This document shows, piece after piece, positions 1 to 64,000 of a DNA stretch of 64,000 nucleotides; positions within the stretch are counted from its first letter, which is position 1; each line of letters opens with the position of its first letter. Under the pieces are notes generated by a model. The model saw nothing but the letters and a program-made list of their open reading frames with translations. It did not search any database and was not told the DNA's origin. Made by a program: the position numbers and the translations under genes. Origin of the DNA: Oceanobacillus sojae (lineage in GTDB: Bacteria > Bacillota > Bacilli > Bacillales > Amphibacillaceae); NCBI RefSeq assembly GCF_900162665.1, contig NZ_LT727810.1, forward strand, positions 589,067 through 653,066. Direction: 5' to 3'.

Positions 1-600
1 TTGATTGTTCCTGTGCTTCTTTTTTCAGCTCTTCATCATAAATTGGATATTCCGGAAGAGTTAGGCTTTATTCAAAGAAGATATCCTTTTGTTTCGTTTA
101 AAATGACAGAACCTTTTGGTACACATCCTTATATGATTGACCTTGTAGTGAAACGTATTAAAGCTGAAAAACATGAGCAGAATACAGCAATTTTGCTTGT
201 GGGCAGAGGAAGCAGTCATCTTGGACCTATTCAAGGGTTACAGCAGATTGGAAGAAAGGTCGAACAGAAATCAGGCATTCCAGTGTATACAGCATTTCTC
301 AAGCTTGGCAAACCGAGTATGGAGGAGGCGATGGCCTTTCTTCCCTATAGATATAAAAAGGTCTATGTGATGCCTTACCTGTTATTTACAGGTCTGCTGC
401 TTGAAAAAATAAAACAGACTGTCTTCTACTCAAAGGATACCTTTGATATCTGTCAAAACTTAGAATTTGATGAGCTGATGAGAAAAACATTAATCAAACG
501 GATGGAGGAAGCACGAGATGGAGAAGCTGTATCCGGTAATGATGAACCTGAACGGAAAGAAGGCAGTGATTATCGGCGGAGGAAAAATAGCTCTGCGTAA
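1..600 (+). CDS. sirB: Sirohydrochlorin ferrochelatase SirB, 5'-truncated by window edge
   Basis: C-terminal 199 residues of a CbiX/SirB-type chelatase, which inserts Fe2+ into sirohydrochlorin in the last step of siroheme synthesis in the cytosol. The fragment opens in the motif SALHHKLDIPEE, which holds the metal-binding histidines of the N-terminal half. It then has the GRGSS motif near residue 69, which starts the second half, and the PYLLFTGLL strand near residue 125. SirB proteins are about 260 residues, so roughly 60-80 residues lie upstream of the window, and the TTG at position 1 is not a credible start. The last ~30 residues are polar and unlike the family because the frame runs 83 bp into sirC. 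Confidence 0.88.
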   Translation: MIVPVLLFSALHHKLDIPEELGFIQRRYPFVSFKMTEPFGTHPYMIDLVVKRIKAEKHEQNTAILLVGRGSSHLGPIQGLQQIGRKVEQKSGIPVYTAFLKLGKPSMEEAMAFLPYRYKKVYVMPYLLFTGLLLEKIKQTVFYSKDTFDICQNLEFDELMRKTLIKRMEEARDGEAVSGNDEPERKEGSDYRRRKNSSA

Positions 601-1006
601 AGCAAAGGGGCTGGCAGGTACAGGTGTTAAAATAGTCGTAGTCAGCCCGGGTATACGGGAAGAGTTATTTAAACTGCATGATGTGGTGTGGAAGCAGAAA
701 GAATTTGAAGCAACAGATATAAAGGGAGCACATCTTATTTTTGCAGCGACAGATAACAAAGCAATAAATAAGTATGTTTGCCAGTGTGCTGCAGCAAATC
801 AGTGGGTTAATGATACGAGTGAAAGCGAGCGGTCTGATTTTATCACTCCGGCAGTAGTCAGACGGGATAAATTTATCCTGGCAATTTCTACATCTGGTGC
901 CAGTCCGGAGCTTGCCAAAGAATTGAAAGCTGAACTGGAAACCCGCTATAACGGCAATCTGGGGTATACTGTAGACATGTATGCAAATAGGAGGAATAAA
1001 AAATGA
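518..1006 (+). CDS. sirC: Precorrin-2 dehydrogenase SirC
   Basis: 162-residue NAD-dependent dehydrogenase that oxidises precorrin-2 to sirohydrochlorin, the substrate of SirB. A Rossmann nucleotide-binding motif (AVIIGGGKIALRK) lies at residues 15-27, and the family segment FAATDNKAINKYV is near residue 75. The length matches stand-alone Bacillus SirC/YlnF rather than the trifunctional CysG. GGAGGA lies 10 bases before the ATG. The start lies 83 bp inside sirB and the stop overlaps the next start as ATGA, so the three genes are translationally coupled. Confidence 0.88.
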   Translation: MEKLYPVMMNLNGKKAVIIGGGKIALRKAKGLAGTGVKIVVVSPGIREELFKLHDVVWKQKEFEATDIKGAHLIFAATDNKAINKYVCQCAAANQWVNDTSESERSDFITPAVVRRDKFILAISTSGASPELAKELKAELETRYNGNLGYTVDMYANRRNKK

Positions 1007-1821
1007 TGGAGACAATAACCACTTTCAGCAACACTGCTGTTTCCAAGGTAAAACAATTGAATCATAGTAAAAGTAAGTATCTGATGATGACAATGCTGGC
1101 AGGATTTTTTGTGGGACTCGGTATCATTTTGATTTTTACTATCGGCGGTATGCTTGCCCCGACTGGTTTTGCCGGAACATCTATTGTAATGGGAGTATCC
1201 TTTGGGATAGCATTGAGCCTGGTCATTATGGCAGGATCTGATTTATTTACAGGGAATAATATGATCATGACGATTGGTTTTTTAACGAAAAAAACAAAGA
1301 TTGTAGATGTGCTTCGTATCTGGGTATTCAGTTATTTTGGTAACTTTGTTGGAGCAGTTATTGTGGCCGGGTTATTCTTTTATTCCGGGCTTGCAACAGG
1401 AGGAACGGCTGATTTTATAATTTCCTCGGCAGGAGCAAAAATGAATGGAGCATTTATGGAGCTGTTTGTCCGCGGTATTCTGTGTAATATTCTTGTCTGT
1501 CTGGCAGTATGGTGTTCTGTGAAGCTGAAGGACGAAACAGCGAAGCTTATTATGATTTTCTGGTGTCTATTCGCTTTTATCACATCTGGATTTGAGCACA
1601 GTGTGGCAAATATGACTGTACTGACAACGGCCTTAATGATCCCGCATCCGGAAACGATTTCCTTAGCAGGACTTGCTGCAAACTTAATTCCGGTATCACT
1701 TGGTAATATTGTCGGCGGAGCTGTTTTTATTGGAGCTGCTTATTGGTATGGAATTACACAGAAAAATTCACATGTGCAGTCTGAGTCCGCTGTTGACCAG
1801 AAATTTAAGAAAGAAGCATAA
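1003..1821 (+). CDS. Formate/nitrite transporter family channel
   Basis: 272-residue FNT-family membrane channel with six hydrophobic helices and family signatures such as GSDLFTGNNM (about residue 86) and the GNFVGA loop (about residue 113). AGGAGG lies 9 bases before the ATG, and the start overlaps the sirC stop (ATGA). The family carries formate, nitrite or hydrosulfide. Lying directly behind siroheme genes, whose product is the cofactor of nitrite and sulfite reductases, nitrite import (NirC-like) or sulfide handling is the likeliest role. The substrate cannot be read from the sequence. A weak hairpin follows the stop. Confidence 0.85.
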   Translation: MMETITTFSNTAVSKVKQLNHSKSKYLMMTMLAGFFVGLGIILIFTIGGMLAPTGFAGTSIVMGVSFGIALSLVIMAGSDLFTGNNMIMTIGFLTKKTKIVDVLRIWVFSYFGNFVGAVIVAGLFFYSGLATGGTADFIISSAGAKMNGAFMELFVRGILCNILVCLAVWCSVKLKDETAKLIMIFWCLFAFITSGFEHSVANMTVLTTALMIPHPETISLAGLAANLIPVSLGNIVGGAVFIGAAYWYGITQKNSHVQSESAVDQKFKKEA

Positions 1822-1827
1822 GTATTT

Positions 1828-1875
1828 AAAAAAAGGTATGTTGCCCATTGTAAAATGAGTATCATATCTTTTTTG
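1828..1875 (+). terminator. Weak A/T-rich hairpin after the siroheme/FNT operon
   Basis: AAAAAAAGGTATG (1828-1840) can pair with CATATCTTTTTT (1863-1874), with one G-U pair, around a loop of about 22 nt. It lies 7 bases after the stop codon and ends in a T run. The stem has few GC pairs, so this is a tentative intrinsic terminator. Confidence 0.4.
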
Positions 1876-1999
1876 TTGCAGGAAACAATGGATTATTACT
1901 TAAACGTGTATTGTTCAGGCAGGAGTTACAGCAATCATGTAGAAATGATTAAAGAGGGGACAAACAGGTTGGAATACCTGTAGAAGGGAGGAGACAACA

Positions 2000-2461
2000 T
2001 TGACTAATGAACAGGAAGTATTGTTTAATCAGCTTTCTGCATATCGGGCAGATGTTTTGATGGCTGTGGAAGGAATATCAAAAGAGCAGGCAGAGATAAT
2101 ACCGGAGCATTTTAACAACAATATCCGCTGGAATCTTGGGCATATTTATTTGGATCAATTTCTCTGGATTGAGTCGTTAACGAAAGAGACCTCTGAAGCA
2201 ACAAAATATTTTAATAAGTGGTTCGGTTTTGGAACATCTCCAAAGAATTTCACTTCAGAAACACCAGCGTTTGAACAGCTGGTAAGTTTATTAAGAGGGC
2301 AGCCCGATGTAATTAAGAAACAGTATAAAGACCGGCTTGCCGAAGAATTTGAACCGGTTGATATGGGGATGTATACGATTGAGCAGGTATTAATTCGTAC
2401 TATTTTTCATGAAGGGATGCATCTGCAGGCAATTATGGATATTAGGAAGTGTATCAGGTGA
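2000..2461 (+). CDS. DinB/YfiT-like putative metal-dependent four-helix protein
   Basis: 153-residue protein of the DinB superfamily, a four-helix bundle that binds a metal through three histidines. Two are visible: His in WNLGHIYLDQ (about residue 48) and the FHEGMHLQAIMDIRK segment near residue 135. Many members act in bacillithiol- or thiol-linked transfer or detoxification, but the reaction here is unknown. The start is TTG at 2000, chosen because GGAGGAG lies 7-8 bases upstream. A small ACAGGT/ACCTGT hairpin (1964-1981) precedes the ribosome-binding site. A second, dissimilar DinB-type gene lies at 43569. Confidence 0.75.
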   Translation: MTNEQEVLFNQLSAYRADVLMAVEGISKEQAEIIPEHFNNNIRWNLGHIYLDQFLWIESLTKETSEATKYFNKWFGFGTSPKNFTSETPAFEQLVSLLRGQPDVIKKQYKDRLAEEFEPVDMGMYTIEQVLIRTIFHEGMHLQAIMDIRKCIR

Positions 2462-2494
2462 AAAAGTATTTTTAAGTATTGAGTTAGAAAAATC

Positions 2495-2535
2495 AAAATG
2501 AACAGACTTCATTTTCATCGAAGCTGTTCATTTTT
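2495..2535. terminator. Bidirectional terminator between convergent genes
   Basis: AAAATGAACAG (2495-2505) pairs with CTGTTCATTTTT (2524-2535), with an inner CTTC/GAAG extension. A runs and T runs flank both sides, and it sits between two convergent genes, so it can stop transcription in both directions. Confidence 0.75.
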
Positions 2536-2558
2536 AGTAAAATATGAAACTAAATATT

Positions 2559-2972
2559 TTACAGAGAACTTTTTTGGTTTTCTTCTTGTTTTATGTTTGG
2601 CTTTTCCTTTTTCCCGGATTGTTTTACATAATGCGTCGAATATAATTTCTCCATATTAGGTTTTCCGGTCTTCGAGAATCGCAATGTCTTTTTTGCCCCT
2701 TTTCCCCAAGATTTATAAACAGTTATAGATGGTTTTAAATTCTGTTCTTTAGCATATTTTTTTAGAGCTTGCAGAAAGTGGTTCAGTTTAGCCAGATTAA
2801 GGTTAATAGCTCTTTCTAAATAGTCTGTTCTTTTGAAGCGCCAATCCTCCACCTGCTTAACTGTTAATCGATCCATTTTTATCAAGACATCAATTGGGCT
2901 GATATAGCCATTTTCCGCAAGTACGGCAGAGGCACTTTTATGTATTTTTTCCTCTAATTGATTTCGGTTCAT
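2559..2972 (-). CDS. Conserved hypothetical protein
   Basis: 137 residues, basic and mostly helical. I do not know a function. The segment from about residue 20 to 110 (ISPIDVLIKMDRL, WRFKRTDYLERAINLNL, VYKSWGKG, LRFSKTGKP) looks like a small conserved protein of Bacilli in which an N-terminal helical part precedes a basic part ending in a Tyr-x-Thr-His-Tyr-Val segment. The last 20 residues are Lys/Glu rich and probably disordered. It is monocistronic and shares the terminator at 2495-2535 with the DinB-like gene. The basic charge would fit nucleic-acid binding, but that is only a guess. Confidence 0.7.
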   Translation of the reverse strand: MNRNQLEEKIHKSASAVLAENGYISPIDVLIKMDRLTVKQVEDWRFKRTDYLERAINLNLAKLNHFLQALKKYAKEQNLKPSITVYKSWGKGAKKTLRFSKTGKPNMEKLYSTHYVKQSGKKEKPNIKQEENQKSSL

Positions 2973-3301
2973 TTGAAATCACCCGCCATTTATCCATTTT
3001 AAATTAAGAATATCATTTTACCAAAGAAAAATTAATTTAAGGGAAAAAGAGCTTTATTTCATAAAAATAAGGCCCTTTGATATAGGGTTAACCCTTTAAG
3101 CTCCTCTATTTCTAATACCTTCCTCCTAATTGTGGCAATTCATAGGCTATGAACACTGTTATTATTACCATCCCGAAATAAATTTGAAATAAGAATGTAA
3201 GTTTATAAATGGTCAGAAGCAGGAATACTTATCCTAAGAGTATGTTTAACAGATAGAAATATATAAAATATTAAAATCTATTTTGATGGAGGGTGTGTAC
3301 C
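2973..3301. other. Intergenic region before the dTDP-sugar operon
   Basis: 329 bases between divergent genes, AT rich. It contains the short palindrome AGGGTTAACCCT near 3084 and a TATAAA-like stretch around 3262 that could be the -10 of the operon promoter. I see no RNA gene or credible small ORF. Confidence 0.4.
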
Positions 3302-4234
3302 ATGAAAGGGATTATTCTCGCCGGAGGAAGCGGAACACGTCTGTCTCCAAGCACGGATAGTATTAATAAGCACCTGCTGCCAGTATTTGATAAGCCGATG
3401 ATTTATTACCCATTATCTGTCCTGATGCTTGGTGGTATTAAAGAAGTGATGATAATTAGTACACCGGAAGACACGGAACGTTTTGAAAGGTTATTAGGAG
3501 ACGGATCTTCTTTAGGTATCCAAATTGTCTATAAAGAACAGTCTGAGCCAAAAGGGATTCCTGAATCCTTTCTGATTGCAGAAGATTTTATTGGAAAAGA
3601 TGATGTTACTTTGATTCTTGCAGATAATATTTTCTTTGGCCAGGGCTTTACAACATTACTGCGGAATGCAATTAAAAAACATAAACATGCAACCGTGTTT
3701 GGTTATCGTGTGAAAGATCCGGAGCGTTTTGGAGTGGTTGAATTTGACCATCATCAAAATGCGATTTCCATTGAGGAAAAGCCAGAGGATCCTAAATCAG
3801 ATTTTGCGGTAACAGGTCTGTATATCTATGATTCCAGAGCTGTTCAAATTGCAAAAAAACTCAAACCCTCTGAGCGCGGTGAATTAGAAATTACAGATTT
3901 AAATAAGGAATATTTAAAATGGAATCAGCTGCATGTGGAGCTGTTAGGAAGAGGATTTGCCTGGATGGATGCAGGGACGCAGGAATCCTTATTTGACGCA
4001 GCTGAATTTATTAAAACAACACAGCAGCGGCAGGGTTTCAAGATTGCCTGTCTGGAGGAAATTGCATTCTATTTGGATTATATTTCCCGGGATATGCTTT
4101 ATGAAAAAGGGAAATCGATGGAGAAAACAGACTATGGCCAATATTTAATGGAAATTGCAAATCGGAAGCATAACCAGCAATACTGGGATGCTATCGACCA
4201 TCATCCAATGCTGGGGCTGGCCGGAAATGAGTAA
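3302..4234 (+). CDS. rfbA: Glucose-1-phosphate thymidylyltransferase
   Basis: 310-residue nucleotidyltransferase making dTDP-glucose from glucose-1-phosphate and dTTP, the entry step of dTDP-deoxysugar synthesis. The N-terminal signature GIILAGGSGTRLSPST is at residues 3-18, LADNIFFG near residue 105, and EEKPEDPKSDFAVTGLYIYD (about residue 160) matches the sugar-binding core. The start at 3302 follows GGAGGG with good spacing; an upstream GTG in frame is less likely. The C-terminus is about 15-20 residues longer than typical RfbA. First gene of a seven-gene operon; its stop overlaps the rfbB start by 8 bases. Confidence 0.95.
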   Translation: MKGIILAGGSGTRLSPSTDSINKHLLPVFDKPMIYYPLSVLMLGGIKEVMIISTPEDTERFERLLGDGSSLGIQIVYKEQSEPKGIPESFLIAEDFIGKDDVTLILADNIFFGQGFTTLLRNAIKKHKHATVFGYRVKDPERFGVVEFDHHQNAISIEEKPEDPKSDFAVTGLYIYDSRAVQIAKKLKPSERGELEITDLNKEYLKWNQLHVELLGRGFAWMDAGTQESLFDAAEFIKTTQQRQGFKIACLEEIAFYLDYISRDMLYEKGKSMEKTDYGQYLMEIANRKHNQQYWDAIDHHPMLGLAGNE

Positions 4235-5255
4235 GGCTATCTTAATTACAGGCGGAGCCGGATTTATCGGCTCTAATTTCATCCAATATTATCATAAGAA
4301 ATACCCTGACCAGCAGTTAATTAATATTGATAAGCTGACCTACGCCGGTTCATTAAATAATTTAACAGAAGTAGAAAATAAAAAGAACTATCATTTTATT
4401 CAAGGAGATATTGCGGATATAAATGCAGTAACAGCAATTTTCAAAGAATATGATATTGAAGGTGTGATTCACTTTGCTGCTGAGTCCCATGTGGACCGCT
4501 CTATAGATGATGCCAGCCCATTTATTAATACGAATGTAGTAGGGACGCTGAATCTTCTGCAGGCGGCCAGAGCAGACTGGGAGGCAAAGGGAGAGCTTCA
4601 GGAGCGCCGGTTTCATCAAATATCTACGGATGAAGTCTATGGATCATTAGGAGAATCTGGAAAGTTCACAGAAGAGACTCCTTACGATCCAAGAAACCCA
4701 TATAGTGCATCAAAAGCCGGTGCGAACTTTTTAGCGAAAAGCTTCGGTTACACGTATGGAATGAATGTTATTATTTCCTCCTGTTCGAATAATTATGGTC
4801 CGAGACAGCATGAAGAAAAGCTGCTGCCGACGATTATCCGTCATGCTTTGGCAAATGAGCCGATACCGATTTACGGTGACGGGAAGAATATACGCGACTG
4901 GTTATTTGTCGAGGATCATTGCAGAGCCATTGACATGATTTATCATCAGGGCAAAACGATGGAGATATATAATGTTGGCGGCAATAACGAACAGGAAAAT
5001 ATGAAAATTACAAATTTGATTTGTCATTTATTAGATGAACAAAGACCGGATTTACTTCAAACTTACCGTTTGGAGCATTTTTCTGATTTGATTACCTTTG
5101 TAGAGGATCGGAAAGGTCATGATAAGAGATATGCGATTGATGCAGGCAAAATACAAAGAGAACTAGGCTGGCAGCCCGAAGTAGATTTAGAGGATGGACT
5201 GAGAAAAACAGTGGAATGGTATTTACAAAAATGGAAAACGAACGTACCGACTTAA
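4227..5255 (+). CDS. rfbB: dTDP-glucose 4,6-dehydratase
   Basis: 342-residue extended short-chain dehydrogenase converting dTDP-glucose to dTDP-4-keto-6-deoxyglucose. It has the NAD motif TGGAGFIGSN at residues 8-17, the FAAESHVDRSI loop, the STDEVYGSLG segment with active-site Thr-Asp-Glu, and YSASKAG supplying the catalytic Tyr-x-x-x-Lys. The start at 4227 lies inside rfbA, and the 3' end overlaps the glycosyltransferase gene by 25 bases. Its product is the substrate of the aminotransferase at 7309. Confidence 0.95.
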   Translation: MSKAILITGGAGFIGSNFIQYYHKKYPDQQLINIDKLTYAGSLNNLTEVENKKNYHFIQGDIADINAVTAIFKEYDIEGVIHFAAESHVDRSIDDASPFINTNVVGTLNLLQAARADWEAKGELQERRFHQISTDEVYGSLGESGKFTEETPYDPRNPYSASKAGANFLAKSFGYTYGMNVIISSCSNNYGPRQHEEKLLPTIIRHALANEPIPIYGDGKNIRDWLFVEDHCRAIDMIYHQGKTMEIYNVGGNNEQENMKITNLICHLLDEQRPDLLQTYRLEHFSDLITFVEDRKGHDKRYAIDAGKIQRELGWQPEVDLEDGLRKTVEWYLQKWKTNVPT

Positions 5256-6190
5256 TTTCTGTAGTAATTCCAGTCTATGGCTGTGAACGCTGCCTGATCG
5301 AGCTCGCCAATCGAATTATTCAAACAATCCAGTCCATTCCAGCAGATTATGAAATTATTATGGTAAATGATGCAAGCCCGGATCACGCCTGGGAAACAAT
5401 TCTTAAACTTCATCAAAAAGATAAAAAAATAAAAGGAATTAACCTGTCCCGTAATTTTGGACAGCATCATGCAATAACAGCAGGTCTTGATTTTACATCC
5501 GGAGATTGGGTGGTTGTCATGGATTGTGATCTGCAGGACCGCCCGGAAGAAATTGCATCACTATATGAACGGGCAATGGATGGCTACGATGTTGTTTTTG
5601 CACAGCGCGTGCGCAGACAGGATAAAAGCTTGAAAAAATTCACGTCCAAGTCTTTTTATAAAGTCTATGATTATTTTACAGGGAAAAAGACAGACGCTTC
5701 GATAGCGAATTTCAGCATTTCCCATAAAAAAGTAGTAGAAAGCTTCCGGAAGCTGCGTGAGCAGAACCGTTATTTCCCGTTTTTTATTCAATGGATGGGA
5801 TATCAGCAGACAAAAATAGAAGTACAGCATGATGCCAGAAAAGAAGGAAAGTCATCCTATCAATTGAAAAAATTATTTGCTCTGGCAACGGATGCGATTG
5901 TTTCTCAATCGAATAAACCGTTGAGGCTTTCAATAGGTGTGGGATTTTTGATGGCTTTTGCTTCTCTTATCTATGCGTTATATCTGTTTTTCCGTTATTT
6001 CTATTTGGATGAGCCTGTTCAAGGCTGGACCAGTGTGATGGTATCCATCTTCTTTATTGGCGGTCTGATATTTTTCCAGCTTGGGATTATTGGTCTCTAT
6101 CTTGGAAAAATTTTCAATGAAGCAAAAAGCCGGCCAATCTATTTAATTAAAGATATAAAAGGTGAAGTTCAAAAAACGCATCAAAAATAG
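5231..6190 (+). CDS. GtrB/YkoT-like polyprenyl-phosphate glycosyltransferase (GT2)
   Basis: 319-residue GT-A fold transferase. Visible motifs are SVVIPVYGCE at the N-terminus, MVNDASPDHAW, the DCDLQDRPEEI metal-binding motif near residue 100, and two C-terminal membrane helices (about residues 230-255 and 265-290). This layout is typical of GtrB, ArnC and YkcC enzymes, which move a sugar from a nucleotide donor to undecaprenyl phosphate on the inner membrane face. I place the start at ATG 5231; an ATG 15 bases upstream is also open. In this operon the donor is probably the dTDP sugar made by the neighbours. Confidence 0.85.
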   Translation: MENERTDLISVVIPVYGCERCLIELANRIIQTIQSIPADYEIIMVNDASPDHAWETILKLHQKDKKIKGINLSRNFGQHHAITAGLDFTSGDWVVVMDCDLQDRPEEIASLYERAMDGYDVVFAQRVRRQDKSLKKFTSKSFYKVYDYFTGKKTDASIANFSISHKKVVESFRKLREQNRYFPFFIQWMGYQQTKIEVQHDARKEGKSSYQLKKLFALATDAIVSQSNKPLRLSIGVGFLMAFASLIYALYLFFRYFYLDEPVQGWTSVMVSIFFIGGLIFFQLGIIGLYLGKIFNEAKSRPIYLIKDIKGEVQKTHQK

Positions 6191-6229
6191 CGTATGGAAA
6201 GAGGAAGTCAGGTAGAGAGGAAGAGGAGA

Positions 6230-6910
6230 ATGAGTAAATATTTAGAACCTACGCCCTGGGACAGCCGTAATTTCCCGCTTGCAACCTATCAATTAACCGA
6301 ATATAGTGAAGCAGCATTACGGGAAGCGGCAGATGTGGAGGGACATTTTACCATTAAAGTAGACCCGCTTGCAGATAAGGAATTACTGCAAAAGTATGGT
6401 TTTTACTATGCGGATACGTTAATGGAGCCTTATTGTTACCGTGATAGATTTTTAAAGGAACGGGCTGGAGATGTATCCTTTCATGAAAATTATAATGCAG
6501 ATGATATATTAGCTATTGCCGAAGAAGCATTTCAGGGAGGCAGATACCACCGTGATTTTCAAGTACCGAATGAGATGGCGGATCTCCGCTATCGAAATTG
6601 GGTAAAGGATTTGATTGAGCAGAAGCTGATTCTTGCTTATAAGCAGGAGGGGCGTGTGAAAGGCTTCTTTGCTTATCAGGAAGAAAATATTCTGCTTTTG
6701 GCCATGCATAAAGATATCCGTGGCCAGGGGTTTGCCAGTCCTTTTACAGCTGCCTGCGTTAAGGAGCAGTTTGAACGGACAGGTAAGGAACAGCTGATTA
6801 CATCAATCTCTCCCAGTAATCCGGCATCATTAAATGTCTTTATCGGATTAGGTTTTCGATTACGGGCGGGTAAGGATATTTATCATAAAGTGAATGGTTC
6901 CTTCTATTAA
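6230..6910 (+). CDS. WecD/RffC-like dTDP-amino-sugar N-acetyltransferase
   Basis: 226-residue GNAT-type acetyltransferase. The early segment LEPTPWDSRNFPL and the C-terminal HKDIRGQGFASPFTAACV acetyl-CoA loop (about residues 165-185), followed by SISPSNPASLNVFIGLGF, match dTDP-fucosamine acetyltransferase WecD, which is also close to 224 residues. It would acetylate dTDP-4-amino-4,6-dideoxygalactose to dTDP-Fuc4NAc. The start at 6230 has AAGAGGAG just upstream; an upstream ATG at 6194 has no ribosome-binding site. The neighbouring WecE supports the assignment. Confidence 0.75.
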   Translation: MSKYLEPTPWDSRNFPLATYQLTEYSEAALREAADVEGHFTIKVDPLADKELLQKYGFYYADTLMEPYCYRDRFLKERAGDVSFHENYNADDILAIAEEAFQGGRYHRDFQVPNEMADLRYRNWVKDLIEQKLILAYKQEGRVKGFFAYQEENILLLAMHKDIRGQGFASPFTAACVKEQFERTGKEQLITSISPSNPASLNVFIGLGFRLRAGKDIYHKVNGSFY

Positions 6911-6947
6911 AAGGTGTAATGAAATGAAGTGTTAGGGGGAGAGGAAC

Positions 6948-7304
6948 TTGGGTTATTTTTATATTGCCGGAACGATTCTATTTACTGTCTATGGACAGCT
7001 GATTATAAAGTGGACAATGGATCGGCAGGGAGAGCTGCCGGACGGCTTATTCGATAAGTTTATGTTTTTATTTCAGCTCGTCTGGAATCCCTGGATACTA
7101 TCCGGTTTTATTGCGGCATTTTTAGCGGCATTAAGCTGGATGGCAGCTATGACGAAATTTGATATCAGTTACGCTTATCCGTTTATGAGCCTTTCTTTTG
7201 TTCTTGTATTTATTTTATCTGTTCTTTTATTTGGAGAACCGGTCAGTACACAGAAAATGATTGGCTTTGCTTTTGTCGTAATAGGTATTCTGATAATGAG
7301 GTGA
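6948..7304 (+). CDS. EmrE/ArnE-like four-helix membrane protein, putative lipid-linked sugar flippase
   Basis: 118 residues forming four hydrophobic helices, with the SMR-type LSWMAAMTKFDISYAYPFMSL segment (residues 63-83). This is the small multidrug-resistance/ArnE-ArnF fold. In a sugar operon beside a polyprenyl-phosphate transferase, members of this group flip the lipid-linked sugar across the membrane, taking the role GtrA has elsewhere. The start is TTG at 6948 after GGGGAGAGG. It ends 4 bases before wecE. Confidence 0.78.
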   Translation: MGYFYIAGTILFTVYGQLIIKWTMDRQGELPDGLFDKFMFLFQLVWNPWILSGFIAAFLAALSWMAAMTKFDISYAYPFMSLSFVLVFILSVLLFGEPVSTQKMIGFAFVVIGILIMR

Positions 7305-7308
7305 TACC

Positions 7309-8439
7309 ATGATACCATTCAATAAACCATGCTATATAGGAAAAGAAGATGCAGCAATTGGCGATGCAATATTAAAACAGAAATTATCAGGAAACGGTGC
7401 TTACGGGAAGAAGTGTATACAGTGGCTCGAGGAAAATATGGGCGTCAAAAAAGCTATGCTTACCCCATCCTGTACAGCAGCACTGGAAATGACAGCATTA
7501 TTGACAGAGGTTGGAGAAGGAGATGAAGTCATTATGCCTTCCTATACCTTTGTTTCGACAGCAAATGCATTTGCTCTTAGAGGCGCGAAAATTGTCTTTG
7601 TCGATGTCGAACCGCGTACAATGAATGTCGACCCGGAGCAAATTGCAGCAGCAATTACAGAAAAGACAAAAGTAATTGCAGTTGTGCATTATGCAGGTGT
7701 TTCCTGTGACATGGACAGCGTCATGGAGCTTGCCAAAAAGCATAAGCTGTGGGTTGTCGAGGATGCAGCACAAGGCTTAATGAGCTTTTATCAAGGAAAA
7801 GCTTTAGGAACCATTGGGCATTTGGGAACCATCAGCTTCCATGAAACGAAAAATTATGTTTGCGGTGAAGGAGGGGCGTTATATATTAATGATCCTTCCT
7901 TAATGGAGCGCGCTGAGATCATTCAAGAGAAGGGAACGGACCGCTCCCAATTTATCCGTGGAGAGGTGGATAAATACACCTGGAGAGATATTGGCTCCTC
8001 CTATCTGCTCAGTGAGCTTAATGCAGCTTACCTTTCTGTACAGCTGGAGCACGCCGAAGAAATAAATGAAAATCGTCTGAGGACATGGGAAATATATCAA
8101 AATGGATTGACATCTCTCGCTGAAACGGGAGAAATAGAACTGCCTTCCATCCCGGAAAACAGGAAGCATAATGCACATCTTTTCTTTATCAAAACTAGAG
8201 ATGCGGACGTTCGCGGACAGCTGATTCAATATTTAAAGAAATGTGACATATTGACTGCAACGCATTATGTTCCGCTTCATTCTTCTGTCGCAGGGAAAGA
8301 ATGCGGCATCTTCTCCGGAGAGGACAAATATACAACAATAGAAAGTGAACGTTTGTTACGGCTGCCACTTTACTATGGAATAAGTAAAGGGGATGTAGAG
8401 TATGTCATTCAAAGCATTCAGCAATTTTATGCACAATAA
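7309..8439 (+). CDS. wecE: dTDP-4-amino-4,6-dideoxygalactose transaminase
   Basis: 376-residue PLP enzyme of the DegT/DnrJ/EryC1 sugar aminotransferase family. It starts IPFNKPCYIGKE like WecE/RffA and has the PSCTAALEM turn (residues 53-61), VEDAAQGLMS (150-159) and ISFHETKNYVCGEGG, where Lys181 is the PLP lysine. It transfers an amino group from glutamate to the 4-keto carbon made by RfbB. The last 38 bases overlap the next gene. Confidence 0.9.
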   Translation: MIPFNKPCYIGKEDAAIGDAILKQKLSGNGAYGKKCIQWLEENMGVKKAMLTPSCTAALEMTALLTEVGEGDEVIMPSYTFVSTANAFALRGAKIVFVDVEPRTMNVDPEQIAAAITEKTKVIAVVHYAGVSCDMDSVMELAKKHKLWVVEDAAQGLMSFYQGKALGTIGHLGTISFHETKNYVCGEGGALYINDPSLMERAEIIQEKGTDRSQFIRGEVDKYTWRDIGSSYLLSELNAAYLSVQLEHAEEINENRLRTWEIYQNGLTSLAETGEIELPSIPENRKHNAHLFFIKTRDADVRGQLIQYLKKCDILTATHYVPLHSSVAGKECGIFSGEDKYTTIESERLLRLPLYYGISKGDVEYVIQSIQQFYAQ

Positions 8440-10093
8440 GTGGATATGGCTGGGCTGTCTTATTTTGCTTGCTTACTTATCTCCTTATGTGATTTATGGG
8501 GAAGATGTACATATTAGAGTCCATGATAATATGGACTCTAATCTTGTCTGGTATAAAGTATTGGCTGAGAGCGGCTATATTTTCACTTTAACAGACGTGC
8601 AGCTTCCTTATGCCATTGACGGACTTCCGCGAAGTGCTTTGCCATCTGCATTTGATGCAGCACTTTGGCTGTATGTACTGTTTGAACCGATCACAGCTTA
8701 TACCATCAGCCAGACTATTATGCGCTTTGCAGCGTTTTTCGGCATGTACTTATTATTAACACGCTTCGTTGTGAAAAAAGAAACGACACCCTGGATAACA
8801 GTTGGAGTTTCGCTTGCTTTTGCTATGCTTCCTTACTGGCCGTCAGGTGTTCTTTCGATAGCAGGTATGCCGCTTGCTTTATATGTCTTTTTAATGATCC
8901 GGAAATACCGGACAAAAGCCCCGAAGCATACTTGGATATTACTTGTGCTGATTCCGTTTTTTGCGAATTTCGTTCTCAGCTTTGTTTTCTTTCTGGCGGT
9001 AATCGGTGCACTATGGCTGATTGACCGGATCCGTTATAAAGAATGGAACTGGACTTTTTTTACTGCGCTGGCAGTGATGGCAGGTATTTTTCTGATGAAG
9101 GATTATTTACTAATAACGTCAATGTTTTTTGATAACAGCTTTACCTCTCATCGGGAAGAGCTTAGCTTGAGCGGCAATACTTTTGAACGGAGCTATGAAT
9201 TGGCATGGGAGAATTTTTTATACGGTCATACGCATGACGAAGCCGTTCAGGCCTATATTATTATTCCTGTTATTTTACTGGCAATTTTGCTCGCTTTGTT
9301 TAAAAACCGGTATCCAAAGTGGCTTTTCTCACTGTTTTTAGTTAATTTAGTGTTGTCATTCTGGTACGCATTCTGGTACTGGGAGGGCTGGCAGCCGCTG
9401 AAAGAAAATATTTCTGTTTTAAATACATTTAATTTTGCACGGCTTCACTTTATGGATCCTCCAATTTGGTATATTGCCTTTGCACTCGCTTTAGGTATCC
9501 TTTGGAGGTTTAAAAAAATCGGGAAGCTGCTCGTGGTTGCACTTATCGTGATGCAATGTTTCATGTTGTTCGGTCTGACAGAAGAGTTTAAATACCGGGA
9601 AGCGAATACCCCGACCTTTAAGGAATTTTACTCAGAGGACTTGTTTACATCCATTAAGGACTATATTGGAGAGGATCTAGGTGATTATCGTGTTGTCAGC
9701 ATCGGCTTACACCCGACAATAGCTCAGTATAATGGATTTTACACCCTGGATACGTATAATAATAGCTTTCCACTCGAATATAAGCATGCCTTCCGGAAGG
9801 TGATTGCCGGCGAACTGGACAAAAGCCCGACCTTGGAAAACTATTTTGATACCTGGGGTGGAAGACTATACATGTATGTAGCAGAGCAGGGCAAGGATTA
9901 TATGTTTACGAAGAACCAAAATGAACCTATTCAGGATTTAGCTATTGATACAGAAGCTTTAAAGAAATTAGGAGGAGAATATATATTATCCGCTGTTCCG
10001 ATTGAGAATGCAGAAGATATCGGATTGTCTTTGGAGGAAACTTTTGAAGAAAAGGATTCTGTATGGGAGATTTATTTATATCATGTAATGTAA
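8402..10093 (+). CDS. DUF6044/YkoS-like polytopic membrane protein, putative GT-C transferase
   Basis: 563 residues with about ten membrane helices in the first 390 residues and an extracytoplasmic C-terminal domain of about 170. It resembles Bacillus YkoS (DUF6044), which sits next to a GtrB-like gene (ykoT) in B. subtilis. The short acidic loop after the first helix (VHDNMDSN, near residue 40) is where GT-C enzymes keep catalytic Asp/Glu residues. I infer that it moves the lipid-linked Fuc4NAc to a wall polymer. AAGGGG precedes the ATG at 8402, and a second ATG at 8429 is possible. Last gene of the operon; no clear terminator follows. Confidence 0.7.
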   Translation: MSFKAFSNFMHNKWIWLGCLILLAYLSPYVIYGEDVHIRVHDNMDSNLVWYKVLAESGYIFTLTDVQLPYAIDGLPRSALPSAFDAALWLYVLFEPITAYTISQTIMRFAAFFGMYLLLTRFVVKKETTPWITVGVSLAFAMLPYWPSGVLSIAGMPLALYVFLMIRKYRTKAPKHTWILLVLIPFFANFVLSFVFFLAVIGALWLIDRIRYKEWNWTFFTALAVMAGIFLMKDYLLITSMFFDNSFTSHREELSLSGNTFERSYELAWENFLYGHTHDEAVQAYIIIPVILLAILLALFKNRYPKWLFSLFLVNLVLSFWYAFWYWEGWQPLKENISVLNTFNFARLHFMDPPIWYIAFALALGILWRFKKIGKLLVVALIVMQCFMLFGLTEEFKYREANTPTFKEFYSEDLFTSIKDYIGEDLGDYRVVSIGLHPTIAQYNGFYTLDTYNNSFPLEYKHAFRKVIAGELDKSPTLENYFDTWGGRLYMYVAEQGKDYMFTKNQNEPIQDLAIDTEALKKLGGEYILSAVPIENAEDIGLSLEETFEEKDSVWEIYLYHVM

Positions 10094-10156
10094 CTGGATT
10101 GTAATATTATCCTTGAAAGCATTCGTATGACAGGCTTGGACTACATTTTCCTCTCG

Positions 10157-10187
10157 TTGTGATACAAAACTGTAATATTTCGATAAT
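10157..10187 (+). promoter_or_regulatory. Promoter with WalR-like box shared with the cwlO-like gene
   Basis: TTGTGA (10157-10162), a 19-nt spacer and GATAAT (10182-10187). The sequence TGTAATATTTCGATAAT (10171-10187) recurs with one change before the paralogue at 28954 (28784-28800), 156 and 154 bases before the respective starts. TGTAAT-N5-xATAAT is one base per half-site from the known WalR consensus TGTWAH-N5-TGTWAH. WalR control is therefore an inference. Confidence 0.5.
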
Positions 10188-10342
10188 CTTTCTGCAATCT
10201 CCAGATGTTACACTGCACTAGGAATTTATATTGTGTTAAATTTATCCTATGATTCACAAAACTGCATATTAAAAAAGAGCTGTCATGCTTTTTTCTAGAG
10301 AGAGACCTATGTAGTAGTGATGCAGGAACAGGGGGAAAAGAA

Positions 10343-11653
10343 TTGAAGAAATCATTTTTGCTAGCAATAGTAATGGTAGTTGGTTTCATGAGTTCCAGTA
10401 TTGTACCAGTTCAAGCAGAAACTGCTGATGATCTCGAGGGAGTTCGTGATCAGCGTTTGGAAGTCAAGACGGAGCTGTCTGATTCTGAACAACAAATTGC
10501 TTCAGTGCTAGAAGAATTGGAGCAGTTAAAAAGTGAAATTGCAAGTACAGAAGCTGAATTAGAAGAAAAGCAGCAGGAGATTGATGAAACAGATCAACAG
10601 ATTGATGCTTTATTAGAAGATATTTTTGTATTAGAAGATGAAATGACAGAGCTTGAAGACAAGATTGAGGAACGTTTTGAAATATTAAAAGACCGTATGA
10701 AATCTGTACAGCATTCCGGCGGAGACATTAATTACTTAGAGGTGCTCTTCGGTGCACAGAGCTTTGAAGATTTTATTTCACGGGCAAATGCAGTCAACAA
10801 AATTGCAGATTCTGATGCTTCATTAATTGAACAGCAGGAGGAAGATATAGCTTCCTTGGAAGATAAGCGTTCAGAAGAAGTAGACAAGATGGCTGATTTG
10901 AATGATTTAAAAGATGAACAGGCTTCTGCAAAAGAGAATGTTGAACTGGCACTCGCTGATAGTAATGCACAAAAAGATGAGTTAGAAACAAAACAGTCCG
11001 ATTTGGAATCACTTGTAGCAGAGCTGGAAATTACTGATTCTCAATTGGCATCTTTGGAAGCCGGTATACAAGCGGATATTACTGCTGAAGAAGAAAAAGC
11101 AAAAGAAGAGGAAGCGGCTAAGCTTGCAGAAGCTGAAGAAAAAGCAGCGGAAGAAGAAGTAAAGGTACATCAGGAAAAAGAAACGAGTGTAGCAGCAAAA
11201 ACAATTACAAAGGATTCTGAAGAAGAGACGAAGAAAGAAGAAGCTCCTAAGGAAGAACCTAAAGAAAAAGCTTCTGAGCCAAAAGAAGAGAAGAGCTCAA
11301 GCAATGAAGAAAAAAAGGTTAAAGAAGAAACTGTAGCAGGGAAAGAGGAGCAGAGCTCTGGAAAATCATTTACAGTGTCATCAACCGCATATACGGCTGA
11401 TTGTTCCGGATGCACCGGAATTACTTCAACAGGATTTGATTTAAAACAAAATCCGGGCGCAAAAGTAATTGCCGTTGATCCAAGTGTTATTCCGCTTGGC
11501 AGCATTGTCGAAGTGGAAGGTTACGGAGTAGCTGTAGCACGGGATACCGGCGGAGCAATTAAAGGAAATAAAATTGATGTTTTCTTCTCAGATACATCTC
11601 AAGCGCATAGCTGGGGAAGAAAAGACGTTAAAGTAACGATATTGGAAAGATAA
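10343..11653 (+). CDS. Secreted PcsB-like coiled-coil protein with C-terminal 3D domain
   Basis: 436 residues. A signal peptide (residues 1-25, cleavage after VQA) is followed by a long coiled coil (about 28-250) containing the PcsB/CwlO-type segment GGDINYLEVLFGAQSFEDF. Next is a Lys/Glu-rich linker (about 250-345) and a 3D double-psi barrel domain (about 350-436) with its conserved aspartates (VDPSVIPLG, ARDTGGAIKG, IDVFFSD). 3D domains occur in lytic wall enzymes such as YocH. The first 230 residues closely parallel the CwlO-like protein at 28954, so the two differ mainly in their catalytic ends. The start is TTG 10343 after GGGGG. The leader is about 150 nt long. Confidence 0.85.
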   Translation: MKKSFLLAIVMVVGFMSSSIVPVQAETADDLEGVRDQRLEVKTELSDSEQQIASVLEELEQLKSEIASTEAELEEKQQEIDETDQQIDALLEDIFVLEDEMTELEDKIEERFEILKDRMKSVQHSGGDINYLEVLFGAQSFEDFISRANAVNKIADSDASLIEQQEEDIASLEDKRSEEVDKMADLNDLKDEQASAKENVELALADSNAQKDELETKQSDLESLVAELEITDSQLASLEAGIQADITAEEEKAKEEEAAKLAEAEEKAAEEEVKVHQEKETSVAAKTITKDSEEETKKEEAPKEEPKEKASEPKEEKSSSNEEKKVKEETVAGKEEQSSGKSFTVSSTAYTADCSGCTGITSTGFDLKQNPGAKVIAVDPSVIPLGSIVEVEGYGVAVARDTGGAIKGNKIDVFFSDTSQAHSWGRKDVKVTILER

Positions 11654-11654
11654 A

Positions 11655-11691
11655 TAAAAGCATGTGTCCTAACAAAGGATACATGCTTTTT
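11655..11691. terminator. Bidirectional terminator
   Basis: AAAAGCATGTGTCCT pairs with AGGATACATGCTTTT (one G-U pair) around a 5-nt loop, and T runs follow on either strand. It lies between the 3D-domain gene and the convergent copD gene. Confidence 0.85.
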
Positions 11692-11710
11692 GTGTTATAT
11701 ATTTTTTAAA

Positions 11711-12811
11711 TCAGCTGACCACAATACTTTGAATAAAAGCAAAGTATCCCATTATGACAAAGAGAAGCGACGCCAGATAAGAAAGCGCAGGATGTCTCTT
11801 CGTTTTAAAAATGTAGATGCTGGCCGCAAGACATATTGCTGCCAAGCCGATAAAGAAGAAAACAGATCCGTCTAATACTAAATTTATACCTGCCCCATCC
11901 ATAGATCCATCATAAAACATATTTAATATCGGAGCGTACCCGGTGTGTGCGATAAGATTTTCAATATGAAGCGGCGGTGATTGCTCATTCATAATACCTG
12001 TCAGCAATAAGATAAATAAAATAATAAAGAACTCTACTCGTATCCAGGGCTGTGCCTGAAAGGCTGTATCAGCTTGTAAACGCCGTTTCATCCAAACCCC
12101 GTTAAATACGGCATAGAGCAATAAAGGAATAATAAATAATTGTTTTAAAAATAAACTCTGACCATAAGAAACAAGGAGGGCATCGCCATATTGTCTCAAG
12201 TCAACAGTGAATTGTGCTAATAGAATACCACTGAGAACGACAATAGCAAAACAGATCAATGCAAATGGATGATAATTATTTATAAAACGCAGCCAGTCAA
12301 CAGATTTTGGCGCAAACCAGCTGACCATGATCAAAGTTCCAACCCAGGCACTTACCGCAAACAGATGAATCGAATGCGTTATTGCTCCCAAAACTCCTTC
12401 GAATGACCCTGCATGACTGGCCCAGCCAATTCCAATTGCCGTCAGAGCTGTGAAAATAACTCCTGTCCATGCTGTTAGTTTACTGTTTGTATCTTTGACA
12501 AATGCAATATAAACACTGAAAAGAACGCAAATAATAAATAAGAATAACCAGGCGTTTCCAATGCGGAAGGATAATAAGACAGTTTCAAAGCCCGAGCCTA
12601 ATGAAGTGCGTCTGGCAATATGGCTGATAAGCTGAATGAGGGGAATAAATGCAAATAAGGCAATACCCCAAATCGCTGCCAGCTGCAGGTTGGAGGGCAC
12701 TTTGATCTTAATAGAAGAAGTGGCAGGAAGCAATCTGATCAGAAAGCTTCCTGCTAAAAAGGCAAGGCAAAGATATAAGAATGTTTCTGTTAATATGGTT
12801 AGATAGAACAT
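11711..12811 (-). CDS. CopD-family copper transport/resistance membrane protein
   Basis: 366 residues, almost wholly made of about eight to nine membrane helices, with conserved segments of the CopD/YcnJ membrane domain such as THSIHLFAVSAWVGTLIMVSWFAP (middle of the protein) and a late FYDGSMDGAG loop. CopD proteins pass copper across the membrane together with CopC. In B. subtilis YcnJ the CopC and CopD parts are one polypeptide; here they are separate genes 3 bases apart. Confidence 0.82.
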   Translation of the reverse strand: MFYLTILTETFLYLCLAFLAGSFLIRLLPATSSIKIKVPSNLQLAAIWGIALFAFIPLIQLISHIARRTSLGSGFETVLLSFRIGNAWLFLFIICVLFSVYIAFVKDTNSKLTAWTGVIFTALTAIGIGWASHAGSFEGVLGAITHSIHLFAVSAWVGTLIMVSWFAPKSVDWLRFINNYHPFALICFAIVVLSGILLAQFTVDLRQYGDALLVSYGQSLFLKQLFIIPLLLYAVFNGVWMKRRLQADTAFQAQPWIRVEFFIILFILLLTGIMNEQSPPLHIENLIAHTGYAPILNMFYDGSMDGAGINLVLDGSVFFFIGLAAICLAASIYIFKTKRHPALSYLASLLFVIMGYFAFIQSIVVS

Positions 12812-12814
12812 ACA

Positions 12815-13384
12815 TTATTTCTTCCTTTTTAATAATACAATAGCTACGACAGCGATAATTGCAACAAGTAAAATAGTAATTAACAGGGTATTTGAATTAC
12901 TATCCTCTGCTGCTGTGTCTTGAACATCGCTTTCGGATGCGGCTTCGTTTTCATCAGCCTGTTCTTCAGATGCATCTTCCTGTCCATTTGTATCTTCCTC
13001 TGTGGCTTCTTCAGCCGCTGTTTCCTCTATGTCCACTTCAAATGAAAGGGAATCCTCCATAGGATGGCCATCGACGCCAATAATGTCCCAGCTGAGGGTA
13101 TATGCTCCGTTTTCTAAAGGCTCTGTAACATCAGCAGATAATTCATCATCATTCACAGTAATATTATCAAGAGTAATCTCAGTTCCATCCTCTTTTTGTA
13201 ACTCCAATACAGCACTTTCTTCAATCACTGTTTCAAAATAAAGGGTGACACTGTCTAAAGCCTCTGTTACTGTTGAACCTTCCTCTGGATCAGATGTATC
13301 AAGATGTGTATGTGCAAAGGCAGGACTCGCACTGAATACAAATAATAAGGTAACTAGAGCTAAAGCTCCTGTAAGTTTTTTCAT
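12815..13384 (-). CDS. CopC-domain copper-binding protein, membrane anchored
   Basis: 189 residues. A signal peptide ends at PAFA and leaves His26 as the mature N-terminus (HTHLDTSDP), as usual for CopC, where this His ligates Cu(II). The second ligand region VDGHPMEDSLSF is near residue 110. An acidic, low-complexity linker (about 125-165) leads to a C-terminal helix and a KRKK stop-transfer signal, so the domain is displayed outside the cell. AGGAG precedes the ATG. On the minus strand, TTGTAA-N17-TTATAT just upstream is a plausible promoter. It probably hands copper to the adjacent CopD. Confidence 0.85.
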   Translation of the reverse strand: MKKLTGALALVTLLFVFSASPAFAHTHLDTSDPEEGSTVTEALDSVTLYFETVIEESAVLELQKEDGTEITLDNITVNDDELSADVTEPLENGAYTLSWDIIGVDGHPMEDSLSFEVDIEETAAEEATEEDTNGQEDASEEQADENEAASESDVQDTAAEDSNSNTLLITILLVAIIAVVAIVLLKRKK

Positions 13385-13579
13385 AATGTTTTTCTCCTTT
13401 TTGTTGAATTAAATATAATTTATTCAAACTCAAGCTTACAAAAGAATAAGACAAGTAACAAGTCTAATCAAAATAAAACAGCCACATTTTTATAAACTAT
13501 GAACAATTGATGACAATGCTTTTTCTGGTAAACTGTAGTAGACTAATAAATATAACTTAATTTTACAAGGGGGATAATA

Positions 13580-14635
13580 ATGAGTAGTTTTCCCAATACT
13601 GAAGAAACAATGACATTAATTAAAGAGTTGGTTACGATACCAAGTCCGTCCGGCTACACAAAGGATGCAATCCAATTTATTGAACAGCGGCTGGAAATAA
13701 GCAATGTGGAGACGAAAAGAAATCGTAAAGGCGGCCTGATTGCGACGTTACCGGGGAAGAATACGTCGAAGCACCGCTTCCTGACAGCTCATGTAGACAC
13801 ATTAGGAGCAATTGTTAAAGAAATAAAAACTGATGGCCGCTTGAAAATTCAAGTCATTGGCGGCTTTCCGCTTAACTACGTTGAAGGGGAATACTGCACC
13901 ATCCACACGGTAAGCGGGAAAAAATATACAGGTACCATTTTAATGCATCAAACTGCTGTTCACGTATATCGAAAAGCCGGTGAACTGAAAAGAGATACGG
14001 AAAATATGGAAGTGCGGATTGATGAAGTGGTGAAGAGTGAGGAAGAAACCCGTAAATTAGGCATTGAAATTGGTGATTTCATCTCTTTTGATCCGCGGGT
14101 GGAAAAAACAGAATCAGGCTTTATTAAATCCCGTCATTTGGACGATAAAGCTAGTGCCGCTATCCTGATTAAGGTGATCGAAAAGCTTGCAGCAGACCAG
14201 ACAGAATTACCATATACAACGCATTTTCTCTTTTCCAATAATGAAGAAATCGGCTATGGAGGAAACTCCAATATCCCGCCGGAAGTTGTAGAATACTTAG
14301 CAGTTGATATGGGAGCTATCGGGGATGGCCAAAGAACGGATGAATTCACAGTATCGATTTGTGTGAAGGACGCCTCCGGACCATATCATTATGGCCTCCG
14401 CAATCATCTCACCGAAATTGCCAAGGCCAACGAAATTGAGTTTAAATTAGATATTTATCCTTATTACCAATCCGATGCATCCGCAGCCATTCATGCCGGA
14501 CATGATATCATTCATGGACTTATTGGACCGGGAATCGATGCATCACATGCATTTGAACGTACACATGAATCGTCTCTCAAGCACACAGAGAATTTAGTTT
14601 ACCATTATGTACAGTCGGAAATGACAGAGGAATAA
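13580..14635 (+). CDS. M42-family metallopeptidase (YtoP/FrvX-like aminopeptidase)
   Basis: 351-residue dinuclear metal aminopeptidase. Metal ligands and catalytic residues are recognisable in TAHVDTLGA (His, near residue 72), RHLDDKASA (Asp), SNNEEIGYGG (Glu-Glu) and LAVDMGAIGDG (Asp), with a C-terminal ASHAFERTHESSL histidine. M42 enzymes such as YtoP and YsdC form large tetrahedral assemblies that trim peptides in the cytosol. GGGGG stands 8 bases before the ATG. Monocistronic, with a terminator at 14643. Confidence 0.88.
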   Translation: MSSFPNTEETMTLIKELVTIPSPSGYTKDAIQFIEQRLEISNVETKRNRKGGLIATLPGKNTSKHRFLTAHVDTLGAIVKEIKTDGRLKIQVIGGFPLNYVEGEYCTIHTVSGKKYTGTILMHQTAVHVYRKAGELKRDTENMEVRIDEVVKSEEETRKLGIEIGDFISFDPRVEKTESGFIKSRHLDDKASAAILIKVIEKLAADQTELPYTTHFLFSNNEEIGYGGNSNIPPEVVEYLAVDMGAIGDGQRTDEFTVSICVKDASGPYHYGLRNHLTEIAKANEIEFKLDIYPYYQSDASAAIHAGHDIIHGLIGPGIDASHAFERTHESSLKHTENLVYHYVQSEMTEE

Positions 14636-14642
14636 AAGAACG

Positions 14643-14683
14643 AAAAAATAAGATCGGGGTACTTTACCTGGTCTTATTTTTTT
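14643..14683 (+). terminator. Intrinsic terminator of the M42 peptidase gene
   Basis: AATAAGATC and GGTCTTATT (one G-U pair) form a stem preceded by A's and followed by seven T's, 8 bases after the stop codon. Confidence 0.7.
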
Positions 14684-14852
14684 GTGAATAAAAATATCAA
14701 TTGACGTTTATTAACTAACTAGCCACTCTAAAATAATGCTGTTTAAAAATAAAAAATTAAACAGATGGAATCATTGGTACATAAGGGTTTTTCTGAATAA
14801 ATCGCTTATTATTTACAAATAGCAAGTTGACTTTTCAAAGATTGTGTTATAG

Positions 14853-14876
14853 GGTTAGTTGCATAAGTAATTAACC
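14853..14876. promoter_or_regulatory. Palindromic operator candidate for the GntR regulator
   Basis: GGTTAGTT (14853-14860) and AATTAACC (14869-14876) are inverted half-sites with an 8-base spacer (7 of 8 positions match). They lie 18 bases before the regulator's ATG. A TTGACT at 14827 could be the -35. The position suits autorepression by a YtrA-type repressor; this is an inference. Confidence 0.5.
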
Positions 14877-14894
14877 AATTAAGGGATGAGGCTA

Positions 14895-15272
14895 ATGAAA
14901 AAAGAATTGGATGAAAACAAACCGATTTTTCTGCAGATAAAAGAGCAAATTGAAGATTCTATTATCGACGGTTCATTAAATAGTGGAGAACGTGCACCTT
15001 CTACAAATGAGTTTGCTAAATTTTATCAGATCAATCCGGCAACTGCTGGAAAAGGAATCAATGAGCTCGTCTCAGAAGGTATTTTGTTAAAGAAACGGGG
15101 CGTGGGGATGTTTGTGACTGAGGAAGCAAAAGGGATTGTTATTGAAAAAAGAAAACAGACATTTTATGAAAACTATTTACTTCCAATGAAAAGGGAAGCA
15201 CAGAAGCTGGAAATGGACAGACAAGAGTTGATTAATATGCTTAACCGGGAGGATGAGGCTAATGGAAATTAA
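14895..15272 (+). CDS. GntR-family regulator, YtrA type
   Basis: 125 residues. An N-terminal winged helix (KPIFLQIKEQIEDSI ... PSTNEFAKFYQINPATAGKGINELVSEGILLKKRGVGMFV, residues 8-80) is followed by only about 45 residues. This is the short C-terminal form typical of YtrA regulators, which control adjacent ABC transporters. I choose ATG 14895 over the ATG at 14886 because GGGATGAGG then lies at normal distance. The 3' end overlaps the ABC ATPase gene by 11 bases. Confidence 0.88.
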   Translation: MKKELDENKPIFLQIKEQIEDSIIDGSLNSGERAPSTNEFAKFYQINPATAGKGINELVSEGILLKKRGVGMFVTEEAKGIVIEKRKQTFYENYLLPMKREAQKLEMDRQELINMLNREDEANGN

Positions 15273-16119
15273 AGTAGATCAATTAAGTAAAAACTATGGA
15301 GAAAATTATGCTTTGGATCAGGTTTCTTTTACGTTGAAGGGGAACAAAATCTATGGATTATTAGGGAGAAATGGAGCGGGAAAGACGACATTTATGGATA
15401 TTTTAAGCGGCCAGATTTTAGCATCCGCAGGCAGCATTTCCATTGACGGAGAGGATCCTTTTGATAACCAGCGATTAACAGAATCTATTTGCTTGATTAA
15501 AGAAGCAAATAATTTCAATCCAGAGCTAAAAATAAAACAAGTATTGAAGATCTATGCTTACTTTTATCCAAACTGGGATCAGGAAATGGCAGAAGAATTA
15601 GTAGAGAGTTTTAATTTAAAGCAATCAGCCAAAATAAAGACATTATCCAAAGGAATGGAGTCTGCATTAGGCATCACGGCAGGATTAGCGAGCAGAGCGC
15701 CAATTACAGTATTTGATGAACCTTATATCGGTATGGATGCTCCATCCCGTAAAAAGTTCTATGAAATATTATTGGAGGATTATCAGGAAAATCCGCGGAC
15801 GATTATCTTTTCGACACATTTAATTGATGAGGTCAGCTTGATGTTTGAGGAAGTCATTATCTTAAGGGAAGGCTCCGTTATTTTACAGGAAAGCGCAGAA
15901 GACCTGCGGGCGAAAACAATCGCAATTTCTGGACCAAAGGATCAGGTAGATGCCTTTTTAGCAGATAAAGAAATTATTCAGCGCAATGACTTAGCAGGCA
16001 GCTCCATGGCCTATGCTTTTGGCAGCAGGAAAGAGGCGTTAGATGCTGGTCTTGAAGTAGAAGGCGTACCAGTCCAGGAATTAATGATTCATTTAACGGA
16101 GAAGAAGAAAGGGGCATAA
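15262..16119 (+). CDS. ABC transporter ATP-binding protein (YtrB-like)
   Basis: 285-residue ABC ATPase with Walker A GLLGRNGAGKTTF (about residue 32), a degenerate signature LSKGMESALGITAGL, Walker B ITVFDEPYIGMD, and the H-loop IIFSTHLIDEV. The signature reads LSKGM instead of LSGGQ, as in YtrB/YtrE and EcsA-like exporters. The same GGATGAGGCTAATG leader appears before both this ATG and that of the regulator gene. It pairs with the permease 3 bases downstream. The exported substrate is unknown; ytr operons respond to cell-wall antibiotics. Confidence 0.9.
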   Translation: MEIKVDQLSKNYGENYALDQVSFTLKGNKIYGLLGRNGAGKTTFMDILSGQILASAGSISIDGEDPFDNQRLTESICLIKEANNFNPELKIKQVLKIYAYFYPNWDQEMAEELVESFNLKQSAKIKTLSKGMESALGITAGLASRAPITVFDEPYIGMDAPSRKKFYEILLEDYQENPRTIIFSTHLIDEVSLMFEEVIILREGSVILQESAEDLRAKTIAISGPKDQVDAFLADKEIIQRNDLAGSSMAYAFGSRKEALDAGLEVEGVPVQELMIHLTEKKKGA

Positions 16120-16122
16120 TCC

Positions 16123-16827
16123 ATGAACAATCAAATAAAAGGTATGTTTTACGCTTATTCGACGGAAGTAATGCGGACAGCCAAAATCTTTTTTGCTATT
16201 TTTATAGGGTGTATTATCGCATCAGCTATTATCTGTTATTTATTACTTGGAGCTGTCGAGGATTTTAAAATGTATTTCGCTATCCCGTTCGGAACTTATT
16301 TTAATGTAGGTGTTGTTGGAGTTTTGTTAGTAAAAGGCAGTGTTCCATTCGGATTGAAGATGGGCGCTACCCGTAAGAATATGTATCTTATGCATTTATA
16401 TTTTATGGCAGCTTACTCTTTTATTATGGCATTTTTAGGAAGTACTCTTCAGCAGGTAACAGAGTGGATATTTAACGCGGTCGGAGTTACAAACTATATT
16501 TATGTTCATCCGGCGATGCTTTTAACAGATAACTGGGTGATGAGAATCGTCGTAGATACATTTGTGATGTTTTTTATTATGACACTATTATATTTAATTG
16601 GATTAATTTTTTATCGTACCGGTCTGGCCGGAGCAGGAAGTTTATTAGGGGTCCTGCTGGTGGTTATACTATATGGGGTTTTTGAAGGCTGGATGATTCA
16701 AGCAGCTGTTGACCTTTTCTCCAATGTTACACTTATGACCTTTGTAATGCTATTTTTAATTGGTATTGTGCTTTATCTGATAGCATTCCCGTTTATAAGG
16801 AAAATTACTATAGTGAATAGGCGTTAA
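16123..16827 (+). CDS. ABC transporter permease
   Basis: 234 residues with six hydrophobic helices (about 20-45, 60-75, 95-120, 140-165, 170-190, 200-225) and no extracellular domain. It is the membrane partner of the ATPase ending 3 bases upstream. The sequence gives no substrate. Last gene of the GntR operon, followed by a 41-base palindrome. Confidence 0.8.
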   Translation: MNNQIKGMFYAYSTEVMRTAKIFFAIFIGCIIASAIICYLLLGAVEDFKMYFAIPFGTYFNVGVVGVLLVKGSVPFGLKMGATRKNMYLMHLYFMAAYSFIMAFLGSTLQQVTEWIFNAVGVTNYIYVHPAMLLTDNWVMRIVVDTFVMFFIMTLLYLIGLIFYRTGLAGAGSLLGVLLVVILYGVFEGWMIQAAVDLFSNVTLMTFVMLFLIGIVLYLIAFPFIRKITIVNRR

Positions 16828-16920
16828 GGAAGCTGGGATTGTCTTTTGGTCAATACAAGAGGAAGTTTTTAACGTTTTAGAAATTTTAAAGAGTCGAATT
16901 TTATAAATAGGTATAGAAGA

Positions 16921-16967
16921 GAGCTGTTGTCAAATGCATGACATGCATTTGACAACAGCTCCTTTTA
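16921..16967. repeat. 41-base near-perfect palindrome, probable terminator/repeat
   Basis: Two 20-base arms (16921-16940 and 16942-16961) are perfect inverted copies around a single A, followed by CCTTTT. The outer part AGCTGTTG/CAACAGCT matches the hairpins at 54684 and 55737. It could end the GntR/ABC operon. Its perfection and the shared outer arms suggest a dispersed repeat family. Confidence 0.65.
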
Positions 16968-17002
16968 AAAGTTTTATATTATATTGTTAACGGAATAAAT
17001 AT

Positions 17003-17161
17003 TTATTTTTTTAAATTAGGGTTCTCGGATTTTGCTTCATTAACCCGGGGTCTCCGAAAGCCGCCGGCAATATCTGCCTGTTTAAATTCTTTAGAGTAAT
17101 GGACCTCTTGAGCATCAGCAATGTCCCTCTTTTTTGCTGGCTGATATTGTGTATTTCTCAT
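17003..17161 (-). CDS. YfhE-like small protein
   Basis: 52-residue ORF. The ATG at 17161 (reverse strand) has AAAGGATG at normal spacing. The sequence contains DAQEVHYSKEFKQAD followed by a basic GGFRRPR segment, which matches my memory of the YfhE family of very small, highly charged Bacillus proteins of unknown function. It sits alone between the ABC operon and the TnpB element. Confidence 0.65.
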   Translation of the reverse strand: MRNTQYQPAKKRDIADAQEVHYSKEFKQADIAGGFRRPRVNEAKSENPNLKK

Positions 17162-17449
17162 GAATAATCATCCTTTCTACTAAAGTTCGTTCTAGTATGT
17201 GTTTTCCCGGTTGCAGTGAATTAAAACATCTCCGTTGTCTTTCTAAAATTTGGTAACTTCTATTGCATATCCTACAAACTGTATTTATCATTATTGCTGG
17301 CATAAATTAATCGATCATGCTAAAATTTGATTATGCAATCAAAAAATATTCCTTTATAAGATGAGCTGCTTGCAGAGAAGTTTTTTCAACTCCACTGCAA
17401 GCAGCGAGACTTACCAGGGTGTTACAAACTTTTTACAGATTTTCCGAAC
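17162..17449. other. Intergenic stretch upstream of the TnpB element
   Basis: Contains an inverted repeat GCTGCTTGCAG (17365-17375) / CTGCAAGCAGC (17395-17405) with no T run on either side, so it is not an obvious terminator. No credible gene. Confidence 0.4.
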
Positions 17450-17710
17450 GAGAAAGCCCACTTCTTTAGAGGTGGGATGATAAAGAGGTAATTTTAAAGT
17501 TTTAAATAAAATGCATCCCTTTTTTATAGAAAATAGATTGTGAAAAGAATGTTTGTTTGGTACAATAAACAGAACAGGTGTTTGCGCAAAAACGGAATCG
17601 AAATAGCGAAAATAGAAGGAAAATATCCCATTGTGCGAATGTAGAGGAACGTATCAAATGAAACAATATGTTGGAAGTCAGAAAAACGAAACAAGAAGGG
17701 AGTTGAACCT

Positions 17711-19195
17711 ATGGCAAGAAAGTGTACACCAACTTATACCATTGAATTTCCTTTGCACATCCCCATTTGGCAGCAGCATCGGCTGGAAAAGAAATGCAAC
17801 ATGGCAAGAATGGTCTATAATTCTTGTCTGGGGGAAGCTCTCAAACGACATAAAGCTGTAAAAACGGATAAACGTTATCGTACATTGCTTCGTGAACCTA
17901 CATCAAAAGATCGGAATAAGAAATTAGCGGATATCCGTTTAGAATATGGTTTTTCAGAATACGGAATCCATCATTTTGTAAAGAAAGTCCAACATAAATT
18001 CAAAGAACATATTGGCAGTTTGGAGTCTCAGAAATTGGCAACAAGGGCTTTTCAAACCGTCGGGAAGCTTCATTTTGGAAAATCCAAAAAAGTACATTTC
18101 AAAAATGCAAAGGATGATATCTCCGTAGAAAACAAATCAAACCAAACCGGGTTGAGATATATAGAAGGAGAGATTCTTTGGGGCGATAAACCAACCAGAA
18201 AAAATCCTAAACCAAAGAATTGGCTGTGTATGCCGATTTCTCCTAAAGATGATGATGAATATGCACACTGGGCTTTATTAGACAAGACAAAGTATGTACG
18301 CATTTTAAAACGAGATGTTAGAGGGAAAACCCGTTATTTCGTTCAACTTATTCAAGAAGGTTACCCGCCAACAAAAAGAAATCGCAAAGTTGCTAATGAC
18401 GAGACAAAACGTATCGGGTTAGACATTGGTACATCTACGATTGCGATTAGCAGTGACAGCCAAGTCGAACTTCGTGAACTGGCCCCGGCGTGTTACTATG
18501 ATGAAAAAGAATTAAGAAGAATCCAACGCAAAATGGACAGGTCTAAACGAAGTACCAATCCCGGCAACTTTAATGAAAATGGAACAATCAAAAAAGGCAG
18601 ATTAACATGGAGTTACTCTAAAAGATATGAAAGGCTGCGTCAAAAACGTAAAGAATGCTACCGTAAAGTTGCTGGCAGGCGAAAAATGTCCCATGAGAAA
18701 CTGGCAAACGATATTCTTGCCATAGGTTCTGATATTCGAGTAGAAACGATGCGGTTTCAATCATTGCAAAAACGCGCGAAAAATACAACTCGAAATAACA
18801 CGAATGGGAAGGTTAACCGAAAAAAACGGTTTGGAAAATCCATTGCCAAGCGTGCTCCTGCAATGCTGCTCACCATTATAGAGCGAAAACTGAATTATCA
18901 AGGAAGAGAGATCAAGAAGATAGATACCTATGCCACAAAAGCTAGTCAGTTTAATCATGTAACAGGGAAATACGAGAAGAAACAACTTTCAGAACGTTGG
19001 AATGATTTTGGAGCGTTTCGTATCCAACGCGATTTATATAGCGCTTTTTTAATAGCTAATACAAAGGAAACCCTCGATTCTGTTGATATAGATTTATGCA
19101 ATGAAGGATGGAACAATTTTATAGAACGGCATCATTGTGAAATCGAACGATTAAAACAGTCAACAAGTAAAACGATACGTTGGTTTGTCGTTTAA
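17711..19195 (+). CDS. tnpB: TnpB-like RNA-guided nuclease, zinc-finger-less variant
   Basis: 494 residues. RuvC-I is IGLDIGTSTIAIS (Asp238), RuvC-II is DIRVETMRF (Glu345) and RuvC-III is FRIQRDLYSAFL (Asp441), so the catalytic triad looks intact. In ordinary TnpB a four-cysteine zinc finger lies between RuvC-II and -III. Here residues 400-440 (TKASQFNHVTG ... ERWNDFGAF) hold no cysteine at all. The N-terminal half (1-230) is the recognition region. TnpB proteins are reRNA/omegaRNA-guided DNA nucleases that help IS elements persist. GGGAG precedes the ATG at 17711. The protein is longer than typical TnpB (about 370-420). Confidence 0.82.
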   Translation: MARKCTPTYTIEFPLHIPIWQQHRLEKKCNMARMVYNSCLGEALKRHKAVKTDKRYRTLLREPTSKDRNKKLADIRLEYGFSEYGIHHFVKKVQHKFKEHIGSLESQKLATRAFQTVGKLHFGKSKKVHFKNAKDDISVENKSNQTGLRYIEGEILWGDKPTRKNPKPKNWLCMPISPKDDDEYAHWALLDKTKYVRILKRDVRGKTRYFVQLIQEGYPPTKRNRKVANDETKRIGLDIGTSTIAISSDSQVELRELAPACYYDEKELRRIQRKMDRSKRSTNPGNFNENGTIKKGRLTWSYSKRYERLRQKRKECYRKVAGRRKMSHEKLANDILAIGSDIRVETMRFQSLQKRAKNTTRNNTNGKVNRKKRFGKSIAKRAPAMLLTIIERKLNYQGREIKKIDTYATKASQFNHVTGKYEKKQLSERWNDFGAFRIQRDLYSAFLIANTKETLDSVDIDLCNEGWNNFIERHHCEIERLKQSTSKTIRWFVV

Positions 19196-19436
19196 TACAA
19201 ACCTGATTGGTCCTGATAACGGCCAAGAGAAGCGGAACGACAAGCACACAAGAAGTCTTTTAAGGCTGGCTTGGTGAAGTGCCTTGCAACCTCGCAATAC
19301 GTCCGTTAATGTTTTAAGAGAATATATACCAGTATTTCAGTGGAAACTCTTTCTTTATAGAAAGATAAGGGCGCTGTTAAGAAGTGTATTAGTACCTTAG
19401 AACCCCATTGCTTTAGCTGTGGGAGTTGTCAGCCTA
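19196..19436 (+). ncRNA. Candidate reRNA/omegaRNA region of the TnpB element
   Basis: 240 bases between the tnpB stop and the right-end hairpin, richer in GC than the flanks and with several small hairpins. In TnpB elements the guide scaffold is encoded here, and the guide itself lies just beyond the right end (from about 19437). No direct evidence for expression; assigned by position. Confidence 0.45.
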
Positions 19437-19467
19437 GGATAAAAATGTGCAGAGGAGATTATAAAAT

Positions 19468-20145
19468 ATGCAAAATGAAACCGTACTTGGTTTATCAAAG
19501 CTTGATAAAACGATTATTATTATAGGCGGTCCGCTTCTTGGAGCAATTATTGGCTGGTTTATTCAAATTATTTCGAGCTGGCTGATTAAGGTTCCTTTTG
19601 TCCCGTTTGGTCCGTTCTTTGAATGGATTGTATCCTGGAATAGCTCCTGGGTATCTATTATCGGGGTAATTGCCGGTTTGATCGCGGGAATTCTTTTTGC
19701 GTTGTACGCCTTTAGTGAATCATTAAAAATGACGATTACAGATCAAGAAGTTACAATGAAAAGGTATGATAAAGAAGTACGATTGCAAAAAAGAGAAATT
19801 TCGGCAATTTATATGGATAGAAAAGATATTGTCGTTTTAGGCCAAAAAGGGAAAGAACTGTATCGTGCACAAACGGATGTAAAACAGCCGAAAATAGAAG
19901 CTGCTTTTCTCGAACACCGGTTTCCCTGGAAGCCGCAGGATCCTTATCAATCTGATTATCAGCGCTGGGTTGCGGAGCATCCTGATTTCCCGGCCAGTGT
20001 AAACAGTTTGCTTGCAGCAAGAGAAAAGGCACTGAAAGAAGACGATGAAAAAGAAGCAGCTATATTGCGGAAGGATTTAGCAGATAAAGGAGCAGTTATT
20101 CGCGATGAAGACAAACGGCAGTATGTCCGGATGATAAGAGGGTGA
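19468..20145 (+). CDS. YqeB-like membrane protein
   Basis: 225 residues. Two hydrophobic helices (about 14-38 and 53-78) are followed by a PH-like soluble part (about 85-135: MTITDQEVTMKRYDKEVRLQKREI) and a helical C-terminus. The arrangement and sequence resemble Bacillus YqeB, whose function is unknown. GAGGAG precedes the ATG. It ends 6 bases before a TetR gene, so the two are probably an operon. It begins just beyond the right end of the TnpB element. Confidence 0.75.
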   Translation: MQNETVLGLSKLDKTIIIIGGPLLGAIIGWFIQIISSWLIKVPFVPFGPFFEWIVSWNSSWVSIIGVIAGLIAGILFALYAFSESLKMTITDQEVTMKRYDKEVRLQKREISAIYMDRKDIVVLGQKGKELYRAQTDVKQPKIEAAFLEHRFPWKPQDPYQSDYQRWVAEHPDFPASVNSLLAAREKALKEDDEKEAAILRKDLADKGAVIRDEDKRQYVRMIRG

Positions 20146-20151
20146 TACAAA

Positions 20152-20748
20152 ATGGCGAAAGAAAAAACATTTATCTCGGTAGCAAGGAGAGAACAAATTT
20201 TAAAAGCAACCATTGATGTGTTGAATGATATTGGCTATGTAAAATTAAGTCTTGCTAAAATAGCAAAGCATGCAAAAATTAGCACGGGATTAATTTCTTA
20301 TCATTTTGCAGATAAAGAAGAGCTGATTCAGCACACATTAAACTACTTAATCGGTGCACAGCTCGAATTTATTGAGGAAAGGGTAAAGAAAGAGGCAGAT
20401 ATTTATCAGCAGCTGCTGACTTATATAAAAGCAACACTTGCATATCAATATGAACATGTTGAGAATAATGTTGCACTAATTGAGATTATTTTTAATGCCC
20501 GGACAGAGGATAATATCCCATACTATAAATTAAATGAAGAAGAAGAGGATCCGCTTTACCTGCGTTTAGAAAACATTTTGGCAGAGGGGCAGCGGAAAAA
20601 GGTATTCTCATCTGATTTTCAGCCAAAAGCAACAGCTATTCTTATCAACGGTGCTGCGAGTGAGAGTATGCTCCTGCAAAGTGAAAGCTTTGATATCGAA
20701 AATTATCAGCAGGAGTTAATTAGGATGGTTACGAAAATAGTAAAATAA
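20152..20748 (+). CDS. TetR-family transcriptional regulator
   Basis: 198 residues with an N-terminal helix-turn-helix (RREQILKATIDVLNDIGYVKLSLAKIAKHAKISTGLISYHFADKEELI, residues 10-55) and an all-helical ligand domain. It is transcribed with the YqeB-like gene and may control it or respond to an envelope signal. The ligand is unknown. Terminator at 20834. Confidence 0.88.
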   Translation: MAKEKTFISVARREQILKATIDVLNDIGYVKLSLAKIAKHAKISTGLISYHFADKEELIQHTLNYLIGAQLEFIEERVKKEADIYQQLLTYIKATLAYQYEHVENNVALIEIIFNARTEDNIPYYKLNEEEEDPLYLRLENILAEGQRKKVFSSDFQPKATAILINGAASESMLLQSESFDIENYQQELIRMVTKIVK

Positions 20749-20833
20749 ATGCCGTATGATAATGGGAAATCCCTCGAATAATTGTGTACTCTTTTTATTT
20801 ATCATTTTAAAATGGACCCCTCACCCAAAATTA

Positions 20834-20886
20834 AAAGAACCTGTCTCTGCTGAAGTGGAATAATTAACAGATACAGGTTCTTTCCC
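20834..20886 (+). terminator. Intrinsic terminator of the yqeB-tetR unit
   Basis: AAAGAACCTGTCTCTG (20834-20849) pairs at 15 of 16 positions with CAGATACAGGTTCTTT (20868-20883) and ends in a T run. Confidence 0.75.
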
Positions 20887-21130
20887 AGTTATTTTAATTA
20901 ATTTTCAAGTGATTTTCGGAGCTCAGTTACTTCCTTAATTTCGAGACTCGTTAATTCAGCTGTCTTTTTCCATTCCCATGATTTTTCCTTCCTCCTTCCT
21001 CCTTTCCTTTTTCTAAATACAAAATAGTATTCATATTGGATTTTTAAACAGCAGAAAAAAGGGCATTATTTTTTATGTCAAACATGGTACCATGGAGTAA
21101 ATTATTTTAAATTTTTCCTGGAAATAGAAA
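20887..21130. other. Intergenic region with a decayed minus-strand reading frame
   Basis: On the minus strand a strong GGAGGAAGGAGG is followed by an ATG (at about 20985) whose frame stops after seven codons. A different frame stays open for about 27 codons (WEWKKTAELTSLEIKE...). This may be a frameshifted remnant of a small gene. Nothing else is visible. Confidence 0.3.
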
Positions 21131-21173
21131 AAAACCCCGAATTCGTTCCTTTTTAGTGAATTCGGGGTTTTCT
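21131..21173. terminator. Bidirectional terminator
   Basis: AAAACCCCGAATTC (21131-21144) pairs perfectly with GAATTCGGGGTTTT (21158-21171), with A and T runs on both sides. It lies just downstream of the minus-strand hemolysin III gene. Confidence 0.85.
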
Positions 21174-21188
21174 TAGATATTCTTAGAT

Positions 21189-21848
21189 TTAAATAACATA
21201 CAGATAAACACATAAGAAGTGAAAAATACTTCCCAGCAGAATGAAAATATGAAATATCTCATGGAAGCCAAAATAACGGGAACGCAGGAATTCAGGTTTT
21301 AACCAGTAAATGATTGCCCCTACTGTATAGAATACTCCTCCAACAATTAAACAGGTTAATCCGCCAGTTCCAATAATTGGTGCGAGCGATCCGCTATAAA
21401 ATATTGCAACCCATCCCATTAAAACGTACAGGAGGGTGGACAGCCATCTTGGCGAGTGGAACCAGATTAATTTAAATAAGACGCCCAGCAGAGCTAAACC
21501 GCTGATTACCCAAAATAATACCCACCCGATTGTTCCTTGTAAGGCAATAAGACAAAGCGGGACATAAGTACCGGCGATGAGCACATATATCATGGAATGG
21601 TCCATCCTTCTAAAAAAAGCAATCGTTTTTGGCCCGGCAATGACTGAATGGTAAACCGTAGAAGCTGTATATAACAAAATTAAACTAATACCAAAAGCAG
21701 CGACAGCACCGACGTCCAAAGGTGTGCCTACGCGTGCTGCTTTTACAACAAGTAATATTAGTCCAATGATTGATAAGACAATTCCGATAAAATGGGTAAA
21801 GGCATTCATCGGTTCCCTAATAAATTTATGCAAATAAAACATCTCCAA
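21189..21848 (-). CDS. Hemolysin III family membrane protein (YplQ/TrhA-like)
   Basis: 219 residues with seven membrane helices and the family motifs EPMNAFTHFIG near the N-terminus, STVYHS (about residue 65), MDHSMIYVLIAGTY (about 82-95) and FHEIFHIFILLGSIFHF at the C-terminus. The spaced His and Asp residues form the metal site of this PAQR-related family. TrhA acts in membrane-lipid homeostasis in E. coli; a hemolytic role is not implied. The start is uncertain: TTG 21848 or ATG 21842, neither with an ideal ribosome-binding site. Confidence 0.85.
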   Translation of the reverse strand: MEMFYLHKFIREPMNAFTHFIGIVLSIIGLILLVVKAARVGTPLDVGAVAAFGISLILLYTASTVYHSVIAGPKTIAFFRRMDHSMIYVLIAGTYVPLCLIALQGTIGWVLFWVISGLALLGVLFKLIWFHSPRWLSTLLYVLMGWVAIFYSGSLAPIIGTGGLTCLIVGGVFYTVGAIIYWLKPEFLRSRYFGFHEIFHIFILLGSIFHFLCVYLYVI

Positions 21849-22026
21849 TCACGTATGTAGTTTCTAATACTATGTAATAAATATATACCTGTTTCATCAA
21901 GTAGTCAACATTTGATTTTTGGGTGGAGTTCCCTATAATAAAATGTAGAAACACTAAAATAAATACATGAATTGATTAATATACAGTAAATAATGACAGG
22001 GAAAACCGAAGAAGGAAGGTCAGCTT

Positions 22027-22605
22027 ATGAATATAAAAAAGGAATTAGAAGGACTGCATTTGGAAAACCAGTTGAATTCAAAGGAAATACCTGATTTAGA
22101 TTTATATATGGATCAGGTCATTCAGCTTTTTGAAAGTAAATTTTCTTCTGCAAAGCGTTACGAGGAGGATAAAGTATTAACGAAAACGATGATTAATAAT
22201 TATGCAAAGGCTAAATTATTCTTTCCCATAAAAAATAAAAAGTATTCGAAAGAGCATCTGCTGCTGATCAGTATGATTTATCAAATGAAAAGTGTTTTAT
22301 CTATTAAAGATATCGGGAAAACATTTGAAGGGGTAAATCAAAGAATGCAGAATGATGATTTTGATCTGGAAAGTTTTTATAATAATTATGTTCATTTAAT
22401 GAATAGAAATGTCGCTCATTTTAAAGAGCATATAACAGAACAGGAAGAAATATTTGAAACAGAATTAGACAAAGATATAGTGAACGATGATTACTTACAG
22501 CAGCTTTTACTGATCACAAGCTTGACCGGAATGAGTAATTTTTACCGCCGTGCAGCTGAGAAGCTGGTAGATCAATTAGAGCAGGAAGGTGTGGAAGAAC
22601 AATGA
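22027..22605 (+). CDS. DUF1836 protein
   Basis: 192 residues with the DUF1836 pattern IPDLDLYMDQVIQLFE (about 22-37), LTKTMINNYAKAKLFFPIKNKKYSKEHLLLISMIYQMK (about 56-93) and SIKDIGKTF. The middle segment looks like a MerR-type helix-turn-helix. The family has no established function. GAAGGAAGG precedes the ATG. The stop overlaps the next gene as ATGA, so the two are coupled. Confidence 0.75.
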   Translation: MNIKKELEGLHLENQLNSKEIPDLDLYMDQVIQLFESKFSSAKRYEEDKVLTKTMINNYAKAKLFFPIKNKKYSKEHLLLISMIYQMKSVLSIKDIGKTFEGVNQRMQNDDFDLESFYNNYVHLMNRNVAHFKEHITEQEEIFETELDKDIVNDDYLQQLLLITSLTGMSNFYRRAAEKLVDQLEQEGVEEQ

Positions 22606-23528
22606 AATTGAGTATTTTAGATCAATCTCCACTATTTGCGGATGCTGATGGAAAACAGGCGTTGGAAGAAAGTATTGAATTGGCTGTCCTGGCCGACAGT
22701 CTGGGGTATGAACGATATTGGATTGCAGAGCATCACGATACACCAGTATTAGCAAGCCCCGCGCCGGATATTTTATTAGGAATTATCGGAAGCAGGACAG
22801 AGCGGATCCGAATCGGTTCAGGGGCTGTACTCTTACCGAATTATCGCCCATATAATATTGCGGAGCGCTACCGGATGCTTGCTGCAATGTATCCAGACAG
22901 AGTAGATTTAGGATTAGGACGGGCGCCGGGCGGTTCAGCAGAAGCAACAATTGCTCTGGCCGGAAACTTTCTGGAAAAGGTTAAAGCAATGCCGGATTAT
23001 ATTGATGAACTGCTTCATTTCCTTCAGGAGGATTTTTCTCCAGAGCATCTTTATTCAAGAGTGACAGCTACACCTGTACCAGATATTCAGCCGCAGCCCT
23101 GGCTCTTGGGAACCAGTCAGAGAAGCGCCCAGCTTGCTGTCAGTAAAAAGCTTCCTTATGTATTTGGCCATTTTATGGGGGCAGATAATGGACCGGAAAT
23201 TGTCGCCGGTTACCAGCGGCAAGCGGAGGATCCATCTGCTATCGTTGCCGTATCCGTTCTTTGTGCAGAAACGGAAAAGGAAGCACTGGAATTAGCTGAG
23301 GAAACAAGGCGCAGAAAAGAGGAACAGGCTTCTTCACCGCAGATAGATCAGGATGAACAGGTAAAATTTGCTGATAAACAGATTATCGGTGATATAACCC
23401 TCGTTCAAGAAAAATTGGCCGGGCTGCAAAAAGCTTATCAATGCGATGAAATCATGGTAATTACAATGGCGCCGACCTATGAAGCAAGGAAATACTCTTA
23501 CCAGCAGCTGGCATCGATTATAGATTAA
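22602..23528 (+). CDS. Luciferase-like (LLM) flavin-dependent oxidoreductase
   Basis: 308-residue TIM-barrel flavoprotein with MsnO8/YtmO-type segments: LSILDQSPLF at the N-terminus, SLGYERYWIAEHHDTPVLASPAPD (about 37-60), IRIGSGAVLLPNYRPYNIAERYRML and DLGLGRAPGG. Such enzymes use FMNH2 and O2 to attack small organic substrates, but the substrate here is unknown. Overlaps the DUF1836 gene by 4 bases. No terminator is evident before the next gene. Confidence 0.85.
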   Translation: MKLSILDQSPLFADADGKQALEESIELAVLADSLGYERYWIAEHHDTPVLASPAPDILLGIIGSRTERIRIGSGAVLLPNYRPYNIAERYRMLAAMYPDRVDLGLGRAPGGSAEATIALAGNFLEKVKAMPDYIDELLHFLQEDFSPEHLYSRVTATPVPDIQPQPWLLGTSQRSAQLAVSKKLPYVFGHFMGADNGPEIVAGYQRQAEDPSAIVAVSVLCAETEKEALELAEETRRRKEEQASSPQIDQDEQVKFADKQIIGDITLVQEKLAGLQKAYQCDEIMVITMAPTYEARKYSYQQLASIID

Positions 23529-23664
23529 ACTATTTCTTAACGAAGATGTCGACAAGCTATCCCTAAAAATCTTAACACTTGTTTTTAAAATGAAATAAAA
23601 ATCATAGTCAGCCGCATGGTAGAATATATTTTAGTGAAGAAGACAAGCTTATATGGAGGATATT

Positions 23665-24279
23665 ATGGGACAGTGGGTTACATCCATTATGGAGCAATTT
23701 GGCTATTTAGGAATTTTCCTGATGATGACTTTAGAGAATTTATTTCCGCCGATACCATCTGAAATTATCCTTCCTTTTGGAGGATTTATGACAACCTCCA
23801 GCGCATTAACCTATACAGGTGTATTATCTGCAGCTACACTGGGAGCACTTATTGGCGCAATGCTGTTATATTGTGTAGGTATGATATTAGATGTCGGGCG
23901 GCTGGAGAAAATAGTCGACCGGTATGGGCATATATTGCGTTTAAAAAGATCAGATATTTATAAAGCGGATGACTGGTTTGATAAATACGGCTATTGGACA
24001 GTATTTTTTTGTCGGATGGTCCCCCTTTTAAGGAGCTTGATATCTATTCCGGCCGGTATGGGAAGAATGAATTTCGGGATTTTTATTCTTTTAACAGCCA
24101 TTGGTTCTATTATATGGAATAGTATTTTAATCGGTATTGGAGCAGTTCTGGGAGAAAATTGGCATCATGTTTCTGCGTTTATGGATGTCTATTCTAATAT
24201 TGTATATACTTTAATCATTGCAGGGATCATACTTTGCGTTATTTGGTATATAAGGAGACGGAAAAAAGGAAAACTGTAG
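23665..24279 (+). CDS. DedA-family membrane protein
   Basis: 204 residues of the DedA/VTT superfamily. Motifs include the re-entrant ENLFPPIPSEIILPFGGF (about 22-40), WFDKYGYWTVFFCRMVPLLRSLISIPAGMGRMN (about 110-142) and a C-terminal membrane helix. DedA proteins move phospholipids or undecaprenyl phosphate across the membrane and support envelope stability. I choose ATG 23665 because ATGGAGGATATT supplies the ribosome-binding site; the ATG at 23653 overlaps it. The gene ends 7 bases before the IS3 element, so its original 3' flank has been replaced. Confidence 0.88.
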   Translation: MGQWVTSIMEQFGYLGIFLMMTLENLFPPIPSEIILPFGGFMTTSSALTYTGVLSAATLGALIGAMLLYCVGMILDVGRLEKIVDRYGHILRLKRSDIYKADDWFDKYGYWTVFFCRMVPLLRSLISIPAGMGRMNFGIFILLTAIGSIIWNSILIGIGAVLGENWHHVSAFMDVYSNIVYTLIIAGIILCVIWYIRRRKKGKL

Positions 24280-24341
24280 GCTCAATGTGGTACCGCCCCC
24301 CGAAAGTTAGAGTAGAAAAATCTAACTTTCGGGGTGTTTTT

Positions 24342-24905
24342 ATGGCGAAATATAATGAAGAATTTAAAATAAAACTCGTCACCGAGTATTTATATGGCAA
24401 TATGGGCTATAAATCATTAGCCAAAAAATATAATATGGGCAGTGAAACATCTATAGTTGAGTGGGTGAAAGTCTATAAATCCCAAGGAATAGATGGCTTA
24501 AGAAGAAGAAAAACAAAGGAGAAGTATTCTGTTCAATTTAAATTAAATACGATACAATTTATGTTACAGACAGGTGCTTCTTTCTTAGAAACTGCTATTC
24601 AATTTCATTTGAACAACCCTTCCTTAATTAGACGCTGGATGAAGGCATTTGAGGAAGAAGATTTAGAAGGCCTAGAACCAAAACCAAAGGGGAGACCTTC
24701 TATGTCTAATAAAACCAATAAGCAAAAGGAAAAAGAGGCGAAGAAATTAACACGCGAAGAAGAATTAGAACGCGAGAATGAATTACTGCGACTAGAAAAT
24801 GCATACCTAAAAAAGTTGAGAGCTTTTCGGGAGGATCCGAATGCCTTCCACGAAAAGCACAAGCAAAGGTGGCATTCGAACTCAAAGAAGAAGGATTCCG
24901 ATTAA
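24342..24905 (+). CDS. IS3-family transposase OrfA
   Basis: 187 residues with two helix-turn-helix units (YNEEFKIKLVTEYLYGNMGYKSLAKKYN at residues 4-31 and a second at about 60-100) and a leucine-zipper tail (ELERENELLRLENAYLKKL), the IS150-type OrfA plan. It contains the slippery A6G at 24809-24815. A frameshift there yields the OrfAB transposase; unshifted translation gives OrfA, usually a regulator of transposition. Confidence 0.9.
   Translation: MAKYNEEFKIKLVTEYLYGNMGYKSLAKKYNMGSETSIVEWVKVYKSQGIDGLRRRKTKEKYSVQFKLNTIQFMLQTGASFLETAIQFHLNNPSLIRRWMKAFEEEDLEGLEPKPKGRPSMSNKTNKQKEKEAKKLTREEELERENELLRLENAYLKKLRAFREDPNAFHEKHKQRWHSNSKKKDSD
24809..24858 (+). promoter_or_regulatory. Programmed -1 frameshift site (A AAA AAG plus hairpin)
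   Basis: AAAAAAG (24809-24815) is read CTA AAA AAG in the orfA frame. Slipping back one base gives CCT AAA AAA GTT, which is open into orfB. Six bases downstream, GCTTTTCG (24822-24829) pairs with CGAAAAGC (24851-24858), with an inner GGAGG/CCTTCC extension. This is the usual heptamer-plus-stem arrangement of IS3 elements. Confidence 0.8.
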
Positions 24906-25735
24906 AAGATGTCCTCTGTGTGGTAGGTATTCCTGAAGCAACCTACCATTATCATGTGAAGCATTTTAGCAGAGAAGACACGGATGCAGCATTAAAAGAA
25001 CTTATTATATCCCTGTTTAAAAAATTTCATGAACGCTATGGTTATAAACGTATCACGAAAGAATTAAAAAAATTAGGGCATGAAATCAATCATAAAAAAG
25101 TGTACCGTTTGATGAGAGAATTAGGATTAAAATGTGTAAAATTTATGCGGAAATCCCGCAAATATAATTCCTATAAGGGAAAGGTTGGAAAAGTAGCGAA
25201 AAACCGATTATCCCGCCGATTTAGCACATCTATCCCACTTCAAAAACTAGTAACGGACATTACAGAATTCAAATGTCTTGGTGAGGAGAAGTTATATTTA
25301 AATCCAATTCTTGACCTTTACAACGGAGAAATTATTGCGTATGAAATCAAGAAGCGACCAACGTTAGATCTTGTCATGGAACCTTTAAAAGAAACGATGG
25401 AGATAATAAAAAATCGTGCAACCTATCGTACCACGATTCATTCCGATCAAGGCTGGCATTATCAACACAACCAATGGGTGAAGACTTTAAAAGAAAATAA
25501 AGTATTTCAAAGTATGTCACGCAAAGCAACCTGTGCAGATAACGCTTCGATGGAGAATTTCTTCGGCATTTTAAAACAAGAAATGTACCATGGAGAAGAA
25601 TTGGTAAGTTATGAAGAATTAAAAAAACAGATTGAAGAATATATCTATTGGTATAATCATAAAAGAGCAAAAGAAAAATTGGCTGGATTGAGTCCAGTCG
25701 AATATCGAACTCAATCTAGCCAATCAGTTGCATAA
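24869..25735 (+). CDS. IS3-family transposase OrfB (DDE integrase domain)
   Basis: 288 residues from an internal GTG; the functional product is the OrfAB frameshift fusion. An N-terminal HTH_21-like part (HERYGYKRITKELKKLGHEINHKKVYRLMRELGL, residues 50-83) leads to an rve integrase core with the DDE residues: Asp in LVTDITEFKCLGEEKLYLNPILDLYNGEI, Asp in TIHSDQGWHYQ, and Glu in SMENFFGILKQEM. No disruption is visible. Confidence 0.92.
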   Translation: MAFELKEEGFRLKDVLCVVGIPEATYHYHVKHFSREDTDAALKELIISLFKKFHERYGYKRITKELKKLGHEINHKKVYRLMRELGLKCVKFMRKSRKYNSYKGKVGKVAKNRLSRRFSTSIPLQKLVTDITEFKCLGEEKLYLNPILDLYNGEIIAYEIKKRPTLDLVMEPLKETMEIIKNRATYRTTIHSDQGWHYQHNQWVKTLKENKVFQSMSRKATCADNASMENFFGILKQEMYHGEELVSYEELKKQIEEYIYWYNHKRAKEKLAGLSPVEYRTQSSQSVA

Positions 25736-25845
25736 TAAAACTCTAACTTTTAGGGGTAACCACCTGTTCCTGCAGTTTTTTGATTGCCAGAAAATTATAG
25801 AATTATTGCCTCGTGGATAACTATTTATAGAAAAACTGCTGCGAC

Positions 25846-26083
25846 CAGCTCCGAGCGCCAAAAACCAGGGGGTAACACGTGAGCGTCCTGTGATAAGCCA
25901 ACATCGGTTTAAAGTGCGGGAAGGCCGGCTGAAAGCAGGTTGAAGCCTAACGTCTGCATTCCCCTAAAGGCGCATGTTTCCTTTATCTCCTAAGTAAAGG
26001 AAACTCGACCAGGGTCGAACCATCCCCAAAGACCCTGGGGGCGCAATTTCAATGTTTTTAAGCAGGCGCTCTCCGCTTTTTTT
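25846..26083 (+). ncRNA. Candidate structured RNA with its own terminator
   Basis: A block clearly richer in GC than its flanks and with no reading frame. Helices I can draw: GAGCGCC (from 25853) with GGGCGC (26039-26044) closing the ends; GGGAA (25918) with TTCCC (25959) enclosing GCAG/CTGC; TTTCCTTTA with TAAAGGAAA (25977-26003); and CCAGGGTC with GACCCTGG (26009-26038). It ends with AAGC-A-GG / CCGCTT and seven T's (26060-26083), a plausible intrinsic terminator. I cannot match it to a known family. Confidence 0.5.
26060..26083 (+). terminator. Terminator closing the structured RNA block
   Basis: AAGCAGG and CCGCTT pair with one bulged A around the loop CGCTCT, followed by a run of T's. 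It lies upstream of the promoter at 26096, so it cannot belong to the next gene and must end an upstream transcript. Confidence 0.55.
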
Positions 26084-26095
26084 CTAAAAAATTTA

Positions 26096-26124
26096 TTGAC
26101 AAAAGAACGTACGTTTGGTTAACT
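26096..26124 (+). promoter_or_regulatory. Sigma-A promoter with LexA-like box
   Basis: TTGACA (26096-26101), a 17-base spacer and TTAACT (26119-26124). GAACGTACGTTT (26105-26116) lies in the spacer and matches the Bacillus LexA/DinR box CGAAC-N4-GTTYG at all but the outer bases. Binding there would block RNA polymerase, so SOS induction of the gene at 26180 is likely (inference). Confidence 0.6.
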
Positions 26125-26179
26125 GTATTTAGATCCTCTTCTTGGTAAGTCCTCTACTAAAACATAAGGATGTGTATCC

Positions 26180-27328
26180 ATGATTTATCCCCGGAAAGCA
26201 GCAACATTATTCCCTCAAATATGCGAAAACGGAGAAGTGTATAACAATGCTGTTCCTAAAAAAGAGTTCAGCCGGCTGATAGACTTAAAAGCTGATGATG
26301 CTTTTAGAAGACTTTTTGGTGACGAACGTAATAAAAATATTATGATTTCATTTTTAAATGCTTTTTTTATCAAGCTCAAAAGAACGCAAATTCAGAATCT
26401 GAAATTTCAAAATTGGGAAGCAGAAGGAGATAAAAATTCAAATTTAACAATGCTGGTCGAAACAAAAAATAAAGAATCAATTTATGTAGAGATCCTTTTT
26501 CCGGATAAAGATGCACCGGAGAACCAATCTTTATATTTTTGGTCAAAAGTATATCGCAGGCAATTTGAAAACGGTTCAGATTTTAACGGGCAGCATTCAG
26601 TTATTACCATCAGCATCATGAATTATGAATTATTCCATGAAAGTGATGAATTTCACAGCGTATTCAGGCTGTCGAATCAAGAAGAAAAAATTGCTTTAAC
26701 CAATTTACAGGAAACCCAATTTGTGGAAATTCCTAAGCTGATCCGCAGCTGGAAGGAAGGAAAGCTAGATCTGGAAGAGAATTATTTGGCAAGATGGCTA
26801 TTACTGCTTGCAGCGGTTGATGATCATAAAAATTATTTTCACCTTGATATTTATAAAGAGTTAGAGAAGATTGCAAAGACTGATAAGGATTTAGAAGAGG
26901 CTATGAAAGCCTGGAGAAATATTAGCCGTGCAGGGGAAGAAAAATTGGCAACCAAAGACCGGCATACGCAAATATTAGAACAGCAATTACTGCAGGAGAT
27001 AGAAATATTAGAGCAAAAAAGAAAAACAGCTGAAGAAAGGGCTGAGCTTGCAGAGAAAAAGTACAATAAATTAAAAAGACAGTATGAGCAGCATAAATTA
27101 AAAATAGCAGAAGAAAAAATAAAAAAAATGGAAGCAGAGGAAGAGGCTTTGCTTGCCAACCGTGAGGCAGCAAAAATAGTTATCCGCTATGGTAATGTCG
27201 TTGCGCGTAATTTATTTGCACAAGGGATGGACAGTACCTTTGTCCAGAACATAACTGGGCTGTCTGATAAAGAAGTAGCTAAGTTGAAGCTGCAAATTGA
27301 AGAAGAGAATATGAAAGAATTATTTTGA
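26180..27328 (+). CDS. Rpn/YhgA-family PD-(D/E)XK protein, active site probably degenerate
   Basis: 382 residues. Residues 38-63 (ADDAFRRLFGDERNKNIMISFLNAFF) are the Rpn-family entry motif, and residues 88-106 hold the nuclease core strands. Where family members have Asp before the second strand and ExQ after it, this protein has Thr90 and Glu104-x-Leu106, so two of the catalytic positions differ. A coiled coil (about 255-330) precedes the family C-terminus (ITGLSDKEVAKLKLQ). Rpn proteins promote RecA-independent recombination and are often in multiple divergent copies. AAGGATG lies before the ATG at 26180. Confidence 0.78.
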   Translation: MIYPRKAATLFPQICENGEVYNNAVPKKEFSRLIDLKADDAFRRLFGDERNKNIMISFLNAFFIKLKRTQIQNLKFQNWEAEGDKNSNLTMLVETKNKESIYVEILFPDKDAPENQSLYFWSKVYRRQFENGSDFNGQHSVITISIMNYELFHESDEFHSVFRLSNQEEKIALTNLQETQFVEIPKLIRSWKEGKLDLEENYLARWLLLLAAVDDHKNYFHLDIYKELEKIAKTDKDLEEAMKAWRNISRAGEEKLATKDRHTQILEQQLLQEIEILEQKRKTAEERAELAEKKYNKLKRQYEQHKLKIAEEKIKKMEAEEEALLANREAAKIVIRYGNVVARNLFAQGMDSTFVQNITGLSDKEVAKLKLQIEEENMKELF

Positions 27329-27469
27329 TTCTTAAATACAGCATAAAAAGGATGCTTAAAACGTACTCAAAGGATAAACAAGGAGGTAATGACCATCTGT
27401 TAACAACCGTCCACGTCTCCTTATTTTATAAGAACTGCTTCGCTCCCCGTGAACATATAGCAATTTAAA

Positions 27470-27512
27470 AGAAAAAGAAGCAAAGTCTTCAATCAGCTTT
27501 GCTTCCTTTCTT
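27470..27512. terminator. Terminator of the aromatic-acid exporter gene
   Basis: GAAGCAAAG (27477-27485) and CTTTGCTTC (27497-27505) form a perfect stem. Read on the minus strand it ends in TTCTTTTTCTTTT, just past the stop of the gene at 27526. Confidence 0.75.
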
Positions 27513-27525
27513 AAGAAGTTATATG

Positions 27526-28533
27526 TTATTCCATCGTAAAATAGTCTTCTATAATTTCTACAATAGAAATCAATTCATAAATGGCGACTAATTCTATTGG
27601 TAATTTTTCCGGACTATCCAATTGAGCTGATCTTAAAGTTTCTTGAAATATCTGGTGAAGCTGTGTCCGTTTATTTTTCCACTCATCTTCCTCAAAGACA
27701 AGCTTTTCTGATAACACATTGGCAAAATAGCATACATTTTCAAATACATATTTTTGTTTTTCTAAACTCCATTCCAATTCTTTTGAAGGCTGTTCTGCTA
27801 TATTTGTGACATGATACTGAATCGTGCGCAGATAATGGATCTGCCTTCTTAAGCGGGTCAATTCGTTTTCGCGCTTCTCCAGAATATGATGGTACTTTAA
27901 ATCCTTCTTTTGATAGAGAGAGAGTAATGCTGCATTTTCAAGCTCTTTATATACAGTGCCTACTTTTTCATTCATTCCCAGATCTAAGGGTATTTTTGTG
28001 AAAATCAATTCATAGTAACATCGTTTCATATGATTACTTAATTTTTTGCGGATAGATTCTGTTTGTTTATGGATAGAATGATGATAATTTGGCGGGAAAA
28101 CAAACATATTTACCAGCGTAGAAACGGACAATCCAATTGTTGTAGTTGCCAATCGGATAAGAAAGCTTAGAAAATAGCTGTCTTCTACTACTTCAATCAT
28201 AGCAATAGCTGTTAAGGTTGCAACTAATAATCCGGCATGGAGATTCAGCCGGAAGCAAGTAAATATAGTCAGCACTGCTGCCAACATGTAAGTGAAAGAT
28301 GAATTGCCGAACAGAGCAAGAAATATGACAGCATAAGCAGCACCGATTGCCGAGGCCGGAAAACGCACAATCCCTTTCTTAATGGAATCTGTAACAGTCG
28401 GTTCAATGGTAACAATAGCAGTAATAACTGCAAATGTCGGCGGGAAATCAAACCATTTACAAATTAGTGCTGTGAAAAATACTGCGATACCAGTTTTAAT
28501 GACTCTATTTCCAATAATTGTTTGTACCTTCAC
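27526..28533 (-). CDS. Aromatic acid exporter family (ArAE/YqjA-like) membrane protein
   Basis: 335 residues. Six membrane helices fill residues 10-150 (FDFPPTFAVITAIVTIEPTVTDSIKKG ... FFVFPPNYHHSIHKQ region), followed by a helical cytosolic domain of about 180 residues. This is the half-size ArAE_1 plan of Bacillus YqjA-type proteins related to AaeB/FUSC efflux pumps. The substrate is unknown. It is monocistronic. Confidence 0.8.
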   Translation of the reverse strand: MKVQTIIGNRVIKTGIAVFFTALICKWFDFPPTFAVITAIVTIEPTVTDSIKKGIVRFPASAIGAAYAVIFLALFGNSSFTYMLAAVLTIFTCFRLNLHAGLLVATLTAIAMIEVVEDSYFLSFLIRLATTTIGLSVSTLVNMFVFPPNYHHSIHKQTESIRKKLSNHMKRCYYELIFTKIPLDLGMNEKVGTVYKELENAALLSLYQKKDLKYHHILEKRENELTRLRRQIHYLRTIQYHVTNIAEQPSKELEWSLEKQKYVFENVCYFANVLSEKLVFEEDEWKNKRTQLHQIFQETLRSAQLDSPEKLPIELVAIYELISIVEIIEDYFTME

Positions 28534-28953
28534 TTAAACCCCTACTTTTTATCAGGTAATAATCTGTAGAAAGAAAACTATTATAACCTTTTCATTCATT
28601 CATTTCTTTGTATTGTATCATTTTTATGTGAATTAAATGACGAAAAAATATATATCTAGTATATTTTTCGGGAAAATATAAAAAAAACAATACAAATTTA
28701 CTAGAGTATAAATGCTGATAGATAGGGAACGCCGTATAATCTATGCCGATTTTTAAACGGATTTGTCGTTATTGAAATATAAATGTAATATTTCTATAAT
28801 GTGTATGACATTTTCTTATGATAAGATTTACGAAGTTATTAAATAAATGAAGAAAATAATATTAATATAAAAATAAAAAGAATCGCAGATAATCGATACA
28901 AAATACATAGATAATAGATTTGCGGTGTAAAATTTGAAAGCGGGGAATATGAG
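28534..28953. other. Divergent intergenic region with the CwlO-like leader
   Basis: 420 AT-rich bases between the exporter and the CwlO-like gene. They hold the promoter at 28772 and a ~150-nt leader. In B. subtilis the cwlO leader controls mRNA stability, so this leader may be regulatory. I see no gene. Confidence 0.4.
28772..28800 (+). promoter_or_regulatory. Promoter with WalR-like box of the CwlO-like gene
   Basis: TTGAAA (28772-28777), a 17-base spacer and TATAAT (28795-28800). TGTAATATTTCTATAAT (28784-28800) differs at one base from the element before the paralogue at 10343. CwlO is a known WalR target in B. subtilis; the box here is one base per half-site off the consensus. Confidence 0.6.
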
Positions 28954-30408
28954 TTGAAAAAGACAGTAATGACATTGACTGCGGCTTCCGTGGTAGGTTT
29001 AAGCAGTGTATTTTTTTCAGGACCGGTAAAGGCAGAATCAGTAGAAGATTTAGAAACTCGGCAATCTCAAGTACAGGATGATCGTGATTCTGTACAAGCT
29101 AATCTATCAGATGCGGAAAATGAAGTAGCTGATGTTCTAGTTGATCTACAAAACTTACAGCAGGAAATTGATGATTTGAATTCAGCTCTTGAAAAAAATC
29201 AGCAAAAGCTGGATGAAACAGAAGGAGATATTACTACAACTGAAGACGAAATCAGTGAATTAAAAGCTGAGATTGATGAACTAGAAGAAGCAATTGAAAA
29301 ACGTACGGAGATTTTAAAAGAACGTGCAGTATCTCTGCAACAAAACGGTGGAGATATCAGCTATCTTGAAGTATTGTTTGGAGCACAGGATTTCAGTGAT
29401 TTTGTAGGACGTGTTTCTGCAGTGAATAAAATTACTGATTCTGATTTAGCTTTACTTGAACAACAGGAAGAGGATAAACAGGAAGTGGCTGATAAACAGG
29501 AAAGTGTTGAGTCAAAGCTTGATGAATTAAATCAGTTAAAAACGGATTTAACAGGTATTAATAATACTATTACAGAACAAAAAGATGTTGCTGAGGATAA
29601 GGAGTCTTCTTTAAAAGATAAAGAGACAGAGTTGACAGCACTCATTGATGATTTACAAATTGAAGATTCCCGCTTAGCTGCAATTGAGGAAGATGTAGCT
29701 GACCGTTTAGAAGTTGCCACTGCTCCGGCACCGGAAACTTTAGTAGCAAGTGTCAGTGTAGGTTCAAACGAAGATAGCAGCGAAGAAGAAGCAGGCAATT
29801 CTGAAAATGAATCAAATAATGAACCTGCTGAACAAGAAGAAGCTTCTGCAAGTCAGGAAGAAGATACAGCTTCAAATAACGAAGATAATAACTCTGGAAA
29901 TAGTGATAATTCTTCCACTACAGCTGAATCAGGTTCCAGTTCTAATAGCGGATCAAGTGAATCTGGTCAGTCTTCAGCTCCAAAAAAAGCTGAGAAAAAA
30001 GAAGAACCAAAAAAAGAAGCTGCGCCAACAGGGTCTGGAATCAGTGCAGTACTTAGTGCAGCACAAGGACAAACATATCAAAATCAATATGTTTGGGGAG
30101 GAAAAAGCCCTAGCACAGGATTTGACTGCTCTGGATTTGTATCTTGGGCATTCGCTCAAGCTGGATACTCTATCCCGTCTTACACTGGTGCGTTAGTTGG
30201 CACTGGAAAAGCTGTTGATTCAAGTGATAAACAGCCTGGAGATTTAGTATTCTTTAATACAAATGGTACTAATGGTCATGTTGGTATCTACTTAGGAAAC
30301 AATAAGTTTATTGGATCCCAAAGCAGCACAGGAGTTGCCGTTGCTGATATGTCACCAGGAAGCTACTGGGGCGGCGAGTTCAGCGGAACAGTTCGTCGTG
30401 TACATTAA
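28954..30408 (+). CDS. cwlO: CwlO-like peptidoglycan DL-endopeptidase
   Basis: 484 residues. A signal peptide (1-27, ends VKA), a long PcsB-type coiled coil (about 30-245) with GGDISYLEVLFGAQDFSDF, a Ser/Asn/Glu-rich linker (about 260-360), and a C-terminal NlpC/P60 domain with catalytic Cys392 (FDCSGFVSW) and His442 (GHVGIYLG). CwlO cuts the D-Glu-DAP bond of wall peptides for cell elongation and is activated by FtsEX through the coiled coil. The length is close to B. subtilis CwlO. The start is TTG 28954 after GCGGGG. Paralogue of the protein at 10343. Confidence 0.9.
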   Translation: MKKTVMTLTAASVVGLSSVFFSGPVKAESVEDLETRQSQVQDDRDSVQANLSDAENEVADVLVDLQNLQQEIDDLNSALEKNQQKLDETEGDITTTEDEISELKAEIDELEEAIEKRTEILKERAVSLQQNGGDISYLEVLFGAQDFSDFVGRVSAVNKITDSDLALLEQQEEDKQEVADKQESVESKLDELNQLKTDLTGINNTITEQKDVAEDKESSLKDKETELTALIDDLQIEDSRLAAIEEDVADRLEVATAPAPETLVASVSVGSNEDSSEEEAGNSENESNNEPAEQEEASASQEEDTASNNEDNNSGNSDNSSTTAESGSSSNSGSSESGQSSAPKKAEKKEEPKKEAAPTGSGISAVLSAAQGQTYQNQYVWGGKSPSTGFDCSGFVSWAFAQAGYSIPSYTGALVGTGKAVDSSDKQPGDLVFFNTNGTNGHVGIYLGNNKFIGSQSSTGVAVADMSPGSYWGGEFSGTVRRVH

Positions 30409-30424
30409 TAATCATGCTACCAAG

Positions 30425-30464
30425 AGTCCTTACATGAAGAAAAGCTTCGTGTGAGGGCTTTTTA
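30425..30464 (+). terminator. Terminator of the cwlO-like gene
   Basis: AGTCCTTACATGAAG and CTTCGTGTGAGGGCT form a 15-bp stem with three G-U pairs, followed by five T's, 16 bases after the stop. Confidence 0.75.
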
Positions 30465-30815
30465 TATTTTTTACAGGTGTTTCATTGCCTTATCGTTTCA
30501 TCTTTAAAATACTGGTATTACTGTAGTAATCTTTTTTGATAAGGAATAGATAATTATATATACCCGAATTAAAAGGAATAAAACATTTTGATGCATCATT
30601 TTAAAAGTATTTTAATTAGGAATGTTCCTTTTCGCAGGTTCCGGATTCGTATTTTTGTGTATGGCAGAACCGATGAGCCACTTTTTTGATACTTCATTTC
30701 CGGGTCCGGAGCCTTAAACAAAAGAAGCTGCTGGTTTGCCTGGTATACTTTAATAGTCAAGTAGACATATTATGCCTTTATCTATTATAATAAGCATAAG
30801 AGAAAGGGTGATTCG

Positions 30816-30965
30816 ATGGGAAGGTAACGCGGAACAGTAATTATAATAATCATATGGCAATATCCAAGCATCCTGATCATTTGGATCATCGGCGTGCGAA
30901 GGGAAAAGTGTTATAAGGGAAATCCTTATAATGAACTTAAAAGAGTGTTCAAAAGTGCAAAATAA
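30816..30965 (+). pseudogene. Broken small membrane ORF (stop at codon 4)
   Basis: GAAAGGGTG precedes ATG-GGA-AGG-TAA. Beyond that stop the same frame is open for 45 codons to 30965 and encodes a hydrophobic helix (VIIIIIWQYPSILIIWIIGV) followed by a basic tail. That is a plausible single-pass membrane protein. Its tail overlaps the dispersed repeat at 30939. Either the start lies after the stop, or the gene is inactivated by one mutation. Confidence 0.35.
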
Positions 30966-31019
30966 TGGGCGTGCGGAAGCAGAGCTTATTAGTCTGTTAC
31001 ATTATACTTTTTGAACGTG
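30939..31019. repeat. Dispersed GTTCAAAAG inverted-repeat element, copy 1
   Basis: Opens with AAAAGAGTGTTCAAAAGT and closes with ACTTTTTGAACGTGA. The ends resemble those of elements at 39095, 43160 and 44456. The core is unrelated. It lies 30-150 bases before the CorC/HlyC gene. Confidence 0.6.
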
Positions 31020-31046
31020 AATCTAGTAAAGAATTTTTAAATTTTC

Positions 31047-31090
31047 AGGAGGTGAAATCCTTGTGCAACGTTGCACAAGGATCTTAATTG
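31047..31090 (+). promoter_or_regulatory. Translation start with a perfect palindrome between SD and TTG
   Basis: AGGAGGTG (31047-31054) is 33 bases from the TTG at 31088, far too distant for normal initiation. Positions 31057-31082 are a perfect palindrome (13-base arms ATCCTTGTGCAAC and its inverse). If it folds in the mRNA, the spacing becomes 7 bases, which is ideal. Confidence 0.65.
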
Positions 31091-32407
31091 GACATATCGA
31101 CCATCATAAATTTATTTGCGGTTGCTATTTTAATCGCATTAACTGCTTTTTTTGTTATGTCAGAGTTTGCTATTGTAAAAATCCGAAGTACACAGCTGGA
31201 GCCGCATATTACTGCAGGGAAAAGGTCTGCTGCTGCGGCTAAGAAGATTGTTACCCATCTTGATGAGTATTTATCAGCCTGTCAGCTGGGAATTACTATT
31301 ACAGCACTCGGAATTGGGCGTTTAGCAGAGCCGACATTTGAGAGAATGCTGCATCCGCTTCTGGAGGAATTTAATATTGGAGCAGGTCTGGTTACGACAT
31401 TTTCCATTTTTATTTCATTCCTGTTTGCAACATTCCTGCACGTAGTTGTCGGGGAGCTTGCTCCAAAGACATTAGCGATTCAAAAAGCAGAGCAGGTAAC
31501 GTTAGCTGTAGCATGGCCGTTAACCTGGTTCTATCGTCTTTTATTTCCATTTATCTGGTTATTGAATGGGTCAGCACGGTTGTTAACCAGAGCGGTTGGT
31601 TTAAAGCCGATGCGCGGTCATGAAGAGACGCATACCGAAGAAGAATTACGCTTGATTTTAGCTGATAGCTATAAGAGCGGTGAAATTAATCAGTCTGAGA
31701 TGATGTATGTAAATAATATATTTGAATTTGACGAACGGGTAGCCAGAGAAATTATGACACCGAGAACAGAAATGGTTTATTTCTCAACAGAAGACAGTTT
31801 TGAAGAAAATATTGAAATTGTTCATAAAGGTCAATTTACCCGTTACCCGGTTGCGGATGAAGATAAGGATAATATCATTGGTCTGGTAAACCTCAAGGAA
31901 GTATTTACTGGAAAGCTGAGCAATAATGAACCCGCAACAATTGAAGATTATATCCGCCCCATTATTCACGTGTCTGAAGCAACACCAATTCGCCACCTTC
32001 TTTTAAAAATGCAAAAGGAACGTATTCATATGGCTATTGTAAATGATGAATATGGCGGTACAGCAGGATTAGTTACTGTTGAAGATATTCTGGAAGAAAT
32101 TGTTGGAGATATCCGGGATGAATTTGATGAAGATGAAGTAGCTGATTTTGAAATGATTAATGATACTACTTATTTAGTCGCTGGCAGGGTCAGCCTGGAT
32201 GATATTAATCAGAAGCTGGGTATTAATTTGGAAGATGACGAAGTAGATACTATCGGAGGCTGGTTCTTTACCCATAATCTCGAAGCAGAGGTTGGAACTG
32301 TAATGGAATTTGAAGGGTATGAATTTGCTCTTGTTGAAAAAGATGGATATCAGATCAAGAGAGTGAGAATCACAAAGATTTCCGAGGAAGAGTCTGAGAT
32401 AGAATAG
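31088..32407 (+). CDS. CorC/HlyC-type CNNM-CBS membrane protein (YhdP/YugS-like)
   Basis: 439 residues. A DUF21/CNNM membrane domain (about 1-185, four hydrophobic segments, with ELAPKTLAIQKAE near residue 125), a CBS pair (about 215-340: MTPRTEMVYFS ... DEYGGTAGLVTVEDILEEIVGDIRDEFDE) and a C-terminal CorC_HlyC transporter-associated domain (about 350-430). Members take part in Mg2+ or Na+ export and resistance. The TTG at 31088 is preferred because the protein begins MDISTIINLFAVAILIAL as relatives do, despite the unusual leader described at 31047. Confidence 0.88.
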   Translation: MDISTIINLFAVAILIALTAFFVMSEFAIVKIRSTQLEPHITAGKRSAAAAKKIVTHLDEYLSACQLGITITALGIGRLAEPTFERMLHPLLEEFNIGAGLVTTFSIFISFLFATFLHVVVGELAPKTLAIQKAEQVTLAVAWPLTWFYRLLFPFIWLLNGSARLLTRAVGLKPMRGHEETHTEEELRLILADSYKSGEINQSEMMYVNNIFEFDERVAREIMTPRTEMVYFSTEDSFEENIEIVHKGQFTRYPVADEDKDNIIGLVNLKEVFTGKLSNNEPATIEDYIRPIIHVSEATPIRHLLLKMQKERIHMAIVNDEYGGTAGLVTVEDILEEIVGDIRDEFDEDEVADFEMINDTTYLVAGRVSLDDINQKLGINLEDDEVDTIGGWFFTHNLEAEVGTVMEFEGYEFALVEKDGYQIKRVRITKISEEESEIE

Positions 32408-32443
32408 AAACTTATTCCAAAGTAAATAAAAAATAGAAAACAT

Positions 32444-32507
32444 AAAAAAACCGAACAGACCTGAATCCCAAAAAGTAAAATGGATTCAAAAGAAGTTCGG
32501 TTTTTTT
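32444..32507 (+). terminator. Two-stage terminator hairpin
   Basis: AAAAAAACCGAAC (32444-32456) pairs with GTTCGGTTTTTTT (32495-32507). The inner TGAATCC/GGATTCA (32462-32488) forms a second stem. It follows the CorC/HlyC gene. Confidence 0.85.
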
Positions 32508-32613
32508 GTATAAAATCCTTTATTACCAATCTTGTATGTTATTGAAGTTTAAACTCTTAATATTTAGGATAAACACTAAATATATACTGATTTTGGAGGA
32601 GGGCTTATATATA

Positions 32614-33420
32614 ATGAAAGACATTCAAGATATTGTAAAAGACTTAGAGAATGTGAGAGGAACAGGAGCAAACAAGATATTTACCATGTACCTGAATACA
32701 GATTTAAGCGATCCGGATCAGCAGGGTGGAGAGTGGAAAATCCATCTGAAAAATGGATTGAACAACTTTGAGCATTATTTAAAAGAAGGAAATAATGAAG
32801 AAGAGCTTGCGAATTACAGAAAAGTAAAGAAAAAAGTAAAGAATTTTATGGATGATATTGAGAGAAATGTTATGAAGGGAGTTATTATTGTAGCTTCTGC
32901 AGATGAAGAGGTATGGTTTGCCGAGCGTGTCCAGATGCGACTGGACAATGAATTTGAATGGCAGGAAAGTCCAGTGTTAGATCAATTAAAAACACTGTCA
33001 GAGAAATATCCCAGAACTGGTATTATACTTGTTCAGCAAAATCAAGTTAAGTTAATAGATACCAATTTAAATCAGGTAGAGGATACAACTGAATATGAAT
33101 TAGATGTAGAAGAAGACACATGGAAAATAAAACAAGGACCACGTCAAGGAAGATCCACAACAGGACTAGGTTCAGGAAACCTACAGAAAGACTTGTTCAG
33201 CGATCGTTATGAAGCGAACCAATATCGCTGGTATAAAAGTATCGCTCCTAAACTGGATAAGCAGGCAAAAGACAGGGGCTGGAAACGGGTATTCATTGTC
33301 GGCGAGGCACCTGCTTCCAAAACACTGGAAACAGAAATGAACAAGGATGTAGAGGATGTCATCTTAAAAAATATGCTGGATCATGGAGAAAGTAAAATTT
33401 TAGAGAAAGTACTTAATTAA
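32614..33420 (+). CDS. VLRF1-family, aeRF1-type release-factor-like protein
   Basis: 268 residues. The fold order (IFTMYLNTDLSDPDQQGGEWKIHLKNGL at the start, KGVIIVASADEEVWFAERV in the middle, GWKRVFIVGEAPASKTLETEMN near the end) matches the Bacillus proteins annotated as VLRF1-family aeRF1-type release factors, related to eRF1 domain 2. No GGQ motif is visible; Gly-Ser-Gly and TTGLGSGN lie near residue 190. These proteins probably act on stalled ribosomes. I choose ATG 32614 because of GGAGGAGGG upstream rather than the upstream in-frame ATG at 32506, which falls in the terminator. Confidence 0.7.
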   Translation: MKDIQDIVKDLENVRGTGANKIFTMYLNTDLSDPDQQGGEWKIHLKNGLNNFEHYLKEGNNEEELANYRKVKKKVKNFMDDIERNVMKGVIIVASADEEVWFAERVQMRLDNEFEWQESPVLDQLKTLSEKYPRTGIILVQQNQVKLIDTNLNQVEDTTEYELDVEEDTWKIKQGPRQGRSTTGLGSGNLQKDLFSDRYEANQYRWYKSIAPKLDKQAKDRGWKRVFIVGEAPASKTLETEMNKDVEDVILKNMLDHGESKILEKVLN

Positions 33421-33460
33421 ATATAACCCTGCAGCAAGACCACTTGTAAGATGATTGTCT

Positions 33461-33522
33461 AAAAAACGGACTGCTTTTCTTATTCATTTATTACAGGAAT
33501 AAGTAAAACAGTCCATTTTTTT
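33461..33522. terminator. Terminator between convergent genes
   Basis: AAAAAACGGACTG (33461-33473) pairs with CAGTCCATTTTTT (33509-33521), one mismatch, with an inner CTTATTC/GAATAAG stem. It serves the VLRF1 gene and possibly the convergent SH3 gene. Confidence 0.8.
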
Positions 33523-33540
33523 GTGTGTTAGGAAATAACT

Positions 33541-33996
33541 TTATTCCTCATCAACAGGTTCTAAGTATTCGCCATTTGCATAGCCGGTGACATCCTGATA
33601 AGTAATTTCAACCCATCCGTATTCATCCTGCTCGCCGACAATTTGAACAACGTCCCCTGTAACCAAAGTTGCTACAACCTCACTATCTGCATTAGGGCCA
33701 ATGCGGATATTTAATAAATCTGCTGTAACCTGAAAATCCTCCCCAGTGGAATTGTCAGTACCTTCACCAGCTTCTTCTGACTCTTCCTCAGATTCTTCAT
33801 CTGTGTCTGCTTCCTCATCAGCTGTGTCAGTATCCTCTGTTTCTTCTTCCTGTCCGGACTGACTTACTCCTGCGACTTCATTTTGGTAGTCGAACTCAGG
33901 ATTGTTGAATTGTCTTTGCATAATGAAAACAAATACAACAAAAACAATTCCTGCAATAAATAATAAAAATAATTGAAATTTGCTACTTTTACGCAT
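33541..33996 (-). CDS. Membrane-anchored bacterial SH3-domain protein
   Basis: 151 residues. A basic N-terminus and one membrane helix (about 8-28) are followed by a very acidic Glu/Asp/Thr linker (about 48-85) and a C-terminal SH3b domain (about 88-147: VTADLLNIRIGPNADSEVVATL and YGWVEITYQDVTGYANGEYL). SH3b domains bind peptidoglycan, so the protein probably links membrane and wall. It has no catalytic domain. Same strand as zur-znu but separated from it by a terminator. Confidence 0.8.
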   Translation of the reverse strand: MRKSSKFQLFLLFIAGIVFVVFVFIMQRQFNNPEFDYQNEVAGVSQSGQEEETEDTDTADEEADTDEESEEESEEAGEGTDNSTGEDFQVTADLLNIRIGPNADSEVVATLVTGDVVQIVGEQDEYGWVEITYQDVTGYANGEYLEPVDEE

Positions 33997-34116
33997 ATTA
34001 CTCTGCTCCTATTTTAAACGTTCTAAAGGTAGTATACATAACTTTTCGATATAAAGAAACACAATTCCCCAATTTTTTTTGCAGTATATAAAATTGATAT
34101 ATTTGGAGACATAAAT

Positions 34117-34158
34117 TAAAAATCCCGTTTCCAATTCTTTAAGAATTGGAAACGGGAT
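34117..34158 (-). terminator. Terminator of the znu-zur operon
   Basis: Two perfect 18-base arms (34122-34139 and 34141-34158) around a single base. On the minus strand the stem is followed by TTTTTAATTT, which places it as the end of znuC-znuB-zur. Confidence 0.85.
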
Positions 34159-34215
34159 AGCAATAGAACCGAATCCTGCAGCTGAAAGATCATTATTCAG
34201 TTGGAAACAAATTTC

Positions 34216-34629
34216 TTAAGCGTTCAGGCAAGCAGGGCATCTTCCATAAATCTCAAATTTATGGTCATCAATTTCATAATTTGTCAGTTCTGCAGAGGCT
34301 GTATCCATTGGGCAGATATCAATTTCTTTTGTTTTTCCACAGTCCGTACAAATAAAATGATGATGGTGGTGATGGCTGCAGCTTAACCGAAAATGCTTTT
34401 CACCTTCTAAATCTGTTTTTTCTAATATACCTAAATCATGGTATAAATGCAGATTACGATAGATTGTGTCGAAGCTGATTGTACCATATTTGTTTTCCAG
34501 ATGAACAATCAAATCCTTTGCAGGCCGGTATCCATCCTCGGAAGCAAAGAATTCCAGGATATCCTTACGTTTTCCGGTTGTTTTATATCCTTTTTCTTTT
34601 AATACATTGATTGCATCTTGAAGATTCAT
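34216..34629 (-). CDS. zur: Zinc-uptake regulator Zur (Fur family)
   Basis: 137 residues. An N-terminal winged helix (TTGKRKDILEFFASEDGYRPAKDLIVHL, SFDTIYRNLHLYHDLGILEK, residues 18-75) and a dimerisation domain with a His-rich stretch (SCSHHHHHHFICTDCGK) and a second CxxC (GRCPACLNA). The two CxxC pairs hold the structural zinc. A Fur paralogue transcribed with znuBC is best read as Zur. The start is ATG 34629, 8 bases after GGAGG; a TTG 3 bases earlier is less likely. It represses its own operon through the box at 36320. Confidence 0.9.
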   Translation of the reverse strand: MNLQDAINVLKEKGYKTTGKRKDILEFFASEDGYRPAKDLIVHLENKYGTISFDTIYRNLHLYHDLGILEKTDLEGEKHFRLSCSHHHHHHFICTDCGKTKEIDICPMDTASAELTNYEIDDHKFEIYGRCPACLNA

Positions 34630-34643
34630 CAAAAAACCTCCAT

Positions 34644-35468
34644 TTATTTTCTTATTTTTTTAATTCCTATAGCGACTAACAATATAAATAACGATGTCAT
34701 AACAATTGTTCCGCCTGGTGGAATGTCTAAATAATAACCTGAGATAATCCCAAATATAACCGCAATTTCACCAAAAAGGATTGACAGGAAAATCATTTGT
34801 TTAAATCCTTTAGCAATACGCATACTTGCTGCTACCGGCAAGGTCATTAAAGCTGAAACAAGTAATACACCCACAATACGGATAGAAGCAGCTATAACCA
34901 GTGCCGTTAATATAATAAACAGCATATTGATCCATTTCACATGCAGTCCGGCGATAGTTGCCTGTTCTTCATCAAAGGACATGGTAAATAATTCTTTAAA
35001 GAAGAGCCAGATAATAACAAGAACAAAGGCGGCAACTCCGGAAATGACATAAAAATCATTTATAGTTACTGCCGATACAGATCCAAACAAATAATTGAAT
35101 AAATCTGTGTTAAATCCGTCAGCAATAGAGATGAAAATAACGCTGAGACCTACACCGGCAGATAAAATAATTGGAATTGATATTTCCTGGTAGGCTTTAT
35201 ATACCGTACGCAGCTTTTCAATGAAAATCGAGCCGATCACAGAAAACACCATTCCGCTATATATTGGGGAAATAACCCAGCCATATTTTTTTTCAGCCAT
35301 CAACCCGAAGGAAATTCCAGCTAAAGTGACGTGTGAGAGGGCATCAGCTATTAATGACTGTCGTCTCACTACGATAAAAGTCCCTAATAAAGGAGCAATT
35401 ATACCAATTAAGATACCTGTAAGAAAAGTATATCTTAAAAAGGGGTAAGTTAAAAAATCCAAAAGCAT
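34644..35468 (-). CDS. znuB: Zinc ABC transporter permease
   Basis: 274-residue ABC-3 permease with about eight helices and the family segments RRQSLIADALSHVTLAGISFG (about 30-50) and SFDEEQATIAGLHVKW (about 165-180). Imports Zn2+ with ZnuC. The operon order znuC-znuB-zur matches Bacillus relatives. The cognate binding protein (AdcA/ZnuA) is not in the window and must be encoded elsewhere. Confidence 0.9.
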   Translation of the reverse strand: MLLDFLTYPFLRYTFLTGILIGIIAPLLGTFIVVRRQSLIADALSHVTLAGISFGLMAEKKYGWVISPIYSGMVFSVIGSIFIEKLRTVYKAYQEISIPIILSAGVGLSVIFISIADGFNTDLFNYLFGSVSAVTINDFYVISGVAAFVLVIIWLFFKELFTMSFDEEQATIAGLHVKWINMLFIILTALVIAASIRIVGVLLVSALMTLPVAASMRIAKGFKQMIFLSILFGEIAVIFGIISGYYLDIPPGGTIVMTSLFILLVAIGIKKIRK

Positions 35469-35489
35469 TGTCTATCCTCCAACTATGAA

Positions 35490-36239
35490 TTAATGCGTAA
35501 CCAGACTTACCGGGTGACCGTAAATTTGCGAGAAGTCTGCTTCCGTAAGTGACGCATACTCATCAGGGTTACCATGAAAATGCATCGTTTTATTTAAACA
35601 AACAATGTCTGTCGCATACTGGGTCATGGTGCCTGTATCGTGCGTTACCAGCAATAATGTTTTTTTGTATTCTGTGTTCAGCTTGTAAAGCAGCTCATAA
35701 AATCTTTTCACATTTTCATAGTCAATTCCTACTGTCGGTTCATCTAAAATGATCAGCTCAGGATCACTGACTAAGGCTCTTGCGATAAAGATTCGCTGCT
35801 GCTGGCCACCAGACAGGTTTCCAATATTTTGTTTCGTATATTCTGTCATACCAACCTGCGCAATAGCTTCATGAATTTTTTGCTTATCTTTTTTAGATAT
35901 GAATCTAAAATAACCAAGCTGTGCAGTGAGCCCGGAAGCAACTACTTCATATACTGTTGCAGGAAACCCTTTATTAAATGAATTTGCTTTTTGTGAGACA
36001 AAGCCGATTCTATCTTTATTCCTTAGTTTTTGAATAGGCTGTCCAAAAACCATTATTTCTCCCGTTTCCGGTTTTTCTAAGCCAAGGATCAGCCGGATTA
36101 AAGTGGTTTTTCCGCCACCGTTTGGACCAACTAGTCCCATGAAAGCTCCATTGGGAATTTCAAAGTTTATATTATCTAAGACTTTACGAGATCCATAATG
36201 GAAGTTAATATTTGACATGGACACAACAGGTGTTGTCAT
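35490..36239 (-). CDS. znuC: Zinc ABC transporter ATP-binding protein
   Basis: 249 residues with Walker A GLVGPNGGGKTTL (about 35-47), signature LSGGQQQR, Walker B ELIILDEPTVGID, and the H-loop LLLVTHDTGTM. It energises zinc uptake through ZnuB. First gene of the operon, under the promoter and Zur box at 36291-36334. Confidence 0.92.
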   Translation of the reverse strand: MTTPVVSMSNINFHYGSRKVLDNINFEIPNGAFMGLVGPNGGGKTTLIRLILGLEKPETGEIMVFGQPIQKLRNKDRIGFVSQKANSFNKGFPATVYEVVASGLTAQLGYFRFISKKDKQKIHEAIAQVGMTEYTKQNIGNLSGGQQQRIFIARALVSDPELIILDEPTVGIDYENVKRFYELLYKLNTEYKKTLLLVTHDTGTMTQYATDIVCLNKTMHFHGNPDEYASLTEADFSQIYGHPVSLVTH

Positions 36240-36290
36240 CTTATTCCTCCATTCTTATGGTAATAAATTATAATAAAAAGTACTTTATCT

Positions 36291-36334
36291 ATGATATCGC
36301 AAGGGACGCTTTTTGTAAATAGGAATGATTACGA
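36291..36334 (-). promoter_or_regulatory. znu promoter with Zur box
   Basis: On the minus strand TTTACA (36314-36319), 17 bases, TATCAT (36291-36296). Overlapping the upstream edge of the -35, TAGGAAT-G-ATTACGA (36320-36334, plus strand) matches the Bacillus Zur box TCGTAAT-N-ATTACGA with a perfect right half and 5 of 7 on the left. Confidence 0.7.
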
Positions 36335-36573
36335 CTTTTATGAGTGTCTCAAATAAAACATATATTAATATAGAAGAAACCCGGTTTTTATAGGAATATA
36401 TTCAGTCTGAAAATCAATAAAGTTTGAGAGAAAAAGTGGAACTACCCTGCAATAAATAACCAATGATCTGTGACAGGATGGGAATGTAATATCTCAGAGG
36501 CTGCTGTGAGTCTGTTCTGATTACTAATTTATCCGATGAAATAAAATCATTTTTGAAACCCCTTACAAAAATA
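36335..36573. other. Intergenic region between znuC and the fad promoter
   Basis: About 240 bases with no gene, RNA or strong hairpin that I can support. The neighbouring control sites are listed separately. Confidence 0.4.
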
Positions 36574-36602
36574 TTGCAAAAAAATAAATATTCCGTTATA
36601 GT
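36574..36602 (+). promoter_or_regulatory. Sigma-A promoter of the fad operon
   Basis: TTGCAA (36574-36579), a 17-base spacer, TATAGT (36597-36602). It lies 94 bases before fadN and upstream of the FadR-type operator. Confidence 0.65.
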
Positions 36603-36656
36603 ATAAGTAATGTGAGATATTCGATGTGCCAATATCTTTATTTTTTGGCTCAAAAA

Positions 36657-36674
36657 TGAATGAGTATTCATTCA
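36657..36674. promoter_or_regulatory. FadR (TetR-type) operator
   Basis: TGAATGA-GTAT-TCATTCA is a perfect palindrome and matches the known B. subtilis FadR box. It is 22 bases before the fadN ATG and downstream of the promoter, so the repressor would block elongation until long-chain acyl-CoA releases it. Confidence 0.85.
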
Positions 36675-36696
36675 AGAAAGTCTGGAGGATTGTGAA

Positions 36697-39090
36697 ATGA
36701 CATATTCCATTAAACGTGCAGCAGTAATAGGTTCAGGAGTAATGGGCTCTGGTATTGCCGCGCATTTAGCCAATGCGGGGTTATCTGTAACAATGTTTGA
36801 CAGAGTACCAGATTCCTTGACAGACAAAGAAAAGAAGCAGGGATTTACATTAGAAGATAAAAAGGTCAGGTACAGGATTGTTGAAGAGAGCAAGAAAAAG
36901 CTGTTAAAACAAAAGCCGTCGCCAATAACTTCTAAAAAAAGCTTAGAGCTGATTCAGGTTGCTAATTTGGAGGATGATTTAGCGCTTCTATCAGAGGCAG
37001 ATTGGATTGTTGAAGTTATTGTAGAGAACCTGGAAGCGAAAAAAGAGCTGTTCAAAAAGGTGGATGCGCACCGCAGGACCGGGGCAATTATAAGCTCTAA
37101 TACATCAGGAATTTCTGTTGAGGCAATGATTGCAGATTCCTCAGAAGATATGCAGGAGCATTTTTTAGGTACGCACTTTTTTAATCCGCCGCGTTATTTG
37201 AAATTATTAGAAGTTATTCCGACTGATAAGACAAGAACAGAAGTACTTTCTTTTATGAAAACCTTTGGAGAAGATGTGTTAGGGAAGGGTGTTGTAGAAG
37301 CAAAGGACACACCAAACTTTATTGCAAACAGGATTGGGACCTACGGGCTTTTGGTGACTGTCCAGGAAATGGAGAAACAGGGTCTAAGTGTCGGAGAAGT
37401 AGATTCAATTACCGGCCCATTGATCGGCAGACCGAAAAGTGCGACATTCCGGACGTTGGATGTAGTCGGAATAGATACATTTTATCATGTGGCGAACAAT
37501 GTATACCATCATGTATCCGATCCAAAAGAGAAAGGGATTTTCACTGTTCCCGACTTTTTAAAGCAGATGATTGATAAAGGCTGGATTGGGGCGAAAAGCG
37601 GAAAAGGATTTTATGAAAAGAAAAAGGACCGGACGATTGTAGAAATTAATCCGTCAACTTTAGAGTACCAGGAAAGGAAGAAACTAAAAACAGCAGCCGT
37701 AGAATTAGCAAAGCAGGAAAAGGGCGTTAAAAGAAAAATGAAAGCGCTTGTAAATCAAAAAGGCGACAAAGCTTCTGATTTTATTTGGTCTATTATCAAA
37801 CCGGTGTTATTATATTCTGCTGATTTAGTCGGAGAAATTGCAGATGATGTTGTTTCCATTGATGATGCAATGAAATGGGGCTTCGGCTGGGAATTAGGGC
37901 CATTTGAAATATGGGATGCGATTGGTGTAAGTGCTGCTGTGGAACGCATTCAGGATGAAGATACCGCCGTGCCAAGCTGGGTACTTGATATGCTGGAAGA
38001 AGGGAATGAAACCTTCTATAAGCAGGAAAAAGGAGATAGTTACTTTTACCATGAAGATGGCTATAAACAAAAGGAAGTAAACAAGAAAGAAATATCCTTA
38101 GCAGCAATAAAAGAGCAAAAGGGAGTTATCAAAAAAAATACCGGTGCCAGCCTGATTGATATTGGAGATGGCGTTGCGCTCCTGGAATTCCATTCAAGAA
38201 GTAATGCAATCGGACTGGATATTATTCAGATGGTCAATGAATCGATTGAAGAAGTAAATAAAAATTACAAAGGTCTTGTAATTGGAAACCAGGGCAAAAA
38301 TTTCTGTGTCGGTGCTAATTTAGCGATGATGCTGATGGAAGCACAGGATGATAATATTTTCGAATTAGATCTTGTTATCCGTCAATTTCAAAATATGACG
38401 ATGAATATTAAGTATTCCGACAGACCGGTCGTTGCTGCGCCATTTAATATGACATTAGGCGGTGGTGCAGAGGTATCCCTGCCGGCTGCAGCAATTCAGG
38501 CATCACCAGAAACCTATATGGGTCTGGTCGAATTTGGAGTCGGGCTTATCCCTGGTGGAGGAGGAACAAAAGAGCTCTATTTAAAAGAGCTTAGAAATCT
38601 TCCGGAGGGTGTAAATATTGATTTAACGAAGATTGCAAATGATGTCTTTGAAAAAGTAGCAATGGCCAAAGTGTCCACCTCAGCTAAAGAAGCTATGGAA
38701 AATGGATATCTGAATAAAAATGACCGCATCAGCAGAAATCCGGATCACGTTCTCTATGATGCGAAAAAACGTGTATTATCTTTATTCAACGAAGGATATG
38801 AGAAGCCTGTAAGGGAGAAAATCCCGGTTGTCGGAGAAGCAGGCTATGCAGCAATGGTTATGGGAGCAAAATCGCTGCACTATGGCGGATATGCTTCGGA
38901 GCATGATTTGAAAATTGCTGAAAAATTAGCCTATGTTTTATCTGGCGGAAGAATAAAAGAGGGTACAGAGATTGATGAGCAGGTGATGCTTGATTTGGAA
39001 AGAGAAGCATTCTTAAGCCTTATTGCGGAACCGCTGACACAGCAGAGAATGCAGCACATGCTGGTAAAAGGGAAGCCATTGCGAAATTAA
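36697..39090 (+). CDS. fadN: 3-hydroxyacyl-CoA dehydrogenase / enoyl-CoA hydratase
   Basis: 797 residues. An N-terminal NAD domain (AAVIGSGVMGSGIAAHLANAG, residues 8-28) and a 3HCDH helical region (KDTPNFIANRIGTYGL, about 208) are followed by a C-terminal crotonase domain (about 490-700: GLVIGNQGKNFCVGANLAMM and GGGAEVSLPAAAIQA with oxyanion-hole glycines). This order is the Bacillus FadN/YusL type. It hydrates enoyl-CoA and oxidises 3-hydroxyacyl-CoA in beta-oxidation. GGAGG precedes the ATG. First gene of fadN-fadA-fadE. Confidence 0.95.
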   Translation: MTYSIKRAAVIGSGVMGSGIAAHLANAGLSVTMFDRVPDSLTDKEKKQGFTLEDKKVRYRIVEESKKKLLKQKPSPITSKKSLELIQVANLEDDLALLSEADWIVEVIVENLEAKKELFKKVDAHRRTGAIISSNTSGISVEAMIADSSEDMQEHFLGTHFFNPPRYLKLLEVIPTDKTRTEVLSFMKTFGEDVLGKGVVEAKDTPNFIANRIGTYGLLVTVQEMEKQGLSVGEVDSITGPLIGRPKSATFRTLDVVGIDTFYHVANNVYHHVSDPKEKGIFTVPDFLKQMIDKGWIGAKSGKGFYEKKKDRTIVEINPSTLEYQERKKLKTAAVELAKQEKGVKRKMKALVNQKGDKASDFIWSIIKPVLLYSADLVGEIADDVVSIDDAMKWGFGWELGPFEIWDAIGVSAAVERIQDEDTAVPSWVLDMLEEGNETFYKQEKGDSYFYHEDGYKQKEVNKKEISLAAIKEQKGVIKKNTGASLIDIGDGVALLEFHSRSNAIGLDIIQMVNESIEEVNKNYKGLVIGNQGKNFCVGANLAMMLMEAQDDNIFELDLVIRQFQNMTMNIKYSDRPVVAAPFNMTLGGGAEVSLPAAAIQASPETYMGLVEFGVGLIPGGGGTKELYLKELRNLPEGVNIDLTKIANDVFEKVAMAKVSTSAKEAMENGYLNKNDRISRNPDHVLYDAKKRVLSLFNEGYEKPVREKIPVVGEAGYAAMVMGAKSLHYGGYASEHDLKIAEKLAYVLSGGRIKEGTEIDEQVMLDLEREAFLSLIAEPLTQQRMQHMLVKGKPLRN

Positions 39091-39094
39091 TCTC

Positions 39095-39150
39095 AAAAGA
39101 GGATGTTCAAAAAGCCCAATTTACCGAACTTTTTGAACACGTACTTAAAG
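39095..39150. repeat. Dispersed GTTCAAAAAG inverted-repeat element, copy 2
   Basis: GTTCAAAAAG (39105-39114) and CTTTTTGAAC (39129-39138) inside AAAAGAGGAT...ACGTACTTAAAG. It lies between fadN and fadA inside the operon, so it is transcribed. It shares its ends with 44456. Confidence 0.7.
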
Positions 39151-39179
39151 GGAGCACGCATTCAAAGGAGGGTACATCC

Positions 39180-40355
39180 GTGAAAGAAGCAGTAATTGTA
39201 GCTGGTGCAAGAACACCAGTGGGAAAAGCAAATAAAGGATCGTTACGGGATGTAAGGCCAGATGATCTGGCAGCTTTAACTGTAAAAGAAACCTTAAAAA
39301 GAGCCGGTAATTATCAAGGTTCGGTAGATGATGTAATTATTGGCTGTGCAATGCCGGAAGCAGAACAGGGAATGAATATGGCGCGTAATATTGCCGGTCT
39401 GGCCGGGCTAGGTCATGAGGTACCGGGAATTACCGTAAACCGCTACTGTGCTTCAGGATTACAAACGATTGCCTATGGTGCCGAACGGATTATGGTCGGT
39501 GCTGCTGAGACAATTATTGCTGGCGGTGCAGAATCGATGTCTATGATTCCGATGGGCGGGCATGTCATTAAACCCAACCCGGCCCTGGTTGCAAATGCGC
39601 CGGAATACTATATGAACATGGGACATACGGCAGAGGAAGTAGCAAATCGTTTTGATATTTCAAGAGCAGATCAGGATGCTTTTGCAGTACAGAGTCATGA
39701 ACGCGCTGCTGCAGCAATGGAGAAAGGTCTGTTTAAGGAGGAAATTGTTCCTGTAGAAGTGAAAGAACGTTTTGTAGGAAAGAACAATAAGATTGAAGAA
39801 AAATCCTTCTCCTTTGAGATGGATGAGGGCGTCCGTGCAGGAACAAATATAGAGGTTTTAAGCTCACTGCGCCCGGCCTTTCATATTAAAGGCAGTGTTA
39901 CTGCCGGGAATGCTTCACAAATGAGTGATGGGGCAGCTTCTGTTCTGTTAATGGATAAAGAAAAGGCAGAGGCAGAAGGATTAACACCAATTTTAAAATT
40001 CTGTTCCTTTGCGGTAGCTGGAGTAGCACCGGAAATTATGGGAGTCGGTCCGGTAGAAGCAATTCCAAAGGCAGTAAAAATGGCCGGATTAGAGTTATCT
40101 GATATTGGATTGTTTGAATTAAATGAAGCTTTTGCATCCCAGGCACTGCGGGTTATCAGAGCGTTAGATTTAGATATAGATAAGGTGAATGTAAATGGCG
40201 GTGCCATTGCGTTAGGCCACCCGCTGGGCTGTACTGGCACAAAGCTGACAGTCAGCTTAATGCATGAGATGAAGCGGAGAAACGAGCAATTTGGAATAGT
40301 AACGATGTGTATCGGCGGCGGTATGGGAGCTGCCGGAGTATTTGAACTTCTATAA
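39180..40355 (+). CDS. fadA: Acetyl-CoA C-acyltransferase (thiolase)
   Basis: 391 residues with thiolase hallmarks: VNRYCASGLQTIA, where the Cys near residue 92 is the acylated nucleophile, the GGAESMSMIPMGG loop, the C-terminal NVNGGAIALGHPLGCTG His motif, and CIGGGMGAAGVFE with the second Cys. It cleaves 3-ketoacyl-CoA. Starts at GTG after GGAGGG. Separated from fadN by 89 bases that hold a repeat element. Confidence 0.95.
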   Translation: MKEAVIVAGARTPVGKANKGSLRDVRPDDLAALTVKETLKRAGNYQGSVDDVIIGCAMPEAEQGMNMARNIAGLAGLGHEVPGITVNRYCASGLQTIAYGAERIMVGAAETIIAGGAESMSMIPMGGHVIKPNPALVANAPEYYMNMGHTAEEVANRFDISRADQDAFAVQSHERAAAAMEKGLFKEEIVPVEVKERFVGKNNKIEEKSFSFEMDEGVRAGTNIEVLSSLRPAFHIKGSVTAGNASQMSDGAASVLLMDKEKAEAEGLTPILKFCSFAVAGVAPEIMGVGPVEAIPKAVKMAGLELSDIGLFELNEAFASQALRVIRALDLDIDKVNVNGGAIALGHPLGCTGTKLTVSLMHEMKRRNEQFGIVTMCIGGGMGAAGVFELL

Positions 40356-40379
40356 ACTACCAGAAAAGGGGTAATCATA

Positions 40380-42164
40380 ATGAGTGAAACAAAAGAAAGA
40401 TTATTTAAAGGCGGCGGTTTTCTAGTTGAGGATATTTCCGGAGAGGATATCATTACACCGGAGGATTTTACAGATGAACATAAGATGATTGCGAAAACAA
40501 CAGAAGATTTTGTACTGGGAGAAGTTGTTCCTAAGATTGATAATCTGGAAAATCACGAATTTGAACATTCTGTGAAACTGCTCAAAAAAGCAGGAGAATT
40601 AGGTCTGCTGGGCGCAGATGTCCCAGAGGCATATGGCGGTCTGGCTCTGGATAAAATCAGTTCTTCCTTAATTACAGAGAAGTTTTCCCGTGCAGGAGGA
40701 TTCTCAATTACCCATGGAGCACATGTTGGAATTGGATCACTGCCGATTGTCTTCTTTGGTAATGAAGACCAAAAGGAAAAATATTTACCTAAATTAGCTA
40801 CTGGTGAGTTAATTGCTGCTTACGCATTAACAGAGCCGAGCTCCGGTTCGGATGCACTTGGAGCAAAAGCAACAGCAAAATTGAACGATGCAGGCACACA
40901 TTATATATTAAATGGAGAGAAGCAATGGATTACCAACTCAGCTTTTGCGGATGTCTTTGTCGTATACGCTAAAATTGATGGTGAGCATTTCAGTGCTTTT
41001 ATTGTTGAAAGGGATTACCCTGGCGTATCTACAGGACCGGAAGAAAAGAAAATGGGAATTAAAAGCTCTTCCACAAGAACACTTGTATTAGAGGATGCAG
41101 AAGTTCCTGTAGAAAATCTGCTTGGTGAAAAGGGCCGAGGTCATGTGATTGCTTTTAATATCCTGAACGTAGGTCGCTATAAATTAGCTGTCGGCGGAGT
41201 CGGAGGGTCGAAGCGTGCATTGGAATTAGCAGCAAAGTATGCGAACGAACGTAAACAGTTCCAAACGCCTATTTCAAGCTTCACTCTGACACAGGAAAAA
41301 TTAGCAACGATCGCTTCAAAAATCTATGCCAATGAAAGCGCAGTTTATCGAACAGTCGGGTTATTTGAACAGCGGATGGGTGCATTAACCGATGAACAGC
41401 TGCAGGATGGCCGCGAAGTCGCCCGGGCAATCGCAGAGTATCAAATTGAGTGCTCCATGACAAAATATATGGCTACAGAATTACTGGATTATGCAGCAGA
41501 TGAAGCTGTTCAGCTGCACGGCGGATATGGTTTTATGCAGGAGTATGAAGTGGAGCGTATTTACCGCGATTCCCGTATTAATCGTATTTTCGAAGGAACC
41601 AATGAAATTAACAGACTTATCGTGCCGGGAACGCTTCTGAAAAAAGCATTAAAAGGTGAACTGCCGCTGTTGGAAAAGGCACAGGGGCTGCAGGAAGAAT
41701 TAATGATGATGATGCCGGAGGAAGTCGGGACAGAAGCCTTAGAACAAGAAAAGTATTTATTAAGAAATGCGAAAAAAATGATTCTGCTGGGTGCTGGTTT
41801 AGCAGCACAGAAATATGGCAAAAAATTAGACCGCGAGCAAGAAATTCTCATTAAATTAGCTGATATGACAGCAGAAGTATTTAATATGGAGTCTGCAATT
41901 CTTCGTACAGAAAAAGCCATTGCTAAGGCTGGTCCGGAAAAAGTGCATCAAAAGTTATTGTATACAGAAGTCTATGTCCAGGAAGCATTTAACCGGATGG
42001 AAGCAGCGGCAAAGGAAATTCTGATTACAGCAGAAGAAGGAGATACATTGCGTATTATGCTGTCCTCTCTGCGTAAGCTGACCAGACATACACCAATCAA
42101 TACAGTTAAAAAGAAACGAGAAATTGCCGCAAAAATTATTGAGGAAGAAAAATATATTGTCTGA
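40380..42164 (+). CDS. fadE: Acyl-CoA dehydrogenase
   Basis: 594 residues. The acyl-CoA dehydrogenase core (about 35-410) shows AYALTEPSSGSDALGAKATA and the FAD/ETF segment VQLHGGYGFMQEYEVERIYRDSRINRIFEGTNEINR. A C-terminal helical extension of about 170 residues is typical of the Bacillus FadE/YusJ type. It performs the first FAD-dependent step of beta-oxidation. GGGG precedes the ATG. Strong terminator at 42178. Confidence 0.94.
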   Translation: MSETKERLFKGGGFLVEDISGEDIITPEDFTDEHKMIAKTTEDFVLGEVVPKIDNLENHEFEHSVKLLKKAGELGLLGADVPEAYGGLALDKISSSLITEKFSRAGGFSITHGAHVGIGSLPIVFFGNEDQKEKYLPKLATGELIAAYALTEPSSGSDALGAKATAKLNDAGTHYILNGEKQWITNSAFADVFVVYAKIDGEHFSAFIVERDYPGVSTGPEEKKMGIKSSSTRTLVLEDAEVPVENLLGEKGRGHVIAFNILNVGRYKLAVGGVGGSKRALELAAKYANERKQFQTPISSFTLTQEKLATIASKIYANESAVYRTVGLFEQRMGALTDEQLQDGREVARAIAEYQIECSMTKYMATELLDYAADEAVQLHGGYGFMQEYEVERIYRDSRINRIFEGTNEINRLIVPGTLLKKALKGELPLLEKAQGLQEELMMMMPEEVGTEALEQEKYLLRNAKKMILLGAGLAAQKYGKKLDREQEILIKLADMTAEVFNMESAILRTEKAIAKAGPEKVHQKLLYTEVYVQEAFNRMEAAAKEILITAEEGDTLRIMLSSLRKLTRHTPINTVKKKREIAAKIIEEEKYIV

Positions 42165-42177
42165 TAAAAGATAGTGC

Positions 42178-42207
42178 AAAAAAAGAGGCTGATTTGCCTC
42201 TTTTTTT
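42178..42207. terminator. Bidirectional terminator after fadE
   Basis: AAAAAAAGAGGC and GCCTCTTTTTTT form a perfect 12-bp stem with a 6-base loop, between fadE and the convergent sodium channel gene. Confidence 0.9.
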
Positions 42208-42300
42208 GATTGCTTTCGTTCAAAGGGTTAAGATGCTGTACACTCTCGTTTATAGAGAAAATTCAAAAAAACTGCTGAGAGTAAGTTGAGATTTGTCTTA

Positions 42301-43095
42301 TCACTCTGATTTATCTTTTAATAATGCTTTAATTTCTTTTAATTCCAGATTCATTTCTTCAAGTTTTTTGTCTGTTGGTGGAGGTGTTTCTTCCCGGCTG
42401 GCTTCCTCTACATTATTTACTACAACACCTACAAATAAATTAACAATAACGAATGCACCAATTAAAATAAAGGTTACAAAATACCACCAGGAGGAGGGAT
42501 CTTGTTCTAAAACAGGATACATTACACCACTTGCCCATGATTCTAATGTAATCACCTGAAATAAGGTGAGCAGGGTGCGATGTAAAGAGCCAAAGTATTC
42601 AGGGGAAATGGAACTGAAAAGCGTTGTACCAATGACTCCATAGACATAGAAGAACAGCCCTAAAAGAATCATGATTGTTCCCATGGAAGGAATAGTTAAC
42701 AGTAACGCATTAACCATCTTTCTTAAGGACGGGATAATCGATATCGCTCTTAATACCCGAAGGACTCTTAAGATACGTAATACCATTATGTAACTTGAGC
42801 CAAGGAATATGATACTGGCCGATATAATAATTAAATCAAATACATTCCATGGATTCTTAAAAAAAGCAATAAGAGAAGGACTCCCTATTAATCTAATAAT
42901 AATTTCAATTGTAAATATGATTAATAATAGTGTATCCATCCAGTAGATGATAGAGGCGAATTGATTGGTAACAGCAGGGTATGTTTCAAAACCTACAATG
43001 ATGGCATTAAAGATAATTAATCCGATAATCGTATTCGTAAATGTTTTATTCTCCGCAATTGCAGCGCATTTGGCTTGAAAAGCATTCTTTATCAT
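42301..43095 (-). CDS. Voltage-gated sodium channel, NaChBac (BacNav) type
   Basis: 264 residues, one six-helix subunit that would form a homotetramer. S4 is the segment VLRILRVLRVLR (105-116) with arginines every third residue at 107, 110, 113 and 116. The pore has TLESWAS at 183-189, the exact selectivity filter of NaChBac, which favours Na+. The cytosolic tail (about 230-264) is acidic, then a short coiled coil, as in BacNav. NaChBac is known from Bacillus halodurans, where it serves motility, chemotaxis and pH homeostasis. No partner genes adjoin it; a complex palindromic repeat lies upstream. Confidence 0.92.
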   Translation of the reverse strand: MIKNAFQAKCAAIAENKTFTNTIIGLIIFNAIIVGFETYPAVTNQFASIIYWMDTLLLIIFTIEIIIRLIGSPSLIAFFKNPWNVFDLIIISASIIFLGSSYIMVLRILRVLRVLRAISIIPSLRKMVNALLLTIPSMGTIMILLGLFFYVYGVIGTTLFSSISPEYFGSLHRTLLTLFQVITLESWASGVMYPVLEQDPSSWWYFVTFILIGAFVIVNLFVGVVVNNVEEASREETPPPTDKKLEEMNLELKEIKALLKDKSE

Positions 43096-43159
43096 GATGG
43101 ATATTTCCTTTCCCTTAAGAGCTCATCTGTTTCATTAAATAAATCGATTGCAATTTAAA

Positions 43160-43408
43160 AGAGTGTGTTCAAAAAGTAGCTATAAGTGCATCCTTGCTCA
43201 TATGATGTGCTGAAATACGAATTTGATCCATTCGTGTGAATTACCATTCACACGCCTTTCAGCCGAGCTGAAAGGTAGCAGTATAGTGAGGTAACAAGGA
43301 AATAAATATATTTATTTCCTTGTTACCTCACTATACTGCGTAAATGGATCAAGAGCACACTTAGATGAAAGAGCAGTCATTTAGGCACTTTTTGAATACA
43401 CTTTAAAA
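43160..43408. repeat. Nested palindromic element (MITE-like), copy 3 of the GTTCAAAAAG family
   Basis: About 250 bases bounded by GTGTGTTCAAAAAGT (43163-43177) and ACTTTTTGAATACAC (43387-43401), 14 of 15 paired. Inside are GATCCATT/AATGGATC, CGTGTGAATT/ATTCACACG, CCTTTCAGC/GCTGAAAGG and a perfect 62-base palindrome at 43278-43339. It encodes nothing. Confidence 0.75.
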
Positions 43409-43568
43409 GGTCTTTTTCTTCACAATTATTATTGTACGAAGACTTCTTCGTTTTGTCACTTCTAACTGCGTTTACTATATGCTGCAAATTGATTCAATAT
43501 ATTGGATTAAAGCGGAAGTTTCATGGTACGCTAATAAAAAAAGAAACAATATTACAGGAGGGATTAAC

Positions 43569-44045
43569 ATGTATCGAAAATTAAATGATTTTTTAACAGA
43601 ATGGTCACAGTCTGCTGACGGGACCAAGGCGGTATTAGAAGCCTTAGAAGATGAAAAACTGGATCAATCTATTGAAGAAGGACACAATAGTCTCGGCTGG
43701 TTAGGGTGGCATTTAGTGAACAGTCCTGTATTCTTCATGAGCTTAGTAGGCGTTAATCTGGATTCTCCTTATGATCCTGATGAAATTCCGGTAAAAGCAA
43801 ATGAAATTCTCGAAGCATATGAGGACATTTCAAAACGTGTTATAAAGAAAGCAAAAGAACAACTGTCAGATGAAGCTTTAGTAAATGAAACCGGTGATTT
43901 TGGCGGACCTGCACCAAAGGGAAGTATTTTACGAATGCTCGTCAGTCACCAGATTCATCACCGCGGTCAAATGACCGTTTTACTTAGACAAGCTGGTCTG
44001 AAGGTGCCTGGAGTTATGGGACCGACAAAAGAGGATCAGCAGTAA
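43569..44045 (+). CDS. DinB-family protein
   Basis: 158 residues. The metal-binding histidines are seen in HNSLGWLGWHLVNSP (about 40-54) and SHQIHHRGQMTVLLRQAG (about 128-145), the typical DinB/YfiT C-terminal motif. A four-helix bundle with an unknown reaction, perhaps thiol transfer or detoxification. I choose ATG 43569 because ACAGGAGGG stands upstream; the ORF extends farther up but into the promoter area. It probably forms an operon with the ArsC-like gene 17 bases downstream. Confidence 0.85.
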   Translation: MYRKLNDFLTEWSQSADGTKAVLEALEDEKLDQSIEEGHNSLGWLGWHLVNSPVFFMSLVGVNLDSPYDPDEIPVKANEILEAYEDISKRVIKKAKEQLSDEALVNETGDFGGPAPKGSILRMLVSHQIHHRGQMTVLLRQAGLKVPGVMGPTKEDQQ

Positions 44046-44062
44046 AGAACGGAGGAATACAA

Positions 44063-44419
44063 ATGACATTATCTTTTTACTGGTACCCCAAGTGTGGTAC
44101 CTGCCGAAATGCGAAAAAATGGCTGGATGAAAATCAAATTGATTATAAAGCAATTCATATTGTAGAGGAGCCTCCAAGTGAAAAACAGATACTGGCCCTG
44201 ATGGAATCAAGCGATTTACCGGCAAAGAAATTTTTTAATACAAGTGGTAAAAAGTATCGTGAGCTTCATTTAAAGGAAAAAATAAATGATTTATCGCCTC
44301 AGGAAATGGCGGAAATTTTAGCTTCCGACGGTATGTTAATAAAAAGACCAATCCTGACAGATGGAAAGAAAGTAACTGCCGGTTTTAATGAAGAAACCTA
44401 TGAATCTGTTTGGAAGTAA
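44063..44419 (+). CDS. ArsC/Spx-family thioredoxin-fold protein (YusI-like)
   Basis: 118 residues with the redox motif YPKCGTCRNAKKWL (Cys-Gly-Thr-Cys, near residue 11), FNTSGKKYRE and LIKRPILTD, the Arg-Pro loop of ArsC/Spx proteins. It lacks the length and context of a true arsenate reductase. B. subtilis YusI sits in the same order, next to fadN-fadA-fadE and gcvH. The role is unknown. Confidence 0.85.
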   Translation: MTLSFYWYPKCGTCRNAKKWLDENQIDYKAIHIVEEPPSEKQILALMESSDLPAKKFFNTSGKKYRELHLKEKINDLSPQEMAEILASDGMLIKRPILTDGKKVTAGFNEETYESVWK

Positions 44420-44455
44420 GGTAGGGCTAGAATTTAAACCCGCTTCAATGTATAG

Positions 44456-44530
44456 TAAAAGAAGATGTTCAAAAAGACCCCTTGACCTTCTTGCTTCTGA
44501 TTCGGGCCCTTTTTGAACACGTGATTAAAG
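44456..44530. repeat. Dispersed GTTCAAAAAG inverted-repeat element, copy 4
   Basis: GTTCAAAAAG (44467-44476) and CTTTTTGAAC (44509-44518) with flanks AAAAGAAGAT and ACGTGATTAAAG. Its ends are nearly identical to copy 2. It lies in the 40-base gap upstream of gcvH. Confidence 0.7.
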
Positions 44531-44561
44531 CGAAATAATGATGATTTTGGAGGGATACGAA

Positions 44562-44942
44562 ATGAGCTTGCCAGAGGATTATTTATATTCAAAAGAACAT
44601 GAATGGGTAAAGAAAGAAGATGGAAAAGTTCGTATTGGAATTACAGACTTCGCACAGGATGAGCTTGGAGATATTGTCTTTGTGGAGTTACCGGAAGTCG
44701 GCGATTCTTTAGAGCTTGATGAACCGTTTGGCAGTGTAGAATCAGTTAAAACGGTATCTGAGCTGTATGCTCCTGTGAGCGGAAAAGTTGTAGAAGTAAA
44801 TGAAGAGCTGGAAGACAGCCCTGAGCTTGTAAATGAATCACCATACGAAAAAGCATGGATGATCGTTATTGAAGTTGAGGATGATACGGATGTAAATGAA
44901 TTATTAGATGCAGAAGCATACCAGGAATTTATAGAAGAATAA
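44562..44942 (+). CDS. gcvH: Glycine cleavage system H protein
   Basis: 126 residues. The lipoyl domain has the acceptor Lys63 in [16 protein letters not shown]. GcvH shuttles the aminomethyl group between the P, T and L proteins of glycine cleavage. In Bacillus it is also the obligatory lipoyl carrier from which LipL moves lipoate to 2-oxoacid dehydrogenases, which explains why it stands apart from gcvPT. Start ATG 44562 after GGAGGG. Terminator at 45014. Confidence 0.95.
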
Positions 44943-45013
44943 TATAATTACCTTACGCGCCTATTCCAGAGAATCTTCATCTGAAATTTTCAAAAGGGCT
45001 CTAAAAAAGGGTG

Positions 45014-45060
45014 AAAAGAGCTGACTTTTCCACAATCGTGTATAGTTAGCTCTTTTCTTT
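45014..45060 (+). terminator. Terminator of gcvH
   Basis: AAAAGAGCTGACT and AGTTAGCTCTTTT pair with one G-U pair and end in TTCTTTT. Confidence 0.7.
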
Positions 45061-45109
45061 TCATATAATATAGAAAAAGCATATTAGTTGCGATAAGGAG
45101 TGCAAGACG

Positions 45110-45472
45110 ATGATGGAAGATGATTACAGTAAAGTTATAATCGTTGAAGGGTTATCTGATAAAAAACATATTGAAAAAATTCTTGACGATAATACCATCA
45201 CCATTGTTTGTACAAATGGAACCATAGGCGTAGAAAGATTTGAAGAGCTGTTGGAATATTATCATTTAGATGAAACGGATGTATTTATTCTTGTGGACGA
45301 GGATGAATCAGGAATGAAACTTCGGAAGCAGCTGGGAAGGGAATTGCCGCATGCAGAGCATATTTATGTAAGCAGCGAATTCAGAGAAGTTGCTGCTACT
45401 CCAATGAAGACATTGGCAAGTATTCTTGCCGGCAAGCGAATCGGAATAGACCTTAATTATCTTGCAAAATAA
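45110..45472 (+). CDS. Small toprim-domain protein (YusF-like)
   Basis: 120 residues comprising one toprim fold: KVIIVEGLSDKKHIEK supplies the Glu (near residue 13) and FILVDEDESG the DxD pair (near residue 64). Toprim domains catalyse or bind at phosphodiester bonds in primases, topoisomerases and OLD/RNase M5 nucleases. The stand-alone form is close to Bacillus YusF and RNase M5. AAGGAG stands 8 bases before the ATG at 45110. The conserved order gcvH-yusF-yusE supports the name. Confidence 0.82.
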   Translation: MMEDDYSKVIIVEGLSDKKHIEKILDDNTITIVCTNGTIGVERFEELLEYYHLDETDVFILVDEDESGMKLRKQLGRELPHAEHIYVSSEFREVAATPMKTLASILAGKRIGIDLNYLAK

Positions 45473-45582
45473 TAAGTTTACGCGTTAAAATAAAAATGCA
45501 TTTTATTCATCAAGGAAATGATTGCAAGGGTTAATATTTCTTCTGATATTTATGAAGAGAAGAAAGATTGAGGGGAATCAAC

Positions 45583-45903
45583 TTGAAACAGTTTAATGAA
45601 GCAGAAGTAAGTCATCATCGGCTCATATTATATATTTATACACCATTTTGCGGGACATGTACGGTAGCACGGGCAATGCTTGAGAATGTGGAAAGAATGC
45701 ACGAGGAGGATATCTTTTCAGAAATGAATGCTTCCATACATCCGGAGTTTATGCAGCAGCACAAAATAGAAAGTGTTCCATGTCTGGTTTTTATGGAAGA
45801 CGGTGAAGCTGTGGAGAAAGTATACACATTTAAATCGACAGCAAATATTTATCAGTATTTAATAAAGTATAAACCAGAGCTGTTCACAGCATTAAATAAC
45901 TAA
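45583..45903 (+). CDS. Thioredoxin-like protein (YusE-like)
   Basis: 106-residue thioredoxin fold. The active site YTPFCGTCTVARAML has CGTC near residue 24, and VPCLVFMEDGE holds the cis-proline region with an extra Cys. Start TTG 45583 is chosen because AGGGG lies 8 bases upstream. It follows yusF as in B. subtilis. It probably reduces disulfides in the cytosol; the partner is unknown. Confidence 0.85.
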   Translation: MKQFNEAEVSHHRLILYIYTPFCGTCTVARAMLENVERMHEEDIFSEMNASIHPEFMQQHKIESVPCLVFMEDGEAVEKVYTFKSTANIYQYLIKYKPELFTALNN

Positions 45904-46044
45904 AGTTTATGACCGATAACTATGAAAGTATCCTTGTTCTGACGCTAATCAGCTCATAATAACGAGCATTTTAGAAGAATATTAAGAATATAAGACTTTA
46001 GCTATTCATGAGGAACGATTATCATAAATTATCCGAAAATATAA

Positions 46045-46069
46045 GTTTAAATCCGTTTTGTGCGGGAAT
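46045..46069 (+). promoter_or_regulatory. Sigma-B-like promoter
   Basis: GTTTAA (46045-46050), a 13-base spacer, GGGAAT (46064-46069), against the sigma-B consensus GTTTAA-N12-15-GGGTAT. One mismatch. It lies 52 bases before the small gene at 46124. Confidence 0.55.
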
Positions 46070-46123
46070 CATACCTGTGTTAGCATATTTATTGTGTTAA
46101 ACAAACCGAAAGGATGATTTATT

Positions 46124-46312
46124 ATTACCACTGAGAATGGTTTAAGCTACACTTCGGAAATGGAAAAAGCTATTGGACAATCAAGAGGTGTCAATTATCA
46201 AGAATATGACAGAAGTCTGGAAAAGAAATTAAAAGTGGAAGAACAAAGAGAAAAAGAATATCAAAACGCGAAAATGATCTCATCAGGAGTAGAGCTCAGA
46301 CGTTTGAAATAA
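46124..46312 (+). CDS. Small charged protein with probable AUU start
   Basis: 62 residues (63 if the preceding ATT is used). The frame after the ATT codons at 46121/46124 encodes TTENGLSYTSEMEKA, GVNYQEYDRSLEKKLK and MISSGVELRRLK, a coherent helical, highly charged protein. AAAGGATG lies 6-9 bases before the ATTs, and no ATG, GTG or TTG start exists between. The in-frame ATG at codon 13 has no ribosome-binding site. A sigma-B-like promoter and a terminator frame the unit. It resembles small Bacillus stress proteins, but I do not recognise the family. Alternatively the start codon has mutated from ATG. Confidence 0.6.
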   Translation: MTTENGLSYTSEMEKAIGQSRGVNYQEYDRSLEKKLKVEEQREKEYQNAKMISSGVELRRLK

Positions 46313-46318
46313 AGATAA

Positions 46319-46353
46319 TAAAAAAGTTGGTGTCAAAGGGCATCAGCTTTTTT
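46319..46353 (+). terminator. Terminator of the small gene
   Basis: AAAAAAGTTGGTG and CATCAGCTTTTTT pair with two G-U pairs, 7 bases after the stop. Confidence 0.75.
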
Positions 46354-46662
46354 ATATGAAGAGAGCTATTGAAAACAGCCGGAAAACTCGTGAAATACAG
46401 TAGAAATTTGTTGGTATGTTTTTACTGAAGAGAGTTATCTATTTTTCAGTTTTCAGAGGAAAAATAAAAGGAGCAGAAATTTTCGCAAACAGGCTGAAAA
46501 AGGTTTTTTTAATACTCCTTTAACGGTATATTTTAACGCATCTTATAGACGGACAATAACAGTTGCGAATTAATTTGAAATGCTTTAAGATTGTAATGAG
46601 AATAAATTGAGAATGAATATATTATTCATTTCATTTAAAATAAAGTTTTGGAGGTATGATTT
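46354..46662. promoter_or_regulatory. suf upstream region with inverted repeat
   Basis: About 300 bases before sufC. AATGAATA-TAT-TATTCATT (46612-46630) is a perfect inverted repeat 32 bases before the ATG and may be an operator for the suf operon. I could not place a clear -35/-10 pair. No gene is visible. Confidence 0.4.
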
Positions 46663-47451
46663 ATGTCAGGCTCAGTATTAGAAATTAAGAATCTTCATGT
46701 ATCCATTGAAGACAAAGAGATATTAAAAGGGGTAGACCTAACAGTTAAGGGTGGAGAATTCCATGCAATCATGGGACCAAACGGTACAGGTAAATCCACA
46801 TTGGCATCTGCAATCATGGGGCATCCTAAATATGAAGTAACAGAGGGAACAATCACACTTGACGGGGAAGATGTATTAGAAATGGAAGTAGACGAACGTG
46901 CCCGTGCCGGTCTATTTTTAGCAATGCAATACCCAAGTGAAATTAGCGGTGTAACAACTTCTGACTTCCTTCGTTCTGCCATCAATGCAAAACGTGAAGA
47001 AGGCGATGAAATTCCATTGATGAAGTTTATCAAAGAACTTGACAAAGATTTAGACTATCTTGATATAGATCAGAATATGGCAACACGTTACTTGAATGAA
47101 GGCTTCTCCGGCGGAGAGAAAAAACGTAACGAAATTCTGCAATTAATGCAATTAAAGCCAGATATCGCTATTCTTGATGAAATTGATTCTGGACTTGATA
47201 TCGACGCATTGAAAGTAGTATCAAAAGGGATCAACAAAATGCGTTCCGATAACTTTGGATGCTTAATTATTACGCACTACCAACGTCTATTAAACTACAT
47301 TACACCTGACTTTGTTCACGTAATGATGCAGGGCCGTGTTGTGAAATCAGGCGGACCTGAGCTTGCAAAACGCCTTGAAGCAGAAGGCTATGAGTGGATT
47401 AAAGAAGAATTAGGAATTGAAGACGAAGAAACTGCAGAACAAAACGCGTAA
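46663..47451 (+). CDS. sufC: Fe-S cluster assembly ATPase SufC
   Basis: 262 residues with Walker A MGPNGTGKSTL (about 37-47), the SufC-type signature FSGGEKKRNEILQLM, Walker B DIAILDEIDSGLDIDAL and CLIITHYQRLL. SufC drives the SufBCD scaffold in iron-sulfur cluster assembly. GGAGG precedes the ATG. First gene of sufCDSUB, the Bacillus order. Confidence 0.96.
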   Translation: MSGSVLEIKNLHVSIEDKEILKGVDLTVKGGEFHAIMGPNGTGKSTLASAIMGHPKYEVTEGTITLDGEDVLEMEVDERARAGLFLAMQYPSEISGVTTSDFLRSAINAKREEGDEIPLMKFIKELDKDLDYLDIDQNMATRYLNEGFSGGEKKRNEILQLMQLKPDIAILDEIDSGLDIDALKVVSKGINKMRSDNFGCLIITHYQRLLNYITPDFVHVMMQGRVVKSGGPELAKRLEAEGYEWIKEELGIEDEETAEQNA

Positions 47452-47468
47452 TGTAAGGAGGGGTAATC

Positions 47469-50417
<2,949 letters not shown>

Positions 50418-50455
50418 GACAGAAGTGTTTAATAATCAGAAGGAGGTTATTAACA

Positions 50456-51853
50456 ATGGCAAAAAATATGCCGGAAATTGAAGAGTATAAATATGGATTT
50501 CATGATAAAGACGTATCTATTTTCCGTACAGAAAAAGGATTAACGCCTAATATTGTTAAAGAAATTTCGAAAATGAAGGAAGAACCGCAGTGGATGCTTG
50601 ACTACCGCTTAAAGGCATTAGATCATTTCTACAAGCGTCCGATGCCGCAATGGGGCGGAGATCTTTCAGGTTTAGACTTCGATGAGATCGTTTATTATGT
50701 AAAACCTTCTGAAAAGCAAGGCAGAACATGGGATGAGGTACCTGAAGAAATCAAACAGACTTTTGATAAATTAGGTATCCCTGAAGCAGAGCAAAAATAT
50801 CTTGCCGGTGTATCTGCACAGTATGAATCAGAAGTAGTTTATCACAGTTTGAAGGAAGATCTTCAGGAGCTTGGTATTGTATTTAAAGATACAGATACTG
50901 CACTGAAAGAAAACGAAGAGCTGTTTAAAGAATACTTTGGAACAGTTATTCCTTATGCTGATAATAAATTCGCTGCATTAAACTCTGCAGTATGGTCTGG
51001 CGGTTCATTTATTTATGTACCAAAAGGCGTAAAAGCTACTACACCATTACAAGCTTATTTCCGTATTAACTCTGAAAATATGGGACAGTTTGAGCGTACG
51101 CTGATCATTGTTGATGAAGAAGCATCTGTACACTATGTAGAAGGCTGTACAGCACCAGTTTATACAACTAACTCTCTTCACAGTGCTGTTGTAGAAATTA
51201 TTGTTAAGAAAGACGGCTACTGCCGTTATACGACAATCCAAAACTGGGCGAACAATGTGTATAACCTTGTTACAAAACGTGCAGTTTGTGATGCGAATGC
51301 AACAATGGAATGGATTGATGGAAACATCGGTTCCAAGCTGACAATGAAATATCCAGCTATCCTTCTAAAAGGAGAAGGCGCACGCGGAAATACGCTGTCT
51401 ATCGCTTTAGCAGGAAAAGGACAATTACAGGATGCCGGTGCGAAAATGCATCACCTGGCGCCAAATACGTCTTCAACAATTGTTTCTAAATCCATCTCTA
51501 AACAGGGCGGTAAAGTATCTTACCGTGGTTTAGTACACTTTGGACGTAAAGCGGATGGAGCACGTGCTAATATTGAGTGTGATACACTTATTATGGATAA
51601 TGAATCGACTTCCGATACCATTCCATACAATGAAATTCTTAATGACAATATTTCCTTAGAGCATGAAGCAAAAGTTTCTAAAGTATCTGAGGAACAGCTC
51701 TTCTATCTGATGAGCCGCGGTTTATCAGAAGAAGAAGCGACAGAAATGATTGTTATGGGCTTCATTGAACCATTTACAAAAGAACTTCCAATGGAATATG
51801 CTGTTGAGATGAATAGATTGATCAGCTTTGAAATGGAAGGTTCAATAGGATAA
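50456..51853 (+). CDS. sufB: Fe-S cluster assembly protein SufB
   Basis: 465 residues, the family's exact usual length. Motifs include [39 protein letters not shown] with the sulfur-accepting Cys, and the C-terminal [40 protein letters not shown]. It is the cluster-building scaffold with SufC and SufD. ATG 50456 follows AAGGAGG; the longer ORF upstream belongs to the end of sufU in another frame. Terminator at 51873. Confidence 0.96.
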
Positions 51854-51872
51854 AAATTAAGAAACTATAATG

Positions 51873-51914
51873 AAAAAGTGACTACCAAAATTTATATAAG
51901 GTAGTCACTTTTTT
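51873..51914 (+). terminator. Terminator of the suf operon
   Basis: AAAAAGTGACTACC pairs perfectly with GGTAGTCACTTTTT around a 13-base loop and is followed by T's. Confidence 0.9.
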
Positions 51915-52108
51915 ATTATCACAATGCGATGTTAAGGGGATTGTATTCCTAAGTGATCGCATAAACTCCTGCAAATTATTAATTAAATTGTAATGAGAAA
52001 AAAGAAATGTATCATGATGAAAAAGATCTTTTTATAATTATTTGAGTTTTAACCCTATTCTCTGATATTGTATACTATAATAAAGCGCTTTAGAGAGGGG
52101 GATTTTTG

Positions 52109-52681
52109 ATGTACAAGCATACTTTACGCTCGATGCATTCTCAGGTTAATAATAAAAAACAAAATGATGAAAAAAAGAAGGAGCTTTTAAAAAGGATGAA
52201 ACTAGGTTCTCCCGATATCCAGGATAACTCTCCTTCTTCTGATAATACTTCTGAGAATGATGTTGATTATAAAGATCTCTATCGTAAAACAAGAAAAGAT
52301 TTACAAAAATTAGAAAAAGAAAATAATAACTTAAAATTCCTGCTATCTCAAGAAAAGGCGAAAGAAAAAACTGCTTTCCAAGAGCTTTCTAATATAAAAA
52401 AAGAAAAAAGCAGTATTATCCAAGAAAATGCGCAATTATATAGAGAAATTAAGATGTTGGAGCAACAATTAGATAAAGAAAAATCTAAGGTAATCCGGAA
52501 TGAAAATCTTTTAGAGCTTACAAGCAAAGAAAAAGAACATATATCCTCTTCTTTTGGATACCTGAAGAAAAAGTCTGTTAAACAAGCTCGACTCATTGAC
52601 AAACAACGTAAAAGAATCAAAAATTTACAATTTAATAACCATCAAGAATATATTATTCCATTACAAAATTTAAAAAATTAG
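52109..52681 (+). CDS. Coiled-coil N-terminal part of a TAG-interrupted gene
   Basis: 190 residues, Lys/Glu/Asn rich, with almost continuous coiled coil from residue 50 to 175 (YRKTRKDLQKLEKENNNLKFL, IIQENAQLYREIKMLEQQLDKEK). No signal peptide or membrane helix. GAGAGGGGG precedes the ATG at 52109. It ends at TAG 52679-52681, immediately followed in the same frame by the ORF at 52682. I believe both halves are one 466-residue protein, either read through or inactivated. Function unknown. Confidence 0.65.
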   Translation: MYKHTLRSMHSQVNNKKQNDEKKKELLKRMKLGSPDIQDNSPSSDNTSENDVDYKDLYRKTRKDLQKLEKENNNLKFLLSQEKAKEKTAFQELSNIKKEKSSIIQENAQLYREIKMLEQQLDKEKSKVIRNENLLELTSKEKEHISSSFGYLKKKSVKQARLIDKQRKRIKNLQFNNHQEYIIPLQNLKN

Positions 52682-53512
52682 GTGAATAATTTAACTTCTG
52701 AAAGACAATCATATATAGATACCATTGAAGATTTAAAAAAACAATTTAAGCAATATGAAAATTTAGATCCTGATTTTTATTTACATATCTTATATGATAC
52801 ATTAAACTATCAAAATTGCAGAGAATATGGTTTTGTCAATGCTTTATCTCGTAAATATGTTCTAGAAAGGAAGAAGGCACATAATTTATTCGGAAATCTA
52901 ATAGATAATGATGATGGAATGGAAATTCAATACATGTTTGGTATCGTGAAAGAAAAGGATAAGGAATTCATTTTTATCGACCTTGATGAAAATGTGTTTA
53001 CTGTAAGGGGCATTCCTAATATTACAGTAAGACATGATGACCCTGTTTCCGCAATATTAAATGATGACGGCAGTGTGGACATTTACTGGAAATACAGGTC
53101 CAAAAAACTAATGAATGAAGATAGATTACTAGACCAAAAATATTCGGAAAAGAAAGAAAATTTAAGATCTAACACCAAAAAAGACTCAGCCACTTTTCAA
53201 AAAGCATACTTAGGAGATTACAATGTTTTAATCGTTACAGGAAATAACGGGCCTGTTTATCGTGATATGCTCATGAATTGCGGTATAAAAGCTGATTTTA
53301 TTGATCCGTTTGAAAAATCTCCTGTTCATTTAAAACATGCCCTAAAACGCCCTGATTTTGTTATTATTTGCACCGACAGTACTCCTCATTATGTTTTGGA
53401 ATTACTGGAAGAAGATCAGGGAAACAAATATGTGCTGGTTTATAATTCAAATGAAGATAATGTTTATCTTCGTTTAAAATTTGCAATTGCAGATTATCAG
53501 TACAATTATTAA
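52682..53512 (+). CDS. C-terminal part of the TAG-interrupted gene, DUF2325-like end
   Basis: 276 codons in the same frame as the ORF before the TAG. The first 25 residues continue the coiled coil (VNNLTSERQSYIDTIEDLKK). A middle beta-rich part follows (about 80-135: YMFGIVKEKDKEFIFIDLDENVF). The last 90 residues (NVLIVTGNNGPVYRDMLMNCGIKADFIDP ... DFVIICTDSTPHYVLELLEE) look like the small Rossmann-like DUF2325 domain. The GTG at 52682 touches the stop and has no independent ribosome-binding site, which argues against separate translation. Function unknown. Confidence 0.6.
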   Translation: MNNLTSERQSYIDTIEDLKKQFKQYENLDPDFYLHILYDTLNYQNCREYGFVNALSRKYVLERKKAHNLFGNLIDNDDGMEIQYMFGIVKEKDKEFIFIDLDENVFTVRGIPNITVRHDDPVSAILNDDGSVDIYWKYRSKKLMNEDRLLDQKYSEKKENLRSNTKKDSATFQKAYLGDYNVLIVTGNNGPVYRDMLMNCGIKADFIDPFEKSPVHLKHALKRPDFVIICTDSTPHYVLELLEEDQGNKYVLVYNSNEDNVYLRLKFAIADYQYNY

Positions 53513-53676
53513 AACCAATTTCTCATAGCGCTTATTGATCTTGTTACATGTGTATCGACTCCAGTATTAAATAATACAGTGTTCAACCTCATTTTTCTTC
53601 CATTTGTAGTGTAAATAATGATAGGCTAATGAAAAGGTCTTATGATAAAGTCAGGAAGAGAACAGGAGGAACTAGA

Positions 53677-54654
53677 ATGAGAAAACTTTTATTAGCATTA
53701 TTCACGCTCTTGCTTGCAGGTGTATTGACCGCATGCAGTGGCGGTGAAGACGCAACAGAAATGGAAAATAAAGCAGATGAACCTGCAACAGAAAAGGAAA
53801 CAGCTGACGAAACGGATAATGAAGAAGAAAGCGGCGAAGGAAAAGGAGGCTTCTTATGGAAAGTAGAGTCTGGTGATACAGAAATGTATTTACAGGGAAC
53901 GATTCATTTAGGAAACGATGACTTCTATCCATTAGATCCTGCTATTGAAGAAGCATTTGATAGTGCAGATGTCGTGTTGCCTGAATTTAATTTGCTGGAA
54001 GAAACGCCTTCGCAGCAAGAAATAATAGAATATGCTACATATGAAGATGACAGCACATTAGAAGAAGAGCTGCCGGAAGAAACATATGAGGAGCTTGCAT
54101 CTATTTTTGAAGAGAATGGATTGGATTTAGAAACAATGAACGATTTTCAGCCATGGTTCGTGGAGATGCTGCTGCTTGAACTTGTCACCATGACGAGTGG
54201 CGTCGACTCACAGTCTGCTGTTGATCTATACTTTCTTGAAAAAGCAACAGAGGACGGGAAAGAAATTGTTTCTTTAGAAAGTGCGGAGGAACAATTTGAG
54301 ATACTTAGCGGTTATTCGATGGAAACACAAATACAGACATTAGAATTAGCTGTTGATGGGTATGATGAGGCTGCAGACGAAATGGAAGAGTTGGCTGATG
54401 CATGGCTTGAGGGAGATATCGAAGCGATGGAAACCATGTCGGATGGCTATGATGAAGCGGGCATTAATGATGAATATATGGAAGAGCTGAATGATAAACG
54501 GAATATTGATATGGCAAACAGCCTGGATGAAATTTTACAGGAAGACAGCGGCCAGGTTTATTTTGTCTTTGTGGGGACGGCTCATTTCACCGTTGATCCA
54601 AGTATTATAACGGAGCTGGAAGACAAGGGCTATGAAGTGGGACATGTATATTAA
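53677..54654 (+). CDS. TraB/GumN-family lipoprotein
   Basis: 325 residues. A lipoprotein signal (MRKLLLALFTLLLAGVLTAC) has its lipobox Cys at residue 20, followed by an acidic spacer (to about 60) and the TraB/GumN fold: MYLQGTIHLGNDDFYPL near residue 75, with the second GxxH at the C-terminus (FVFVGTAHFTVDP). The two GxxH motifs and a conserved Glu (VVLPEFN) form the likely metal-protease centre, as in Tiki proteins. ATG 53677 follows AGGAGG. Confidence 0.85.
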   Translation: MRKLLLALFTLLLAGVLTACSGGEDATEMENKADEPATEKETADETDNEEESGEGKGGFLWKVESGDTEMYLQGTIHLGNDDFYPLDPAIEEAFDSADVVLPEFNLLEETPSQQEIIEYATYEDDSTLEEELPEETYEELASIFEENGLDLETMNDFQPWFVEMLLLELVTMTSGVDSQSAVDLYFLEKATEDGKEIVSLESAEEQFEILSGYSMETQIQTLELAVDGYDEAADEMEELADAWLEGDIEAMETMSDGYDEAGINDEYMEELNDKRNIDMANSLDEILQEDSGQVYFVFVGTAHFTVDPSIITELEDKGYEVGHVY

Positions 54655-54683
54655 ATCTAATCATATGTAAAATAACTTTAAAA

Positions 54684-54730
54684 GGAGCTGTTGCACAATC
54701 AGGTAACTGAAAGTGCAACAGCCCCTTCTA
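54684..54730 (+). repeat. Hairpin repeat/terminator, left copy
   Basis: AGCTGTTGCAC and GTGCAACAGC (54687-54722) enclose AATCAGGTAACTGAAA. The entire 36-base core including the loop is identical to that of the hairpin at 55737. It could end the TraB gene. Confidence 0.75.
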
Positions 54731-54817
54731 ATTAATAATATGACTTCATTTATTATAGTGGATTTTTTGTGGAAGTATTGGTAAAATAAAAATAATTCAA
54801 AGAAAGGAAGTGTTCTA

Positions 54818-55714
54818 TTGTTCACAGCACCAGTAATTCTAGAAGAAGAAGCAGACTACATGAAGCATGATCGGCTGACGAAAAAGCTGATACAAGAATT
54901 TTTTGAGGAATTCATCGAAGCGTTTTTCCCCAATCTTCACCCTCACATTGATTTCTCCAAGGTTACTTTCCTCGAACAAGAAGTGTATCTGGACTACATC
55001 AATGGCCGCAAGAAAGAAATTGACGTTCTCGCAGAAGTAAAGCTAAACCACCAGGATAAAATCCTGCATATCCACACTGAAGCCCAATCGACCCGTGAAG
55101 CGGATTTCCCCGAAAGAATGTTTCTCTATTTTTCTTACCTCTACGCCAAACACCGCAAACCGATTCAACCTATCGCTGTTTTGAGTTATAATAGGAAAAA
55201 AGATGAACCGACTCAATTCAAAATCGATACACCCACCCAGGAAGTACTTCAATTTAACTTTTTACAATTACACCTGAAAAAGAAAAACTGGAGAGAATAT
55301 ATTGAATCAGACAACCCGGCTGCAGCGGCATTGCTCAGTCAGATGGGTTATGAAGAGCATGAGCGGGTTCAGGTGAAGCTGGAGTTTCTGCGCATGATTA
55401 CCCGGATGAAAATTGATCCGGCCAAAATGGAGTTCTTGTATGGATATTTTGAAACCTATTTAAAATTAAACAAGGAAGAGGAGGCACAAATGATGGAGCA
55501 AATGGAAAATCTGCCGGAGGAGGAAAAAGACATGGTGATGCAGCTGCCGAATTCTTATTTTGAGAGAGGGAAAGAGGAAGGGATAGAAGAGGGTATAAAA
55601 AAACGAAATCAAGAAATAGCTTTAGAATTGATAGCAAGAGGAATGCCAATTGACCAAATAGCAGAAATCACCGAACTAAGTAAAGAAGATATTAAAAAAC
55701 TTGCTTCAGAATAA
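54818..55714 (+). CDS. Rpn-family recombination-promoting nuclease, intact core
   Basis: 298 residues. The PD-(D/E)XK core has Asp69 (KEIDVLAEV) and Glu88-Ala-Gln90 (HIHTEAQS), the positions expected for catalysis. The C-terminus (ALELIARGMPIDQIAEITELSKEDIKKLA) is the family tail. It should cut DNA and promote recombination or transposition-like events. The start is TTG 54818 after AAAGGAAG. It differs strongly from the Rpn-type protein at 26180. Identical hairpins bracket the gene. Confidence 0.82.
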   Translation: MFTAPVILEEEADYMKHDRLTKKLIQEFFEEFIEAFFPNLHPHIDFSKVTFLEQEVYLDYINGRKKEIDVLAEVKLNHQDKILHIHTEAQSTREADFPERMFLYFSYLYAKHRKPIQPIAVLSYNRKKDEPTQFKIDTPTQEVLQFNFLQLHLKKKNWREYIESDNPAAAALLSQMGYEEHERVQVKLEFLRMITRMKIDPAKMEFLYGYFETYLKLNKEEEAQMMEQMENLPEEEKDMVMQLPNSYFERGKEEGIEEGIKKRNQEIALELIARGMPIDQIAEITELSKEDIKKLASE

Positions 55715-55736
55715 CCAAAAATAATGGAATGAAAAA

Positions 55737-55784
55737 GGGGCTGTTGCACAATCAGGTAACTGAAAGTGCAACAGCCCCTTTTCT
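55737..55784 (+). repeat. Hairpin repeat/terminator, right copy
   Basis: GGGGCTGTTGCAC (55737-55749) pairs perfectly with GTGCAACAGCCCC (55766-55778), followed by TTTTCT. The loop is identical to that of the copy at 54684. It can serve as terminator of the Rpn gene. Confidence 0.85.
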
Positions 55785-55913
55785 ATGATTGTAACGAAAT
55801 GATAGAACATTTTTATCTGATGCGGAAATGGTAAAGTCAAAAAAATCATAGGGTTATTTTAAAAAGTCATAAAATGTACATTTGAACTCCCCTGCATCTT
55901 CATTTATGATTTA

Positions 55914-55956
55914 ACTATATATAGTGATGTTTTTAATTGATTGTACTATATATAGT
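55914..55956. promoter_or_regulatory. Twin NrdR boxes before nrdD
   Basis: ACTATATATAGT occurs at 55914-55925 and 55945-55956, 31 bases centre to centre (three helical turns). That is the repeat sequence and phasing of NrdR sites (consensus ACACWATATWTWGTGT). NrdR represses ribonucleotide reductase genes when dATP is plentiful. Confidence 0.85.
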
Positions 55957-56034
55957 TATTGAATAAGTTAAATAGAAAGTACATCAAAAACAAAAAGAAA
56001 TGAATTGATGGAAATGAACAGGGAGGAATAGAGG

Positions 56035-57912
56035 ATGGTGGAAGTAAAGAACGGTCCTGCAAGCACAAATATAGATTTAATGCAGGATTTTGAGGATATT
56101 GTATTCAGCTCTAATCAGGATTTAATCCAGGAGAATGCAAATGTTGACGGGAAGTCGCCATGTGGGCAAATGAACAAATTTGCTAGTGAGAGCGCTAAAT
56201 TTTACGCAAAACAAAAGATGCTGCGTTCGGAAGCAAAGCAGGCAGTGGAGGATAATTATATTCATATTCATGATTTAGATTATATGCCTACGGGGACATC
56301 GACCTGCTGTCAAATCCCTTTGGGAAAATTATTGAAAAAGGGATTTGACACAGGACACGGCCATATGCGTTCTCCGCAAAGCATTATGAGTGCGATGGCA
56401 TTGGCGGCAATCGTTTTTCAGAGTAACCAGAATCAGCAGCATGGCGGTCAGAGCTTTCAAGCATTTGATTATGATTTGGCTCCCTATGTGAAGAAATCCT
56501 ATGAAAAATGGCTCCATAAATTACAGCAATATCAGCTTCCCCTTAATCAAAAAGAATTAGAGAAATTAGCTTGGAATGAAACAGATCAGGAATGCTATCA
56601 GGCCTGTGAAGCATTCATACATAATTTGAACAGCCTCCATTCCAGAAGCGGCGGTCAGGTTCCATTTACCTCTATTAATTACGGGACAGATACAAGCAGA
56701 GAGGGGAGGCTGATTATAAAAAATCTGCTTTTAGCTACACAATCAGGATTGGGGAAAGGAGAGACCCCTATTTTTCCAATTCAAATATTTAAAATGAAAA
56801 AAGAGGTTAATTTTTACAAAGGCGATCCAAATTATGACTTGTATCAGTTAGCACTCGAAACAACGGCAAAACAGCTTTTCCCAAATTTCAGCTTTATTGA
56901 TGCACCGTTTAACTTAGCTTATTATGAAGAAGGAAATCCGGATTCAGAAGTAGCTTATATGGGCTGCCGTACACGTATTATGGCAAATCGGCATGGAGAG
57001 GAAAACAGTGTAGGACGTGGAAATATTTCGTTCACCAGTATTAATCTAGTAAAAATAGCTCTTACAACCTCAACCATCGAAGCATTTATGCAGAAATTAG
57101 AGGATTATGCAGAAATCATCATTCGTCAATTATATGAACGGTATTTATTTCAGACGAATAAACTTGTGAATAATTTCACTTTCCTGCATGGAGAAGGTGT
57201 CTGGACAGGCAGTGATGAGCTTAACTCTGGAGAACGATTAGAAAAAGTGCTGAAGCAGGGAAGCCTGAGTGTTGGTTTTATTGGTCTGGCAGAGTGTTTA
57301 AAAGCATTGACAGGCAAGCATCATGGAGAATCAGAGCAGGCACAGGAGCTGGGAGAAGAGATTGTTTCCTTCTTAAGGAAGAAATGTGACGAAGCCTCCG
57401 AAAGCTATGATTTGAATTATTCGTTGATTGCGACACCTGCAGAAGGCTTAAGCGGCCGTTTTACAAAACAGGATCAAAAGGATTTCGGAGTGATAGAAGG
57501 AGTTACAGACAGAGATTATTATACGAACTCTTTTCATATCCCAGTGTACTATCCAATCCGTGCTGTGGAGAAAATAAAACGGGAAGCAGTATATCATCCA
57601 TATACAAATGCTGGTCATATCACCTATATTGAAGTAGATGGAGATATCAGCAAAAATGTAAAAGCAATCGATACACTCGTAAAAACGATGGCTGAAAGCG
57701 GAATTGGATATGGCAGTATCAATCATCCGGTCGATCGCTGCAAAAGCTGCGGCTATACTGGAATGATTGATAATGATTGTCCAGGATGCGGGATAACCGA
57801 TGAAAGGCAATTTGACCGGATTCGGCGTATTACCGGCTATCTGGTAGGAACAATGGATAAATGGAATACTGCTAAGGCATCTGAAGAGCATGACAGAGTG
57901 AGGCATGTCTAA
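56035..57912 (+). CDS. nrdD: Anaerobic ribonucleoside-triphosphate reductase
   Basis: 625 residues, a class III glycyl-radical enzyme reducing NTPs to dNTPs without oxygen. Seen: the N-terminal SPCGQMNKFASESAKFYA, the HIHDLDYMPTGTSTCCQ motif (about 78-95), the zinc site CKSCGYTG ... CPGCG (about 565-590), and the C-terminal glycyl-radical segment RITGYLVGTMDKWN. No separate ATP-cone is evident, and the N-terminus is short, so the protein is about 80 residues smaller than E. coli NrdD. AGGGAGG precedes the ATG. Stop and nrdG start overlap (TAATG). Confidence 0.93.
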   Translation: MVEVKNGPASTNIDLMQDFEDIVFSSNQDLIQENANVDGKSPCGQMNKFASESAKFYAKQKMLRSEAKQAVEDNYIHIHDLDYMPTGTSTCCQIPLGKLLKKGFDTGHGHMRSPQSIMSAMALAAIVFQSNQNQQHGGQSFQAFDYDLAPYVKKSYEKWLHKLQQYQLPLNQKELEKLAWNETDQECYQACEAFIHNLNSLHSRSGGQVPFTSINYGTDTSREGRLIIKNLLLATQSGLGKGETPIFPIQIFKMKKEVNFYKGDPNYDLYQLALETTAKQLFPNFSFIDAPFNLAYYEEGNPDSEVAYMGCRTRIMANRHGEENSVGRGNISFTSINLVKIALTTSTIEAFMQKLEDYAEIIIRQLYERYLFQTNKLVNNFTFLHGEGVWTGSDELNSGERLEKVLKQGSLSVGFIGLAECLKALTGKHHGESEQAQELGEEIVSFLRKKCDEASESYDLNYSLIATPAEGLSGRFTKQDQKDFGVIEGVTDRDYYTNSFHIPVYYPIRAVEKIKREAVYHPYTNAGHITYIEVDGDISKNVKAIDTLVKTMAESGIGYGSINHPVDRCKSCGYTGMIDNDCPGCGITDERQFDRIRRITGYLVGTMDKWNTAKASEEHDRVRHV

Positions 57913-58379
57913 TGGAAACGGCGAGGGTATTGTCTATCTACCATGATTCTGTTGTCGATGGAGAAGGTCTGCGTACGGTTATATTCTTTGCCGGCTGCCC
58001 CCATTACTGCAAAGGATGTCATAATCCGAAGTCATGGAATTTGCGAAATGGCAAGGAAATGGAGGTACAGCAGATTGTTGAGGAAGCTTTGAACCCTTTA
58101 ACAGATATTACATTAAGCGGCGGAGATCCCTTTTACCAGGCAGAAGCAGCGGCTAAGGTTGCCAAACAATTGAAAGCACATGGTAAAAATATATGGGCTT
58201 ATACTGGCTGGACAATAGAACAGCTGCTTAAAAATAAAGATCCAGATCAGCTGGAGCTTCTTAAATATGTAGATGTCCTGGTGGAAGGTCCATTTATTTT
58301 AGCTGAACGGGATTTAACCTTATCGTTTCGCGGGAGCCGGAATCAGCGAATTATTGAAATGAAGAGTATATTGGAGTGA
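57912..58379 (+). CDS. nrdG: Anaerobic RNR activating enzyme (radical SAM)
   Basis: 155 residues. GCPHYCKGCHNPKSWN supplies the CxxxCxxC [4Fe-4S] ligands (about 30-37), and LSGGDPFYQAEA the SAM-binding GGDP motif. It generates the glycyl radical of NrdD. Translationally coupled to nrdD by a one-base overlap. The pair lets the cell make DNA precursors without oxygen. Confidence 0.94.
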   Translation: METARVLSIYHDSVVDGEGLRTVIFFAGCPHYCKGCHNPKSWNLRNGKEMEVQQIVEEALNPLTDITLSGGDPFYQAEAAAKVAKQLKAHGKNIWAYTGWTIEQLLKNKDPDQLELLKYVDVLVEGPFILAERDLTLSFRGSRNQRIIEMKSILE

Positions 58380-58382
58380 CAT

Positions 58383-58434
58383 AGCCATTAAAAACTGATC
58401 TGAGAGAAATAATCCAGATCAGTTTTTAATGGCT
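58383..58434 (+). terminator. Long perfect hairpin after nrdG
   Basis: Two 20-base perfect arms (58383-58402 and 58415-58434) with a 12-base loop. The T run (TTTTT) lies inside the right arm rather than after it, so it is not a textbook terminator. Confidence 0.6.
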
Positions 58435-58799
58435 GAAAATGATAAGTCAAACTGGATACAATGAAAACCTGTATAGGCTTTCTCAAGTTGCAAGGTTTCC
58501 TTTAGCGTAATTTTATAAGCTTTTAAGAAAAAATAAGTATATAATTACTTTCATAGCAGCAGAGGAAGTTCATTTATTGTGAGAGTCGAAAAGAATGTGA
58601 AGATATTGTAAAGAATACATCTTACCTGCAGTGCACAGGTTTCAATCTAATGAAAAAAGGTAATAGCTCAAAATAGAGAAAAATAGTTTAATTTGCTAAA
58701 ATACGTTAAAAATAGGGATGAGATTTGTTGATGCGTGTAGAATTAGCAATAATAACAATATCATATAACTAAAAAAAGAACAGGCAGGGAGCTATGGAG
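58435..58799. other. Intergenic region before the Ca2+ ATPase
   Basis: About 365 bases, AT rich. TTGTTG-N17-AATAAT near 58724 is a possible promoter. No gene or other structure seen. Confidence 0.4.
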
Positions 58800-61448
58800 A
58801 TGGAAGCATATCAGAAAAAGACAGCAGACGTTCTCGAAGCAGTCAATTCTTCGCAGCAGGGTTTATCAAACAAAGAAGCAAAATCAAGACTTGAAAAACA
58901 TGGCTATAATGAAATAGAGGATAAAGAAAAAATTCCGACGTGGAAGCTTTTCCTGGAGACCTTCAAGGATCCAATGGTTATTGTGCTGTTAGCAGCGGCT
59001 GCTGTGCAAATACTAATTGGAGAATGGGTTGAGTCCATTATTATCTTCCTTGTACTGTTAATCAATTCTGTGATTAGCGTGGTGCAGACAAGAAAAGCAG
59101 AAAGCTCACTGGAAGCATTGCGGGATATGTCCGCACCGGAAGCAAAAATTATGCGGGATGGTACAGAAAAAACGATTGCGGCAAAAGAGCTTGTTCCCGG
59201 AGATATTGTCTATCTGGAGGCGGGAGATTATGTTCCTGCTGACGGACGTGTGATAGAGAGCGGTTCTTTGCGGGTAAATGAGGGAATGCTTACCGGCGAA
59301 TCGGAGGCTGTAGAAAAGCATACGGTGGTTATTGGAGAAGAAGTTGCTTTAGGAGACCGCCTGAACATGGTGTACAGCAGCTCTTTAGTTGTTTATGGAC
59401 GGGGTACTTTTGTTGTTACCGGAACAGGAAGTAAAACAGAGGTTGGTAAAATTGCCGATATGCTTTCCACTGCAGAGCAAAAGGAAACACCATTGCAGCA
59501 GAAGTTAAACAGCTTCAGTAAAAAGCTTGGCGTGGGTATCCTTATTTTATGTATTGCTATTTTTGCAGTTCAGGCAGCACGCATCTGGTTTGGAGACAGT
59601 GAGGCAAATACAACGACTGCATTATTAAATGCGCTGATGTTCTCTGTGGCAATTGCTGTTGCAGCTATTCCCGAGGCTTTGCAATCTATTGTCACCATTG
59701 TCTTATCCGTTGGTACGAATAAAATGGCAAAGCAGCATGCAATTATCCGCAAGCTCCCGGCTGTGGAGACACTTGGTTCGACACGTATTATCTGTACGGA
59801 CAAAACAGGCACATTAACACAAAATAAGATGACAGTCACGGATGATTTTTTACCGTTTCATAAAAATGAGCGCTTACCTGAAAATCCCGATGATTGGGGG
59901 AAATCCGAGAAATTACTTGTTTATATTGCAGCGCTTTGTAATGATTCCTATATTAATCAGGATGAACAGGAGATTGGGGATCCGACGGAAGTTGCGTTAA
60001 TTCAATTTGCAGATAAACATGCTCACAGCTATCAGGAATTACGAAAAAAATATCCGAGAGAAGCAGAGCTCCCGTTTGATTCAGACCGTAAGCTGATGTC
60101 TACCGTACATCATATAGATGGGGAACGTCTGTTATTTGTTAAAGGCGGGCCGGATGTCATGTTCCAAAGAGCCGGTTATGCGCTGTTGGATGGAGAAGAA
60201 CAGCCGCTGACGGATGATTTGCTTGAGCGCTTTGAAGGTGCGAATGAAGACTTTTCCAATCAGGCTCTGCGTGTTCTTGCTTATGGTTATAAACATCTGC
60301 CGGAAGACCAGACAGAGATTACTTACGAAGATGAAAAGGATTTTGTATTGGTCGGTTTGACGGCAATGATGGACCCGCCGAGAGAGGCTGTGTATGGCTC
60401 TATTGAAGAAGCCAAATCAGCAGGAATCCGGACCATCATGATTACAGGTGACCATAAAACAACAGCTCAGGCAATTGGCAGAGATATCGGTCTGATGGGA
60501 GATAATGATATTGCCATTACGGGAAGAGAGCTCGATAAGATGTCAGATCAAGAATTAGAGGACAAGCTGGAGCAAATTTCTGTTTATGCCCGGGTATCAC
60601 CTGAAAATAAAATAAGAATTGTACGTGCCTGGCAGCAAAGAGGTGCGATAACGGCAATGACAGGGGATGGAGTGAATGATGCTCCTGCTTTAAAACAGGC
60701 GGATATCGGCATTGCCATGGGAAGCGGTACAGATGTATCCAAGGATTCCTCTGCAATGATTCTGACCGATGATAATTTTGTTTCTATTGTTAATGCTGTT
60801 CAGGTTGGAAGAACCGTATTTGATAATATTAAAAAAGCGATCGGCTATTTATTTGCAGGAAACTTAGGCGCAATCATCGCTATTCTGTATGCTGTTATCT
60901 TTAATCTGCCAAATCCATTTACTGCCTTGCAGCTTTTGTTTATTAACTTAGTCAATGATTCGCTGCCTGCGATTGCACTTGGAGTTGAGAAATCGGAAGC
61001 TGGCGTGATGAAGCGGAAGCCGCGTCCAGTTAATGAAGGGATATTTGCCGGCGGTACCTTGCAGACCGTTTTGACAAGGGGAATATTAATTGCAGCTGCG
61101 GTTATTATTTCCTTCTACATCGGCCTGTCCCATTCCAATGAAATGGGTGTAGCGATGGCATTTACCACCTTAATTATGTCACGTACGCTGCAGACCTTTG
61201 CAGCACGCTCGAATACACAGACTTCCGTTAAGCTGGGCTTCTTCTCGAATAAATACGTAATTGGAGCAGTGGTATTAGGCTTTGCTTTATATGGCATTAC
61301 CCTGCTGCCATTTGCCAGAGAGGTATTTAATATCCCTCCTGAATTTGGTTTAACAGAGTGGGGCATCGCCACTGGTTTAGCAGTAGCCGGAGTAATTTGC
61401 ATGGAGATTGCGAAAGTGTTTTTTAAAAAAACTTCAAAAGCCGAATAG
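58800..61448 (+). CDS. P-type Ca2+-transporting ATPase (P2A, SERCA/YloB-like)
   Basis: 882 residues. Cation N-terminus (about 5-70), actuator motif LTGESEAVEK, M4 motif AAIPEALQSIVTI, phosphorylation site CTDKTGTLTQNK (Asp334), KGGPD nucleotide site, hinge TGDGVNDAPALKQADIGIAMG, and M6 NLVNDSLPAIALG. The IPEAL and NLVND residues supply Ca2+ ligands in P2A pumps. It exports Ca2+ using ATP. ATG 58800 is preferred to ATG 58794 because AGGGAG then has 8-base spacing. It may help limit cytosolic calcium or build calcium for spores. Confidence 0.9.
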   Translation: MEAYQKKTADVLEAVNSSQQGLSNKEAKSRLEKHGYNEIEDKEKIPTWKLFLETFKDPMVIVLLAAAAVQILIGEWVESIIIFLVLLINSVISVVQTRKAESSLEALRDMSAPEAKIMRDGTEKTIAAKELVPGDIVYLEAGDYVPADGRVIESGSLRVNEGMLTGESEAVEKHTVVIGEEVALGDRLNMVYSSSLVVYGRGTFVVTGTGSKTEVGKIADMLSTAEQKETPLQQKLNSFSKKLGVGILILCIAIFAVQAARIWFGDSEANTTTALLNALMFSVAIAVAAIPEALQSIVTIVLSVGTNKMAKQHAIIRKLPAVETLGSTRIICTDKTGTLTQNKMTVTDDFLPFHKNERLPENPDDWGKSEKLLVYIAALCNDSYINQDEQEIGDPTEVALIQFADKHAHSYQELRKKYPREAELPFDSDRKLMSTVHHIDGERLLFVKGGPDVMFQRAGYALLDGEEQPLTDDLLERFEGANEDFSNQALRVLAYGYKHLPEDQTEITYEDEKDFVLVGLTAMMDPPREAVYGSIEEAKSAGIRTIMITGDHKTTAQAIGRDIGLMGDNDIAITGRELDKMSDQELEDKLEQISVYARVSPENKIRIVRAWQQRGAITAMTGDGVNDAPALKQADIGIAMGSGTDVSKDSSAMILTDDNFVSIVNAVQVGRTVFDNIKKAIGYLFAGNLGAIIAILYAVIFNLPNPFTALQLLFINLVNDSLPAIALGVEKSEAGVMKRKPRPVNEGIFAGGTLQTVLTRGILIAAAVIISFYIGLSHSNEMGVAMAFTTLIMSRTLQTFAARSNTQTSVKLGFFSNKYVIGAVVLGFALYGITLLPFAREVFNIPPEFGLTEWGIATGLAVAGVICMEIAKVFFKKTSKAE

Positions 61449-61506
61449 ATCATAAAGACCTTCTACATCTTACCATTTTAATGCAGGGTAGAGGGGCTTT
61501 ATCATT

Positions 61507-61811
61507 ATGAAGGCTGGTATGGATCCGTTTTACAGAATGAAAAAAGCGGATGTACTGGCAATGTTTCGTATGGTAAAGGATATGCCGGCAAAGGACAAGG
61601 TGATAAATATTGCATTCTCCGTCTGTATCGCTACGGTATTTGGGGACCATTTATCTTTTACAGCCAACTTCCAGCCCAATTTAATTTTGCCGATTATGCT
61701 GGGGAGAAGATTGTGGCAGCTTCCCTTTCTATTTATCTGGCGTTTAAATTGTCTGTTCGAAAGGCTGTGCAGTTAGAAAAAGAGGACAAACTGCAAGCGC
61801 AAAAGGAATAA
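61507..61811 (+). pseudogene. Frameshifted small membrane protein gene
   Basis: From ATG 61507 (or 61519) the frame encodes MDPFYRMKKADVLAMFRMVKDM and a hydrophobic stretch ending around FTANFQPNLILPIML near 61700. Then it turns into unnatural sequence rich in Arg and Leu. The -1 frame from that point reads AGEKIVAASLSIYLAFKLSV and a charged tail to TAA 61811, a sensible membrane helix. The two parts together make about 100 residues. One base lost or gained near 61690 explains this. Product unknown. Confidence 0.55.
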
Positions 61812-61932
61812 TTTAAAGACTGGCTATTTTCTTGTTCTAATGTAAAGTTCTTGTTAATTTTTGCTTAATTAGTAATTAAAAGTTCAGCTCCATGCTATAC
61901 TTAATTACTTAAAGAAAAAATGAGGGCGGAAT

Positions 61933-64000
61933 ATGCTGATGAATAAAGATTATTTTCAGATGAAACAGGAGCAGGCAACAGCGTACTTTCAAATTTTGCA
62001 GGCTCAAATACAACAAGAAAACTTTGCGTTAACATTGGTAGAAACGCTTCATCATTATCAACAATCCAAAAGAAAAACTTGGCTGAATGTAGATAATTGG
62101 AAGCATCAGCCGGGCAAAACATTTATTTTCCAGCTTGCGAAAACGGGCCAGCTTGATTCCTATTTAGAGCGTAGTATTTCATATATCTATTTTCGCGACC
62201 TTGGCAGAGATATTACTTCGGAAGCAATGCAAAAAAGAATAGCTGTTGTTACAGAAGGTGTCAAAAATTATTTGAATAATAAAGAACAGCAAGTACCTTT
62301 CCATGTTACAGAGCTGTATCAAATGGCAGAAAAAGAATCATTGGAAGAGGTTTTCTTTTGGGTATCCGATAAACTGAAGCATGTTTCAGCAATACTTCCT
62401 GACGGATTAGATAAAAATGAAGCGAAAAGAAAAATAATGAAAATTATAGCCGGGATCGTCATGCATGAATTTGAAGAATTAGATGACGGGCTGTCCAAAG
62501 AAACAAGAAGGAAGCTGTTAGATCAGGCGGTTCGTACAGGCTATTATTATGGTTTGACATATCCACTGATTGATGATGTTCTCGATGCGGATATGTTAAC
62601 AGCAGCTGAGAAGAAGTCCTTTGCTTATTTTATCCAGCAAACATTATTAACAGGGGAAGTGCTTCCAGTAAAAGCGGATGACTGGCAGAATAAGCATTGG
62701 GATTTCATTTCTGCAGTGCACGAGGAACTGTCAGAAGCGTTTTATTATTTAAAGTCATGTCAGCCGGAAGAAAATAGACAGATTTTCCTGGAAAATGCTT
62801 ATTTATTTTTCGAAGCACAGGAATTGGACCGGCAAAAGCGGTTAGATAATAACAATTTTACAAATAAAGAACTGTATACATCCGTTATTTTAAAATCAGC
62901 TTCCTCAAGGCTGATAATCCGTTCTTTTAAACCTTTTTCAGAGGTCGAGAATATAGAAACAAATATGTTTTATTATGGGATATATAACCAGCTTGCTGAT
63001 GATTTAACAGATTTGGAGGAAGATCTTGCAAATAATAATGTTACGCCATACACGTATTTTGTTACGTATAGTAAACAGAATACAGGCTTAATAAATCCCT
63101 TTGCCATGTATTGGTCTGTTATTTATTACTTTATCCATAAGCTTTATCCGGGAAAGACAGAGATAAGAGATATTATTTTGGACCGGGCGGTTAATGGTCT
63201 GAAGCGTCTGAAGGCAAGATTAGGAAAAGAACGTTATCAGGCCTTCAAAGAGCAATTTTCCTTTGATGCTGATTTTGACAAAGCTTTAGAAAAAATAGTA
63301 AACCGCAGTCACAATGTGGCATTCTTTGATAAATGGATTCGCGATCAATTTTTAGATACATTAAAACAAAATAAGCAATTAAAGGTACAGTTCATAGCTA
63401 AAATGAAAGCTATAAAAGAACCATTGGAAGAGCATCTTACCTTTGAATCGAAGGGAAATGCATTAAAAGAAGCAGCAAACTACAGCCTGTCAGGCCATGC
63501 CAAGCGTCTACGTCCGATTATGACATGGATCATGGCAAAGGAAGGGCTCCAGCTTCCAGATAATGTAATATTGCCATTAGCAAAATCGGTAGAATTTATG
63601 CATACAGCCTCCCTGATTTTTGATGATTTGCCATCCCAGGATAATGCTTCTGTAAGAAGAGGCAAGCAGACATTACATGAGAAATATAACCATGCAACAG
63701 CTGAACTGACCGGGCTCTGGTTAACACAGCGTGCAGTAGAGGAACAGGCTGCTATCAGGCATCAAGATTCCAATCGGCTTTTGGAGCTTATTGCTTACTC
63801 CACCCGGACAACGCAAAAAATGTGTCAGGGCCAATTCTTTGACCTGCATGCAAAAGGAAGCTCTTTAACACTTGGTGAGTTAAGGCAATTATCGGTTTAT
63901 AAAACCGGCCTTGGATTTGAAGCGGCGCTGATGATGCCGCTTATTATTGCCGGGGAGTCCGATGAGCGTAAGCAGGCAGTTAAGGAGTTAGCTTATCACG
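61933..64000 (+). CDS. Two-module class I isoprenoid synthase (prenyltransferase fusion), 3' truncated by window edge
   Basis: At least 689 residues, open to the window end. From about residue 440 on it is a polyprenyl synthetase: SGHAKRLRP at 520-528 and the first Asp-rich motif FDDLPSQD (Asp564, 565, 570) followed by RRGKQTLHEKY, which is farnesyl/geranyl-type. Residues 1-440 are a second all-helical domain. It carries DDVLDAD (214-220) and, 136 residues later, NQLADDLTDLEED (352-364), spaced like the two metal motifs of class I terpene or squalene/phytoene synthases. GAGGGCGG precedes ATG 61933. Substrate and product are unknown. The second Asp-rich motif of the C-terminal module lies beyond the window. 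Confidence 0.75.
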   Translation, partial: MLMNKDYFQMKQEQATAYFQILQAQIQQENFALTLVETLHHYQQSKRKTWLNVDNWKHQPGKTFIFQLAKTGQLDSYLERSISYIYFRDLGRDITSEAMQKRIAVVTEGVKNYLNNKEQQVPFHVTELYQMAEKESLEEVFFWVSDKLKHVSAILPDGLDKNEAKRKIMKIIAGIVMHEFEELDDGLSKETRRKLLDQAVRTGYYYGLTYPLIDDVLDADMLTAAEKKSFAYFIQQTLLTGEVLPVKADDWQNKHWDFISAVHEELSEAFYYLKSCQPEENRQIFLENAYLFFEAQELDRQKRLDNNNFTNKELYTSVILKSASSRLIIRSFKPFSEVENIETNMFYYGIYNQLADDLTDLEEDLANNNVTPYTYFVTYSKQNTGLINPFAMYWSVIYYFIHKLYPGKTEIRDIILDRAVNGLKRLKARLGKERYQAFKEQFSFDADFDKALEKIVNRSHNVAFFDKWIRDQFLDTLKQNKQLKVQFIAKMKAIKEPLEEHLTFESKGNALKEAANYSLSGHAKRLRPIMTWIMAKEGLQLPDNVILPLAKSVEFMHTASLIFDDLPSQDNASVRRGKQTLHEKYNHATAELTGLWLTQRAVEEQAAIRHQDSNRLLELIAYSTRTTQKMCQGQFFDLHAKGSSLTLGELRQLSVYKTGLGFEAALMMPLIIAGESDERKQAVKELAYH

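Follow-up and report, generated by a model that had tools for sequence, protein, structure and literature searches.

The gene at the right edge of the window, the 64,000-nucleotide stretch of DNA analysed here, encodes two class I isoprenoid-synthase-like domains in a single chain. We read its product as a bacterial bifunctional class I isoprenoid synthase of the alpha-alpha type, in which a prenyl diphosphate made by the C-terminal domain would be turned into a terpene by the N-terminal domain (rough probability 0.55). The frame starts with an ATG at position 61933, behind a likely ribosome-binding site (GAGGG, 61923..61927, forward strand), and stays open through the window's edge (61933..64000, +). 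Reading on along the contig of the host genome (G000; 4.8 Mb in 18 contigs) placed the stop at G000:C15:653311, 245 bases outside the window, and recovered the full gene that the first-pass annotation had sought: 770 codons (L005:6000-8312) for a protein of 770 amino acids. The nearest named relative, from Oceanobacillus sojae NBRC 105379, is 94% identical across all 770 residues, and the terms Firmicute and Bacillus relative are based on it. That annotation had proposed a tandem of class I isoprenoid-synthase-like modules, ordered as in fungal enzymes, in a Firmicute, and the PF00348 match, the motifs and the predicted N-terminal fold bear it out.

The C-terminal domain covers residues 491-770, of which the window holds those up to residue 689 (63403..64000, +). 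We assigned it to the trans-prenyl diphosphate synthases on matches to PF00348 (residues 510-747, E 7.8e-53) and to the NCBIfam FPP synthase model FPPsyn NF045485, its best in that collection (E 1.3e-57, 195 bits against a cut-off of 275); the second NCBIfam model is the GGPP synthase CrtE at 143 bits. The solved structures closest to it in sequence are bacterial FPP synthases and the GGPP synthase Sy-CrtE. Conservation was assessed in an alignment of 61 sequences, comprising the window's own and 60 distinct homologues with 39-94% identity to its N-domain, in which both domains were aligned. The C-domain motif set is complete there, with K524, R527, D564-D565-x4-D570, R575-R576, K657-T658 (63901..63906, +) and D698-D699-x2-D702 each present in 61/61. 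GHAKRLRP (residues 521-528; 63493..63516, +), which we take to be the isopentenyl-diphosphate-binding motif, also has R525 in 60 of the 61. By every motif checked (GKRxRP, DDxx(xx)D, RRG, KT and the second DDxxD), this domain is a trans-isoprenyl diphosphate synthase.

Its product is probably GGPP (C20) or longer. The residue five positions before the first DD is Ala in all 61 sequences (A559, with the first Asp-rich motif DDLPSQD at 564-570; 63607..63642, +). It is Tyr in the host's own FPP-synthase-type protein (L003) and in 10/10 FPP-synthase-type proteins taken from as many genomes with the fusion; of the chains in the five PDB alignments listed, three of FPP-synthase type have Tyr and the other two, both Sy-CrtE (GGPP synthase), have Met. 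A small residue at this position lets the prenyl chain grow beyond C15, so the invariant Ala points to a product past FPP. PF00348 matches four places in the host genome, the fusion gene being one, and the C-domain of the fusion is distinct from the housekeeping FPP synthase, which is encoded separately.

The N-terminal domain (residues 1-471; 61933..63345, +) is class I isoprenoid-synthase-like and alpha in its model, and matches no family above the Pfam cut-off. It carries two Asp motifs, DDVLD at residues 214-218 (62572..62586, +) and NQLADDLTDLEED at 352-364 (62986..63024, +). The first-pass annotation had the motif positions right in both domains (DDVLDAD 214-220, NQLADDLTDLEED 352-364, GHAKRLRP 521-528 and FDDLPSQD 563-570), and its 136-residue spacing needs correcting to 138 from D214 to N352, or 142 from DDxxD to DDxxD. 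Its reading depends on the N-terminal Asp motifs being conserved among homologues, and they are: D214, D215, D218, N352, Q353, D356, D357, D360 and D364 are unvarying in 61/61, and given this identity the motifs are more than chance. The aligned DDxxD pair is likewise present in 61/61, spaced 139-142 residues apart, compared with 134 for the C-domain's own pair in P0001; some members have a third DDxxD elsewhere. In total, 67 of 478 N-domain positions are invariant. Such conservation weighs against an inert N-domain that would do no more than regulate the C-domain or fix its chain length or oligomer state, much as the small subunit does in heterodimeric heptaprenyl diphosphate synthase, since a scaffold would not need nine invariant Asp, Asn and Gln motif positions. 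We consider that explanation very unlikely, even though nearly every genome with the N-domain has it joined to a prenyl synthase and its stand-alone distant relatives are rare in our samples.

The two motif regions of the N-domain, residues 204-218 and 346-360, look alike (YYGLTYPLIDDVLD and YYGIYNQLADDLTD), which may go back to an early duplication within the class I fold. The idea that the N-domain itself is internally duplicated was rejected, as hhalign of the two halves aligned only 15 columns, at a non-significant E of 0.11.

The first-pass annotation had described the motif pair as a DDxxD followed by an NSE or second Asp motif. The DDxxD stands, the second motif is best read as a second DDxxD, and the canonical NSE triad is absent from the N-domain. 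Fungal terpene-synthase N-domains are defined by DDxxD/E together with an NSE triad. Although N352, D356 and D360 match that triad in spacing (i, i+4, i+8), their residues differ from it, and we prefer the DDxxD reading because two stand-alone relatives, L077 and L078, keep Q353, D356, D357, D360 and D364 and lack N352. The pattern QLxDDxxDxxxD, present in 61/61, agrees with the second motif found in trans-prenyl synthases and not with NSE. Invariant basic residues in the N-domain are R166, K167, K170, R300, K321, R326, R330 and R425. The first three form a patch, R166-K167-x-x-K170 (62428..62442, +; 61/61 each), on the model helix preceding the DDxxD helix, which may sit roughly where prenyl synthases have GKRxRP. 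The pair K321-S322 (62893..62898, +; K321 in 61/61, S322 in 60/61) is a candidate counterpart of their KT diphosphate-binding pair.

The prenyl-synthase-like motif and the basic patch favour what we regard as the strongest rival, namely that the N-domain is a second coupling enzyme joining the C-domain product to another prenyl diphosphate (head-to-head, irregular or by elongation) to give a long isoprenoid, linear or cyclopropyl. A pair of DDxxD motifs, the arrangement seen in trans-prenyl synthases, suits it better than DDxxD plus NSE would, and R166, K167, K170 and K321 with S322 may recall the second-diphosphate and KT sites of those enzymes. It is also helped by PF00348 being the sole recurrent Pfam match of the N-domain, reached by 33 of the 61 members at E <= 1 (best 8e-5), with the runner-up family matching 5/61. 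Against it, neither GKRxRP nor RRG was found in the N-domain sequence, the latter being missing after the first motif, and the window's N-domain scores 20.5 bits against PF00348, below the cut-off of 27. No match to PF00494 (squalene/phytoene synthase) was obtained for the window's N-domain at E <= 10, nor is that family among the 25 of 56 Pfam families listed for the 61 members. On balance, coupling strikes us as a possible but doubtful role.

PF00348 is thus the nearest, if distant, family of the N-domain by sequence. The Pfam profile aligns second motif to second motif (N-domain residues 267-364 on profile positions 92-194), while, as a complication, a profile built from local prenyl synthases puts its second motif on the first motif of the N-domain, both in hmmsearch and in profile comparison. 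By the type of its second motif the N-domain is prenyl-synthase-like, and the slight sequence similarity points weakly the same way. Neither PF10776 (at E <= 10) nor the Pfam terpene-synthase family matched the window's N-domain. An N-domain profile compared with 22 prenyl synthases gave a local match of 27 columns covering one motif (E 2e-4). The same comparison with 28 YtpB sequences, 8 of 9 CrtM-type sequences (one was removed by a length filter) and 12 other PF00494 sequences gave no match, which is uninformative, for coupling as for other readings, because the control likewise failed to connect prenyl synthases with CrtM or YtpB, so that the method is blind between known class I families. 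The idea that the N-domain is a copy of the C-domain was rejected, there being no profile match between them. In PDB sequence searches, the single N-domain sequence retrieved only the FPP synthase 5h9d (E 0.66), a 10-row profile retrieved one unrelated chain, and the 61-row profile retrieved 10 chains at E 0.068-2.6, one of them a heptaprenyl diphosphate synthase (9kp1_B, E 1.7) and none a terpene synthase. Kinship of the front half to fungal terpene-synthase domains is unproven by these sequence comparisons.

Structure prediction gave the alpha isoprenoid-synthase-like fold that the first-pass annotation had expected of this half. The AF2 model of the N-terminal half (pLDDT 75.6) resembles the isoprenoid-synthase alpha fold, with the Asp motifs at the ends of helices and extra N-terminal helices over residues 1-130. 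The best 50 rows by Z in the VIA structure comparison are all class I terpene synthases, with 235-319 residues aligned. Foldseek, at an E of only 4.8e-3, listed 50 rows, of which 49 are prenyl, terpene or squalene synthases (among which we count Rv2173, presumably one of them) and the remaining row is 9a4c_B. The class IB structure 6loo, which we take to be linked to the YtpB group, has the highest query TM (0.40) and the lowest rmsd (8.5 A) among the Foldseek matches listed. The full-length model has a pTM of 0.52, and its arrangement of the domains is unreliable. A class I-like site with both Asp motifs would also suit an N-domain that moves the prenyl group onto a non-isoprenoid acceptor (aromatic, indole, peptide or glycerol phosphate), like other class I-like prenyltransferases; the extra helices could form the acceptor site, and conserved terpene-tailoring neighbours are absent from the 40 loci compared. 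We recognised no acceptor gene or acceptor-binding domain and found nothing specific in favour of such transfer, which we judge improbable.

The fusion is widespread. Within the family, 55 of 159 genomes have a strong N-domain match, and one more, G107, matches weakly through a 323-codon frame. Strong matches were also found in 46 of 397 genomes of the order sample (8 already counted in the family) and in 8 of 398 of the phylum sample, own genome included. Of the other seven phylum matches, six fall in a single further family of the class, and G662 lies in another part of the phylum. Oceanobacillus and Gracilibacillus are the named carriers. This makes 100 different genomes with a strong match, and in 95 of them a single frame runs unbroken for 771-859 codons; the fusion was called on both aligned domains for the 61 sequences and judged by frame length in the remaining genomes. 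Because these 95 genomes show a single long frame, the fusion is not an assembly accident. Pairwise distances in the two halves correlate at r = 0.94 across the 61 sequences, as expected if both had travelled together. A meaningless chance fusion, or an assembly or frame error, could appeal to the five copies that are short or contain stops (G022, G108, G011, G083, G492); set against the long frames and against halves that diverged in step, we find it hardly credible.

The frame of the L028 copy is broken near the domain junction and that of L018 within the prenyl synthase domain, by mutation or sequencing error. That the N-domain can exist alone is indicated by L077 (399 codons) and L078 (425 codons), stand-alone distant relatives that match at E about 1e-6 in two genomes from another family of the phylum (f171) and are additional to the eight strong matches of the phylum sample. 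They retain the second motif, and their first is DNxLDD. L078 has no Pfam match, and no prenyl synthase was recognised by eye beside it (L114) among frames of at least 100 codons. None of 72,556 plasmid records matched the fusion.

If the protein is a bifunctional synthase, the C-domain would use DMAPP and IPP to build an all-trans prenyl diphosphate, with geranylgeranyl diphosphate or a longer chain as the most likely product. The N-domain, diverged and prenyl-synthase-like, would bind that diphosphate via Mg2+ at its two DDxxD motifs and ionise it, and the cation would be quenched to give a terpene hydrocarbon or alcohol, cyclic or linear. Cyclisation is a guess, with coupling or elongation a live alternative. 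Being fused, the two domains would keep the intermediate concentrated close to the second site, with channelling as in fungal chimeric terpene synthases. Of this picture, the computation shows the fusion, its spread, the conserved motifs and the predicted fold, while chain length, ionisation, the fate of the cation and channelling are inferred.

Those fungal enzymes, the PTTS (fusicoccadiene synthase PaFS and kin), are the closest parallel in layout. They have an N-terminal cyclase and a C-terminal prenyltransferase (PMC8307374, PMC8190136), and chimeric terpene synthases of this layout were called unique to fungi in 2021 (PMC8307374). Like them, the fusion combines a predicted N-terminal class I alpha domain and a C-terminal prenyl diphosphate synthase alpha domain in one chain, with signs of a C20 or longer product. 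Unlike them, it is bacterial, and its long N-domain (some 470 residues) carries two DDxxD motifs, lacks a canonical NSE and yields a profile that finds no terpene synthase among solved chains. The junction differs as well. It lies around residues 472-490 (63346..63402, +), where model confidence is low, and measures roughly 10-40 residues depending on whether it is bounded by the PF00348 match (from residue 510), the NF045485 match (from 491) or the model helices (468-476 and 481-501), whereas in PaFS a flexible stretch of about 70 residues connects the two alpha domains (PMC8190136). The fusion resembles PTTS in layout and may work likewise; we do not file it as a PTTS member because it lacks the NSE triad and homology of the front domain is unproven.

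The C-domain is a member of the trans-isoprenyl diphosphate synthases of PF00348 (IspA, CrtE, HepT), and the N-domain shares their two DDxxD motifs and a weak profile similarity, but scores short of the Pfam cut-off, has neither GKRxRP nor RRG, and runs to some 470 residues. In predicted fold and in having Asp motifs at helix ends, the N-domain is like bacterial class I terpene synthases (epi-isozizaene synthase, BjKS, LrdC), though it has no canonical NSE and no Pfam terpene-synthase match. The YtpB large terpene synthases (PF10776, tetraprenyl-beta-curcumene synthase) also come from Bacillus relatives and lack ordinary terpene-synthase sequence, and 6loo ranks best by query TM and rmsd among the Foldseek matches listed; the N-domain differs in having no PF10776 match and no profile match to the 28 YtpB sequences, by a method blind between class I families. 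A different bacterial fusion, joining a HAD phosphatase to the beta domain of a terpene cyclase, is reported (PMC12365925). No bacterial chimera appears in the covered parts of a 2023 review (PMC10563020) or of a 2025 genome mining study of endospore formers (PMC12654598). Our search of open-licence literature by title and abstract opening found no bacterial prenyl-synthase/terpene-synthase chimera, which is weak evidence of absence.

We would give even odds that this is an assembly-line terpene synthase, the first from a bacterium. It would be an alpha-alpha chimera that originated independently of the fungal ones, and its front domain would derive from a prenyl synthase and now form a new terpene-synthase or coupling class, occurring widely in Bacillus relatives and producing terpenoids of C20 or longer that are so far unknown there. 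If true, a conserved family of this layout in bacteria would amount to an independent invention of the assembly-line design and be a handy system for channelling studies. Bacillus relatives would then hold a terpenoid pathway hidden from domain searches, because the only part above the Pfam cut-off is an ordinary polyprenyl synthase domain, and the carriers may make terpenoids that nobody has sought. The N-domain motifs, intermediate between prenyl and terpene synthases, bear on how one class became the other.

A separate YtpB (PF10776) is present in 48 of 55 fusion genomes of the family and in 70 of 104 without the fusion (raw counts, uncorrected for kinship). Replacement of YtpB by the fusion is ruled out by those 48 genomes. 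Only seven of the 55 lack YtpB (G000, G073, G077, G078, G085, G087, G089), and they are the ones whose N-domains are 76-100% identical to the window's; in the window's own genome, PF10776 has no match at E <= 0.001.

Upstream of the fusion in the window lie a P-type cation ATPase gene and a EutH remnant; downstream are a small opposite-strand gene and then a sensor kinase/response regulator pair. The remnant is an 89-codon frame (61507-61776) matching only positions 283-337 of PF04346 (E 1.8e-19), by which it is what is left of an ethanolamine-utilisation gene. No neighbour is common to all 40 fusion loci taken from diverse genomes, and given this neighbourhood the product is without an obvious tailoring pathway. 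Upstream gaps of 39-596 bases across the 40 loci suggest that the gene is probably transcribed singly. Five promoter patterns were seen 0, 2, 1, 0 and 4 times in the 40 upstream regions, against 0.58, 1.76, 1.56, 0.36 and 5.74 in shuffles, none clearly above expectation. In a related genome (L115), a 404-codon frame lies 39 bases upstream of the fusion. The commonest neighbour families are SelO (9/40), ABC-type ATPase (9/40) and short-chain dehydrogenase (8/40). The SelO gene, whose assignment as a protein adenylyltransferase was confirmed by PF02696 for the L079 copy, lies on the same strand as the fusion and less than 7 kb from it, at varying distances, in its nine loci (L079, L080, L081, L082, L090, L091, L094, L095, L100). 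Since SelO is usually single-copy, this proximity looks more than chance.
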